From: Fragum whitleyi
Lineage: Eukaryota > Mollusca > Bivalvia > Cardiida > Cardiidae
Length of the DNA: 64,000 nt
Assembly (NCBI GenBank): GCA_948146395.1
Contig: OX411547.1
Location: 62,501,610 to 62,565,609 of the forward strand
Direction of reading: 5' to 3'
Positions within the stretch are counted from its first letter, which is position 1, and each line of letters opens with the position of its first letter. The translations under genes and the position numbers were made by a program. The notes under the pieces were generated by a model that was not told the origin of the DNA, did no database searches, and saw only the letters and a program-made list of their open reading frames with translations. Positions 1 to 64,000 of the stretch are shown piece by piece.

Positions 1-123
1 CATTACTTAGTAGGTCTTAGGAGATTTTGGAGTGTTAATGTATGCATTTAAAGTAAGCTTTATTTAATGAAAGTCTTAAGATTTTAAAGCCAGTGGAGCG
101 ATACAGGCCCTTGGGCCTCTTGT
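1..123 (+). repeat. F2 modular repeat, right end
   Basis: The sequence ends with the F2 right-end signature: the inner inverted repeat CCAGTGGAGCG, a hairpin AGGCCCTTGGGCCT, then CTCTTGTT. The same end occurs inverted at 8768 and, diverged, at 17780. Only the right arm is inside the window; the rest lies upstream. Confidence 0.75.
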
Positions 124-157
124 TTATTGAAAGTTTCTTCTTATTCATCTCATGTTA

Positions 158-185
158 TTCAGGTGAGCGATTTAGGGCCTTTTTG
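158..185 (+). repeat. F1 right-end fragment
   Basis: A short stretch TCAGGTGAGCGATTTAGGGC matches the F1 right inverted repeat and the first arm of its hairpin, but the hairpin and CTCTTGTT are decayed. It sits about 35 bp after an F2 right end, so two right ends lie in tandem. Confidence 0.5.
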
Positions 186-451
186 CTTAAGATTCTGAGG
201 GGTTGACCAGACAGTGGGATAGGAAAAGCAACTGTCCGAAAAGCCGTTTATAAAATTGTGTCGAAGTGCTTTGAGTACCACTAATGTTACTAATCATTTT
301 TTAAACCTGCTTGACAAAAAGTATTTTATGTTGTCAGATGAAGAACATAAAAAGTTTATTTGGTTACTACATTCTGTGTTTAACATATGTTCATCCCATC
401 TACCGTAAAAATGGCCATAATATATATGTGTGTGTGAATAAATTAGACCAA

Positions 452-540
452 TAATAGCGGGGCATATTTGTCTCGCGAGACGACTCAGCAACCCGATAGA
501 TATTCTTCTCAAATCTCGGGATTAAAATGTGCCTAGCTTT
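452..540 (+). repeat. Dispersed repeat R1, copy I left half
   Basis: This stretch aligns with 3838-3924 across the motif GATATTCTTCTCAAA and on to a T5 run. Copy I is interrupted by the F1 element at 541-2092 and resumes at 2093. A weaker third copy may lie at 250-300. The R1 family itself is not recognised. Confidence 0.65.
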
Positions 541-2092
541 TTAACTCACCTGAGCTCATCGTGCTCAAGGTGAGCATTTGTGATCATTGAATGTGCGTCG
601 TCTGTCGTCCGTCGTCATCCGTCAACAATTTAAGTGATTACACTCTAGAGGCCACAAATATGATCCAATCTTCATGAAACTTGGTCAGAATGTTGGTCAG
701 GTCACAATGATGAACAATATTGAAAATGGAAAGGATCCATGCCATATCATGGGAAAAGGGGCCTTAAAGACAATTTTCTTGTTTACATACTAGAGGCCAC
801 AAATATGATCCAATCTTTACGGAACTTGGTAAGAATGTTGGTCAGGTCACAAGGATATACCCTATTGAAAATGGAAAGGATCCAAACCATATCATGGGAA
901 AAGGGACCTTAAAGACAATTTTCTTGTTTACATTCAGGGGCCACAAATATGGCACAATCTTCACGAAACTTGGTCAAAATGTCAATAAGGCTCCTTTTCC
1001 CCTAATATGGCATGGATCCTTTCCATTTTCAATAGAGTTCCTCCTTGTGACCTGACCAACATTTGACAATATTCTTGTTTACACTAGATGCCACAAATAT
1101 GGTCCGAATTTCATGAAACTTGGTCAGAATGTTCTCCAGGTCACAAGAATGAACCAAATCGAAAATTGGAAGGATTCATGCAAAATCAAGGGAAAATGAG
1201 CCTTAATGATAATTTTCTTGTTCTAGAGGCCACAAATATGATCCAATCTTCATGAAACTTGGTCAGGATGTTGTTCAAGGCACTAGGATGAACCCTTTTG
1301 AAATTGGAAAGGATCAATGCCATATCATGGAAAAAGGGGCCTTACAGACAATTTTCTTGTTAACACTCTAGAGGCCACAAATATGATCCAATCTTCACGG
1401 AACTTGGTCAGAATGTTGGTCAGGTCACAAGGATGAACCCTATTGAAATTGGAAAGGATCAATGCCATATCGTGGAAAAAGGGGCCGTACAGACAATTTT
1501 CTTGTTTATACTCTAGAGGCCACCAATATGATCCAATCTTCACGGAACTTGGTCAGAATGTTGGTCAGGTCACAAGGATGAACCCTTTTGAAAATGGGAA
1601 GGATCCATGCCATATCACAGGAAAAGGGGCCTTAATTATAAATCTTGTTTACGCTCTAGATGCCAAAAATATGGCCAAATCTTTATGAAACTTAGTCAGG
1701 ATGGTGGTAAGGTCACAAGCATGAACCCTATTGTAAATGGGAAGGATCAATGCCATATCAAGGGAAAAGGAGCCTTAATGATAAGTTTATTTTTTACATT
1801 CTAGAGGCCACAAATATGGCCCAATATTCATGAAACTTATTCACAATGCTGACCATGTCACAAGGAAGAACCCCATTGAAAATTGGATGGATCCATGCCA
1901 TATCACGGGAAAAGGGAGCTTAATGATAATTCTCACTTTACGCTCTAGAGGCCAGCTATTTTTTGGTCCAAACTTCATGAAACTTGGTTTTATATTATCT
2001 TCTTTATGACATCTGCCTATTTAAGTGATGTGACGTCCAAGGGGTAAAAAAGACTCAGGTGAGCGATCTATGACCATCATGGTCCTCTTGTT
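541..2092 (+). mobile_element. Complete F1 modular repeat, A-type modules
   Basis: The left end has AACTCACCTGAG followed by a hairpin and a GTCGTCC-rich stretch. The right end is CTCAGGTGAGCG, a hairpin GACCATCATGGTC, then CTCTTGTT. Between them are about nine tandem modules of 143-145 bp. Each begins at CTCTAGAGGCCAC and carries CATGAAACTTGGTCAGAATG and a CACGGGAAAAGGGGCCTTA-like phrase. Module lengths drift by 1-2 bp, so no reading frame is kept and the open frames here are chance. The flanks match a second R1 copy that lacks the insertion (3836-4060), which fixes both boundaries. No protein is encoded, so it must be non-autonomous. The structure resembles bivalve pearl or Helentron-like elements; that class is an inference. 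Confidence 0.8.
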
Positions 2093-2305
2093 AAGAGATA
2101 CTACTGATATTTTTAAATCATTGACAAACCCTCGTACTCGACAACTCCATGTTAGTTTAATTCGATGTTGAAGGTCTTTATTCAATTATGTAGGAAAATA
2201 AGCATTATCTTACTGGATAGACTAACTCCCCGAAAAATTACCGAGGCGTTTTTCAGAGGATTTTATCATGGAATCATCAATTTAATTAACATGCTAGATA
2301 TTCAG
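2093..2305 (+). repeat. Dispersed repeat R1, copy I right half
   Basis: R1 resumes after the F1 insertion with AAGAGATACT. It matches copy II through CGACAAC, the TTCGATGTTGAAG-like stretch, and ACCGAGGCGTTTTTCA with TTTTATCATGGAATCATCAA. Copy I has an extra stretch of about 60 bp before ACCGAGG. Confidence 0.65.
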
Positions 2306-2334
2306 AGACATCTACGATAACAGTTGTAACAAAA

Positions 2335-2523
2335 TGTCACCGAGGTCACATTTTTTGTCTGATCAAGCTGGAATCTTGTCAGAATGATTGTCTTGATAAA
2401 ATCTCGGGCGAATATGAAACAGTGACAAGTGGGGTCAAAAACTAGGTCATGGGGTCAAATCTTAGAAAAAACCTTGTATTCTCTCTAGATGTCACATTAT
2501 TTGCCCAATCAACCTGAAACCGT
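2335..2523 (+). repeat. Two decayed B-type modules
   Basis: The phrases GTCAGAATGATTGTCTTGAT, GGGGTCAAAAACTAGGTCA and GCCCAATCAACCTGAAA mark B-type modules like those at 57460-58440. No terminal hairpin is visible, so this is a fragment of an F1 element abutting the Tc1-like element. Confidence 0.6.
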
Positions 2524-2631
2524 GCGACTTTCAGAAATTACTTTGTTTTTTCGAAATCTGTACAAGTGGCTTCGTTAGTCAAAGCACAACTCGAAGTTCA
2601 CCATAGAAGGATACAAATATCCATATCCATA

Positions 2632-3622
2632 ATGCCAAGACTAAATAATGAAGAACACGCACGAATTTTTGGCATGCTGGAAATGGGCAGTTCCCAAAAT
2701 CACGTAGCTAGACGTTTTAACATATCTAGATCAACTTTAGTGCGTTTGGTTAGACGTGTGAACGCCACAGCAAGTCTTCGGGACAGGCGTAGATCTGGTA
2801 GGCCTCGCTCAACTTCTCTGTACGTCAAGACAACTTTATTCGTCAACGGCACCTTCGTGACCGGTTTTTAACAATTACATCTACATCTGCAGCCGTTGTT
2901 GGTAATCACGGAAGGAATATTAATGTAAACACAGTAGGACGCCGGTTACGTGAACGTCGGGCTGTGTCAAGGCCTTAGCGTGGTATGAAATTTTCACAAC
3001 GTCATCGACGAAAACGTCGCGTATGGGCTCAAATAAAATTACCTCAGACGGCGATGGCGGACAGTTGTGTTCAGTGACGAGGTCAGGTTCAATATTTCAC
3101 ATGCCGACGGACGCATCCGGATATATCGACGTCTAAATGAACGTTATGTGCGTAATTGTGTTTTAGGGCATAACCGCTTCGGAGGTGGCGGGTAATGGTA
3201 TGGGCCGCCATCAACCGTGTAATCAAAACGACCCTGGTTGTTGTTCAATGCAATTTGAATGCCAGGGGATACAAAAACAAAGTTTTACAGCTGTTGTCCT
3301 ACCCCTGTTTCGCCGACAACCTGGACTCACGTTTATGCATAATAACGTACGTCCACATGCGGCGCGTATCATCGCAAATTTCCTCCAAGCCAATATTGAC
3401 GTTCTGCCATGGCCAGCCAACTCTCCGGACTGCAATCCAATCGAAGACATGTGGGATATCCTAGGACGTCGTTTGCGTTAACGTCAGCCACCACCTCAAA
3501 CTAAGCAACAGCTGACTGACGCTCTTCATCAGGAGTGGGCTCGCATCCCGAGGTACCTTCTGTGAAACCTGTGTGGCTCAATGAGACGCAGACTGCAAGC
3601 AGTGATTGCTTGTCATGTTTGA
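2632..3622 (+). pseudogene. Tc1-like DD34E transposase, dead
   Basis: In intact relatives this is the cut-and-paste transposase: an N-terminal helix-turn-helix DNA-binding region followed by a DDE catalytic domain. The start at 2632 gives MPRLNNEEHARIFGMLEMG, then SRSTLVRLVRR and GRPRST, the bipartite HTH. FSDEVRF supplies the first Asp and is followed by RFGGGG and VMVWAAIN. The second catalytic Asp of the usual QDNARPH motif is replaced (HNNVRPH). SPDCNPIEDMWD carries the Glu, about 33 residues on. At least three frameshifts and in-frame stops near 2970, 3480 and 3560 break it. Length to the final stop at 3622 equals a full transposase of about 330 residues. Clear terminal inverted repeats were not found. 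It cannot work as it stands. Confidence 0.85.
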
Positions 3623-3835
3623 CATACGCGTTACTGACACCTTAAAGGTATTGGTCATTTCTAATCTTGAATGAAATGTGACAAATGTTTTTGTTTTAGC
3701 CTAAAGCCTTGCTCCACCTTTGAAAAACATCCCGATCAGTGTCTTCCGACAAATACAAATAGTACTTATATTTAGTGTCCCTCATTGAACCACAGCTGAA
3801 TGCATGTGAGGCGTTATTTATGACAGTCAGTGTAC

Positions 3836-4060
3836 ATCAATGAAAGCGAGGCCTATTTGTCTCTTGAGTCGGCTAAGCAATCTGGTAGATATTCTTCTCA
3901 AACCTCTTGTTGAAAATGTGCCGAACTTTTTGAGAGATACTCGTGTCTTTTATAACAGTAACCAACCACCGTACCCGACAACACAATATTAGTTTCATTC
4001 GACGTTGAAGAAATACCGAGGCGTTTTTCAAAGGATTTTATCATGGAATCATCAAATTTC
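3836..4060 (+). repeat. Dispersed repeat R1, copy II (empty site)
   Basis: This copy runs uninterrupted through CTTTTTGAGAGATAC, where copy I carries the 1.55-kb F1 element. It is therefore a paralogous empty site for that insertion. Confidence 0.7.
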
Positions 4061-4532
4061 ACATTAAAAAATAATATTCCAATTCAACTACGATTTCTAC
4101 CGTCAAGTAAAAGGTTTTGCAATGGGGAAAAATGCGCCAACGTATGCTACTCTAACAGTAGGTTACCTATAGCATAGATTATATGTAAATATTAAAGAAT
4201 TGATACTGATTTTTCATTACAATTCGTCAATGTATGGACAGAGTTTTTTGGCGACCGCCTTTTCCCTTGGACACGCTCTAAAGCTAAACAATATATATTG
4301 CACAATATTCTCGACAATATACAAGAATATATAAAGCTTACTATTAAAAGCAACGAAGAAAAAATATCATCCTTGGACAGCCTTATTATAAAGGGAAGAC
4401 CCATGTAACAGACATATCTTTAAGGGACGAGTTCTTACTAACATACCGGGGAGGGATGTTTTTTAAAGAAAAAAAAAATGAACAAAGAACAAAAGTAAAA
4501 CCTTCGTGTCACGAACGCAAAAATACAGCAGA
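4061..4532 (+). other. No recognised feature
   Basis: AT-rich sequence with only short chance open frames. No coding, RNA or repeat signal was seen. Confidence 0.5.
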
Positions 4533-5290
4533 ATGTCTGGTGGGTATACTTGTCCCCCCTATGGAATATCAAATAAGCAGTTGACCAGACACCGCCAATA
4601 CAGACATTGTCCCCAGCTGAATACAGGGCGTGACGAAGGCAAGGGGGGTCCTTGCATTATCTGAGGCATCCGACTTCATTAAGCACCAGCATCCACTTTA
4701 CTCACCAATCACCAGCAGAAGCCGCCGCAAAAACAATCCTTCAGTCCTTCCATCAACCAGGCCTACAGCAACTACCAGCCAACCACTAGCAACCACCTCA
4801 AAACCATCAGCAACCTCCCCACTCCCACCAGCCAAACCTTGGGCTTGCGTTCTGCAGTTATACATACCCCTTTGCTATCAAATTTCGAGTCTTATATACC
4901 GGTTAGTCTGGTGGATTTCTTGAATGACTATTGCCCCTCTTAAGGGGCATTCAAGGGGAACGACCCCCCCACTCCCGGACCAGCAGTGTTTTGAATGCGC
5001 CAAAACTGCAGACGTTGTCCGACTTGGCTTTTAGGAGGACTCAGGACGGTATAATTCTAGGACGAACCTATTCATTATTTAAAAACAGGAGAAGACCTGC
5101 TGTCTTTTGGTGACCGATGCGTGGCGAGCTCCCCATAGACCACAATTTATAACTCAGGATCCGCAGTTTGCCCCAGGAGGGTGACGGTCCCTGCCAAGAG
5201 ACCTCTAGATCCGAGGCTCTTGATAAGGGATGCCTTTGCATCCATCTTGGAGGATGCTGTCTCGTCTAGCGAGGAGGGAGTCCAGAAAAA
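4533..5290 (+). pseudogene. Broken zinc-finger ORF, unknown family
   Basis: An ATG at 4533 opens MSGGYTCPPYGISNKQ and continues LTRHRQYRHC. This resembles a C2HC or C2H2 finger in which one Cys may have become Tyr. The frame is stopped at 4662-4664. The same frame then runs through a Gln/Asn/Pro/Ser-rich stretch to SYIPVSLVDFLNDYC and stops near 4940. Coding-like pieces follow in other frames, including AKRPLDPRLLIRDAF and SILEDAVSSSEEG near 5180-5290. A zinc finger, then a low-complexity linker, then a conserved tail would suit the first ORF of a transposable element, but I cannot name the family. The decay implies an old, inactive copy. Confidence 0.35.
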
Positions 5291-6310
5291 TAATATTAAT
5301 GGACATTTTTAGGCGCTACATCCAAAAAATTCAGGATCTTAACGCTGTACAAGTTAAATTTTTTACTTAAAACAAAGTTTGTCACTGATTAAGTCGCAAT
5401 ATGAAATTACAAACAATTTAGATCTTGTCATAGCATAATCGACTTAAGGGCTTGGTTTGACTCAATGTATCTGATATCTGAAGGAAATTCCATCGCTCTG
5501 GAGCTCAGTATGAAAAGCTGGAATCGGATGATGACCTCAGGTTTCTTGATGGAGTGTACTGATTCAGCATGTCACTGATAAATGAATTGGGAACGACCTG
5601 AAAAGAAGTTGTGACGTAGAACACATAGCTTAAAGATAATACGTGCTTCAATTGGAAGCTAGTGTAACGATTTAAGGACTGGGGTGATGTGGTCATGCAA
5701 TCGTACCTTTACAACTAATCAGGTTGCACAGTTTTGGACTCTGTAACTTATCAATAATGTATATGGGGGGCATTTGACAGAAGGGAAATACAGTAAAATA
5801 GTCGAATGAGTACAATAGCGCACGCAAATGATTTTCATGACTTCTTTTGTTAGATGTTTGCGAAGCGAACTTATCTGGCGAATGCACAATAGGCTGATCT
5901 GCATACATTTGTGACATGAGTATCTATTAACATATCATCCGCTATATGATAACCAAGATTTCCTGCAGAATCGTTAAAAGGAATAAGCACCTCGGCGAAT
6001 ACCAAGGGAGATGTTTCTGTGGACTTTTTCGCTCAAGGGTATTCATATTCCTATACTAGTGCGCCATTTCTATGACGTCTTTTTTTCTTTCTAATGGGTG
6101 AACTTTAATGGTGAAAGAGAAGACCAAGATCAGACTGCAGGTATCTGCTGGCTAATATTGTTTAGTTTTTCAGTTGATTTCAGAAATCGAAAATTTGTAA
6201 TTGAAAAGCGAACGTATTACCCTGTAATTTCTTGTCACCTTTAAATAATTAGAACATAATAAGAATTTTAAGGTTGTTTTCTACCTTCCTTCTAATTGTT
6301 ATTATAAAAG
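5291..6310 (+). other. No recognised feature
   Basis: About 1 kb with short open frames on both strands and no recognisable protein, RNA or repeat end. The sequence becomes more GC-rich after 6310, where a LINE 5' region starts. Confidence 0.45.
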
Positions 6311-6919
6311 GAATGTTCATATCGGATTTTGCTCCCAGCTGGGCGGGGGGATAGAAATAGTCGGAAATAGAATAGTCGGAAATAGGTAAGACCCCAAACA
6401 AATGGACCTGCCTGTTTCCGTGGGCTGCGACCCGTAATGCCTGATGACGGGATCCTGGTGGTTGAGTGACCTCAGGGATTGGCTAGGCCCTGTTTGCAAC
6501 ACACCACTTTGGCCCTGAGTTGGGATAAACGGGAGGTCAGGCGGGCCCGACCTGATCAATCGGCTGGTCATGCCATGCCCTAGGGCGTTTTTATTAACAG
6601 ACTTGTCTTTTAATTGTGTTCCTTAAACCACCGTTTTCATCAATTGACGTTTTCACTTACGTCTAAGAAGGCGGTGGATCATGGGCCAATCGGGTATAGA
6701 TGGTGTTTGATCGACAATTTTACTGTCTGACGTCTACTTCATGCTTGGTTGAAATATTCATCGGCGTATTTTTGCTTGATCTAGCCATTTTGCTACGAGT
6801 AAATCGGCGATGTATCCCCTGCACCTCTCCTGAGATTGAATTCCCCAGCTTAGGTGTACCCTTGTAGGACTCTGTGGGCGGGTGGTTTGGAGCATCGCCC
6901 ATGAAGTCAATCATCTACC
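6311..6919 (+). mobile_element. LINE 5' untranslated region
   Basis: This GC- and CpG-rich stretch sits directly upstream of the LINE ORF1 remnant. Its section around 6410-6465 (GACGGGATCCTGG and the part before it) recurs inverted at 17388-17573 with the same order of motifs. That identifies it as the leader of a multicopy element. It presumably carries the internal promoter; that is inferred from LINE biology. Confidence 0.55.
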
Positions 6920-7314
6920 ATGGCACAAAACAAGAAAACCAAGCGTTATTTATCAGACTCCGAAGAGGAAACTAGGAGCAGCAAGTCTTTTCCAAAGTTC
7001 CTTGTAATTTAAAATGCAAAACTCCCTGATGATCCTATAACAGATCTTTCACCTTTCATTATTGAGAAACAACTCAATGCTATATCATCGACACACCTAA
7101 GTCCGTGAAAATTTTGAAAAATGAAACGTTGTTGATAGAGGTATCTAAAAGAGCACCGGCAGATAATCTATTAAAGATCACAAAGTTCTACAACATAGAA
7201 GTCAAATGCTACGCCCATGAAAAGCTTAATACATCTGAGGAAGTAATTCGCTGTAGAGAACTGTCTAAATGCACTACGATTTATGAAATTAAACAAAATC
7301 TTGATAAGGATTGA
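6920..7314 (+). pseudogene. LINE ORF1 (gag-like), 5' part, broken and truncated
   Basis: ORF1 of this kind of LINE encodes a nucleic-acid-binding protein that packages the element's RNA. The start at 6920 gives MAQNKKTKRYLSDSEEE, a basic then acidic N-terminus. SPFIIEKQLNAISST follows after an in-frame stop at about 7010. A frameshift near 7098 moves coding into a frame reading ETLLIEVSKRAPADNLLK, FYNIEVKCYAHEKLNTS and RCRELSKCT. The pattern matches the N-terminal half of mollusc LINE ORF1 proteins as I recall them. The zinc-knuckle half and ORF2 are missing because the element stops at about 7314, where reversed B-type modules begin shortly after. Confidence 0.6.
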
Positions 7315-7417
7315 TAAGACATTATCTCTTCAATGCTTGGACAGGCTGACCCCATTAAATTTGGGTTACCGAAAACATGTCGGATATTAGATGCTCAAAT
7401 ACTACTGAAAGTGCCAA

Positions 7418-7850
7418 ATTTTACAGGTACAAGCATTCTGACCACGTTTCAAGACGTTTGGGTCAAAAATGTGGCCTCTTGATCACACACAAGGTTTTTC
7501 TTAGATTTGACCCAATTTCGAATTTAACCGAGATTTGATGGAGACAAACATTCTGACCAAGTTTCAAGACTTTTGGGCAATAATTTGGGCCTCAAGAGTG
7601 CACACAAGCTTTTCTTAGAATTGACCCCTTGAAAACATTTTGACCCCTTTTGACCCAATTTCGAACATGCCCGAGATTTGATGGAGACAACATTCTTACC
7701 AAGTTTCAAGACATTTGGCCGAAAAATGTGGCCTCTAACGTGCACTCAAGTTTTTCGAATATTTGACACCTTGACCCTATTTTTGACCTCGCTTGTTCCA
7801 ATTTCGAACTTTGTCGAGATTAGATTGAGACAAACTTCTAACCAAGTTTC
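7418..7850 (-). repeat. B-type modules, inverted
   Basis: Three to four copies of the B module on the minus strand show TTCTGACCAAGTTTCAAGAC and GTGGCCTC on the plus strand. Three copies are spaced 142 bp apart; the outermost, decayed one is 115 bp away. The 159-codon open frame from 7678 reads through these modules into unrelated sequence and is not a credible gene. Confidence 0.65.
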
Positions 7851-8767
7851 CCAAATATACTGCTTTTTAAACACAAGTGCACGGCCTTCGGATGCCTACG
7901 CTCGGCTGTTAAGTGATGATGGAAAATATAGAAAAGGGGCCTACCTTGCACAACATGCATCTAGAGTTACCTCCCTTGATAGTTTAGATTGCTCTTTTGA
8001 TAGTGAACATGTGTGCCAAGTTTCAAGTGGTTGCTTCAGTAGAACCAGAGATATCACGAAATTTAAGTTTCCGAACGACGATTACAACAACGACGGCGAC
8101 AATAAGGCTGTAGCAATAGAAATTTATACAACAACAAATGAAAACAGTTATACATAGTACAAAATAAACTAACCGTGTATCCTTTAATGATAGCACCCTT
8201 CCGAATAGCCCTTCCGAATAGCATCACCCTTACATTTTTAACTAAAAAATCCTACTTCAAAAGCCTAAATTTAAGGAAATTTTTTAGACTTGTTTTTTAA
8301 TTTGAGATGAAGTTCTTCTATCGTATAAATACAATTCACATCAATTCAAATTAAAAAGGGCCTTTATTAAATTCACATCAATTCAAATGATTTTAAATGA
8401 AAATGCATACTAATTTAAAGCTCCCTGAGCAGTCATGTATAGCTCCCGGGAGCAATTATAAGGAGAAATATGGTACATTAAATACTCATCTTAATTTTCT
8501 AACTTCTGTTATTTGATTTACAGGTTATTCTACTAAGAATCATAATGACATTAAATCTGTGTTATTGATCAAGAATTAAACTTCTATAACACACACCTGA
8601 AATTTTTTATATGCGCAAAAATTGATAATATCAACAGAGTTTGTCTTATATTTACTAAAGTTAAACACTATTATATCCTTGTCTGTTCCAAGTTCCCTCT
8701 TTTGTATTAAATTGAAATTTGTATGGTCTCTAATGTTTATCTTAAAATAGCGTCAACGTTATTAAAA
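7851..8767 (+). other. Unassigned, AT-rich toward the end
   Basis: 7860-8110 is less AT-rich and may be the tail of another repeat. 8160-8767 is AT-rich with a short direct repeat (AATTCACATCAATTCAAAT at about 8333 and 8371). No gene was seen. Confidence 0.4.
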
Positions 8768-10008
8768 AACAAGAGGCCCAAGAGGGCCTGTATCGCTCCA
8801 CTGGCTTTATCATCTCAAGATTTGAAAGAAAAATATTGAAAATAGAAATTAATGAAAGTCACAAGCATTCAGAAGGAATTCTGACTTTTTCCTAATTGAT
8901 ACGAATTTACAAGCTAATCAGAAGAGAACACATATAACTAACAAAACTAAAATTACACGGAAGAAGACTTTTTCTATGTCACTTAAAAGAAACCTATTAC
9001 ACTTATTTAACTCAAAATTATTCAATAAATTTCATTTCACCCATTACCTGACAATTTTGACTTTGATTAATCTGAATTCCAAAAAGTCTTATCAGACTAC
9101 GTAAAGCAAAAAAGCAAAGCCGAATAATGCAGAAAACATTCATAGAAAATGAATTAGAAAGCCATGAATGGCTTGAGTCGCTCCACAGGCTTGAAATTCT
9201 TGTAAAAGCAAATAAATGTTTTGACTAGATTTTTAGATATTTGGGGTTCTACTGATGTTGAAAATGATTTTCAAAGTTATATAACAGATAGAGAAATGAC
9301 CTCCGCTCTTAAAATATATATTTTTCATCAAATCAAAATGATTTTTTGTAGACTGATAAAGGGTTACTCAAGGATCATTCCAGTGAAATTTGGTGGATAT
9401 CCATCTGTTAAATTCTGAGAAATTGATTTTCAAAGTTTCCACTATATAACATATAGAGAAATGACCTCCGCCCATAAAATGCATTTTTTTCCATCCAATC
9501 ACAATGATTTTTTTGTAGACTGATAAAGGATCACACAAGGATCATTTCAGTGAAATTTGGTCGATATCTATCAGTTATATTCTGAGAAAATGATTTTCAA
9601 AGTTTCCACTATATAAGATACAGAGAAATGACCTCCGCCCATAAAATGCATATTTTCGATCCAATCACGATGATTTTTTGTAGACTGATAAAGGGTCACA
9701 CAAGGATCATTCATGTAAAATTTAATTGGTATCCATTGATTAGGATCTGATAAAACTCACTTTTTACCATATTTGGAAATATGCCACGCCCATTAAATCC
9801 AAGTTTTACATTGGATCAAAATTTCTTGAATAAATTGAAAGAGGGTCACCCAAGGATCATTCCTGTGAAGTTTGGTTGAAATCCATCCAGTAGTTTCTGA
9901 GGAGAAGATTTTTAAAGAAAAGTTTACGACCGCACGGACGGACGGACGCACGACGGACACAACGCCATGACAATATATCCAGTGGCCTTCAACCAGTGGA
10001 GCAAAAAA
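8768..10008 (-). mobile_element. F2 modular repeat, both ends present
   Basis: Read on the minus strand, the left end at 10008 is TTTTGCTCCACTGG, then a hairpin, then a GTCCGTCCGTCC stretch at about 9940-9960. The right end at 8768 is CCAGTGGAGCG, hairpin, CTCTTGTT. Three or four modules between 9220 and 9760 carry GAGAAATGACCTCCGC and TTTTTTGTAGACTGATAAAG. A last module next to the left end is C-like (GGGTCACCCAAGGATCATTC). A second right-end-like hairpin (AGCCATGAATGGCT plus GTCGCTCCAC) lies at 9163-9190, so there may be two nested or tandem right ends. There is no coding capacity. Confidence 0.7.
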
Positions 10009-10153
10009 TTGCAAATGAAATCAACTTTAGCTACAATGTTTGACTGGGAAAAAGGGACAAAAAGCTAAGGGTTTTCATAACAAATTATAAGGAAGGGAAG
10101 TAATGAGTGTATATTTTTATCACTTAATAAACAACATTGATCTCCCTTGATCT

Positions 10154-10370
10154 ATATTATATAAAGTGTTGATTGATTGATTGAATGGGGTTTTACGCCG
10201 CTTTCAACATTATTTCAGTTATATCGCGGCGGCTGGAGCACCTAACAATGGATTCCTGGTATTTCTCACGCCAGTACTACCATTACATCCTTTCCTAGCC
10301 TCCAGCTACTATCTCACATAGATCTACGATTATCGACCCATTGGTGAGAGACAAATATTATATAAAGTGT
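10154..10370 (-). mobile_element. SINE with 16-bp target-site duplication
   Basis: The body 10170-10354 is flanked by the perfect direct repeat ATATTATATAAAGTGT at 10154-10169 and 10355-10370. On the minus strand it starts TTGTCTCTCACCAATGGGT, contains CTATGTGAGATAG-like and ACCAGGAATCCATTG-like segments, and ends with GGGGTTTTACGCC in reverse and an (ATCA)n tail. The same unit occurs at 23838-24030, and its 3' part is fused to a tRNA-like head at 16147. The target duplication and simple-sequence tail are the hallmarks of LINE-driven retrotransposition. Confidence 0.8.
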
Positions 10371-10800
10371 ACAGAGAACTACAGATAGGGGGGATATTTT
10401 GTTTTTCAATTCTAAAAAAAAAATCATTCTTCCTAACTTAAACCCAATGCTGTTGTTACTCATTTGAAATGTCTCATCAAGATGAGTCAATTGAGTACAT
10501 AGTTATATTGGCAATAAACAATTTTACATTGGCTTTACCCCGTCTTATCTGGATCTTTTGTACCATGCATACAATTCCACAATATGTACTTCTCTTTGAA
10601 CAGACTTATAATATTTAAATAGTAATACATTTATACTTTCATAAAACAAAGCTGACTGATAGAAAACAAGACTTTGAAGTCCCTTTAGAACTATTTTGTT
10701 ATGACTTACTTGGTCTTGACCCCATTGCACTAAAATACTCAATCACCATCAGCCTGCATACCCTTTACTTTAATTCTTACCAACATAAGAAAATACTAAA
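10371..10800 (+). other. No recognised feature
   Basis: AT-rich sequence without a recognisable gene or repeat end. Confidence 0.45.
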
Positions 10801-11301
10801 AAAAAGCCACGCCCTGCCATGCCCATATTTGGGGGTCAATCAATTTTTTTTTTAAATTTTAATAAAGGGTCACCCAAGAAACAACCATGCCAAGATTCAT
10901 TGAAATAGGCCCAATCGTTCTTGAAAAGAAGATTTTAAAAGATTTTAAAGTGAAAATATGCCCCGCCCTGCCACGCCCATATTTGTGGATCAATCAGAAT
11001 TTCTTGAACAATTTATATAAAGGGTCACCCAAGGGAACACCCCTGCCAAGTTTCATTGAAATAGGCCCAATGGTACTGGAGTAGAAGATTTTTAAAGAAA
11101 AAATAAGCCACGCCCATATTTGGGGTCAATCAAAATTTCTTTAACAATTTTAAAAGAGGGTCACCCAAGGATCATTTCTACAAAGTTTCGTTAAAATCCA
11201 CCCATTGGTTTGGGAGGAGATGTTTAAAGAAAAAGTTTACGGACGGACGGACACTCCGCCATGACAATAGCTCGCTGGCCTTCGGCCAGTGGAGCTAAAA
11301 A
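10801..11301 (-). mobile_element. F2 repeat, left end with C-type modules
   Basis: Minus-strand reading begins at 11301 with TTTTTAGCTCCACTGGCC, hairpin CTGGCC-GAA-GGCCAG, then GTCCGTCCGTCCGTAAAC. Three C-type modules follow, each with GGGTCACCCAAGG, TTTCATTGAAATAGGCCC and GCCACGCCCATATTTG on the plus strand. No right end is seen, so the copy is truncated near 10801. Confidence 0.7.
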
Positions 11302-12764
11302 CAAGCTATGACTTTTAAAGGAAAATCACAAACTTTTAATTTCCTAGGGTATGGCCAAAAGTTGTAATTACATGTAATACATTTCGCGTACTCCTTTCAC
11401 ATCTTGCTTTATTATCCTTTTTTCTTGAATGAGAACAGCGTTGGTCTGCAGTTGTCATCGCCTGGGTCGTCACTGTGCTTCCTGTCATTCAAGTGACACG
11501 AGCAAATCCTGCTAAACTCGTCAAGCGTCCGATCGGCTCTATTGAAGGCTTGCATCCATGCTCGTCGTTGGAAAATCTGAAGAAACTGATGTTTCTTTTC
11601 CCCGAGAAGTTGTCCTGTCGATTGAAACATATAAACATAACGCGATGAATAACCATTTTAAGGTATAGTTAGTGTGAAGCAAAGGTAAAAAGAATGTGAA
11701 AATGATACTAAAAACGAATACTACGTGTTATTCACCTTTTATGTGTGAAATTTAAATGACTTTCAACGTCCCGTTTCGAAAATATTGAAAAAAATCCAAA
11801 ATGATGATTGTGCAAGTAACTGCGTATAATCATGCGACATATTTCGGTTAATATATTTGGTACAAATGTTGTTAATTAAAAAAAAGTTAGTTTTGAACAA
11901 ATAATTTTAATCATATAATGCAAAGATAGTCAATATTTCAAGTCAGAAACAAAATAAGGCTTCATTTTGTAATGTATTTTGGCTACAGTGACTATCAAAG
12001 AAATTCCTCTTTTTTCAAAAAGTATTGATGGGGCATCTCAAATGCCTTTTTCAAAAATTACTAAAATACTTCGGGCATTCAGGCTAATTGTATGAAAAAA
12101 ATTCACCGTGGAAAAATAGAGAAAATGGACAAAGAGTTAAGCGCCCTTGAGATAAATAAACCTAAGTTTGACCATAATTATATTTTTAAGCTCTCTAATC
12201 ACGCTCGAGTCTTTAACAAAATAACTAAGTAAAATAAATGTGTTAATGTCATTAATTATTTTTTAAAATTGCTGAAAATGTTCACTGTTTATTATAACAT
12301 GTATAATATTACTCGCATTTAATCAAATTCTTAATCTCAAGTGTCTGAACTGCAAAGTGTGTCCATTTGGCTTTGAAATAATTGCAAGAAACTATGAAAA
12401 AAGGATTTTTCCTGTAGGAAAAAGTAAGATTTCTCTTTTACAGAAAAAGGTTTTTGATATTGTAAAGAAAGGATTTTTTCGGCATGGATTTTGCTTTCAT
12501 TATTCTCTCATATACAGGAGTATGAATGGTAACTCTCCTTAAGTATGAAATGGATCGTTAAACTGTGTATGATACTCGTTCAATAATTGGAATATTTTGC
12601 AAATAGACATAGTCGGTCCCTTTTTAGCACGCCAGATGTCTACATCACGATAAATAATTTGTTTGTTACATGTAACCGTACTTTATTGGGGCCTGATTAA
12701 AATGTTTCTGTTGGTATAAACGTTCGAGTGATTAAAAAAATGATTGAAAAGGGACATAATATAT
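11302..12764 (+). other. No recognised feature
   Basis: About 1.4 kb, mostly AT-rich. The small open frame on the minus strand at 11412-11630 has no recognisable domain. I see no RNA gene or repeat end. Confidence 0.45.
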
Positions 12765-13594
12765 ACTAAGTCAAAAAAGTTTAGCAACACTTGATATTTT
12801 TTGCTAAATATTTTTCTGTAGCAGAAATATTGCAGTCAAATAAAGCAAAACATCAACTTCAATCTCTAAGCAATATATTCATGCTTTTCTTTTGTTCCAA
12901 TGGTGACTTTACAGTCACAAAACATAGCCAAAACGGCAGGAGCGGCTGATATAAAAAGTCACAGCCTGTCATTTTTTGTCCAGATTTCGGTTTCTCAATT
13001 CAATATCACGCTGTCCGGAGCGACAAGAATTTTAGCAAATGTTATCTTTGGTCATTGGCTGCCTTTCATACCAAAACGAATCTTCTGCGTGTTTACGTGT
13101 GGTTGACGTTACGTGATTAAGGCCTCTAGAAATTCTGAAGCTAAAGTTGACGTGGCATATTTCAAAAGCTCAGGTCAAATTAAAAGTGATCAAGGGAAGG
13201 TTCATGAGCTAATTTTCTCGTCTTTTACACCATTTACGTCATAGAAAATGGACAATACAGAAATGCCGTTATGTGATCATCCTCCGTTTATGACCCGGTC
13301 AATGTTCTGTTCGATGATTTGAGCGGCTTTCTTTGAATTGATATAGTACTCATTCAATGTGATGAAAAGCGGAAATTTCAGACTGACTCTAGCTTGTAAA
13401 TTTGAACTACCGACGTAAAACGCTTGAAAACTCACAGTACGCCTTAAATGGTGATCTGCAAAGTAAACATTGTTGATTCGAACAGCCAATCGATAAGCTA
13501 ATCGCTCAGGCACCGACCCACTTAATTGATATTTACACAGACTATTTTACAATTCAACAAAAAGTGTTGCAAAACTTTTTTGACTATGTATATG
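12765..13594. mobile_element. TIR element without transposase, about 0.83 kb
   Basis: The left terminus reads AAGTCAAAAAAGTTTAGCAA then CACTT. The reverse complement of the right terminus (13560-13591) reads AGTCAAAAAAGTTTTGCAAC then ACTT. The inverted repeats extend about 30 bp with few mismatches, and TA dinucleotides sit at the junctions. The interior has no transposase, so this is a non-autonomous cut-and-paste element. The TA junctions suggest the Tc1/mariner superfamily. Confidence 0.65.
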
Positions 13595-14425
13595 TACAAT
13601 TATACATAAAGGCATCTTCCATGATAATTTGGGTTGCTCTTTTTATGGTTTGAATGTATTAATTGAAAGTTTCGTGTTTACAAATGCCTTTAGTAAAAGC
13701 AGAGAGAATTTGTTTCGGGTATAAGCGTTATATAATTTTTGTTCTCTAATTTTCCGGGAAATCGGCATGCGGGGGTGTGACTTCCGGCAGATCTTTGGTC
13801 GGTACGATTAAAGAAAGACAATTTCCTGCGAATAATTTTGATTGGTCGAGGTATTTTTTGTACAGAACCGAAAATTCAATCAAAACAATAAAAGTATAAT
13901 AAAATTATAATATTTTTTTTTATATTTTGGTAGATTTTATCAAATTTCAATTGAGTTAATGTAACTGTACGTCTTTTTTAGCGGGAACGTCCATGATTAT
14001 GACGTCATCTAACTTACATGCAAAACGATGCGCTTTGCCTGACGGAAATAGCCGAAATTAACCGATTTAAATCCGATCTTCAAACTAGGAATACCTTAAT
14101 TCTTATTCCCCACGTTGAAATGACATTCTGACATGCAGAAGTAGCGGTTGCCGTTCGAAAGCGGTTGTACGCATGTCCGACCTACCGTATTCAATAAATC
14201 ACTTAAAGTTTTACAAACTAAGTTGGTTCCGACTTAAAATAACAGATAACTTTCGTTTAATCTCGCAAGTTGACCATAACAATCTTTATATTTTTTCTCT
14301 TTAAAATTTAGCGATCAACGCTTCTCAATTGGCTTATTCAGACCTGAACAAAACGAGTGCATTGGAAATACGAGAATTCATGTGTGAATTTTATTATCTG
14401 TCAAAAGTAAAAAATAATATAAATA
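13595..14425 (+). other. No recognised feature
   Basis: AT-rich sequence with short poly-T and poly-A runs. No gene, RNA or repeat end was recognised. Confidence 0.45.
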
Positions 14426-15418
14426 AACAAAAGGGACAAAACGATTCAAATCCCCTCATGTGAATTTTATTGGTCCAGCGGATCTTATCCGAGTAATTTT
14501 CTGGCAGACCGCCAGAGTTTCATTCACATCTGCCTCATATTTGAAGAGATGTTATTCCAAGAATTTAATGTAATAATAGACCCTGTCCACCTTTTCATTA
14601 CTCAGAAGACGGAATTTTAAAACCACCCTGAAACACCCATATTTATGGGCTAATCAAAATTTTGCGAGCAATTTTAAAAGAGGGTCATCAAAGTAACTTT
14701 CTGGTAAAGTTTCATTGAAATCGACCCAGTGATTCAGGAGGAAAGGTTCACAGATTTCGGGCTTAAAATAAGCCCCACCGTACCACACCCATATTTATGG
14801 GCCACTTAAAATTTTGCGAACAAGTTTGAAAAGGGTCACCCTATGAACATTCTGGTAAATTTTCATGGAAATCGGCCTATTGGTTCAGGAGTTATCTGTC
14901 AAGGATGACGGGATCAAAACAAGCGCCACCCTACCATACCTATATCTATGGGCCAAACAATCTTCTGCGAACAATTTTTGAAAAGGGTAACCCAAGGAAC
15001 ATTCTGGTAAATGTTCACTGAAATCGGCTAGTTATTCAGAAGATGTCATTCAAAGATTTCGGGCCAAAAAAAAAGCCCCGCCCTGCCACAACTATAGTAA
15101 TTGGCTAATCAGAATTTCACGCACAATTTACAAAGGGGGTCAACCAATGAACATTCTGGTGTAGTTTCATTGAAATAGGCCAAATGGTCTAGGAGATGTT
15201 TAAAGATTTTCAAGTAAAACAAATGACACGCCCATGTTTATGGACCAATCAGAATTTCATTAACAATTTCTAAAGAGGGTCACCCAAGGAACATTCTGGA
15301 AAAGTTTCATTGAAATCGGTCGAATGGTTCAGGAGAAGACGTTTTTAAGATTGTTGACGACGGATTGAGGGTGATCCTAAAATCTCACTTTGAGCACGTT
15401 GTGCTCAGGTGAGCTTAA
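14426..15418 (-). mobile_element. F1 modular repeat, C-type modules
   Basis: The left end (minus strand, from 15418) is TTAAGCTCACCTGAGCAC, then a GTGCTC stem arm, then GGATCACCCTCAATCCGTCG. About five C modules (CCACGCCCATGTTTATGG, GGGTCACCCAAGGAACATTC, TTTCATTGAAATCGG) lie between. The right end at 14426 is decayed but alignable with the intact right end at 48380-48457 through AATTTTATTGGTCC and TTTCATTCACAT. This pairs an F1 end with the modules that F2 carries at 10801 and 17780. Confidence 0.7.
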
Positions 15419-15756
15419 AAAATTCTCTCGAACAAGTTATCGGCTATCAAACAAACTTCACTGGGATGATCATTTGGACAAGTCCTTTCGAAATAGTTCC
15501 ATTGCGAAATGGAAAAAATGTGGTTGCAATGGCGACAGAGTTATAAAGAATTTTTCAAATAATTCTAAACGTTCTACCAAAATACTTAGAAGTTCCCTCA
15601 AATGAAAATGAGACCTATGATGAACCTATTTTCCTCCTCCAATTCTTTTGAAACAAATTTTTAGTAATCCAAAATATTTATGCTGGAACACCAATGAAAT
15701 GCCGTAAGCCATCACATCAGAATAACCCAAGCATTGTTTTATGATCCCCTTTCCAA
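15419..15756 (+). other. No recognised feature
   Basis: The open frame crossing 15390-15605 starts inside the F1 end and has no recognisable domain. Nothing else was seen. Confidence 0.4.
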
Positions 15757-15935
15757 TTTTAGCTCAACTGAGCACGAAGTTATGTGTATGTCATTCGACG
15801 TAAAGATTTGGCTTTTATGCACACTACAAGTCTGTTCCACCTGAATCTTGGTTGAAATGAATGTCTTGGTAAATCTAAGACGAGTCTAACTGGGTTCAAA
15901 AACTAGGTTATCGGGTCAAATCTTTAGGTGATACA
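15757..15935 (+). repeat. F1 left end fragment with B module
   Basis: AGCTCAACTGAGCACGAAGT marks an F1 left end whose hairpin is interrupted. A partial B module follows (CTGGGTTCAAAAACTAGG, ATCGGGTCAAATCTT). No right end was found. Confidence 0.55.
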
Positions 15936-16146
15936 ACGTGGCTTCCGCGCGGATGGCTTTTTCATCCGGAGCATGACCTTGTCAATTTGTCCGATTGACA
16001 GTTGTGTTTTTCTCATGATAATGAGAAGCAGTATGAAGGAACTGAAACTCTATTAAGCTTATTTTTTATCTCCCTTTGTTGATTTTCATACTTGAGCATC
16101 CAGCAGTGTAACAGGCGTATCTTGTTACAGTTTGACACCTTGTTCA

Positions 16147-16387
16147 TACGACATTGCGCAGTGGTTACGTATCGGACCATAATTCAAATGGTCTCGGGTT
16201 TAAATCCCGACGATACGAATAGGGTGAAAATCACAGGCCTATGTTAGATAGCAGGTGGAGGCAAGGAAAGGGTGTAATGGTGATACTGGTGTGAAAAACA
16301 CCAGGAATCCATTCTTAGGTGTTCCAGCCTCCTGAAACCAACTAAAATTTTATTATAAAGCCACGTAAACCCAATTCAAACAAACAC
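16147..16387 (+). mobile_element. SINE with tRNA-like head
   Basis: A degenerate box A (GCGCAGTGGTTACG, from about 16156) and a clear box B (GGGTTTAAATCCC at about 16197) form a tRNA-like head with internal RNA polymerase III promoter elements. The body (CTATGTTAGATAGCAGG, ACACCAGGAATCCATTC, AGGTGTTCCAGCC) matches the SINEs at 10170 and 23838. The 3' end near GTAAACCCAATTCAAAC is a decayed form of their tail. Confidence 0.65.
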
Positions 16388-17387
16388 ATTGTTCATATAT
16401 CTCAACCGGTGTGTCTTTGATTGCCTTGTTTTTTTACTCTGCTGAGGGACAAACCCTGAAACAGAGGTTTTTTTTAAATGTCCCTCCCCAGTGCAAATAC
16501 TTGTTAAAATTTCTTCCTTGTTTTTTCTTATCTATATATACTTCTATAACTTGAACTTGAAATTAATTCCTAGCACCATTTGTCCTTATCACCGGACTGA
16601 CTACACATGCTTCATTTTAAGCATCGTGTCAAACGGAACCTGTCAACCGTACCTGGACTCCTAGCCAAAAACCTTTTCTTGGCTTGTACCTCGATCATCT
16701 TCATTGATAGAGAGAAATCCTTTTCAGAAGCATTTATTAAACCATGTGAGTATGAAAGAAGCTACAAAAGGGGAAAATTAAACATGTGGACAATGCTAGA
16801 CTAATTTTAAATAGAACATGTGTTCTATCAATATCTACTTAGCCTTTTTGAGTAAAATAAGGAGTTGACCTCCTTTTTACCACATTCAATTTTTTTTAAT
16901 GCATGACCCATGGTTTGTAACATTTAAGTTTATTACGATGTTCGGTTAAGAAGAAGAAGATATTCTGATAAATGGATAGACAGTATGGATTGCTTTTGGA
17001 ATGGTGAAAACACAAAATTTCATTTTATTTGTAATAAAATCCTTAAGTTGAGTTGTTAAGATGTTCCGATAGTGTAAATTCTTTCGATGAAGTTTATCCT
17101 TCACACATGTTAGTAAAGGTTTATCAGATTAGAGGTCAGTTTTGAATTCTTCTGTATCGTAGCAACCTTTATTTCCTTCTGTCATATCTATTACATTGTA
17201 GAATATTTTCTGGATTAAGAATGCACATATATGAAAAGTTCTGCCACGGCCGAGCCCTTATCATACCTGGTACCCATTGCTTTTTGGGTATTTAGGTTAG
17301 TCAACAGAGCCAATTTGTAAACATTACTCCAAACAATAAAACTTTTTACTAATGGTATCTGTTTTCGTAGCACCATTCATAATTATC
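16388..17387 (+). other. No recognised feature
   Basis: AT-rich sequence; the 65-codon frame at 16607-16804 has no recognisable domain. Confidence 0.45.
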
Positions 17388-17573
17388 ACCAGGATCCCGG
17401 CATCAGATATTACGTGTCGCAACCCACGGCAAATGGACTGGTCCATACACTACATTGACAGTAGCCGTTAATTTTTATATCCCCTCCCAATTGGGGGCAT
17501 CCATTTGTTATGGGTCTAATAACTACTACAAAGACCGCAGCCGATAATTTCTATCCCCACCCAAATTCGGAGT
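17388..17573 (-). repeat. Inverted LINE 5' leader with tandem monomers
   Basis: On the minus strand this aligns with 6320-6465 (GGGGATAGAAAT, ACAAATGGA, CCGTGGGTTGCGACACGTAA, GGGATCCTGG). The GCCGATAATTTC-type segment occurs twice, at 17464 and 17540, about 76 bp apart. The leader therefore contains tandem monomers, as some LINE promoters do. Confidence 0.5.
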
Positions 17574-17779
17574 AAATGTCTTGGCATATATTCCAGACAA
17601 CAAGTGAAATGGTGTTGTGCGAAACTCTCCACCAAAACTGCATGCTTGAGTACGCGTTTCTTGTGTTTCAGGGCTCGTCGACAGCTATAGTCATTTGGAT
17701 GCAAGCTCGATGAACATGAGAAAGGCTTAGATATATTAAAATGCTTTAAAACATGTAGATAGAATACAAATTGTATAGA

Positions 17780-18410
17780 AACAAGAGGCCTGAGAGGACC
17801 TGTATCGCTCAAATATCTAAAATATATGAAAGCGAGATATTGAAAATAGAAGGTATTTTAAGTCAACAGCATTCAGAAGGAATTCTGATTTTTTCCAAAT
17901 TGATATTTATGCACAAGATATTTGAAGTGACCACATAACTTATATGTAAAATTACATGGAAGACAGCTTAAAAAATCACACTTATTAAACTCAAATTGTT
18001 AATAAAATTGATTTGACCCATTACCTGAAAAGTCAATATTGAGGGGGTCCAAAATAAGCCCCGCCCTATCACGCCCATATCTATGAAAAAAATTCAAATC
18101 ATATTTCCCGAACAATTTGTAAAAAAGGTTCACTCTAAAACATTCTGGTAAAGTTTCCATTTGTCCAGTGGTTCAGGAGATGTCGTTCAACGATTTTGAG
18201 CAAAAAATAAGCCCCGCCTTGACACGCCCATATTTAAAGACCAATCAAAATAACGAGAACAATTTTGAAAATAGTCATCCAATGAACATTCTGGTGAAGT
18301 TTCATTGAAATTGGCCCAGTGGTTAAGAAAAGTGTCGTGCAAAGATTTTGGGCTAAAAATAAGCCCAGCCCTGCCACGCCCATACTTATGAGCCAATTTT
18401 CGCATACAAA
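17780..18410 (-). mobile_element. F2 right end with C-type modules, truncated
   Basis: AACAAGAGGCCTGAGAGG is the complement of the F2 right end. About 270 bp of right arm follow, matching 8830-9070 (CATTCAGAAGGAATTCTGA; CCATTACCTGA). Three C modules with GCCCCGCCCT and TTTCATTGAAATTGGCCC continue to about 18410. No left end is present. Confidence 0.6.
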
Positions 18411-18473
18411 TACTTCGTAAATTTTATATTCTATCGGTGAAATTATGAAGTGAATGGTATTGAACAATATAGC

Positions 18474-18945
18474 TCACCTTCGTTTCTTTGTCTTAGTAAA
18501 TAATTTTCAAATTTAAGAGGAAAATTCATAATGGCATATTTTTTATATTTGGCCTCTAGAGTGTTAACAATAAAATCATATTGCATGTATCCTTCCCATT
18601 TTCAATAGGATTTAATCCTTGTGACCTGATAAACATACTGCCCTAGTTTAATGAAGATCGGATCATATTTGTGGCCTCTAGAGTGTATACAGGAATATTG
18701 TCATTTAGGCCCCTTTTCCTGTAATATGGCACGGATCCTTCCCATTTTCAAAAGGGTTCATCCTTACGACCAGACAAACATTTTGACCAAGTTCATGAAG
18801 ATTGGACAGTTTGTTCTGCCTATAGACAGTTAAAAAAGAAAATCCTCATTAAATATTTGTGACCTCTAGAGCAAAACACTCAAGTTTTTGACGACGGAAC
18901 AAAGGGCATTCAATGATCACAAAAGCTCACCTTAACGTGGAAAGT
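18474..18945 (-). mobile_element. F1 repeat, A-type modules, degenerate ends
   Basis: On the plus strand GTGGCCTCTAGAGTGT anchors and GGCACGGATCCTTCCCATTT mark inverted A modules. AATGATCACAAAAGCTCACC near 18915-18935 is the inner half of the F1 left end. The outer hairpin arm and the right end are decayed. Confidence 0.55.
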
Positions 18946-18954
18946 ATAAAAAAG

Positions 18955-20303
18955 AACAAGAGCCGTCAGAGACGGATTATGCTCTTCGAATAAGGCATTG
19001 TCACAAAAACAAGAGCCATGTTGGACACGAAACCTTGATAGTAAACTGAAGCCTAATAGATTAAAGATTCTTTTGTACCGTCAGAGATTTACCTCCAATA
19101 AAAGTATTAAAAATAACAAAGGGCAAAAACTCCAAAAGTATGCAAGCAAGAGCTGTAGTTCTTGTGCATAGCACTTCTCCTCCATGAGATCTATCCACCC
19201 ATAAAGTTTCAAGTTGATAGCTATTATACTTTAGGAGATATGCTCCTGACAAATTATTTATCTAAGTATAAAAATAACAAAAGGACAATAACTCCAAAAT
19301 TATGCAGGTAAGAGTTGTAGTTCTTGTGCACTGCTCTTCTTCTCCATGAGATCTATCCACCCATAAAGTTTCAAGTTGAAGCTATTATTCTCTAGGAGAT
19401 GTGCCCCGAACAATATCTCAGTATCAAAAATAACAAAGGGCAATCACGCTAAAATTATGCAAGCAAGAGTTGTAGTTTTTGTGCATAGCACTTCTCTTTC
19501 ATGAGATCTATCCACCCGTAAAGTTTCAAGTTGATAGCTACTATACTTTAGGAGATATGCTCCAGACATAATCTAAGTATAAAAATTAACAAAGGGCAAT
19601 CACTCCAAAATTATGCGAGCAAGAGTTGTAGTTCTTGTGCACTGCACGTGTCCTCTATAAGTTCTATCCACCAATAAAGTTTCAAGTTGATAGCTATTAT
19701 ACTTTAGGAAATATGCTCTACGGTCAGATTGCAAGGACTCAAATAAGGTTTTATCTAATATAGATAACATAAAGGTAACAAACATTTAACCCCCTTTTTG
19801 CATGACATATTGTTAGACACAAATTTCAAATAGTTTATGGTAAAGGGCATCTGATTTGCTACTCAAATGTAAAATTGCATCAAATTTTGAACATAAGACA
19901 AAGAGAAATGAAAAAAAAAACTGTATTATACACGCTAACGTAAAGGTAACAAACATTTAGCCCCCTTTTTCCATGATATATTTTTTTCGTTAATTTCAAA
20001 TTGTTTATAGTGAAGGGCATCTGATTTGCTACTCAAATATGAAATTTCACTAAATTCTGACTGTTAGACTAGGAGAAATTAGTGAAAAATTGTTTTTTAC
20101 CCTAAGTCCCCTTTTCCCGTAACGAGGCCTCAAATCCAAACCCGTGACAGATGCATCAACACTATATCATAGACAGTTCACATGGTAAATTTCATTCTAT
20201 TTGGCCCAAGGCTTATGGAGAAATAGGTGGGGACGGACGGACGGAATTACGGACGGACAGACGAAGCGGCGGCTATATGCTCTCCCTCCGAGGAGCATAA
20301 AAA
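18955..20303 (-). mobile_element. Complete F3 modular repeat
   Basis: Read on the minus strand from 20303, the left end is TTATGCTCCTCGGAGGGAGA followed by a CGCTTCGTC and GTCCGTCCGT stretch. D-type modules follow, with the anchor GAGATCTATCCACCC (plus strand) at 19186, 19348, 19503 and, diverged, 19659, so the period is 155-162 bp. The right end has two hairpin-plus-CTCTTGTT signals 53 bp apart (19008 and 18955); the outermost hairpin is CCGTCTCTGACGG. The GGGAAAAGGGGACTTAGGG-like phrase near the left end is shared with F1 A modules. It has no coding capacity. Confidence 0.75.
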
Positions 20304-20536
20304 TATCATATGTTAACTGAAAATGTTGAAAAGGGCCGAGAAAATCACAGGCGATTTAGAAGAACAATACCTTTACATAACCAATAACTAATTCATTACT
20401 TACAGTGTCAATTAGATTTTTGACACGGTTAGCATCAATAGTCTTGAACGAATTCGTTGAGAGTCAGTACAGTATATCAAAATATGTTAGAGAAATGCCT
20501 TCGAGGAGATCGCAAGTTGTAGGATTCTCAATTTTT
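20304..20536 (+). other. No recognised feature
   Basis: Short unassigned spacer between an F3 and an F1 repeat. Confidence 0.4.
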
Positions 20537-21260
20537 AGCTCACCGAAGTGGGGTCAAAAACTAAATCACGGAGTCAAATCTTAGAAAAACCATGTATGCA
20601 CTCTCATGGGGCACATTTTGTCCAATCAATCTGAATTCTAGTCAGAATGATTGTCTTGATCAAATCTCAGAGGAGTTCAAAATTGTTTCAAGTGGGGTCA
20701 AAAAACAAAGTCACGGGCTCAAATCTTAGAAAAACCATGTATGCACTCTCATTCACATTTTTTGCCCAATCAACCTGAAATTTGGTCAGAATGATTTCCT
20801 TGATCAGATCTGGGACGAGTCAAAAATTGGTTCAAATCGGGTAAAAACTAGGACACAGGGTTACATTTAGAAAAACCTTGTATGCACTCTAGAGGTTTCA
20901 TTTTTTGCCTTATCAGCCTGAAATTTGGTCAGAATGATTGGCTTTATAAAATCTTGTACAAGTTCAAAATTCAGTCAGGTCGGGTAAAAAAATAGGTCAC
21001 GGGGTCAAATCTTAGAAAAACTTTGTATGCCTTCCAGAGATCACATTTTTTGCCTGATCAACCTTTAATTTGGTTAGAATAATTGTCTTGATATAATCTC
21101 AGAGGATTTTAAAATTGGTTCAATGGGTTCAGAAACTCGGACAATGGGTGAAATCTTAGAAAAAATATGTACACACAAAAAACATTTTCAAAGCCTGCTT
21201 TAAATTACTTTGGACAGTTCGTTTAAATGAGCGATTAAGGGCCACAATGACCCTCTTGTT
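20537..21260 (+). mobile_element. F1 repeat, B-type modules, left hairpin deleted
   Basis: The left end keeps only TTTTTAGCTCACC before jumping to GAAGTGGGGTCAAAAACT, so the hairpin is lost. About five B modules (GAATGATTG, GGGTCAAATCTTAGAAAAAC, GTATGCACTCT) follow. The right end is AAATGAGCG, hairpin GGGCCACAATGACCCT, CTCTTGTT. Confidence 0.7.
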
Positions 21261-21553
21261 TTGTTTCATAAGAGACTGAAGAAATGATAAAGAATCAGAG
21301 ACAATTTTAAATCGTTTTGGCATAGACTGTAACACTAGTTTAACAGGAAGGTCTATAGCTTTAATTTCTGCTGAGATAATAGAGGATTTGTCCCTTGGAC
21401 GACATTTTGATATCCTTTTCCATAAGCAGCCGCTTAAGCTATAGCTTCGCCATCTTTTGAATCATCCGTCAAGACTGGTTCGAAAGAGGAGTATTGCTCA
21501 ATTAATCGTATTTAGAGTTAAATCTTGTTCTTTCTGTAGTATACTTTTTTCGG
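21261..21553 (+). other. No recognised feature
   Basis: Unassigned sequence ahead of the TIR element. Confidence 0.4.
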
Positions 21554-23126
21554 TAGAGCAAAGTGTCCTATTATCGACACCTTAAGGCCAAATAAATGTA
21601 TCATTTTATTTTTTTCTTTTCTTCCCTAAAGGAAATCTACCATCTTGTTAAGTGGCATTTCATTGGTCATTGAAATAGTTAAAGAAGTCTTTAACTTAAA
21701 AATTTGACCAATCAAATGCTCTTTCACATATGTGTCCCGGTATCCCCAAATATTACTTGTTATCCTTATTCCGACACCCAACTCCCTAATTCCGACACCC
21801 TTTGGAATCAATGCAAAAAACCCAGAGATGTTTGACTTAACATAAATAAAGTTCAAAATAATCATTTTAAAACGTATTTGAAGCAAAATGATGGAAAGTA
21901 ACTATTTCTTTCATGCTCTGATGTACTGTTTGTGTAATCTTTACTTAAAATACAAATATTAATAGGAAATAAACAATGTTCACATTATAAATTGCTCCTC
22001 AGTTTGCCTTGTATAATTCCAAATAAAAAAAAATCTGCTTCTTTTACAAAAATCTTGCATTGGAACATTATGCAGTTTCTAAAACGCATTCAATTAAGCT
22101 AGACCTATACATATGCATGTGCCGATGTGCCTGACGAAATATTAAGCAGAAATTGTCTTTGGTCATTTTAAAACAATAAGATAATATGACAGGATTTAAT
22201 TTAGAAACTATTTATATATGAAAATGTATTAAATATAATTCAAATTAAAGGTAATCAGTGCTTTCCAAATAAGATTAAATCAAGCTGTCTATAAAATATA
22301 TAACCAAGTATTTGAAATGATGACATATATACTCTTGTATTCGGTCTGCAATATAATAATAAGTCTACTCGAAGAGACTACGCTCATTTCATTGACATTG
22401 TTAACAAAGACTGGTTTAGATATAGATGATATATCTAAAAAGAACCCAATCAACCAGTATTTGCGAAAAGTACAAATATTCAGCTTTCAATTTTCAAAGA
22501 CAGAACAAAATGCTTCTTTATATTTGTAAGATTTATGGGTGCCTTGGTTGATACCAATAGTCTGAAAATATTGGCTTATTCTTATCAAGCCCTTGTTCAA
22601 TTTTGTAGATTAAAAGTAATTAACTTTACTTGTATAAATAAATAGAATTAACAAACTTTTAAGACTGAAAAGTTAGTACAAGCTAATTTATTCATAATTG
22701 ATATATGAAGTCTAATGTGAGAGAATCTTTCTGGTCTAGTCAAATCATTTAAATATGTTGAATTCATATTTCACAGAAGATTCATTTTCTTAATTGATTA
22801 CACATTCTTTGTAGTATCTAAAGAAATTATTGCTTGCTTGTATTTTAATTACTGAGACATTAAATCATAATTCCTTGAAATCATAATTATTTACATTTCA
22901 AGGGTGTCAGAATTAGGATGAAGTGTCCAAATTGTCGTCTAAATTCCGACACCTCTACTTTTCATTAAATGAACTTGTTTTTTAGGTTGTAAAGGTAAAA
23001 TATTGGTTAAAAGGCTTAAAACTAAACCAGTGAAGTCATTCTTTATAATCCCAAGTTCAAAGGATATTGAAAATATGAAGGGGTGTCGGAATTAGGAGGG
23101 TGTCTGAATTAGGACATTTTACTCTA
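21554..23126. mobile_element. TIR element with subterminal TCCTAATTCCGACACC motifs
   Basis: The left terminus TAGAGCAAAGTGTCCTA and the complement of the right terminus TAGAGTAAAATGTCCTAA are inverted repeats bounded by TA. Both ends carry copies of a TCCTAATTCCGACACC-like motif: one at 21567 and a pair at 21766-21800 on the left; about five in both orientations at 22900-22955 and 23080-23115 on the right. The AT-rich middle has no transposase; small open frames there are unconvincing. Such subterminal clusters usually bind a transposase; this is inferred. Confidence 0.65.
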
Positions 23127-23837
23127 GCAAGATCAAATCGGAATTCTGCGACTTTCTGTGTCCAGGGCGGAGTCTCGGGGATTTTAAAATCAGCCATAGC
23201 CTCTAAATCCATACAAAGGCTGGCAAAAAATAATTCAAGATGTGTTTGTTAAACACCAATGCCCCTGCCACTACAGGGTTTCAGATGTAGAGACGTCGCG
23301 CACGCAAATACATAACGTTTTGTACGGTCGTTTTGCCATTTAGACGATATTACACAGTATTTTTTCGAATTCGCGTTTCATTAATCGCATGTAGATATTG
23401 ACATGCGTTTTTATTTTTATTTTCTAAATAAGTACATGTCATATACCGAAAAGACATAATACTCTATTTCTTTTGGAAGCAATTTTATTTTCAATCACCT
23501 TTTATCATCTTAGTCTTAGATTGATTAAAAAAGCACAGACCACGATGAAATATAACGTAAGACGTTAAAAAATATGACATTTTTTGAAAAGTTTGTCCAC
23601 ACAACCAAATCTTACTTTTTCAATATCTTCCATCATATTTCCACGACATTTTTTATGATTGTACGGAAAAAATGTATTTCAAAGTGTAAAATGACTTTTA
23701 AAATAATATTTTTATTTTGAATTTGAAATTTATTTGCAGGTTAAGAAACAGCAGAAGGAACCTAACGCCGGACATATGTTTTCAAATGTTTAACACTACC
23801 ATGTGCGACGTCAGAGCGGCGGCATTCATTCTTTCCG
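23127..23837 (+). other. No recognised feature
   Basis: AT-rich with A and T homopolymer runs; no gene or repeat end recognised. Confidence 0.45.
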
Positions 23838-24030
23838 ACTAATTGTCTCTCACCAATGGGTTGACAATCGTAGACCTATGTGAGATAGCAGCTGGAGGCT
23901 GGGAAAGGATGTGGTGGTTGTACTGGTGAGAGAAATACCAGGAAGTCATTGTTAGGTGCTCCAGCCGGCGCGATATAACTGAAAAAATGTTGAAAGCAGC
24001 GTTAAACTCCATGCAATCAATCAATCAATG
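23838..24030 (+). mobile_element. SINE, second copy without tRNA-like head
   Basis: It begins at TTGTCTCTCACCAATGGGTT, the same nucleotide as the copy at 10170-10354. It contains GTAGACCTATGTGAGATAGC and TAGGTGCTCCAGCC, and ends with (AATC)n at about 24013-24029. A target duplication was not obvious. The shared 5' boundary suggests a subfamily rather than random truncation. Confidence 0.7.
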
Positions 24031-24178
24031 TATGTCCCAGATAAAAATAGAATCAAATTCGATCTTGCAAAATTAGTTTTTCAAATGTCTCGGATTCTTG
24101 TTTCCTTCTAATTTATGACAAAAAGCTATTCCCATCCAAGCTAGCCCAAGAGTGTCCACCAGACCATAAACAACTTGT

Positions 24179-24780
24179 TTGTCATCGCATATCAACAAAG
24201 ATCTAATAGAAGCCGTGGGTTTAACAGAAAAGCATGTGTCCGATTTCCAAATTACCTCTGTCGAACAGGCTATTAATGCCACATGTTTGCAGCAGAGAGA
24301 TGGAAGGATAAGTGCTAGCAACTTCCACACGGTCTTTACAAAAGGTAAATGGTACCTCTTGCGATGAAGGCATATGCATCTGGTACATGTACATGTGCTT
24401 TAAAATAGAAGAGTGTGGTCTTTTCGTAGGTAGGAACCATTCATTCTTAGGTGCCTCATCTGATCTGATTATAAATTGATCCTGAGGAAAAGGGATACTA
24501 GAAACAAAATCCCCAGAAACAAAGACCAAACACCTACATTTGAAAATTATGAATATCTTTGCAACGATTCTAATGGACTTTCAACATTGAATAAAATGTC
24601 AGTTCACTACTCACAAATTCAAGGACAGATGGGCATTTAACTAGTTGATAAGTGTGACTTTTTTACACAGCAAAATGTCACCTCCCGGAAAAAATAGATT
24701 TGACTCGGTATTTTGGGAAGAGCTTCAAAGTTATCTAGTTAATTTTTGGAAGAAGTGTATTTAAAATTCGTTATTGAATG
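24179..24780 (+). pseudogene. YqaJ-type (lambda exonuclease-like) nuclease remnant
   Basis: YqaJ-domain proteins are lambda-exonuclease-fold nucleases found in phages and, in many invertebrates, in mobile or virus-derived genes. The first piece (24179-24345) ends QQRDGRISASNFHTV, the arginine-then-SASNF signature at the domain start. After a gap (24346-24537), which may be an intron because GTAAAT follows the first piece, a second piece reads MSVHYSQIQGQMGI. That is the QVQGQM-type active-site strand; it is followed by KCDFF and, one frame on, FWEELQSYLVNFWKK. At least two stops and a frameshift (24640-24700) break it. Full domains run about 150-200 residues, so most of the domain is here but dead. 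No partner gene is adjacent. Confidence 0.5.
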
Positions 24781-26531
24781 GAACCCTGAACAACACCGAA
24801 AGTGGAGTCCATTAAAATATCCAATGCAACCATTCCTTTTTTGCAGTGAAAATCAGACACAAGACAACAGCAGAGTTGATTTTCAATCACAGTGTATGGT
24901 TTCAAAAGGACCACTTTCTTAATTGAAATTACCATATGTAATTACCTATTAATTACCTATGCGGAATAATTCGGAAAAAATTGAAGAAAACCCAACTTCA
25001 AACCAGCAAGAAAGTGTGGAATGCTGTAAATGAAATATGTGGTACCATATTTGTTAGCATACATATTTGATCTTTCTGGAACAAGGTGTGGCTTTGTTCA
25101 AAATGTGAATGAGTAACTTAGTTAGTTATTTATTGAAATATTGGTCTTCATCGGCTGCTTGAAAATCTCAAATAGAATCAATTGTGGACTCCTTTATATA
25201 ATGTTAATGTACCTAGTGATCATAATATATATATGACCTTCAAGCAGAGGGGTTAACCGGGTACTTCGTAAAATGAATTTTTGAAAAAGAGATCAGTTCT
25301 AGAATAAGCGAACCATAGGTCGCATTTCAAATATTCATTCTCAGAAAGGCAGCTTGGTTATTATAGTTCCAGAAAATTAGCAATTTGCAAAAAACTTCGA
25401 CCCTAGTCAGTCTACGAAATGCTTGCAGTCTGACAAGGATCGAAACCTCACACCCTTTCGTGTGGCTGGTAATATATAATATTCATTGTGATTTGTAACA
25501 TGATCTAAATACTTAAAATTAGAATTCGTAAACATTAGTCTGTCACACCAGTGAAGTGTATTCATAATGTTTTTAACAATATATTTATTCTGTATAGAAG
25601 CTCTATAAAAACATAATAAAGGTTAAACTTTATTGGGAGGGTACATTATGGTTTATTCCCAGATTGTAAAATGAAAGTGCCGGAGCCAAAGACGTCAGAT
25701 GCCAATATTTTCTAGCCGATAAAATAATTAGCATGATTATCAGCATGTAAAAAAAGAATAACGATGCAAGGATTAGACTGCAAAGTATTTCATTAAAAAT
25801 TAAAGTGATATATTATATTTACTACTTTTGAAAGTTATAAATTACAATTATGTTAATGTAGTGGAGGATACCATAGTAAATGCCATAAAAATGAGTCTCA
25901 TAATCGGAAATACTATGGGTGTAACCCATGCTATTGTGAATAAGGGTGATATTAGAGATACTTATGATAAAGATAAATAATTGATTACATTTTGTAAGAA
26001 ATAGCCGATATCACAAGGTCAAGCCGATATCACAAGGTCATAATCAATCAAATTCAAGAAACACATCTTACACAACTTTATACCGAAGGTTATTCAAAAT
26101 GTGAAATTACTTAAAGGGACAGGAAAAAAAGATAAAGGATATCCAATTTGGAAAATAAACGTTATGACACGACATAGGAAGGAGGAAAAAGAATATATAT
26201 AAATAGAACAGAAGAAGTAAGAAATGTACGCACAATTAAACCAGGTTGTGGACCAAAACACAGCTTCAAATGTCATGTGATAAATTGAAATTAAATTCAC
26301 AAAACTTACAACTGAAGGAAAATCTGATAGGCGTAAATGTTCCTGCTATTATACTTTGACCTTGAATACGAAAGAGCCTAAAATGTACATCTATGCATGA
26401 TTTTGTTTATATATACTCTATCAATTTCTGACGAGTATATTAAGATGGTGACTAAAACATGGAACGGAATATTATGCGCAACTACGAAACCACGGAACCG
26501 AAACATCTTAATGAAACAGTCTTGATCACGG
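24781..26531 (+). other. No recognised feature
   Basis: About 1.7 kb of AT-rich DNA with one 22-bp local duplication near 26008-26040 (AAGCCGATATCACAAGGTCA repeated). No coding or RNA signal was recognised. Confidence 0.45.
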
Positions 26532-27122
26532 AACGATCTACACTGAAACGAACTTCTAAACGGCCACTTTGATTTTGCCAAAAAAGAAACGTTTTCTTTC
26601 GTATCTGAAATGGGGAGTAGTCGAATTCTATTTGAAAAATCATTCGCGAATAGTCTTTAATGAACTTCTAGCTGAAAAAATGTGAGAAAAGCATCGAATG
26701 TGACGGAAATACAGTGGTACCCCTGATTTCAAAATAAACATTGGTGGGTGGGGTAATTTCAACATTTAATGCTTGTATAAGAAACAGAACAACCACAATG
26801 TTATTTTCTTCAATATTTTGACATCTTGCACGCATTTGCCATCGAAGTTTACCACTTATAGGATTAATTTCAAATATTTGTAATACCGAAATTTTGAAAT
26901 TTCTCATAAATGAGCACATTTTTGACTTTTATAATGGAGGGTTCTTGTAATTGTTATTTTACTACAGACACCAATGATAAAAATTCGAATCAATTCTTCT
27001 TTTGAAATACGCCAAATTGAAAGACCTTTCATATTAAAATAAAAGATACTTCATTTGATGACTACAAATATGTTAAAATATGGCAAATCCAGGGTGGCCG
27101 TTAAGAAGTTCGTTTCAGTGTT
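26532..27122. repeat. Inverted-repeat pair, possible MITE
   Basis: ACACTGAAACGAACTTCT at 26532 is the reverse complement of the right arm ending AGAAGTTCGTTTCAGTGT at 27122. The arms extend inward through GGCCAC for about 28 bp with one indel, then diverge. The roughly 590 bp between holds no gene. No target duplication is evident. Confidence 0.5.
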
Positions 27123-27405
27123 CATCATGGAATTATGGGACGACGTGAAGTGACATCGACCTCGCGCTTTAAACTTCACAATAGTGTTGATACATCGGAC
27201 ATAGTCCAGGTAATGGTTAACCTTTCAGAAAAAGGCCTGCTTTCATATACAAAAATAATTAGTTTACTCGGGTTAATGTAAAAGGTTCAATTCCGTTTAA
27301 ACCCAAAGGTAGAAACATAATTTTTTACCAACAAGATCAGAAGCAGAAAGAGATTACAGTGGAACCGACGGTCACAGGTAATTAAGCATTCGTTCGGTGA
27401 TAATA

Positions 27406-27445
27406 AACAAGAGGACCATGATGGTCTTAAAACGCTCACCTTCAA
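27406..27445 (-). repeat. F1 right-end fragment
   Basis: AACAAGAGGACCATGATGGT followed by CGCTCACCTT is the reverse complement of the F1 right end (hairpin then CTCTTGTT). No modules follow, so only the terminus remains. Confidence 0.6.
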
Positions 27446-27557
27446 GTCTTTGATTTTTTTTAATGTTTTACAGAAAATAAAAATGAAATTGTAAATGTAT
27501 TATTGGAAAAAATGTTTAATAAATGTTTCAAAAATGTTAAAGAATAAAAGTTATAAC

Positions 27558-28130
27558 CATGAATATATCTGTCATTTTATTTCTATCCAGTGAAAGGTAA
27601 GGACGTTAAAATTCAGTTTGAAACAGTAAGTTTCCATGTTAGAAATGTTGAATTGTCATCAGTAGTTGCAAATAATCTGAACCAACTTATAGTGCAGAAT
27701 AACATGGAAATCTCTGTTCGTAGAGTAACATTTTCAATCACTGACGGTACTCTATCAAAAGTGGAAGATCATTTGTTCCAAGGCCAATTACCAAATCGCA
27801 TCTTTATTGGAATGGTGACAAATGGACTTATGCATCAAATCCATTCATTTTCACTTTCACTTTCATATAAGAAAAATAGGCGTGGCGTGTAATAGACACA
27901 GTAATCATGGTAAACCATTTGAACCTAATTACACAAATGGATTAACACAGAGATGATATGTGTCTTTGTTCAATGCCAAAAAATCCATTGGGGCTGACAA
28001 ATGATTTGGTATAACAAAAGATGAATATGATGCTGGATTTGATCTCACACCAGATCATGGTAGTGAAGAAGGGCAGTTGCATCATATAAAAACAGGAGTC
28101 TTTGGATCAATAATGTACACAAGTGAAATT
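27558..28130 (+). pseudogene. Virus-like capsid protein, F54H12.2-like, broken
   Basis: Proteins annotated F54H12.2-like in invertebrates are, as I recall, structural proteins of Maverick/Polinton-type virus-like elements. The first frame, open to 27892, contains TFSITDGTLSKVEDHLF and QGQLPNRIFIGMVTN, which fit the conserved core of that family. After a frameshift near 27840 the downstream order is kept: KPFEPNYTNGL around 27915, SLFNAKKS around 27970, and DEYDAGFDLTPD around 28030. The N-terminal part of the family is missing upstream, several stops interrupt the rest, and no full-length protein is possible. It is the first of three consecutive pieces on the plus strand (capsid-like, protease, small ORF), so it is likely part of one inserted element. 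Homology is from memory and needs a profile search. Confidence 0.55.
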
Positions 28131-28171
28131 CAACATATGTATTTGGATCGTGGAATGGGAATTAAAATCTC

Positions 28172-28554
28172 AATAGAAGAGTATGTGCAAAGGATTTATT
28201 ACCAAAACAAAAGCCTTCACATGTAAAGGCTTATATCATCAATACAGCAGATTCTCACAACTCAGGAGAATATTGGGTAGCAGTTATATTCTATCCAAAT
28301 GGTTTTGCAGTGTAGTTTGACTCACATGGTCTTCCACCACATCACTTTTTTTCCTAAATAGTTCACGTTTATGGACTTATAATAACCAACCTATTCGAAG
28401 CATCATAGAAAAGTTTTTGGACAATATTGTATTTTTACCTTGGATGGGATAGCAAGAGGATACTAATTAAAAAACTTCTAAGCAAAACATTCAGCACAAG
28501 GCACTTACACAAAAATGACAGAGTAGTGACATCATGGTTCATATAGACATTTAA
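28172..28554 (+). pseudogene. Adenain-like cysteine protease, broken
   Basis: Adenovirus-type maturation proteases (His-Asp/Glu-Cys) cut capsid precursors and also occur in Maverick/Polinton elements. The order of motifs is visible: VCAKDLLPK near 28195, KAYIINTADS near 28235, GEYWVAVIFYP near 28270, FDSHGLPP near 28316, a SRLWTYN-like stretch near 28365, and GQYCIFYL near 28420. The Asp and the Cys are present. The catalytic His expected in the [EK]HW position is Tyr (EYW). A TAG at 28313, one frameshift near 28350 and another near 28415 break it. The end at 28554 gives about 125 residues, short of the 200 or so usual. AATAAA follows at about 28645. It lies directly downstream of the capsid-like piece, as expected for a virus-like gene block. 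Confidence 0.6.
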
Positions 28555-28834
28555 CAGGATTGTATAGACATTTTGTAAATATAAAATTGATTGCAGATAT
28601 GTTCATGAATACCATTTTTGTTCTTAGTTCACAGTTCATTGTTCAATAAAATATAGAAAATGTTAACATTTGTGCCTTGTTGTCTTTAAATATTCCATCC
28701 TTTTCATGCTTGTTCATGATAAAGGTAAAGAGAATCGGATTCATGATAAAGAATTATGATAAATGTCATATTTTCATGCTTGGAGAAAACACAAAGTCCA
28801 TTTCTAAAAATCAAAGTAGATGTGCTTTCGCCAA

Positions 28835-28889
28835 GGTCCGCGTCTCCTTAATATAAATACATAACAGATCTTCCACTCTTTAACATTCT
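28835..28889 (+). promoter_or_regulatory. Histone-gene-like core promoter
   Basis: GGTCC at 28835, TATAAATA at 28852 and CATTC at 28884 precede the ATG at 28895. Sea urchin histone genes have, as I recall, a GATCC-type box 10-15 bp upstream of TATAAATA and a PyCATTCPu cap site; spacing from TATA to CATTC here is 32 bp, right for a start site. The predicted leader would be about 11 nt. The assignment rests on motif order and spacing only. Confidence 0.5.
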
Positions 28890-28894
28890 AAATC

Positions 28895-29242
28895 ATGGAA
28901 ATGATTCGTAGAGAACTCATAGATATAGCAAATGAATTGCTTAACATTGCTCAGCGACTGTATTGTGTACAGGTAATGATAGGAGACACTCAAATCATCT
29001 CTCCACAAAAAAATGGCATTGAGCAGACACCAAATTATGATCTGCAAGATGTCATTTACTTGGATAGACCCATCTTGGGTAGGACAAAAGAACAACAAAC
29101 CAGAGGACAACTTGAAGTCATTTACATGGGTACTCAATTTAGGGGCCGAGTGGTATGGAATGGAGAAACATTGGTCATGAAGAAAAGAATACGGAGACAT
29201 TGTCCAATTTGCAACGCACGGTTTGGATGCAGACACTACTAA
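28895..29242 (+). CDS. 115-residue protein, function unknown, histone-style mRNA unit
   Basis: The frame is open from ATG at 28895 to TAA at 29240-29242. The first 25 residues (MEMIRRELIDIANELLNIAQ) look helical. The C-terminus is basic and ends KKRIRRHCPICN followed by ARFGCRHY, a small Cys/His cluster (HCxxC, then CxH) that could bind zinc. There is no histone fold and I do not recognise the family. Unlike its two neighbours upstream it has no stops or frameshifts. It is tightly framed by a TATAAATA promoter 43 bp before the ATG and by a histone-type stem-loop 34 bp after the stop. This is the compact layout of a replication-dependent histone gene with a non-histone product. The context suggests it belongs to the virus-like remnant, but it could be an unrelated host gene. 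The long minus-strand frame over it is a shadow. Confidence 0.5.
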   Translation: MEMIRRELIDIANELLNIAQRLYCVQVMIGDTQIISPQKNGIEQTPNYDLQDVIYLDRPILGRTKEQQTRGQLEVIYMGTQFRGRVVWNGETLVMKKRIRRHCPICNARFGCRHY

Positions 29243-29276
29243 AAAGATGGCGGTAGAACAATCAATCAACAAAAAA

Positions 29277-29310
29277 GGTCCTTTTCAGGACCACCCAAAA
29301 ACAAGAAAGA
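29277..29310 (+). terminator. Histone-type mRNA 3' stem-loop and downstream element
   Basis: GGTCCTTTTCAGGACC (29277-29292) is a perfect six-pair stem with a TTTC loop, preceded by an A-rich run and followed by ACCCA. CAAGAAAGA follows at 29302, nine bases after the stem. In animals this pair, bound by SLBP and U7 snRNP, directs cleavage of non-polyadenylated histone mRNAs in S phase. It lies 34 bp after the stop of the 115-codon ORF. The match to the consensus is complete on both parts. Confidence 0.85.
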
Positions 29311-29584
29311 ATTCATTTTCTTTCGCTAATTGTCAAAGTCCTTTTGCATTCATCACTTTCACAATACACACAATCACTAATTACAAAGACAAAATCCATA
29401 AACGAGGTCCCTATCTTCCCGTATTCGGACGGTAACATAGGGACTAAGTCCACATGCAAATAACTCACATTTCTAGTAAAAAAGACTAAGTCCACACGCA
29501 CAAATAGCCTGTCCAAGGTATGGACTGCAGTCTGGTACCAGGGTACCACACAGCCGTCTATGACTACTCGTGGCAATTTTTTTC

Positions 29585-30000
29585 AAAACAAAATCTTTAA
29601 AATTCTTCTCCAAAACCATTTGGCCATTATCGATGAAACTTAACATGACTGTTTCATGGGTGGTCCTTTATATGAACTGTTTAAAATATTTAATTTGCCC
29701 TTAGATATGGGCAAGGCAGAGCTTATATTTTTATGAAATCTTGTAAAATCGCCTGACTTAAACTTGGCATGAACGTGCTTTTACCCTATGTCATTTATAA
29801 AGAAAAATACCTTTGTGTTTCTTTGGTGAACCTTTTCTCAAGTTGTATTCAAGAAAGAAATATTGATTGAACCCATTGTATGGATGTGGTGTTGCGGGGC
29901 CACAAAATGTTCTCCCAAACCATTTGACCAATTCCAACGAAATTGGCAGGATGATGTGTCTTGAACCAATCTTTTCATAGCTGTAATTTTGTTGGTCTAT
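29585..30000 (+). repeat. Degenerate modular repeat units
   Basis: Two units have the module core in diverged form: TTCTCCAAAACCATTTGGCC with GATGAAACTTAACATGA, and TTCTCCCAAACCATTTGACC with ACGAAATTGGCAGGATGA. GGGTGGTCC follows the first. No end hairpin was seen. Confidence 0.45.
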
Positions 30001-30204
30001 ATATGTATGTGGCCTGACGGGGTTTATGTTCACAATTTTCCAATGCTATATATAGTAATTCAAAAAGAATCAATACTAGTATATATTTATTTGAAAAAAA
30101 AAAAAAACTTTCCATGGAATGGTTTTGCCTACATTAAAATCGGCCTGTTTTTTCTATCTTACCACTCATCACAAATTGCCTTAGTTTCCATTTCTGAATT
30201 TCTA

Positions 30205-31000
30205 TTTTATGCTCCTCGAAGGGAGAGGATATAGCCACCGCTTCGTCTGTTCATCCGTCCGTCAAAAATTCCGTCCGTCCATCCCCAGCGATTTCTCCAT
30301 AACTCTTGGGCCAAATCAAATTAAACTTACCATGTGAACTTCCTATGATATAGTGTTGATGCAGCTGTGATGGTTTTTAGATTTGAGGCCTCGTCACGGG
30401 AAAAGGGGGACTTAGGTTAAATATAGGTTTTTTTTCAAATTTCTCCTAGTCTAATGGTCAGAAATTTATCAAGTTTTATATTTGAGTAGCAAATCTGATG
30501 CCTTTTACTAAAAACAATATGAAATTTTCGTACAAAAAATATATCATGGAAAAACGGGTCTAAATGTTTGTTCCCTTTACCTTAGCTTGTAAAATACAGT
30601 TATTCTTTCATTTCTCCTAGTTTTTTGTTCAGAATTTGATGAAATTTCACATAAATAATAAATCAGATGTCCTTTATCATAAACTATTTGAAATTTGTGT
30701 CATGCAAAAAGGGGATTTAATTTTTGTTACCTTTATGTTAGCTGTTTAAGATAACAACTTATTTGAGTCCTTGCAATCTGACCACATTTGTTATTTTTGA
30801 TACTTAGATTTTGTCTGGAGCATATCTCCTTAAGTATAAAAGCTATTAATTTGAAACTTTAAGGGTGGATAGATCTCGTGGAGGAGAAGTGCAATCCACA
30901 AGAACTACAATTCTTTCTTGCATAATTTTGGAGTTACTGCCCTTTGTTATTTTTGAGCGGAAAATAGATAGGACCATTTTCACGTGTTTTCCGATGGATT
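30205..31000 (+). mobile_element. F3 repeat, left end and D-type modules
   Basis: The left end TTTTATGCTCCTCGAAGGGA is a hairpin with a GAA loop. CGCTTCGTCTG and CCGTCCGTC stretches follow, then GAGGCCTCGTCACGGGAAAA and D-type units (GGTGGATAGATCTCGTGG, GAACTACAATTCTTTC). The element is cut off around 31000 and lacks its right end. Confidence 0.7.
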
Positions 31001-31087
31001 TGTCCCACATTGATGTCAAAATCCCATAAAACACAGGAAAAGGGGCTCTACGGATTAACAATTTCTACAAACTGAAAAACAGCTTTC

Positions 31088-31106
31088 TTTTTTTTTTTTT
31101 TTTTTT
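31088..31106 (+). repeat. Poly-T tract
   Basis: Nineteen consecutive T bases. It could be the complement of a retroelement tail, but no element body was identified beside it. Confidence 0.8.
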
Positions 31107-32299
31107 GCGTTTCACCTTTCTTTAAAAGTAATAAAGGTCATGTAGCATCAAATTGAGCTGATTGGTATTTTGATAGGTTGTAGAGCGTTTCAGGATCTCA
31201 CAGGCCTGTTGTTTTTAGAATTAATTTAAAAATAATGAAGGGTACTATAACCGAAATAACGATGTTCTTTTTTACATTTTAGTAAATTCGTTAACTTTTT
31301 TTTTTAAAGTTCAAATATAGGTGACCAGATGAAAATAATTGAGCAAAAAGATGAATGGCGAGAGCAGAGTCGAGAAAATGACAGATTTTTTTTTTTTTCG
31401 AGAATTCACTTTTGCATATTCACGCAACCCCAAGTAAATCTTATTTATAGATTTAATCTCATCTTATATTTCAAGAATAATTTATACACACTGATCACAA
31501 CCAATTTTGTGAATTTTTTGTGTCGTCAATACAGGTATTGTTGGCGTTATACTTATACCTCGTAACTATATTTCGCATTGAATTGCAGTTCCAAGGCTTT
31601 GGTAGCCTAGAAAATTTACTCATGTCGTAACAGAAATTAATAGGTGAAATTCATAAAAAATAATCACAGGAATTATTTTTTGCTTACTCTCCATCCGAAT
31701 AGTTTACGCTATTTTGTTCTTGAAGTATACGTTCACAAGACAAACTTAAACCTTTATCATATAGTTAAGAAAATGTCGAAAATGACACTGTCAATTATAA
31801 TAGAACGATTTCCGAATGAACACGTATGAGTGGGAGGAGCGTGTTTTGAGAGAAATTTGATAGGGGTGATCAAAAAATACTAAATTCGTCTAAAAAATTT
31901 TACCTCCTTTCTTTAAAAATCTACGTAAATTCGTGTTCAAATGTCTTCACGGACCATTCAGACTCTTTAAAACCCACAACAGACAATGAAACTTTTGAAA
32001 AAAATCTTTCGAACGTTGATTTCGAATTGTTTATACGATTTTGGAGCGTTTTGAAGTGAGTGTTTTAACTGAATTAATGAAGCTGTGTACGAACGATTTA
32101 GAACTGTTAAATTGAATGAATGTCAAATTCTCAATGTTTCTAACTGTATCTCTGTTGTTATTGAAACTTTCTTCTTGAAAATTGGCATGTGTGTTCACCA
32201 TCACAAGAGCTACCTATGATAATGAAGGAGCAAAACTCTGGAAGCAATTTTGCAAGAGTAGTGCCCCTTCCTAAGCTTCGATTTTTTTCAGTATCCCCC
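31107..32299 (+). other. No recognised gene; possible module near 32150
   Basis: Mostly AT-rich. At about 32140-32290 a module-like unit (TTATTGAAACTTTCTTCTTG with CATCACAAGAGCTACC) leads into the right end at 32300. The short open frames at 31329 and 31644 show no domains. Confidence 0.4.
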
Positions 32300-32347
32300 C
32301 ATAACTTCAGCAGAAAGTTTGCACCCGCACTTGGTGCTCTTGTTTTT
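32300..32347 (+). repeat. Fourth type of modular-repeat right end
   Basis: GCACCCGCACTTGGTGC is a hairpin directly followed by TCTTGTTTT. This repeats the hairpin-plus-CTCTTGTT design of F1, F2 and F3 with an unrelated stem sequence. The left end was not found. Confidence 0.45.
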
Positions 32348-32396
32348 TAAAATGACCTAAATATTCAGAAAGAATCATTTACCATCTTTTGACAGG

Positions 32397-32811
32397 TCAG
32401 AAACAGATCCCCGGTTATTTGTTTATCAGTCTGGTTCCCAGAGATACCTACTTCAAAGGCATGGCCAAGAGATCTGCCTGCTAGACTCAACATACCAAAC
32501 AGTAAAATACACAACTCCCGTTATTCTTTGTGTGTGTCAAGACAAACATTTGTTATCAAGCTTCAGCAACGTTTGTTGTAGCCAAAGAGACGTCTTCTGC
32601 TATCAACGAAGCCTTGAAAAAAAATGCATTTTGGAATCATGGTTGGAAACCAGAATTCTGGATAACTGACATTGATCAGCGACAAATATCAGCTTTGGAA
32701 AAGTATTTCCAGGTATATCTTTTAGCTCGACGAAGTACAGCGGGCTATTGTAATGACCTGGTGTCCATTGTGGATGCACCTATTCGTCAGAATGTAAAAA
32801 AAGTTTCATAG
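32397..32811 (+). pseudogene. MULE-type transposase fragment
   Basis: The first part, after a possible splice acceptor (CTTTTGACAG), reads SETDPRLFVYQSGSQRYL and GQEICLLDSTYQTVKY. LLDSTY holds the first catalytic Asp of MULE-type DDE transposases. A slip in the GTGTGTGT run near 32530 shifts the frame. The second part reads CVKTNICYQASATFVV, AKETSSAINEALKK and WKPEFWITDID, the last holding the second Asp. The order matches the transposase core of MULE/SWIM-type proteins I recall from molluscs and cnidarians. The C-terminal Glu region and zinc finger are absent, so it is an old exon-sized fragment. Confidence 0.6.
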
Positions 32812-34164
32812 GAGTTTTCAACAGATCATGCTTTTCCTCATTGCCTCGTTTATAAGAAAAACTTAGGAGCTTATCATAAGTTTCAAATGGTAATATTTCC
32901 GGGGCATTCATGTCTAAGATATAATTCATAATGCATACATAGATTACTAGTTATTTCCACATTCACGTACCACATCAAAATAACAGAAATGCATTCGTCT
33001 GTATCTTAAAACCCTAACATATCGATAATGCAATGCTTATTGGTAAATGTTGTTTGTCGACATGCTAGGGATTTAGCCTTTTTCTTTAGGAAAGTTGCCT
33101 CCAAATGTGTTATTCAATGTTGCATATACGGATTAGTTAAACAATTAACATTTTTTTTTTGGATGGATTTTCTTTCATAAATAAACATACCAAAATTCAA
33201 GAAATAAACAACCCTTTCAATCTTTCAGTGCGCACGATTACAGTGCCTACAGTACTTTGATTGTTTTAGTCTGCAATTTCTAATGAATGATCAATTCGGG
33301 AACTTGATGAATTTCTTAATTATTTCACATGATTAATTGATTCTTGCACACTTTCTACTTCAATGTTTATTTCTAGAGACTCTTGTGCTGCTGTGTGATT
33401 TCCACAGGGAACAGTCATGGCAAAGATGGTTAGGTGCGAAAAAGAATGGTGTTAGCAATTAGAAAGATACAGTTTTGAAATAGAAATGTTTTTTTATGCT
33501 TATCATAACACGGAAACGCGCTCATGCCCCCCCCCCCCCCCCCACACACACACATAATGATACAACAAGATCCAATTGTTAAATCCATACATATGATGAC
33601 TTCTTTTTTGAAATTTGTTTTTCATAAGCCCTTGGTTCTCTGAAATAGGACTTGTCTTTTATCAATTTTCTGTTCTTTAGGGGAAACCTTCAAAACGATA
33701 TGATATACAGCCATTGACTGGCACCTGTAGAAGAATGAAAAAAGTGTGATTGATAGAGAAACAGCCTTTCCATTTACCAGTAGACACGATGAACAATTGA
33801 TTCAAGATAAAGACCTGACGTCATTATTGACGTCATGTTGAAAACGTTTAAAAAGGTTTAAGGCCAAATAGGATTGACACTATCAGAGGAACAAACACAA
33901 AATTATGTATCAATCAAAGTTGTATTTTGTCTGCGAAACCTATGAATATTTACACATGTTATCTGATTAGATAAATCAGAACAATAATAATTTAGAATAA
34001 GGACAGATGATTCAATGATTTGCGACGAACTGTTATTTCTTTACATCCATTCGAGCACAACTTTCGGTAAGGCGATCGAAAATAGGACGAATGAGGATAA
34101 ATATAATTATTGAAATTATTCAAATAAACGACGTTTCGTTGGCCTATTGTCCAATGGGTGATGA
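32812..34164 (+). other. No recognised gene
   Basis: AT-rich sequence. It includes a C17 run at 33527-33543 followed by (CA)n to about 33554. Nothing else was recognised. Confidence 0.5.
33527..33554 (+). repeat. Poly-C and CA microsatellite
   Basis: A C17 run passes directly into five or six CA units. Simple sequence, prone to length change. Confidence 0.9.
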
Positions 34165-35670
34165 ATGGAGAGTAACGTAATGCTTAAAACCTGGGCTCCG
34201 AGAATTGAATTTTCGGACATATATTTTCGGACATATATTTTCGGCAGCTCCTTTAAAACTAGGATCGGAGTCAAACAGGGATGTGTTTTAAGCCCAACTC
34301 TCTTTTCCTTATATCTTAATGATTTAAAGAAAGGATTTGGCGAAAATTGTGACCCGGTAACACTTGCCGGTTTGCAAATTTCTTGCCTGATGTACGCAGA
34401 TGACATAGTCCTCTTATCTCAAACTGCCAGTGGGTTGCAAAATCTTCTTAACAAATTGGAAGATTTTTGCAACCAGTGGAACCTTAAAGTTAATATAGCC
34501 AAAACAAAAGTAATTATTTTTAATAAATCCGGTAGAGTCCTAAAGGGCTATGATTTTTTATATGGACACAATTCCCTAGAAATTGTTAATGAATATAAAT
34601 ATCTTGGAATATATTTTAGGTCATCTGGTGTGTTCACACAAGGCATTAAATACCTTTGCAATAAGGCACTTAAAGCTATCTTTTGTATAAGAAAAGCCCT
34701 GTTGTCAGATAGTATGAACACTGGACTTTACATGACGTTGTATAACCATTGTGTGAAACCAATTCTTTTATATGGCAGTGAAGTTTGGTCTATTGATTTT
34801 CTAATAAATAAACCAGGAGTTGACCAAATGGAGAATAAGTACGACTCTTTAATATCTGAGAAAATACAATTAAGATATTTTAAACATGTTTTGGGTGTCA
34901 ACAAATATTCAGTGAATGATGCAGTCAGGGCAGAGTTTGGTATACTACCTTTAGCAATATATGGTCTGCAGGCATCAACTAACTTTTGGGTTCATCTAGT
35001 GAATTTGAAAGAAAATTTTCTTGCCTATCTGGCCTACAGGGAAAGCATGACTTTTAAAAAAGGCTTTGCCCAAAAGTTTAGAATCTTTCTGCAGAACATT
35101 CAATTTTCTCATCTCTGGGATAACCAGAATACCATTTCGAAAAGTAGATTGTTACATGCAATTAAATCTAAACTTAGAGACTCCTATGTTCACTCCTGGT
35201 TAAATAAATTACATGATGACGGTAAAAGCCTACCCAATGGCAATAAATTAAGAAACTATAGAATATTTAAATCATTATATGAAAAAGAAACATATCTTTT
35301 TGTCAACGAATTGCCTAAAAATGAAATTTCCACTTTTGCAAAGCTACGAATAAGCTCCCATGATCTTCAAATTGAAAAGGGCAGGCATACTAGGACTCCA
35401 TTGATTGACCGTAAGTGCAACTTGTGCAATTTGTGTGTCGAGGATGAGAGGCATTTTGTGATGGAGTGTGTTTCACTTTCGACACAGAGAACTACTTTTT
35501 TTAGTGAATTGAATCAAATTGTCCCATCTTTCGATCTCAAAACGACTGAAGAGAAGTTTGCTTTTATAATGGAATGTAAAGATTATGACATTGCTAGTAC
35601 ATGTATTAAGAATATTTGTAAAATGTTTAAAGTTAGAGAAACGTTGATAAAAAGCAACAGTATTACTTAA
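34165..35670 (+). CDS. LINE ORF2, reverse transcriptase to C-terminus, 5'-truncated
   Basis: This is the 3' two-thirds of a non-LTR retrotransposon polyprotein that copies its RNA into DNA at the target. TRIGVKQGCVLSPTLF with SLYLNDLKK is RT motif region 4, and LMYADDIVLLS carries the two catalytic Asp. VNIAKTKVIIFNKSG and YKYLGIYF follow, then a thumb region. Near residue 415 is a Cys/His cluster (CNLCNLC, VEDERHFVMEC) of the zf-RVT kind. The endonuclease and first RT motifs are missing. The start codon at 34165 is probably not native, because the true element begins near 34198. There are about 500 codons without a stop, so the insertion is young, but it cannot move alone. Clade not assigned. 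Confidence 0.8.
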   Translation: MESNVMLKTWAPRIEFSDIYFRTYIFGSSFKTRIGVKQGCVLSPTLFSLYLNDLKKGFGENCDPVTLAGLQISCLMYADDIVLLSQTASGLQNLLNKLEDFCNQWNLKVNIAKTKVIIFNKSGRVLKGYDFLYGHNSLEIVNEYKYLGIYFRSSGVFTQGIKYLCNKALKAIFCIRKALLSDSMNTGLYMTLYNHCVKPILLYGSEVWSIDFLINKPGVDQMENKYDSLISEKIQLRYFKHVLGVNKYSVNDAVRAEFGILPLAIYGLQASTNFWVHLVNLKENFLAYLAYRESMTFKKGFAQKFRIFLQNIQFSHLWDNQNTISKSRLLHAIKSKLRDSYVHSWLNKLHDDGKSLPNGNKLRNYRIFKSLYEKETYLFVNELPKNEISTFAKLRISSHDLQIEKGRHTRTPLIDRKCNLCNLCVEDERHFVMECVSLSTQRTTFFSELNQIVPSFDLKTTEEKFAFIMECKDYDIASTCIKNICKMFKVRETLIKSNSIT

Positions 35671-36232
35671 AGGTATTTTGTGGCTTTTTGCAATAGATAT
35701 TGACATCTCTTTAACTTAGACGCCATCCCTCCATGGCTCGCCCTTTCTTTTATCCTTTTAGATAGAGTGATGGTGCCCCACGGACTTATTGTTTGTGTGG
35801 TTCCTTTACTCTATACTAAGGTAGTGGACCCGCAATAGTTTTGCGATGTATCAGGAGTAGTGAACTTTAACAGTGTTGACCAAGGTTTCCTAATGATGTT
35901 CATTGGGAAGCCTTGGTTGGCATTGTGGGGGATCATATGGTCCAAAATTTGCGGAACTGTTGCGGCTCCTCTGCCTTAACTGACATGGCCTCGAAGTTGA
36001 AGGGTGTCAATGAAAGCAATATTGCCATTATAGTTATTATTACTGTTATTATGAATTAACTATATATAATTGCTAGATGTCATAATTCATTGGATAGCGT
36101 ACCTACATGTTATTTGAATTTGTCTGTGTGTACTTGTTGTTACTATCAAAATGTATGTCAATGGTGACAGTCCTGTGACTGGACTCTTATACCAATTAAA
36201 ATTGATTTGATTTGATTTGATTTGATTCATAT
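34198..36232 (+). mobile_element. LINE, 5'-truncated, with (TTGAT)n tail
   Basis: The element runs from the RT domain through a 560-bp 3' UTR to a (TTGAT)n tail at 36205-36228. A 17-bp tandem duplication (TTTTCGGACATATA repeated) sits at the 5' junction, 34210-34243. A flanking target duplication was not found. Confidence 0.75.
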
Positions 36233-36747
36233 CTAAAACAACATTTACAAAGTTGAATACGCACGATAATAAATTGAAAACGGGCTGGCGAAATGACGTA
36301 GACTATGACGTATGGTATCACCCTAGTTATCTGATGTGCGTTCGTTACGATTAACATTCATTCTCCGAAACACTGTACAATTACTGGAATACTATGTCCC
36401 TTACTCATAACTTACCCGTTTTAAGGCTCAATGTTTCTGGTTTTTGCTCCAAACTTTGTTAATATGAAATTAGGCAAAGCCTAGAAAACGGGCGAAAGAA
36501 AAAAAAAACAACACTTGTTATGAGACACTTACTGACTGGTAACCATTTTTTGCCACATACGATTTCTTGCAAATTAAACTGTTTCAGAAATGGTATGCAC
36601 TGAGAATCCCTCTCCAGCCAGAAGGCCTAAGTTTTTTTTTCTGTTGAGCGTGCCTGTCAGTTTGCCATATCCACAAATCCAGTTGATGGCAGTTTACAGT
36701 GTCCATTGAATTATCACAAAGTTTTATTGGTGTAATTGATGCCATTT
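36233..36747 (+). other. No recognised feature
   Basis: Unassigned spacer between the LINE tail and an F3 repeat. The 153-codon minus-strand frame at 36584-37045 runs into the F3 left end and is not credible. Confidence 0.45.
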
Positions 36748-37370
36748 TATTATGCTTCCCGAAGGGAGAGCATATAGCCGCCGCTTCGTCTGTCCGTCCG
36801 TAATTCCGTCCGTCCATCTGTCCGTCCGTCCGTCCATTTCCACCTATTTCTCCATAACCCTTGAACCAAATCAAATTAAACTTACCATGTGAACTCCCTA
36901 TGATATAGTGATGATGCATCTGTGATGGTTTTTGGATTTGAGGCCTCGTCACGGGAAAAGGGGACTTAGGGTAAAAATTAGTTTTTCCCAAATTTCTCCT
37001 AGTCCAACAGTCAGAATTTAGTGAAATTTCATATTTGAGTAGCAAATAAGATGCCCTTTACTATTAACAATTTGGAATTAACGTAAAAAAAAATATCATG
37101 GAAAAAGGGGGCTAAATGTTTAGCTAGCGCGTAAAATACAGTTATTCTTTCATTTCTCCTAGTCTCATGCTCAGAATTTGATGAAATTTCACATTTCCTA
37201 AAGTATAATAGCTATCAACTTGAAACCTTATGGGTGGATAGATCTTATGGAGGAGAAGTGCAGTGCACAAGAACTACAACTCTTGCTTGCATAATTTTGG
37301 AGTTATTTCCCTTTGTTATTTTTTATACTAAGATTATGTCTGGAGCATATCTCCTAAAGTATAATTAGGA

Positions 37371-37634
37371 TGTTGTAGAATTAGGATATAACCGGAATCC
37401 CCAATTATATCTATAAATAGCTTCCCACAATGCTGCTGATCCCTGCATTACTAAATGTGAACCCTTGACCTATCATCCCAGATTCTGGCATTCAGCATTG
37501 CACCTTCCAAGAGTTCAGACGTACATACATCACTGTGGTCACCTATAGTTACTATGAAGACTAGACCCGATAGGTTCGGGAGCTAGGTGCTCACCTCTCG
37601 GTAAGTGTCTTATAGCATGGTAATTTTGACTACA
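37371..37634 (+). repeat. 5' LTR
   Basis: 264 bp, starting TGTTGTAG and ending GACTACA. TATAAATAG at 37412 is a plausible promoter. It differs from the 3' LTR at four positions by eye. The immediate left flank ends TAGGA and the right flank after the 3' LTR starts TAGCT, so the target duplication is imperfect or only partly kept. Confidence 0.9.
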
Positions 37635-39352
37635 TTGGCGTTGTCGGCTTTTGGGACGCTGAATCGCAGTAACTTGGGAATCCAGGTGACTCTCTCGGTT
37701 TTGCTAGTGCTTGGAAAGTCGGAGTTAGCCCCACCAAGACTAGACAATCCGATGGCTTTACTGTGTTGCCACGACAATTTGTAAGGTTTTCTTGATGTTG
37801 CCAGCCGTCGAAAAGTCGGAGTTAGCCCCCTCGAGGCTGGATGCATTGATAACACTTTTGCAGGTTCTTCGATTCCTCGCGCTGGTCATTTTTTGTAGCG
37901 GGAAAATGGCCGACGTGACGAATTGATAAGGGTTGAAATAGGATTCCGTTTCGGGTTATATGCGATACGATCTCGCGACTCGATAGGTTTCCGCTGGCAT
38001 TGCTCTCGGTTTCGTTTGACTTGCATGTTCTGCGGTCGACCCTGATCGAGAGCTACGACCTGGAAACGTTTAACGGACCTCCGTTTAGAGAATAGACCGT
38101 TCCGGATTTCGTAGACGGGGGATTCCCCGAACAGATGAACAAATGATACGATCTCACTTCGCTTCATTTCTTCGAGGACGATTTTCGGTGGCTTTGCTCT
38201 CGATTGTGCTTGTGCTGCTTTATTTACAGCCGAGTATTTTCGTTTGCTACGACTCGGAAACGATTTCATCGACTTTCGATTTCAGATTAGCGACTTTGGA
38301 ATTAATTTACTTTTCTTGGCCATTTTGATCGAGATGAAATCGCCATTTTGAATTGGAACATTGCTTCCGGCATCGTCGCAGAAAATTGCGCAGAATAATT
38401 TCGCGGTTTTTTCGGGGCGCTGCCGGAAACGTTTACACACGCGGCAGAAAACAAAACTTGGCTTATTAATTTAGTAATCGCGGCGATTTCTGGCCATCTT
38501 CTCTTACCAATTTTAAATTAAATTGGTCCTTCAACCCTTATCCATCATCCGCGAACTCGATTATCTTGTAATCGATTTATGGTCAAATAAACCCGTTCAA
38601 AACGTGTTTGAAAAAACGAAAGTAGAAAGTGAAAGGATAAGGCCCAACTGACTTAACATTTTTCTGCTCGACTGGCCTGAGGTTGTTCGATATTTCTATC
38701 CAATTTAACTTGCATCAATCAACTTTGGAATTTTTCCATGCGATTTCTTTCTGATTTCTTACTTAACAAGGCAAATAATTGATATAATTTTTGTGAATTT
38801 CCTCTCCCCTAGTTAAGCGTTTTCTCGATTTCAACTTTCAACATCCAAATTAAGTTAAACAGCTGTTTTATACAGCATACCTTGACAAAACTGGATCACT
38901 TTCCTTTGCCCATAACTTTACTTAGTTGCAAAAAAAAAAAAAAAAGGAAAGGGGGGATAGGAATAAAAGAATTGAAATTACTCTAGGAATTTTGGCTTTA
39001 GGTGTTTGACCATAAATCGATCCATTTACCGGTTATAAACAAATTCTTGCTTTGCAACAGAGCCCTTTAGACCAATAACCAGGTTACCTAGAGTTATTCG
39101 AGTCTATTTACAGAGCAAGGAGACCAGAACCTTGAGTCTCTTTACAGAATAAGCCCATAGAGCCTCTTAAGACACCTAACCAAGAGTTACGTGTTGTCTT
39201 TAGGTCTTGGACTTCGAACATTTTAGAAACATTTGCCCTTTCAGCTCATAGAAACCAACTGGCTTGGAAATAATGAGACCACAGTTTACCAAAAACTTGT
39301 CGGATCTCTAAATAGAACATTTAATGATAACATTTAGACAATAAAGATCAAA
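37635..39352 (+). other. Long CpG-rich leader of the LTR element
   Basis: The primer-binding site candidate begins at 37636. The first kilobase is richer in CG dinucleotides than its surroundings and contains an 18-bp direct repeat AAAGTCGGAGTTAGCCCC at 37715 and 37812. A minus-strand frame of 127 codons (37886-38269) is very basic but has no known domain and is probably chance. An A-rich run lies at 38929-38945. The leader may hold packaging signals; that is inference. Confidence 0.5.
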
Positions 39353-40873
39353 ATGGAGCCAGTGAAAATTAACTGTTGTTGTGCTCGCGACCTAGAATTA
39401 ATCCCAGGTGTTGATAGACGAATTGCAGAGACAATATTAGAATTAAGAGATTCATACGGTAAAATCTCACCAGAACAATTCGCAACCTTAGGAATTAAAA
39501 ATCTACCTCTCGCGATGAAAAGTGTTGACTTCCGCCCATATGAAACCATTAATGAACAAACACACCCTCAAACTGTTTATAATAGTCAGTCTGCCCGGAA
39601 GTCAGAGGTAACAACAGAATTAAGAAATAGACAATCAAGTGTGTTCAGAAACGGTAAAGACCAGTCTCGTGTCTCATTTTCTCCAGACCGACTGGATCTG
39701 ACATCACACTTTAAATCTATGAATGTGAGGCCAACCCAGGCTTTTGAGTCATATCCCCTTGACCAACTGGGTGGAAATAAATCTGAAAGGGAACTTGAAA
39801 CTAATCCGCATTACAACTGGCAACAGGTTCATAGGGTTGAAAATCCCAGTCTGCGAGGACCAGTTCACAAACAAGCATATAATCAATCTTCTAGGACCCA
39901 GACTCTTGAAGTTAGGTGTCCGTACTGGTCCACTCCAAGGTGCAGTTATGAACCTAGCACTATTAGAAACATATGCCATCCAGTAAATGAAGAACAGAGA
40001 AATGATTATGATAAGGATACCCTTCAAGCAAGATCTGTTAATCTTCCAGACATAAGCTACGATGGCAGATCTGACTGGCGTGCCTTCATAATGAAATTCT
40101 CTAGCTATGCGGATAGGGAAAAATGGAATTCTACGGAACGGCGTGATGTATTGTCCTGGATTTTACAAGGAAAAGCCAGCGAATACTTTACCCAACTAGT
40201 GGACAGAGACCCGAAGATTGATTACTTTGAGGTCCTGAGTCAACTGGCTAAGAGATTCGATATACGAGATATGCCAGAGACAGTGCAGCTACAGTTCAGT
40301 TCTACTATTCAACATCCAAGAGAGAGCATAGTAGAATGGAGTGACCGGATAATGAATATGGCCATACAAGCATATCCTGACCTGACAGAATATCAAATAT
40401 ACAAGTAGGCTATATTAAGGTTCTGCCAAGGCTGATTGGATAAAGAGGCTGGATTTTATGCATTGAACCAGAAGCCCAAATCCATGGAAGAAGCCATTGA
40501 TAGAGTCAGGTGGTTCCAACATACAAACCAGGCTGTATATTGTAGATTTGGGAGACAAACCAGCACTTTGTACGAGCCCGAGGAATCTGACCCTGAGTAC
40601 CAAATTCCCTATACTCCTCTTGACTCTGAATCTGACACCAAATGGTTAGATCATGGTCAAGAAGTAACCAGGATGGAAGAGTTTGAGTCTCGGATGAGTC
40701 AAAGAATATATGTTTTGGAACAAAAAGTGGCCGATTTAACTGATAACGTCACTGCTTTGACGGTAGCAGTAGAACAGGAATCCTGGTCACCTCTTAATAA
40801 TAAACGATGTTTCAAATGTGGTAAAGAAGGTCATTTGAAAGCAGACTGCAAGGCCCAAAACAAGACTAAGTAA
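39353..40873 (+). pseudogene. Retrotransposon Gag with N-terminal helix-hairpin-helix
   Basis: Gag proteins coat and package retroelement RNA. The ATG at 39353 opens MEPVKINCCC. Residues about 12-50 (LELIPGVDRRIAETI, LRDSYGKISPEQF) match a ComEA-like helix-hairpin-helix DNA-binding motif. A polar linker follows, then the gag core from about residue 225 (ISYDGRSDWRAFIMKF; WILQGKASEYF; FDIRDMPETVQLQFSS). A TAG at 40406 and a TGA at 40433 interrupt the frame, which continues unshifted to TAA at 40873. Beyond them come EAIDRVRWFQHTNQAV, a coiled-coil-like stretch and a CCHC zinc knuckle CFKCGKEGHLKADC near the end. Total length is 506 codons. Either the copy is dead or readthrough is needed. Confidence 0.75.
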
Positions 40874-41930
40874 TTGATTGACCTACTCCTAGAGAGTTAA
40901 GAGTCATACTTAAATATGGGTCTTTAAGAAATATTTTTCAAAGTAAATGGGAAATGATCTTCCAGTGAAATAGATATTATATTTACATCTAAAAGGGTAC
41001 AGAAAAAGCCACATGATCCTTCGACCCAGCAAGCTTTCCAAAGACTTGTTAGGGAGTCGAGGTAAGACATGCCAAAAAGAAATAAGAAGGGAAGGAAGGA
41101 GTAGAAAAGAATTTGATGTTAGTTGACAAACCGTCAAGAATTAGATAGATGCTGATGAAGGGACAAAAGCGGAATAAATATCCATATATAGTGCCTGAAA
41201 ATAACTGGGAGGCTTATAAAAAATATGAAAATTAAGACCGATCCCCAATAAAGACAAGCTAGTAGAGGATGTTCGAGTCTGTTTAAATATGAAGCCAGGA
41301 GTAACAAGAACTCTTAATTGAAGATAATCTAACCAACATGTGACTTAAACTGTTAAAGATAGTGGTGCACCAGTTAAAAATAAAAGTCCCTTATTTCAAT
41401 ATTACAGAAGGATCTCAAATCAAAATAAAGGACCCAACTCCATTTGAGAGCTAGGTGTTCAATGAAAATTTGTGTACATGCACATACCGTTGAATTGAAA
41501 GGACAAAGTCAGCGTACACTGAAAGATTCTTCCGTAAAATTGTGCTTCTACCCAACTGTAACCAAGTGTTCATGGACCAATAACCCTACTTTGTATGAGT
41601 TCTATATGTGTCCATATTTGGAGGAGTCACAAAATCAAGCCAGAATTTACAGGAAGAAAGAAAATATTGATTATCATTTCTTAAAGGACCACCTTTCTGA
41701 TAAGTCAACATGAAGAGAGGTATACCAAGAGTTCTGCCATGCTTTAAGGGGGTTACACTGTTTAAACATGATGGTCAGCTACCTATTCCAAAGGTGAGGG
41801 CAAGGTTGACTTGGTTCACCCTGGGACCAACAATCTCCCTGTTACATGTGGGCAAGCCAGATTTTATAATATTTGAGACCTGTTAGCGAGTTCAATAAGG
41901 GGACCGCCAGGTTCAATAAAGTTTGGGGAG
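40874..41930 (+). other. Residual pol-region or 3' UTR of the LTR element
   Basis: No RT, RNase H or integrase motif is present. A short coding-like stretch at about 41715-41870 (RGIPRVLPCFKGVTLF) might be a leftover of the downstream polyprotein. The region ends with AATAAA near 41915 and the purine tract before the 3' LTR. The simplest reading is a large internal deletion of pol. Confidence 0.45.
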
Positions 41931-42194
41931 TGTTGTAGAATTAGGATATAACCGGAATCCCCAATAATATCTATAAATAGCTTCCCATAATGCTGCTGAC
42001 CCCTGCATTACTAAATGTGAACCCTTGACCTATCATCCCAGATTCTGGCATTCAGCATTGCACCTTCCAAGAGTTCAGACGTACATACATCACTGTGGTC
42101 ACCTATAGTTACTATGAAGACTAGACCCGATAGGTTCGGGAGCTAGGTGCTCACCTCTCGGTAAGTGTCTTATAGCATGGTAATTCTGACTACA
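41931..42194 (+). repeat. 3' LTR
   Basis: 264 bp, the same length and ends as the 5' LTR; by-eye substitutions occur at four sites (for example CCAATAATAT for CCAATTATAT). Preceded by GTTTGGGGAG. Confidence 0.9.
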
Positions 42195-42636
42195 TAGCTA
42201 TCATCTTCAAACTTAATGGGTGGATAGATCTCATAGAGGAGAAGTGCAGTGTACAAGAACTGCAACTCTTGCTTGCATAATTTTGGAGTTATTGCCCTTT
42301 GTTATTTTTGATACTTAGATTTTGTCTGGAGCATATCTCCTAAAGTATAATAGCTATCAACTTGAATCTTTATGGGTGGATAGATCTCATAGAGAAGTAC
42401 AATACACCTGAACTACAAATCTTGCTTGCATAATTTAGGAGTTATTGCCCTTTGTTATTTTTATTACTTAGATTTTATAGGAGGCAAATCTTTGACAGTA
42501 CATAGAATCTTTTATCTATTAGGCTTCAGTTTACTATCAAGCTTTCTTGGCGGGGGATGTCCATGTCCAACATGGCTCTTGTTTTTGTAACAATGCCTTA
42601 TTCGGGGAGCATAATCCGTCTCTGACGGCTCTTGTT

Positions 42637-43387
42637 TTAAAAAGAAGCACTTTTTGTAAATTGCAAGGCTTTAAAGAGACTTCACCATGTAGATGCTTTA
42701 ATTTCATTAACATTACAGAGACATCATTAATTCTTCATATTTAACTATTGGTTCTTAGTAATCAGTTAAACACAAAGGGAAATTGAGAAAGTATATTTAG
42801 TTTTTTTACATAAAGTGTTACTTATTATGTAATAAATGTCTATTTGGATCTGAACACATAATACCAATTGTGTTTTAAAACTTTGTCAGAAAGTTTGTCT
42901 ACATATTGTCTACTTTTTTGAGATATAAAGGTTTAATAGCACAACAAAGGCTAAATTGGATAACAAAAGTTTAGTGACAGCCTCAAGGGTTAACTATATT
43001 TATATAAAATATAATGACACAGAGGTTATCGCAAAATTGTGTTATGCAATCTGACCAACGAGTTCTTCTTAGTAAGTCAAGCCTAACAACATGCCTGGGT
43101 TCAGAACTAATAAATGTTTGTTGTTTTTTTTTATTTGAGATATGTGACCCCGCTTTGGTCATTTCGAACTTAAAACTATTTTTCTGTTTAAAACGTGTTA
43201 AAATATTCTTTTTAGATTTAATCTGGCAAAAGAGTCTTGTGCAATTTGAAAGAGGACCGTCCCTTGATATAATTATTTTCTAATGTAAATGGTTGATTCA
43301 GGAAGATCAGTGATTCAGTGTCTCGTCCTTTTAATAGCGTGAAAATTATTATTCATGTATTTCTGATGAGTTGAATGTCTATGGGTC
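42637..43387 (+). other. No recognised feature
   Basis: AT-rich sequence. The 89-codon frame at 43014 has no recognisable domain. Confidence 0.45.
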
Positions 43388-43510
43388 CCCAGGTGTTGTT
43401 GGAGCGATCGATGGAACATACATCCCCCGTTGTGAAATTCGGGAATTTCTTGTGAAAACGTAGACTCGTACATTTGCCGGAAGGGTTTTCAAGCAATGCA
43501 CCCTCAGGTA
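43388..43510 (+). pseudogene. PIF/Harbinger transposase exon fragment
   Basis: The frame reads SPGVVGAIDGTYIP, the conserved start of the DDE_Tnp_4 catalytic domain (FPGVxGAIDGTHI in HARBI1-like proteins), with the first catalytic Asp in AIDGT. It then decays; a TAG at about 43464 is in frame. GTAAAATA near 43509 could be a former splice donor. The rest of the transposase and its Myb-like partner are not alongside, so this is an isolated scrap. Confidence 0.55.
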
Positions 43511-44879
43511 AAATAACGACTTTTTAACTTTTATTAATAAAATTCAATTAATATGAGAAAATGGTGAAATGAAGGTAATTAAAGTATATTACAAAACTTA
43601 TAATTTGGTAAAAAAAAAACAACGTCTGATCAGAATATCCTCCACGAGGAATCATATCATACTGAAAAGGGCAGATATAAATTAGATACCTGAAACACTA
43701 GGTGAGAAATAATGTCCAGGTAGTCATGAAATTTAGACATTGAAAATTTATTAGCATACTTCAAATTGATATACTCAAATAGCCTCAGCAGAAACAGATA
43801 AAACTATACAAGAGTTGCATGTAAATTTCTTTAGTATGAAAGAGTTTGAAATTCAATTAAATTCAATGTCAGAGTACTGAATACTTGCCTTGAGGCTTAT
43901 ATTATGGTCACAAAAGCATTAACAAATTTTCAAAGCAATAACTTTAGTAGATTTGACACAGTTGCATGTAAAAGAAGTCTTTTATAGGTGGAGGACATTC
44001 TCTGTATATTAATTAGTGGAAACTTTGAAAGTTAATATCTCATCGATATCAACCAAGTTTCATTGGAATAATCCTAGGCGGCGTAAAACCCCAATAAATA
44101 CATCAATCAATCAACGCCCATGTCTGTATAACAATATCAAATGATATGTGTTAATATTGCAAGCTGAAATAAATTTCCACAGAGAGGAGGTATCCATGAC
44201 ATTTTACTAGCTCGAGATGAAGAGATCATTTCTTGATTTCTTTGAGGTATGAAACTGAAAACCTTATCACACTGTATGAATATCCGAAGCCATCTCATAC
44301 ATGACTGATTAGGTTTTTAGTTTCATACATCCATTAAAGCAACAATGAGTCCTTTCATGTCTTCATATCTTATAATGTAATTTCTTGAAGCAAAATTGAA
44401 CGGATTTACACTCAAAACCATGGAATGTTATGTAACTTCTTTCTGCAGAAGCTAATAAAAGCTACAACATCAAACTTGTTTTCATTGACCTATGAACCAA
44501 TTTTTCAGCCAATCAGAATGCACGAATCTTTGTGATTACAACTAGAACTAAAATATCGGCCATTGAATTAGGCATTTCAATTTCCCTGACAGAGGAAATC
44601 GGACACAAAGGTGAGCCATATAGGACCATCACTTTCATCTTGCTCTGTTTTCTTAATGTGTTGTATGAATATATTTATTTATCACTATACAGGTTGTTTG
44701 TGACAGGCGTATGGTTTTTTGAGACGTGCAGACAGGGTACCCTGGGTCAGTACATAATTCCAGGGATTTCAAGAACAGCGACCTGAAAGTGCATTTCGAA
44801 AGTCCTTCCGGAAAATTGCCTGCAGACTTTCACATTTTAGGGGACTATCCTAATACGATGATAAATGGCCGAAAATTGC
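43511..44879 (+). other. No gene; SINE tail scrap
   Basis: Mostly AT-rich. A short piece at 44078-44114 (GGCGGCGTAAAACCCCAATA then ATCAATCAATCAA) is the 3' tail of the SINE seen at 10170 and 23838. Confidence 0.5.
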
Positions 44880-45498
44880 CGAAATTCTAAGAAAAAATTC
44901 TTTCCCTCCTGAACGACTAGGCCAATCAAACCGAAACTTGGCAGAGATGTTGCTTTGATAAAGTTCTTCTAAAGTTATTAAAAGAATTTAATTTCATCTG
45001 GTTTGCATGGTAACGGATAAGGCTGAAAAATGGCCGAATTTTTTTGAAAATCTTAGAAAAATTCTTCTCTTTCTATACCACTGGGCTTATTAAGCTGAAA
45101 CTTGTTAGGGATGTTCTTAAGGTGAAGCTCTACCAAAATTGTAGAATTAATCTTATTTAAATCAAAATCTCTGGTTTCCATGGTATTGGAAATGTCAAAA
45201 TATAACCAGAAATCTCAGAAAAGGTTAATCTTCGCCTAAACTATTGGACATATTTTAAACTTGGCAGGTATATTCTTAAGGTTAAGATCTACTAAAGTTG
45301 TTAAATGATTCGATTCCTTCAATAACTTTGTTTGCAATTAAAAAGAAAATCCAATTGCAGTAGGACAAAATTAAAGTCTGTTTCTTTGAAATCCACTCCA
45401 AGTGAACATCAAACTATCTCTGGTATTTATAACATGGTTGAGAAGTTATGAGATGACTAACTCAGGTGAGCGATAGGACCATCATGGTCCTCTTGTTT
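44880..45498 (+). mobile_element. F1 repeat, right end with diverged modules
   Basis: Three modules with cores CCAATCAAACCGAAACTTGG, TTATTAAGCTGAAACTTGTT and TATTTTAAACTTGGCAGG are spaced roughly 155-160 bp. The right end is CTCAGGTGAGCG, hairpin GGACCATCATGGTCC, TCTTGTT. No left end was found. Confidence 0.65.
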
Positions 45499-45760
45499 AA
45501 CTTTTTCAATTAATTTTAGTTTTTCAATAAGTTTTTCCAAAAGTTCATTTTTTCTCTTTGTTTCTATCAAAATACTGTCTAAAATGGTGTTGCTCTTTTC
45601 AGTCCATTCCTTTAACCATTCTTGGGTATTTGATATGGCCATCCATTTCTTTCTTTTTATAACTGGTAGTTCTAGAAGGTTTTTTGGGCGTTTCTGGTGT
45701 TTCGAAAAGTCTTCTTTTTCGATCGTTCGTTATGGGGTTGAATTTTCTTTATCTGTAGAA
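45499..45760 (-). pseudogene. Coiled-coil C-terminus, unknown protein
   Basis: Reading the minus strand, RKRRLFETPETPKKPS is followed, after a frameshift near 45650, by SNTQEWLKEWTEKSNTILDS and a Lys/Glu/Leu-rich helix (LLEKLIEKLKLIEK). The F1 right end truncates it. The composition resembles the tail of Myb/trihelix-type proteins carried by DNA transposons, but that is a guess. The frame has no start and a frameshift. Confidence 0.25.
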
Positions 45761-47399
45761 AAAGAATAGTTACTAGTAGGAGATAAAGATATTCTTTTAA
45801 TTCATTTAGGTATGACACTAAAAACCAATTTATAACGGATAAACATATGAGGCTAATTCATACTGAAATGTAATTTGTTTTTAGTTTCAAAAATACTCCT
45901 CATATCTTGAAATATAAAATCAGGAAGAAAAAATATCAATACATTTGACGTAATGATTTAGATATCTTGATGGTTCACCTTATTCACACGATTTCACAAT
46001 AGTGGCAATATTGTAGATTTGATCTTGTATTTGAAAGATATTCTCTCCTTATATAGAAAATGTTGCTAGAAAATGAAAAAAACAGCATATTTCAATCTAT
46101 TTTTAATTTTCCTTAGTTCTCCTTACTCCTATTCATCTGACATACCAAAAACCAGGATTATGTATTGATTGGTAAAAAGAACATACATTTATAAACAAAG
46201 ACCTCGATGCAAGTGTAGCATATTTTTTCCTCAACAATATGAAATCAAATTATCAGAAAGACTAAACAGGAGTCTGGACACAAAGACAACAAAAAAATGA
46301 TGTATAAATGAATTCCATCTCTCCTTCCATCTCTCCTTTTTCAGACTGATCTTAGATTATTTCTGATTCGAGAAAATGCAAAGACTAAGATCAACCTGCA
46401 CACTTGTGCATGTTTGTTTTACCAGCTTATCAACATTTATTTTGGTACATGGATTATTCTACATTTCAAATAGGCTCCACTTACCTTGAGAACCATTTAA
46501 ACTTGACATTGTTTGGGATGGCACTACTGCTGGATCCTGTCCAAATAAACATTCCATCTCCAAGTAGTACCTCCATGACTGCCTGTTTCGACCCGTCTGA
46601 TTATTTTACAGATTTGTATCTGAAGATATATGTACCAACATGGTTTAATCAAACAAACAAGCAATGGACATTCATAAATTGTTTCTTGTACTGTGATAAT
46701 TTCCTATGATTATATTGTACATGGTAATTTTTTAAGCTCTTTTCCTTTATTATTTTATTACCAAGGACTTGTGATGGGCAGATTGATTTTGATCGAAGTC
46801 CAGTTGGTTTTGGCTTCTGATTGCGGTAAATCAACTACAAAATTTCATGATTAGATTAATCAGTTCCTAACACATAAATGGAAGCCATTGTATGTTGTTT
46901 TCGAGACCGACATCAGTTTGATGGCTCAGCTTGAAACAGTTGTAACTGCCTATATGTTTATGCAAAAAAGTTTCTCGTGTCAAGGGTCAAAAACTAAATG
47001 CATATTAAGCTCAACTGTTTTCTTGAAAAACAAGGGGTATATTTTGACCTTGGTGACAACAAAATTATTATCATGGTTTATGCAAATTATTTTTTACTTA
47101 GACTTTATATATTCACTATCCAGCACCCATCAGTTGCACACGGGCAGGAATAGACGTGCCTAAAATGCAATTTTCATGGTGTCATTCACATACAGATACC
47201 AAGGGCAATGTGAGAAAACAAAGTTCGATCACCAGTCATAGTCAATATTTTAAGCTCCAATGAAGATAGTCCAGTAGGGCTATTGTCATGGCCTGGTGTC
47301 AATACTCTGTAATCAGTAAACTATTACTTTGGATGTCTACTACGAAACTACCGGCCAGATTAAAAGAAAAAAAATGTTTCCTGCAAAGGTCAGATGAGA
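45761..47399 (+). other. No recognised feature
   Basis: About 1.6 kb, AT-rich. Open frames at 46404-46709 and 46888-47163 show no domain I recognise. Confidence 0.45.
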
Positions 47400-47684
47400 C
47401 ATATTGTTTTTACAGTTGTCCGTCTGTCTGCCCATCTGTCAGTCTGAATGCAAAATTTAACCACAAACTTAACATTGCAAATATCTTCAAGCCTATTCAA
47501 GACACAAGCCTCATATTTGGTGTAATGTTAGATCTCGATGATAGGCATCTGCTGATACCAAAGTCAAGGTTATCTGGCAATGTCAAATAACTCAAAAACC
47601 AAAAATTTAAGATTGCCAATATCTTCAAGCCATTTTTAAGGTACAAGCCTCATATGACATTATGATACCAGGGATAATTTTGGG

Positions 47685-47811
47685 ATTAGATTTTGAGAGA
47701 TTCTCTCATTTTTGTGGCAGAAATCTCAATGCAACTGGGTTAATGAGATTAGATTTTGAGAGATTCTCTCATTTTTGTGGCAGAAATCTCAATGCAACTG
47801 GGTTAATGAGA
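47685..47811 (+). repeat. Perfect 63-bp tandem duplication
   Basis: ATTAGATTTTGAGAGATTCT begins at 47685 and again at 47748, and the whole 63-bp unit is identical in both copies. Length is 21 codons, but the open frame through it has no recognisable domain. Confidence 0.85.
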
Positions 47812-47910
47812 GAAAGATCTCGAAGCAAAATGTTATTTAGTGTAGGATTTTATAAAATTTCTCACCAAATATTCTTAATTTCTAATTTCAGATTTGGCTG
47901 AATGAGATTT

Positions 47911-48457
47911 TTTTAGCTCATATGAGCACAACGTGCTCAAGGGGAGCTTTAAGGATCACCCTGAGTCCATCGTCAACAATCTTAAAATTTTCTTCTCCTG
48001 AACCACTGGGTCGATTTCAATGAAACTTTGCTTCGATGTTCCTTGTGTAACCCTCTTTAAAAATGTTCACTAGATTCTGATTTGCACATAGATATGGTCA
48101 TGGCAGGGCGTGGCATTTTTTCTCTTTGAAATCTTTGAACGACATCTCCTGAACCACAGAGCCGATTTCAATGAAACGTACCAGAATGTTCCTTGGATGA
48201 CCATTTTCATAATTTTTTCACAAAATATTGACTGGCCCAAATATTGTCATGGCAGGGTGGGGCTTATTTCGAGTCGCCTCAGTAAAGAATGGGTGGGCAG
48301 GGTCTATTATTTCTTTAAAATTTTGGAATAACATCTCTTCCACAATTACAAAAATAGGTAAATGTGAATGAAACTTTGACCTAAAGTTACTTGGTTGGGT
48401 TCCAACGGACCAATAAAATTCAGGTGAGCGATTTAGGCCCATTCTGGCTCTCTTGTT
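47911..48457 (+). mobile_element. F1 modular repeat, C-type modules
   Basis: Left end TTTTAGCTCATATGAGCAC with the second arm GTGCTCAAGG, then GGATCACCCTGAGTCCATCG. Modules contain TCTCCTGAACCAC, GATTTCAATGAAAC and GGCAGGGCGTGGC. The right end is CAGGTGAGCG, a weak hairpin, CTCTTGTT. It lies within F5-type sequence. Confidence 0.75.
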
Positions 48458-48777
48458 GCACTTGGTATTTTGAGCCAGAATTATCCCTGTGATGAAATTC
48501 TATGTGCATCTGTAGATCAAAGTCTATGTCATGTGACAAGGTCAAGGTAATCTAACTAGGTAAAACAACTTAAAAACTTAAAATTAAAAACCTAACATGT
48601 TCAGTTCATTCGAGTCAATTTAAGACAGTTTTTTATTGTTTGCATTATAAAAAATCTCAGGAATGTGCATCCATAAGTATCAAGGTCATGTTTTAAGGTT
48701 TCAGGTCATCTGTCAAGGGCAACACATGAAAAAAAAATAATGTGAAGCGGTGTTTCACAAACACATCTTGTTTATTT

Positions 48778-49290
48778 GAATCTTATCACGGATAATCTCT
48801 TTCAAGAATTTTGGGGTTGGCAGGATACAAGGGTGAATTATGCAAGCTTGGGAGCACGAATTTCATTTTAAAGGACAACATCTAATTTTCTCTGAAACTA
48901 TTAAGACCATTCGGATTCTTGCATGGTGAATGGATGAAAATTTGTTTCAAATCTCCTTGAAAACAAGTCTGAGCATGCAAGTATTTTGTAAGTTTCCACA
49001 AAAGGTAGTGCCAAAAGAATTCTTTCTCAAAAGATAAAATCTTTACTTTTTACCATGATGATTTTAAATATTTAGTATATAAAGGAATCTTAATGGGACG
49101 TATGAAACTTAAAACTAAAACACTAGCACAAGACTGCTTTAGTATTCATAGCATTTTTTACAGAATGCTTTGTGTCAACAATTACATAACCGGGTCCTTC
49201 CCATCTTCCATCAACTTGATTTTTCATCTGCCCTCTCTATATTGCTCACTTGGTACAGCAGGCTAGTTTCCACTGTATCTGGGAATTTAC
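48778..49290 (+). other. No recognised feature
   Basis: AT-rich, with no gene or repeat end recognised. Confidence 0.4.
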
Positions 49291-49379
49291 CTCCAATTTC
49301 AATGGTTTCTAGTTGGCTGAAATGCCATTTGTACAGGCCATCTCCCCAGCCAACATCGCTGAAAACCAAGTTCCATGGT
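49291..49379 (-). other. Possible host-gene exon
   Basis: On the minus strand a good acceptor (ACTTTATTTACAG) precedes 89 bp that end at a donor (GGAG followed by GTAAAT). One frame reads PWNLVFSDVGWGDG and LYKWHFSQLETIEIG with no stop. The amino-acid content looks protein-like, but I know no family for it, and no neighbouring exon was found. Confidence 0.2.
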
Positions 49380-49441
49380 CTGTAAATAAAGTAATTCAAA
49401 GTTCTTGATTTCAAGAATAATGATAACACATGCTTATTCAA

Positions 49442-50309
49442 TGTGGATACTTACATACTTTCTCTCTTTGATTCAATGTAAAAGGGATTTGCCTGGGCGG
49501 AACCCAAACATGACCAAATAGGAATGGTATGAATAAACTTGCTAAAGTCCAATAAGTATAAAGCGGTGCATGACCAAAGTATAATCAAATTAAACCAAAA
49601 TTTTACCAAATTAAATCAAATATTTTGATAAATATTAAGTGCAACAATATCTTGCTTAAAATCTCTTTGAAAGTAAGACAATTTTAACAAATCATGAAAG
49701 TAAATGTAGAATGTCTGTGCAGTCTTCTGTGCTTATTCAGTTCATTTTCTCATGGGATAATCTCAGATGTGAGGAAATTATCCGAAATATACATTTTCAC
49801 CACTTGTCCCTGGACAAGTTAAACACAATTGTCTACATACCTTGGATAAACACCAACTTGCCCGAAGAAAAGAAAATATAAAATACATAAATAAGAAAAT
49901 TATTGATTTTAGAACCCAGCTATTTCTACATTAAAACAATATTTTCTACCTTTTGATACATTTGGCCAATTTATCTCTTACCTCTATCAAGCGCCATTCA
50001 AAGAATAATCTTCAATTCACTTGTCCAAATGGTATTGAAAAATGTACTTGCCCGACAATAGAAAACCCCGTGTCCGACAGATCGGGCATGGGAATTCCAT
50101 ACCATTGAATGTGGTATACAAAATCATTGAGAAATATGATAAACGGTTGTTTTTCAAAATAATTTGGGTATGTTTCAATTAACTAATGCAGTCCATGATT
50201 TCTCACAACGAAAAATCTGTTATAACGATTCATTAAAAAATGGAACTAAGGATCTAGTTTAATTTCAAAATGATTCGGTAATTGTCTTGCTATGCTAATG
50301 TCGTCTATG
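49442..50309 (+). other. No recognised feature
   Basis: AT-rich intergenic sequence. Confidence 0.45.
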
Positions 50310-50896
50310 GTCATAGACATATAGATAGATTTATTTCAGCATTAACCAAAAAATGACGAAATGGATATCAACACATACATAGCACAATGGTTAACAAAGA
50401 TAAGAAATACATTACTTTACATAAATAAATGAAATTTCATCAGATGATTATTTTATGTAGCGTTATGAACTATGTCAGTTTCATCAATGCTAAGGATAAC
50501 ACAAAAAAGAGAAATAAATCTCTTATTTCCATTGTGGTCCATCACATTGATGGCCTGACATAGAGAGGCATTAAATGAATCAAATACTGTGGTGACGTTA
50601 AAAGGATTTCAAACACATGAACACATTAAAAAATAATACTGATATTATCCATCAAAATAAAAAATAATTGTATTGCTTTTAAGGGAGATAACTCTAAAAA
50701 ATGAATATTGCTGCAAACTTATCACAGATTTATATCACATTGATTGTAGTTGATATATCATTTACTTTCTAATATTACAAATACTAAAAGACATATACTA
50801 ATAGAAATTTATATTGAGTTGAAAAAAGAACGTACGCAAAAATAGTAATTGACAAGTTATACTGAATAAGGCAAATAAACAATGAAACCTCTTATT

Positions 50897-51265
50897 TCAT
50901 ATATCTAAAAAGTGGTCTTTTACAGCTCTCTTAAAAATGTTCAAATTTGATAGCTGTCTGATAGAAGGTGGTAACATGTTCCAAAGTTTAATCCCTAAGT
51001 ATGAGAAAGACTTGAGACCAAAACCTTTTACCTTAGGAAGCACAAGAGATCCATATTTGGAAAACCTTGTACTGTATGAATGAACTGAATCTTGTGTTAT
51101 AAAATGTTGGTTCATATAGTGGGGACTAAGATCATTTTCAATTCTAAAAACATGACATAGTGTAATTTGCTCAAGCCGTCTTAAAACTGGTAACCAGGAT
51201 AGGGTTTTGAAATGGTGACTTTCTATGTGAGCCATTTGATCTAAATTTAGTATGAATCTAATCAA
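50897..51265 (-). pseudogene. LINE A ORF2, C-terminal part
   Basis: The frame gives LPVLRRLEQITLCHVFRI, YSTRFSKYGSLVLP and GIKLWNMLPPSIRQ. This is the characteristic end of CR1/L2-type ORF2 proteins, in which a lWNxLP motif lies near the C-terminus. The 122-codon frame is intact locally, but upstream coding is shifted and split by LINE B. In a live copy this region follows the RT thumb. Confidence 0.65.
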
Positions 51266-51545
51266 CTTATTTTGAGTTACCTGTAGCTTGTCTTTCCAAA
51301 CTTTTGTTAGACCATGATACCAAAAGCTGCATGCATAATCAAAATGACACTGACTAAGAGCTGAAACTAAAAGTTTTGGGTTTTTTTGTATGATCAGTAA
51401 GAAAATCTTGTTTTCTGTAAAGAAATTTTAACGTTACATTTGCCATCTTAATAACTGAACTGAACATGGATTCACCTGTCAAGCTGTGATCAAGAGTCGC
51501 ACCCAGGTACTTAACTGAAATGTTGAGTTGATAGCCTTGCCATTA

Positions 51546-52510
51546 CAAGTCAAGTCAAGTAATATTTATTTACAAAGTCGGTACAATACAACAATATAAC
51601 ATAAGCTCTAGTGAGCTTTTAACACCGACTTGAAGTACATAAAAATAATACAAACCATAAGACAATCAGTTTAAAGAGTCAATAAATAAGAATTAAAAGG
51701 TAAGCAGATTAAGAGTTGGATGCCATATAGACGAAATTTTAAATTTAATGCAATGCAAGGGAGACAAATGTTGTATCAGATTACCAGCATTTGACCAATG
51801 GTTATCTCCCCTACATCACATTATGGAGAGCCCTTAAAACATAGGAAACTTGAAAAAAACAATTCTACAACTGAAAATCACAGAGGCTTGATTAGCTTAG
51901 AGCTTATGATACATTTTAAGCATCACAGTAATCTATTAATAATATATATTGCACATTTTGACTGTAGGTTACTGTACTGTTCAATTGTCAGTTTGTTCAT
52001 AATTCATAATTGCACTGTTCTTTCATCACGTTAAATAAGTTTAAGAAAATAAACAATAAAGTAAAGGCATAGTAATTCATGCAACAATGAAACAGAAGCA
52101 ATTTCAATTTTCTAAAAATTTAACATTAGCAGACAGAGAATTTTTGCAGCAAAAAGTAAAGTGTTTGTGACTGAAAAACAGGAGTAACAAATTTGGCAAA
52201 ATCTAAAAAAAGTATGGTTAAGGCAAATAAAGCAAGGAGCTCAAAAGCAAAAATAAGTTGAAAGCAGAAGCAAAAGCAAAATATGGCAAACTGAAAGAAT
52301 AAGGGGGAAAAGCAGACTTAAAGCAAACATAGAAAAACATGCTTTTAGGCCCACAGCAGCCGTCCCATTACTTGAAAGTTAAGTTACCGATGGCAAGAGG
52401 AGCAATTGCATTTTTCTCCGTCCCAGGAGTTAATAAGCTGGCGGAAATGATTCAGTGACGCTGTTTCTCTGAAGTGTGCAGGGAGGGAATTCCATAGGAC
52501 AGCTGCTGAG
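51546..52510 (-). mobile_element. LINE B 3' end inserted in LINE A
   Basis: On the minus strand the insert opens YSAAVLWNSLPAHFRE and continues to FRQLINSWDGEK, a second, different LINE C-terminus with the same WNSLP signature. A long 3' UTR ends in an (ACTTG)n tail at about 51546-51560. LINE A coding matches on both sides (NNNLNVQ to the right; CNGKAIN and VKYLGATLD to the left), so the insertion point is clear. Confidence 0.65.
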
Positions 52511-53884
52511 TACCTGAACATTGAGATTATTGTTTGACTTAAGTCTTTGTTTGGAACCCAAAATGATTGATTCAGTTTTGCCCAAGTGTAGTGATAACTT
52601 GTTGTCTACCAATCACTGGTACCATTTCAAGGTATCTGGTAAACTCTCTTTCAATAGAAACTACATTTGCCAAAAACAAGGATACCTGCAAAAGCAATTT
52701 GTTCTTAACAGCAGCTGGCATGTCATTGACATAAATTAAAAATAAGAGGTCCTAAAATTGAACCATGAGGGACACCACAAGTAACTGTACATGGTTTTGA
52801 AAAGGTACCAGAAATATCAACTAGTTGTTGGCGCTCTGATAAATATGATTTGAACCAACGAAGAATGTCGTGTCCAAGACCCATGCTTTAAAGTTTCATG
52901 TGAAGGATTGAATGAATAACTGTATCAAATGCCTTCTGTAGATCAAGGAATACCATGCCTATCAGGTTGCCTTTAGCCATGCCATACTTTATGTAGTCAG
53001 CAAGGTGAAAAAGTCAGGTATCTGTTGAGAACCTCTTTCTAAAACCAGATTGAAATTCATAAAGTAATTTTTTCTCTTGTAGATATTTATCTATTTGATC
53101 ATATACAACTCTCAACTTTTTTAGATATAATGCAGAGAATGGATACTGGGCGATAATTTCCTACCTCAGTTTTGTCATTCTTTTTAAAAAAAGGGCACCA
53201 CTCTTGCAGATTTCAGATCATCAGACACAACCCCTTGGATAAGAGACAAATTAATAATGTGTGTAAGAGGACATGCTATAAAAGAAGCACTGTCTCTCAA
53301 AAGTTTACATGAAATACCATCAAGTCCAGTAGGTTTGTTTTCACTGAGCTTATTCAGATATTTCAAAATTTGATTTTTAGACATAATAGAAAATGAAAAA
53401 CTATCTAGGGTCACCCCTTTCTGTGAATAATAGAATATAGATGCCAAAAGCTCTATCTCTGTTATTAATGCTTTGAAGAATTTCTGGAGTAATCCAAGGC
53501 TCAGTGCGTTGCTTTTTTCTAACTTGTTTTATAGGTGCTAAACTGTTAACAGCAGACATAAAAATAAGTTTAAAAGAATCCCAAGCATCCGAAATGTTAT
53601 CACATAACAAGACAGAAACTCCATTCTGCATTCAATAAAGTGTTTTCAAGATCTTCCTTATTGTAATTTTTCAAAGATCTTATAGAAACGTTATTATGAG
53701 AACCTATGAAAGATTTACTCACTTTCCTTGTACAATATGTCATCAAATGATCACTAATACGTATATCCAAAACTCCGGATTGAACAATCTTTTCACTATC
53801 TGATACTAATATTAAATCAATAGTAGAAGCATAATTTCTGCTTACTCTTGTAAAATTGTATATAAGTGAAACATGGTTTCTCAT
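52511..53884 (-). pseudogene. LINE A endonuclease end and reverse transcriptase
   Basis: From 53884: ASTIDLILVSDSEKI and DIRISDHLMTYC are the end of the APE-type endonuclease, whose SDH motif is present. PWITPEILQSINNRD is the linker. NKPTGLDGISCKLLRD opens the RT. GMVFLDLQKAFDTV-like, WFKSYLSERQQLVDI and GVPHGSILGPL motifs follow in shifted frames. The YADD active site is not recognisable: the expected place near 52680 reads unrelated residues. VDNKLSLHLGKTESI ends the segment. At least three frameshifts and several stops make it inactive. Confidence 0.7.
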
Positions 53885-53895
53885 TTTCGATAATT

Positions 53896-55119
53896 CGGTA
53901 AACCTGATTATTAAAAATCACATTTAGCAATTATCTAATTTAGGAAATTTTAAATAATTTGGTGATCCCATCTTTACAAGCGCCTGTTATATAGTAAACT
54001 TCTCTCTCTTCTCCCTTTTATTTAAATCATGTGAAAAATAAAAATGATAATTTAATCCTCAAGCTGGTAGATTAAGATTAACAGATCTTATCGATTAATT
54101 CCTGTGTTCTTTAGTGATATAACCTGTATACATGATATATTGTAAGGCTTTACTGGTGTAACATACAGAAAAGCACTGTGCAATACTTGTTTCAACAAAC
54201 TCATATGATAACAAGCTGCCAGTTGAACTGTTGATCTTGATAAACAATCCTAGCAGATGTGTATCCACCGTTGATAGTTATCCATGAAGTGTTGTCGTCA
54301 CGCTTGTAAATTTCGTTATGTTCCTAGATCCTAATCCAATTTGGTTGAGCCACAGACAACTCCGTAGGAATTTCCACCGTTGTAACTGAACAGTATGAGA
54401 CTGAAACGTCAAAAAAAGTCAAAATCAGCTAGAGAATAAATTGCCGACATTTAAGATTATTTCCAAATATTCCACTGCAGTTCTGACAGAATGTTCGATG
54501 CTGTAAATTATTGACGAAGGAAGTCCAAACAACAATAATTCCAACCCAATGGTCGGTTTTTCCGTTCTGATTCCGCTGAATAAAATAAGTGAAAGGCTGA
54601 GCACCAGTCAAGCGACTCATTTCAAGATCTGTTACTTCAGCATTAAAAAAGAATTGCCGGAAAAGACACAGCCTGCAACTTTTGACGCAATTTTGTTTCG
54701 AGTGAAGTATAGAATGCACGGGCTTAATTTCCTCATTAAAAAATCTTAAGATTCTTATTGAGATTCTTAAAAACCTCGCTCTAACGAATCCTTATCTGAA
54801 TAATCTTGATAAGAATCTCGCTCTAACGAACGCCCCTCGGTATTCGCTTACTAGATTCCTAAATCGAATGAATAGATAAATCATATGCTGTAGGTCCAGA
54901 TCGGAGCTGATGGTCTACATCAACAGTTAATACTTCATACAACTAGATTTTGTAGATTTTTTAGAGCATTAGTGTCGTTTGAAGACTTTAATCTCTATTC
55001 GCTTGTTCGAGCTTGTCGGATTCTGAGCACAGCTCCGTTCGATTTTTCAATGGTGCATTATCTGCAATGACAAACAACTTGAACATTTCATATTTCGAAG
55101 AAATTTGGGATATACTGGT
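53896..55119 (+). other. No recognised gene
   Basis: AT-rich sequence. CTCGCTCTAACGAA occurs twice, at 54775 and 54817, as a small local repeat. Nothing else was recognised. Confidence 0.4.
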
Positions 55120-56290
55120 TTGTCCGTCCGTGCGTCCTTTCGTAACGTTAACTTTTATCGCTTTTTTCTGTGCAATGGGCCCAACGATTTGACTTCGTTG
55201 TTTCTACAAGTTAATAGTTCTTCCTAAAGATGCTCTTTATCTTGGAGCATTGCACCATAAATATCCCTAGAATCTGACCACCCAACCAATAGGGCATAAG
55301 GTGTTGCAGTGCCAGCGGCTGATAAGATAATCTTAGTGTTAATGGTCAGCTCAACCCAAATTTTTTCATAGTATGCCCAATAACCACCAACGTCAGAGGG
55401 CACGACTAAATGGACTCCAATTGTTGAGATAAACAAAAACGTTGGATTATGGTTTGCCCTGAAGTATCATTTACGCTTGAGGAAAGATATCCTAGGCCCA
55501 GTATCCTTCCTTCAGATAGAGGTCTAAACGTCGCTAGAGAATTTCAGGTCCGTTAGATATATACTTCCTATTTTACGACTTTTATTTTTCGGAGAAAACA
55601 TGGAATAACTAACATTTTGCCCCTCAGCAGCTTTGAATCACTGCAACTTGAAACTTAATATGTGTATCAGATAGAGGCACTGAATATCGCTTGCCGAATT
55701 AGAGCTATCGGATATCACCTTCCTGTTTATTCAATATCGGATGTTACAGGTCCGGTAGATATCTTCCTATTTTACGACTTTTATTTTTCGGAGAAAACAT
55801 GGAAAAACTGATATTTTGCCCCTCAGCAACTATGAATCATTGAAACTTGCTATATGTATCAGATAGAGGCACTGAATATCGCTTGCCGAATTAGAGCTAT
55901 CGGATATCAACTTCCTGTTTATTCAATATCGGATGTTACACGGAACGAATGGAATTATCGTCGTTCTTTTCTCAGCAACTATTAATCACAGAAACTTGGC
56001 ATACTGCATCCAATGAAGGTCTTGATGTCACTTACCAATTTTTGACCTGTCACGTATCTACCTCATGTTTTATGAATGAACCTTTTTCTCACAACTTCGA
56101 ATCACAGCAACTTCAAACATGCTATAGTGTATCGCAAGGATCCTGTACGACCCTTAATGAATTAAGATCTGTCTGACATCTTATTCCTCTTTGCTTTTCT
56201 GTAGTTCATCTTTTGACAGAAAGTTGTACACAGGCATTTCTTTTCTTGCACTTTTCTCTGCAACTATGTATCACTATTCTTACAAACTGT
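55120..56290 (+). repeat. Modular repeat with long modules
   Basis: GTCCGTCCGTGCGTCC at 55122 precedes five units with cores such as CCCCTCAGCAACTATGAATC, ATTGAAACTTGC and CACAGAAACTTGGCATAC. They lie near 55625, 55825, 55970, 56090 and 56260. The order (GTCCGT stretch, then repeated GAAACTTG cores) follows the F1/F2/F3 plan, but neither end hairpin was identified. Confidence 0.45.
55547..55940 (+). repeat. Tandem duplication, about 195-bp unit
   Basis: Unit 1 starts GGTCCGTTAGATATATACTT at 55547; unit 2 starts GGTCCGGTAGATATCTTCCT at 55749. Each ends TTCAATATCGGATGTTACA. They are nearly identical apart from small indels, so the duplication is recent. Confidence 0.8.
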
Positions 56291-56325
56291 CCGCAACTTA
56301 AGCATGGCTGAAAATAATTTACATG

Positions 56326-56404
56326 AGCCGGTGTCGAACCCACTCGGACAATTATTTTGAAGTAAGTGGTTTAGAAGTCAAATGCGATTACTAATGAGCC
56401 AAAG
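56326..56404 (-). repeat. tRNA-like sequence (SINE head or tRNA relic)
   Basis: On the minus strand GGCTCATTAGTAATCGC resembles an acceptor plus box A, GACTTCTAAACC an anticodon-loop region, and GGGTTCGACACC a box B. A tRNA fold does not close convincingly at the acceptor. It is probably the head of a tRNA-derived SINE or a decayed tRNA copy. Confidence 0.4.
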
Positions 56405-56826
56405 AAAATCTTCCCTGACGCAGGTGTCAGGCATTGTATTTAATCTAAAGAAGCTTTGTAGGACAGTGGTGAGAGTGGCCTCCCAAAACCATTTTTTTAA
56501 TAAAAAGTACTTTTAAAATAACCTATTTGCAGGGAATTGCGGAACAATTATAATTTACAAAAAAAAAAAATAAAGAATACAATGGAAGACTCATCTTAAC
56601 GAACACAAACGCATATATATACAGCCGACATTTGTCACTTAAAAAAGAAATATGTCTGTTGTTAAGTAGCTAATTTAGCAATATCTCTTTTCAGTGGAAA
56701 CTTTTGGATATTAATAGTGTTGCATATGGGGCACATGATTCGTACACACCATCAATTGTTGCAGCCATTGCCTGGAATTTGGCAAAATTAATTCTGGATG
56801 TGTAAGATCCATAGTATGAAACATAA

Positions 56827-56942
56827 GTGCAATGGGCCTAACGATTTTACTTCAATGTTTCTACAACTTAACAGAGTTCTTCATATAGATTATCACTATT
56901 GTGGAGCATTGCACAATAGATAGTCCTGGCATCTGAACACCC
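56827..56942 (+). repeat. Second copy of the 55175-55290 sequence
   Basis: GTGCAATGGGCCTAACGATT and TGGAGCATTGCACAATAGAT with CCTGGCATCTGAACACCCAA align in order with 55175-55290 (GTGCAATGGGCCCAACGATT, TGGAGCATTGCACCATAAAT). Direct orientation, about 1.65 kb apart. Confidence 0.65.
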
Positions 56943-57365
56943 AACTAAGAGAGAATAGATGGTTGGTGATTTATCGGGCAAGGCGTAGGAATTTATCTGG
57001 TGAGCCGGAGGCGAACCGGATAAAACTCGCAGCCGAGCCCGTTAAACTTTTCCTTCTCAAGTCACCTACCATCTATTATATTCATCATGTTATAATTTTA
57101 GAAAGTCTATTCGTTATTTATTTACGAAAATTTAATCGGATCCCGATTTACAACTCCAGTATTCGGCGAGTCCTCATCATAAGGGTAAATAAGTGAAAGA
57201 GGTGGGGTGGGTGATCGCTTACAACTTAAGAACTCGATAATTGAAAGGATTTCTGATGCCGTAGCAAGAAAGTATTTAATAAAAGAAAACTTGAGCAATA
57301 CGTACATACCTCAATGATTAAAAAGATATGAATCGGGTGATTTTCGCCATCTTAAACGTCCTTTT
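56943..57365 (+). other. No recognised feature
   Basis: Unassigned spacer; the 77-codon frame at 56963 has no known domain. Confidence 0.4.
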
Positions 57366-58606
57366 TTAGCTCACCCGAGCACGAAGTGCTCAAGGTGACC
57401 TTTGTGGTGAGGTGGATGTGCGTCGTCCGTCGTCAACATTTGCCTTGTATGCACTCTATAGGCCACATTTTTTGCCCAATCAACCTGAAATTTTGTCAGA
57501 ATGATTGTCTTGATAAAATCTTGAGTTCGAAATTGGGTCAAATGTGGTCAAAAACTAGGTCATGGGGTCAAATCTTAGAAAAACCTTGTAAGCACTCTAG
57601 AGGCCATATTTTTTGCCCGATCAACCTGAAATTTGGCCAGAATGATTGTCTTGATGAAATCTCGGACGAGTTTGATGTTGGGTTAATTGGGGTCAAAAAC
57701 AAGGTCACGATGACATTGTAGAAAAACCTTGTATGCACTCTAGAGGCCATGTTTTTTGCCCGATCAACCTGAAATTTGGTCAGAAAAATTGCCTTTGTGA
57801 AATCTCAGACAAGTTTGAAATTGGGTCAACTGGGCTCAAAACTAAGTCAGGGGGTCAAATCTTAGAAAAACCTTGTATGCACTCTACAAGCCACGTTTTT
57901 GCCCTATTTACCTGAAATTTGCTTTGAATTATTGTCTTTATCAAATCTCAGAAGAGTTTTGACTTCGGTCAAATGGGGTCAAAAACTAGGTCACGGGGTC
58001 AAATCTCAGAAAAACCTTGTATGCATTCTAGAGGCAACATTTTTTGCCCAATCAACCTGAAATTTGGTCAGAATGATTGTTTTGATGAATACATAACTGA
58101 GTTTGATATTGGGTCAACTTGCCTCAAAAACTTGGTCACGGGGTGAATTCTAAGAAAAACCTTGTATGCATTCTAGAGGCCACATTTTTTGCCCAATCAA
58201 CCTGAAATTTGGTCAGAAAGATTGTGTTGATAAAATCTCGGACGAGTTCGAAATTGGGTCAACTGGGGTCAAAAACAATGTCATGGGGTCAAATCTTAAG
58301 AAAACCCTGTATGCACTCTAGAGGCCACATTCTTTGCCCAATCAACAAATTTGATCAGAATGATTGAATTGATGCAATTTTGAATGAGTCTGAAATTTGG
58401 TTAAAAAACTAGGCCACGGTAAAAAACATAGAAAAACCTTGTTAGTCAAATTGAAAATTGTAAAGAAGGAATCTCCTGTTGTATAGAAGTAACAGTATGG
58501 TTTAGCTACGTGACATTCATTCATCATTCTTTTTCTTAACCTACTTTTAAAATTTTAAGACAGTTCATTCAGGTAAGGGATTTAGGGCCACTATGGCCCT
58601 CATGTT
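57366..58606 (+). mobile_element. Complete F1 repeat, B-type modules
   Basis: Left end TTTTAGCTCACCCGAGCAC with arm GTGCTCAAGG, then GTGCGTCGTCCGTCGTC. Seven B modules have GGCCAC anchors at 57461, 57602, 57745, 57889, 58033, 58178 and 58323, so the spacing is 141-145 bp. Each carries CAACCTGAAATTTGGTCAG and GGGGTCAAATCTTAGAAAAA. The right end is CAGGTAAGGG, hairpin GGGCCACTATGGCCCT, then CATGTT. No conserved reading frame survives the length drift. Confidence 0.8.
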
Positions 58607-59454
58607 GATTGTTTCTAGGCTAAGCTAGATCAAAATTTACTTAGCATCCTTTAGTTGATAAGCGTAGAAATTTGGAATTTATGCACCTGTAGATAAAAGA
58701 TCTGAATTCCTGTAGAAATGGATTGAAATATGAATCGAATCTCCGAAAATGAGATAGGAAATAGCAGATAGTTGCAGGGGCTTCTCTTGACTGAAATTTC
58801 TTTTCACCAACACTTTTGCCCAACTGAAAAAATGGAGCCAAATTTGGATTTTAGAAGCTATATTTGTCATATGTTCCTTAAATATAGCTCACCGTCAATA
58901 TTTGGTACCAGTCATTCTGCCAATATCATTTTTTTTTATCACCAAATTAATTTCATTTTCGCACTTGGCGACAATGGCGAGCCCCAGAGAAGGCCCACTT
59001 GTTGGTTTTATTCTAAAGTATATGATGTAATGAAACTTTAGTTTAAAGACTCAACAATAAACCCGGGAAACGGTAAAGGGGGAAGAAATATAAAGGTACT
59101 AAGTATAATTATTCTAGGTTTAAAAGGATTATAAGTTGCATAACATATTTAAACTGTTTAAAAAGTCTGTGTTTAAAACAGAAGATTTGTTTGTATTTCA
59201 ACAATTGTAATGAAAACATGGAAACTATCAAATATAAGAACAGAAGCAAACAAAGTCTGTGCTTAAGTAACATTATCATAATGCTATTTATTGTCCACCA
59301 ATATTTTAAGCACAGTCATCATACTGTTTCAATTTTGCACCACAAAAATAAAAAAAGGTGTTTATATATACACTCTAGTTTTTTAAAACTGGAATTGGTA
59401 CTACAAAGAATGGTGGAAATATACTTAAGCTTATCACTTTCATATGCACTTTAG
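58607..59454 (+). other. No recognised feature
   Basis: AT-rich sequence ending in a possible splice acceptor (TATGCACTTTAG) at 59454. Confidence 0.4.
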
Positions 59455-60333
59455 ACAATGCACTTTTTCATTTGCTTCACCCACAACTACTATTATGCCC
59501 TCTAGTCCTACAATGACAACCTAAAAGACATCATCCATGGGCACATCAACATTGATGACATCATCAATGGATACATCAACTATGATGACATCATCTATGG
59601 ACACATCAATAATGATAACATCATCCATGGACACATCAACTATGATGAGTTCATCTATTGACACATCAACAATGATGACATCATCTATGGACACATCAAC
59701 TATGATGACATCATCCATGCACACATAAACAATGATGAGTTAATCTATGGACACATCAACTATGATGACATCATCTATGGGCACATCAACAATGATGACA
59801 TCATCCATCAACTTTTGATATATCAACCATGATGACAACATCTATGGACACATCAACCATGATGACATCATCTATGGACACATCAACTGTGATGATATCA
59901 TCTATGGACACATCAACCATGAGTACATCATCTATGAATACATCAACTATGATTACATCATCTATGGACACATCAACGATGATGACATCATCTCTGGACA
60001 CATCAACAATGATGACATCACCTCTGGACTCATCAACAATGATGACATAATTCATGGACACATCAACAATGATGACATCATCCATTGACACATCAACAAT
60101 GATGACATCATCTATGGACACATCAACAATGATGACATCATCTATGGACACATCAACTTTGATGACATTTATGGACACATCAACAATGATTACATCCTAT
60201 TTGTATACTTCAACAATGATGACATCATCTATGGACACATCAACGATGATGAAATCATCTTTGGACACATGAACAATGATGACATCATCATTTGAAACAA
60301 CATCTATCACACCAACTCCCACTTCTTCATTTG
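59455..60333 (+). pseudogene. Mucin-like exon candidate around a minisatellite
   Basis: Between a possible acceptor (TTTAG at 59450-59454) and donor (TTTG then GTAAAG at 60334), the plus strand reads ASPTTTIMPSSPTMTT, then repeats of the ten-residue unit MDTSTMMTSS, then FETTSITPTPTSSFG. Thr/Ser-rich flanks of the same character on both sides suit a secreted, O-glycosylated mucin-like protein. In-frame TAA codons at about 59522, 59725, 59740 and 60048, plus a phase shift near 59815, break it. There is no signal peptide or neighbouring exon to support a gene. The array is also open on the minus strand, so coding is uncertain. Confidence 0.25.
59527..60290 (+). repeat. 30-bp minisatellite, about 25 units
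   Basis: Unit consensus ATGGACACATCAACAATGAT plus GACATCATCT. Units vary mainly at a few positions (CAACAATG, CAACTATG, CATCCATG). The unit length is ten codons, so one phase stays open over long stretches on both strands. Confidence 0.95.
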
Positions 60334-60595
60334 GTAAAGTATTTGATACTTCCTCCTTTTGCATGTATTTTTCTTGTTTGTTTTGCTTTATCTTATTGAC
60401 ATTGTGGTATGATTTCTCTCTAATTTCTTGCTTTATTACCAAAACCCTCAGTTTTTTGTTCTAAGTTTCAATTATTGCTCCCTTATTAAATCTTTAAAGA
60501 AAGTTCTCTCTACCTCCCCCCCCCCCAAAAAAAAAAGGAAAAAGAGGTAAAAGCTTTTGGTTCACAAGTTATAATTATAAAGTGTTAAATTTTAA

Positions 60596-60598
<3 letters not shown>
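60334..60598 (+). other. Spacer with C/A homopolymer run
   Basis: AT-rich with a poly-C run passing into poly-A near 60516-60537. No gene seen. Confidence 0.6.

Positions 60599-60688
<90 letters not shown>
60599..60688 (+). repeat. (TA)n microsatellite
   Basis: About 90 bp of alternating TA with one AA interruption near 60644. The reported Tyr/Ile open frame through it is an artefact of the repeat. Confidence 0.98.
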
Positions 60689-60690
<2 letters not shown>

Positions 60691-61063
60691 ATGATAATGA
60701 CATGGAAACATCTGAAATAATATTTATCATTCTAACATACAATAACATCCAATATTTATATGATTTTTTTCTGTTTTCTTCTTAATCAATACTATTTGAG
60801 TCTAACAACAAAAACTGTTCAATTCAGAATAAAGTCATAGGAAAAGTTGCTAAAAAGTAATATAAATATTGTGCATGAAGATAAAACCTGAAAAGTCTGA
60901 CAAATAAGTCTTTTCATGCTGTTCACTGAATATTCCTACTGTGTTGGCAACTTGTCACACAGTATTGTCTTAACCCTTGTCATGCTGAATAAATTTTGGC
61001 TAAAAATGTTCATCAAAATTAAGGGCAAAAAGAACGGAACGTACCAACTGTAGGTTATCATTT
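60689..61063 (+). other. No recognised feature
   Basis: AT-rich spacer before the last F1 repeat. Confidence 0.4.
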
Positions 61064-61905
61064 TTAGCTCACCTGAGCACGAAATGCTCAAGGCAGGTAT
61101 TGTGATCAATCAATGTCCAGCGTCCGTCACAGCGTCAACTTTTTCATTACAACATCTCATCCTAAACTTATGGGTCAAAATCAACCAAACTTGGCAGAAA
61201 TATTCCTTGGGTGGTCCCTTGTAAAAATTGCTAAAATGGAAAGGATCCATGCCATATCACGGGAAAATGGGCCTTAATGACAATTTAAAAGCCACAAATA
61301 TGGTCCAATCGTCATGAAACTTGGTCAGAATGTTTGTTACGTCATGAGGATGAACTCTTTTGAAAATGGGAAGGATCCGTTCCATATTACGGAAAAAGGG
61401 GCCTTAATGACAATTTCGTCAACAATTTCTTCAAATGACATCTCCTCCTAAACTTATGAGTCAAAATCAACCAAATTTTGGCAGAAATATTCCTTGGGTG
61501 GTCCCTTGTAAAAATTGCTAAAAAGGAATGGATCGGTGCCATAACACGGGAAAAGGGGTCATAATGACAAATTTCTTGTTTACACTAGAAGCCACAAATA
61601 CGGTCCAATCAGCATGAAACTGTCAGAATGTTTGTTAGGTCATGAGGAAGAACTCTTTTGAAAATGGGAAGTATCCATGCCTTATTACGGGAAAAGGGGC
61701 CTTAATGACAATTTTCTCGTCAGAGCTCCAGACGCCAAAAATATGGTCTAATGTTCATGAAACTTGATCAAAATGTTTGCCAGGTCACAATATGAACTCT
61801 GTTGAAAATGGGAAGGTTCATGCCATATCATAGGAAAAGGAGTCTTAATGATAATTTACTTGAAATATCAGGTGAGCGATTTAGGGCCCTCAGGGTCCTC
61901 TTTTT
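61064..61905 (+). mobile_element. F1 repeat, mixed A-type modules
   Basis: Left end TTTTTAGCTCACCTGAGCAC with GAA loop and arm ATGCTCAAGG. Modules alternate two core versions: TCCTAAACTTATGGGTCAAA with ACCAAACTTGGCAGAAAT, and GGTCCAATCGTCATGAAACT with GGTCAGAATGTTTGTTA. GGATCCATGCCATATCACGG recurs. Right end CAGGTGAGCG, hairpin GGGCCCTCAGGGTCC, then TCTTTTTC in place of CTCTTGTT. Confidence 0.75.
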
Positions 61906-64000
61906 CTTCGAAATTTTGTTGTCATGCAGCTTAAAGCAAATATCTCCGAAATCCTCCCTGGTCGAATAAATCTGCGTTGAATCCATTCAGATAAATGTTT
62001 TAAAATCATGACAGTTTTCGAGGTCGAATGTAAAAACACCGAGATAAGCTTCTTCATAATTTTTAAAGATAACGTCACCAATCATGTACTACGTCATCGA
62101 TATTGTCGCGATTTGATTTTAAAGACATACGAGAATCGAGTGAAATATTTTTTTATCAGAAATATACACTCAAATTCCAAAGAAAAAAAATGTTAGGACT
62201 GTTTTCAGACCTAAAAGCCGCAAAAAGAAGGTCTGGCAGGCCACGTGACCAACTGACATGATAAAGCTGTCACGTGATCAAGTAACCTGATATCAACAAG
62301 TTAATCATACCCCCTTTAATCAGGCAAAATTTATAGCTAAGGCCAGGATAAATAGGGCATATGGATCTGCAGTACCAGCGGTCAAGAATCTCGGTGTAAA
62401 GGACGTCCGCACATCCAGTTTTGGATTTTCCGCCATTAAAAAAAATGCGTTTCTGAATTCGTTATAAAACAATGAATCGAAATTCAAAATATGTTTTTGG
62501 ATAGAGCTGTATGTAAGGTTGTCAAAACATGCAACAATTTGTATAAATTCAAAAATTTATTTATTTTTTTCTACATTTTTTCGGGGCATTTTTCCCGATT
62601 TTAGAGTGTTCAAGCCAGTATTCAATGTTACTCTTTGCCTATTTTTCGGATAGAAAGCAAATAAAACTTATGAAAACGGTAAAAAGAACCCCTACCCCAT
62701 ATCCCTGAACCAAAATACCAACAAATTTATCATAAAAAAATGTGTTTTGAAATTTACTTATTTTTTGTGAATTACCTCCCTTTATTTTAACGAATGAGTC
62801 AAAATATCTCAACAAGAAAGTCTGTGACCCCCATTTGTTTTTCATGTCAAAATATTCCTCATTATGACACAAATTTATATTGAGAGTATAAGAAAAAGTT
62901 TAATAGTAGAACTATACTTTTTTACTGTGAAGCATGTATTAGAAGCCCTAATTTGAAGGGAAAAAGGACTTTATAAAGATGTCATAATTTTCTTTTGTTT
63001 CGTAAAAATTTCATATTTCTTTAAAAAAAAAAAGTGGAATGGAATGTCGTTTTAAATAAAACACAAATTACTTGCTTTCAGAATATTTATTTGTCCAAAA
63101 GTGATAGCTTCAAATCAAGGGTGTAATTTTCAAAGACATTCAAAAGCAAGAACTAATGTGCACTAAATGTTTTGGTACCTATTTTCAAAAGGCTCTGACA
63201 AAAAATAAGCACGGTGATCCCATTTTTTCTTTTCAAAAATTGAAATAAAACATTTAGACCTTTTTAAAAAATCAGGTTTAAAGAAAAGTTTAATAGTAGG
63301 AAAAAGCCGAGCGAACTTCCTTAATAGCGCCGCGCAACGCCCATTTTGACACAGTAAATGTTACATGACACATGTTAATGTTCAGAATATAAATTATATT
63401 GCTGACTGACGCCATTTTATACCCAAAGCACGTACACGGAAGGAAAAACCTGAATTTACTCAAAGCAAATATCTTTTTTCCCTTTTGCTATCATTTATTT
63501 CCTCTCTGAAGTGATTTCTAATACATTATATTTGAAATGTCTGCAGTGATGTTACTTTTAAGTCAGTGGCAATCTAGTTGCTGTATGAGAAAGCTTCTGC
63601 TACAGCACTTCTCAATGCGGATTTACATAGTTTTTTAGGGACCTTGGTCCCAAAGAATCATGGATCTTTCATATACTTTCAAACTTTAATATTTCAACGG
63701 ATATCAATTTAAGAGTTCGGTACATTGGTAATCGTTATAGATTTGGTAATCGTTAAATCTTTAGAGAAATCGTTTGACAGTATTATGCGTTTGACTATAA
63801 GCTATAGCTTGAAGTACCGATATAACCCTACAAGTAATTTCAAATTTTGAAAGACCGCAACACTGTGATGTTTTCTTAGCGTCTTCTTTGGTTGTTTTCG
63901 AATCGTTTTGGTGAACTTTTTTATTTAACTTAATTTGTTCACTTTAATTTTTATTTTTTTTTTCTGCAAGATTAGTGGATTTATTTTGACGTCCAGTTTT
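61906..64000 (+). other. No recognised gene
   Basis: About 2.1 kb of AT-rich DNA. Two CACGTGA motifs lie 28 bp apart at 62242 and 62270. AAAAGTTTAATAGTAG occurs at about 62895 and 63285. Short open frames show no domains. Confidence 0.5.

Follow-up and report, generated by a model that had tools for sequence, protein, structure and literature searches.

Histone-style transcription units in a Polinton/Maverick element of the bivalve Fragum whitleyi

A stretch of 64,000 nucleotides of the Fragum whitleyi genome (contig OX411547.1), in the following called the window, contains a short open reading frame that is surrounded by the control signals of a replication-dependent histone gene. The original prediction held that this single transcription unit encodes a protein that is not a histone. 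It left two options: either a virus-like element uses the S-phase mRNA pathway of its host, or the control regions of a histone gene were captured around a foreign ORF. The locus thus raises the question of which kind of protein is encoded, which element carries the unit, and whether the histone-style signals are likely to be in use.

The signals are located on the plus strand, at the predicted positions. A GGTCC box (28835-28839) is followed by the TATA box TATAAATA (28852-28859) and a CATTC cap-site-like box (28884-28888), which lies 32 bases past the start of the TATA box. The ATG at 28895 opens an intact ORF of 115 codons plus TAA (28895-29242), the ORF of unit D. Downstream of it, the histone mRNA 3' stem-loop GGTCCTTTTCAGGACC (29277-29292) is directly followed by ACCCA, and the histone downstream element CAAGAAAGA (29302-29310) is found nine bases past the stem-loop, also as predicted. 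The role of such an element is that of a U7 pairing site. The covariance search that had been proposed for 29270-29310 agreed with this reading. The Rfam model Histone3 (RF00032) matched positions 29272-29317 with 37.0 bits (cut-off 34, E 3.5e-7), and it was the sole Rfam family above its cut-off within the 64-kb window. Folding of the RNA from 29262 to 29325 resulted in a 6-bp stem with a 4-nt loop (z -5.2), and none of 200 shuffled sequences was equally stable. The 15 bases after the downstream element, ATTCATTTTCTTTCG (29311-29325, plus strand), are near-invariant in 29 copies and, in the fold, are able to form a hairpin with the downstream element; they might represent a switch or a longer U7 site.

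Two of these features are not beyond chance when they are regarded by themselves. Simulated sequences of 64 kb contained on average 0.95 ATG frames with a length of 115 codons or more (60 simulations), and the pattern CARGAAAGA, which represents CAAGAAAGA, matched 3 times in the window, with 1.97 matches expected. The order and spacing of the signals, and above all their conservation, raise unit D above chance, because the ORF has at least 150 copies in the assembly (1.22 Gb, 38 contigs) and a footprint of conservation is seen. Of 221 first-look candidates 150 were scored, all 150 matched, and 141 of these (row count) have no internal stop codon. The counts of the boxes rest on the best-scoring 30 of the 150 loci, the window copy included. 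The original prediction had allowed that other copies might lack the stem-loop, which was not found: it is present in all 30 of these best-scoring loci, exactly in 26 and with one change in four. The GGTCC box is exact in 24 loci and has one change in six, the TATA box is present in 30, the CATTC box in 29, the downstream element is exact in 29, and no box deviates by more than one change in any of the 30 loci. At the Rfam cut-off, the stem-loop was detected in 16 of 20 short loci taken from the 30, and in 8 of 8 long stretches, which re-cover loci from the same 30. The stem-loops of L016 to L019 have a base change in the stem and are below the cut-off.

The footprint became visible when unit D of the window was compared with the 29 other copies. 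The difference was 0.041 for GGTCC, 0.000 for TATA, 0.004 for the cap box, 0.009 for the stem-loop, 0.004 for the downstream element, and 0.016 for the 15-base extension. Between the signals it was 0.367 (GGTCC to TATA), 0.121 (TATA to cap), 0.207 (5' UTR), 0.095-0.144 (ORF), 0.366 (stop codon to stem-loop), and 0.222 (ACCCA linker), and the flanks differed by 0.253 and 0.210 upstream and by 0.198 downstream. The choice of the best-scoring loci and the youth of the copies account for part of their likeness. The median dN/dS of the ORF is 0.28 (23 distinct ORFs of 29; 223 pairs with dS above 0.02).

The D protein has an N-terminal helix, VIY repeats, and a basic C-terminus with CPICNARFGCRH (C-x2-C-x5-C-x-H). 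It had no Pfam, PHROG, or significant PDB match. The predicted non-histone nature of the product is thus borne out, as neither Pfam nor PDB contained a histone family match. What the PDB search yielded, namely a designed coiled coil (E 0.18), phospholipase C (1.1), and BRE1 RING ends (1.3-8.1), was weak and was rejected as chance. An AlphaFold model that was based on two sequences had a pLDDT of 46, and its confident part was the N-terminal helix only. Among 5.8 billion proteins two relatives were found, P0001 and, with a profile, P0002. P0001 is equal in length and 79% identical to the window copy, and it shares 91-99% identity with the 29 other D loci, so that it stems from the same species or a near one. 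P0002 has 93 amino acids and is devoid of one 22-residue stretch that contains a VIY repeat. The N-terminal stretch and RRHCPICNARFGCxH are kept in all three proteins. A scan of IMG/VR, which depends on short conserved peptide stretches, revealed no relatives of D, bacterial and archaeal genomes contained none, and phages yielded a single match at E 5. The notion that a histone gene has decayed here and that the ORF is due to chance, which had been considered for this locus, was rejected, because the ORF family is conserved at the dN/dS given above and has the relatives P0001 and P0002. Based on the helix, the basic stretch, and the likely zinc site, our guess is that D might be a small nuclear regulator of chromatin, of host replication, or of the DNA of the element.

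Unit D forms the terminal gene on the right side of a Polinton/Maverick, i.e., of a virus-like integrating DNA element. Eight copies were viewed in longer stretches (L038-L045 and, upstream, L046-L053). Deletions apart, they can be aligned over their length, and unit D is found at one constant place. The copy on contig C19 (L038 and L046) has a size of about 18.6 kb, as calculated from the coordinates of both ends. Its Pfam matches comprise a DNA polymerase B (L046, DNA_pol_B_2, E 2.7e-40), the family to which the protein-primed polymerases of Polintons belong, an integrase with chromodomain (L038, rve 1.2e-13 and Chromo 4.6e-6), an A32-like ATPase (Pox_A32, 1.8e-5, just above the curated cut-off), and an adenovirus-type protease (L038, 155-aa ORF, Peptidase_C5, E 1.5e-4, also just above the curated cut-off). 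A 436-aa ORF of L038, which we tentatively take to encode a major capsid-like protein, the double jelly-roll type being the one expected in a Polinton, had no Pfam and no PDB match, its model had a pLDDT of 34, and no relatives were found in IMG/VR with the scan for short conserved peptide stretches. A further ORF of 303 aa (L046, 4256-5164, minus strand) is divergent from the polymerase gene and contains a CCHC zinc knuckle (E 1.5e-4).

Both ends are present in seven of the eight copies, and in the eighth (L039/L047) the left end is missing. All seven are bounded by terminal inverted repeats and flanked by target duplications of 6 bp; the latter were read by eye, which for L049, L051, and L052 involved moving the edge by one to ten bases. 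The inverted repeats are 425-446 bp long in six copies (433 bp with 96.8% identity in L038/L046) and are in broken pieces in L044/L052. They contain tandem repeats of about 50 bases (L038 about 9593-9836, window 29443-29500), which apparently vary among the copies. The polymerase, the integrase with chromodomain, the ATPase, the protease, the long inverted repeats beginning with AG, and the 6-bp target duplications are the same as in known Polintons/Mavericks (adintovirus-like). One alternative is that unit D is a host gene, controlled like a histone gene and coding for a chromosomal protein that is divergent or evolves fast, and that Polintons adjoin it by chance. The basic C-terminus and the histone-style control would fit a protein of this kind, but unit D is found at the constant place beside the same Polinton genes in 8 of 8 extended copies, the terminus of the element and the 6-bp duplication lie outside of it, and it has no histone family match, so this explanation is hardly credible.

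The copy in the window is an incomplete Polinton (27462-29568, plus strand), of which left-middle and right pieces remain around large internal deletions. A blastn comparison with L038 revealed that window positions 27462-27604 correspond to 579-735, 27605-28098 to 7137-7665, 28094-29469 to 8226-9620, and 29467-29572 to 9737-9840. The pieces include a broken fragment of the major-capsid-like gene (27605-28098, plus strand; tblastn with the 436-aa ORF, 74-75% identity in two pieces) and a broken adenovirus-type protease gene (28113-28564, plus strand; tblastn with the 155-aa ORF, 60-78% identity in pieces). The remnant of the right inverted repeat (29255-29568), inside which the stem-loop is located, matches L046 1259-1682 in inverted order and in pieces. 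The right terminus, ...GACTACT, was placed at 29568 by comparison with seven copies, and it is followed by CGTGGC (29569-29574), the expected half of the target site, for which no left partner was recognised. Only pieces of the element are left and unit D is intact; dN/dS of the window copy against the other copies is only 0.41-0.54, and for this reason no claim of a domestication is made. A dispersed repeat (29592-29750) starts just outside the element and has relatives at 10811-11230, 15143-15352, 18202-18324, and 47978-48135. The window also contains, at 34165-35670 and 39353-40873, an open 501-aa frame with a reverse-transcriptase match (RVT_1, E 9.2e-20) and gag-like frames, for which a PNMA match below the cut-off and a CCHC knuckle (3.9e-6) were obtained.

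The original prediction concerned one unit, and the extended copies revealed that unit D is accompanied by others. Six of the eight copies contain four histone-style units, designated A to D. Units A, B, and C were each found in seven copies and unit D in all eight. The stem-loops of A, B, and C are in the left third of the Polinton. Unit A is left-terminal and points outward; its ORF has 211-214 aa in four of seven copies, is broken in two, and has lost the start in one. The inner unit B is on the minus strand, encodes 78-79 aa in six of seven copies, and has TATAAAAA, CATTC, and GGCCCTTTTCAGGGCC. The inner unit C is on the plus strand, encodes 103-122 aa, has TATTTAAA in six of seven copies, and GGTCCTTTTAAGGACC. 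Some A or B frames are broken or without a start in L046, L051, L052, and L053; the D frame, by contrast, is undamaged in each of the eight long copies. TATA boxes precede all four ORFs, and no intron was seen in any of the units. The four proteins are non-histone proteins without visible likeness among themselves, and A to C had no convincing Pfam match and no histone match.

The 3' ends of the four units are similar, but not identical. The downstream element is CAAGAAAGA in A and D, CAAGAATGC in B, and a weaker CTTGAAAG in C, so that the CAAGAA-type element is clearest in A, B, and D. The third base pair of the stem is U-A in A, C, and D and C-G in B, i.e., both sides have changed and the pairing is kept. 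The stem-loop of unit B is under the Rfam cut-off (32 or 26 bits; E 8.3e-6 in a 20-kb search), and the same is true for unit A of L053 (32 bits). AATAAA is present just 5' of the stem-loop of unit B, so that the RNA of this unit may be polyadenylated. In about 130 bases around the stem-loops of seven copies each, the fractions of minority letters upstream, within, and downstream of the stem-loop were 0.009, 0.018, and 0.075 for A, 0.086, 0.009, and 0.010 for B, and 0.020, 0.000, and 0.068 for C. The downstream flank of B is as invariant as its stem-loop, and the upstream flank of A is even more invariant. Because the copies are young, these values give no more than a hint that the signals of A to C might themselves be under selection.

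The stem-loops of A and D are inside the terminal inverted repeat, which fits the idea that stem-loop and U7-type site serve the DNA ends of the element in replication, packaging, or integration, and not the 3' ends of mRNAs. However, the stem-loops of B and C are internal, outside the repeat, on the coding strand, and 23-85 bases past the stop codon. In addition, the Rfam Histone3 model, which includes the flanks, was matched end to end, and a TATA box is present before each ORF. A function at the DNA ends is thus very unlikely, and a function at mRNA 3' ends is the preferred reading. In L038 and L046, no stem-loop beyond those of units A to D was detected at E values up to 1, and hence none follows the genes for the polymerase, the ATPase, the integrase, the capsid-like protein, or the protease. 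AATAAA is present 81 bases past the protease gene.

For a comparison with the histone genes of the host, the whole genome was searched for the stem-loop. At least 74 matches were obtained from 75 scored of 321,481 candidates, 53 of them above the cut-off; the search is far from complete, as the window's own stem-loop is absent among the matches listed. One of 14 control genomes gave a match, which was below the cut-off. Among the matches listed, tandem arrays are found on contigs C6, C8, C12, and C22, together with single or paired matches. Five pairs of stem-loops, again among the matches listed, are about 17.8 kb apart, have opposite orientation, and lie beside five D ORFs, as would be expected for both ends of full elements. 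One unit of the C12 array (L054) contains five stem-loops and the genes for H2A, H1, H3, and H4 together with that for H2B, which is in two pieces; the genes were named from reading the translations. The stem-loop of host H1 is GGTCCTTTTCAGGACC and thus letter-identical to those of units A and D, and the other four have GGCCC-type stems like unit B. Three of these five histone stem-loops are also under the Rfam cut-off (31.3-32.9 bits). The downstream element of host H2B is CAAGAAAG.

The Polinton units resemble these host genes in the promoter boxes, the TATA box, and the short intron-less ORF, and further in the 16-nt stem-loop followed by a purine-rich downstream element. CATTC, as in the Polinton units, is present in the host genes for H2A, H1, H4, and H2B. 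The promoters were compared by local alignment, with 300 mononucleotide shuffles for each of the 25 comparisons, which were not corrected for multiplicity. The D promoter of the window scored 33 with H2B (0 of 300 shuffles as good) and 24 with H1 (1/300), and the block TGCTTTCGCCAAGGTCCGCG (28823-28842, plus strand) is common to both host promoters. Unit A scored 27 with H2B (0/300), 26 with H1 (1/300), and 22 with H3 (7/300), unit B 35 with H1 and 29 with H2B (0/300 each), and unit C 37 with H4 (0/300). The D promoter of L038, which has a GGTAC variant, had weak scores with H1 (20, 14/300), H2A (21, 14/300), and H2B (20, 21/300). The box common to H1/H2B and the units is TGCTTYC-N-GGTCCGCG (GGTACGCG in B), and the H4 box is GGTYAGTGGGTCAGTAGGT. 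An H1/H2B promoter box is thus common to A, B, and the window copy of D, and an H4 block is present in C. The comparison of the flanks with histone genes, as the original prediction had suggested, revealed a match of promoter box and 3' end to the host repeat, and the reading as a decayed histone gene was rejected.

The blocks that the units have in common with H1, H2B, and H4 of the host have a length of only about 20-40 bp and would fit an old capture as well as mimicry. Chance recombination might thus have captured histone control regions around foreign ORFs, in which case they would be passengers and the transcripts would have no special regulation. The stem-loops of A and D, being in the inverted repeat, could have spread by gene conversion, and the footprint of A to C is weak. 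On the other hand, the signals of D are near-invariant compared with the spacer between stop codon and stem-loop (0.37) and the flanks (0.20-0.25), and among the four separate units the stem-loop occurs in three different sequences and the host-like promoter box in two kinds. A passenger status is therefore improbable, although somewhat less so than a function at the DNA ends. A use of the signals is favoured over it because of the near-invariant D signals, the different stems, the promoter boxes that match those of the host, and the other genes without a stem-loop.

Taken together, the Polinton very probably expresses a set of four units via the S-phase histone mRNA pathway of its host. The two options of the original prediction are hereby joined, as the unit belongs to a Polinton and its promoter box and 3' end are like those of host histone genes. 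The promoter machinery of the host histone genes would transcribe units A to D. Three articles describe that SLBP attaches to the stem-loop and that the purine-rich element is paired with U7 snRNP; the cleavage leaves no poly(A), and the machinery is active in S phase (PMC9756948, PMC5011920, PMC5706932). SLBP and U7 snRNP would likewise cut the RNAs of the units after the stem-loop without addition of poly(A), SLBP would aid translation, and the messages would be destroyed at the end of S phase. Transcripts without poly(A) that peak in S phase are thus to be anticipated, and the four proteins would be produced as an S-phase class, when the supplies of host replication are at hand. For the replication and capsid genes, which are devoid of a stem-loop, ordinary polyadenylation would be expected. 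It is also probable, albeit with less confidence, that this temporal gene class mimics the histone programme, the units copying different host promoters (H1/H2B for A, B, and D; H4 for C).

PMC12775136 describes metazoan histone mRNAs as a unique class that ends in a stem-loop without poly(A). The Polinton units differ from histone genes in that they encode four non-histone proteins and belong to a mobile element, which occupies at least 150 places outside the histone arrays. Four genes in histone format are the difference to known Polintons. When the main text of three Polinton papers (PMC4028283, PMC8097293, PMC11071308) was searched for the word "histone", no occurrence was found. The open-licence literature, judged by titles and the beginnings of abstracts, contained no report of Polinton genes with a histone stem-loop, which is a weak hint that none has been published. 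Among viral contigs that were scanned for the stem-loop pattern, seven stretches were obtained, and none had an Rfam Histone3 match.

We know of no description of histone-format genes in Polintons. Some viruses carry histone genes, e.g., H4 in polydnaviruses. These are also virus-like elements tied to histone biology; there, the histone protein is carried, whereas here it is the control format without the protein. If the proposed use is true, it would be a case from nature in which the SLBP/U7 pathway serves genes other than those of histones, showing that this pathway can be borrowed, and RNA-seq with poly(A) selection could miss such genes. It would also mean that a virus-like element times a gene set through mimicry of histone genes. 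To our knowledge, the life cycle of this Polinton-type group is hardly known, and the four units would define an S-phase gene class for it, which would suggest that these elements are tied to dividing cells.
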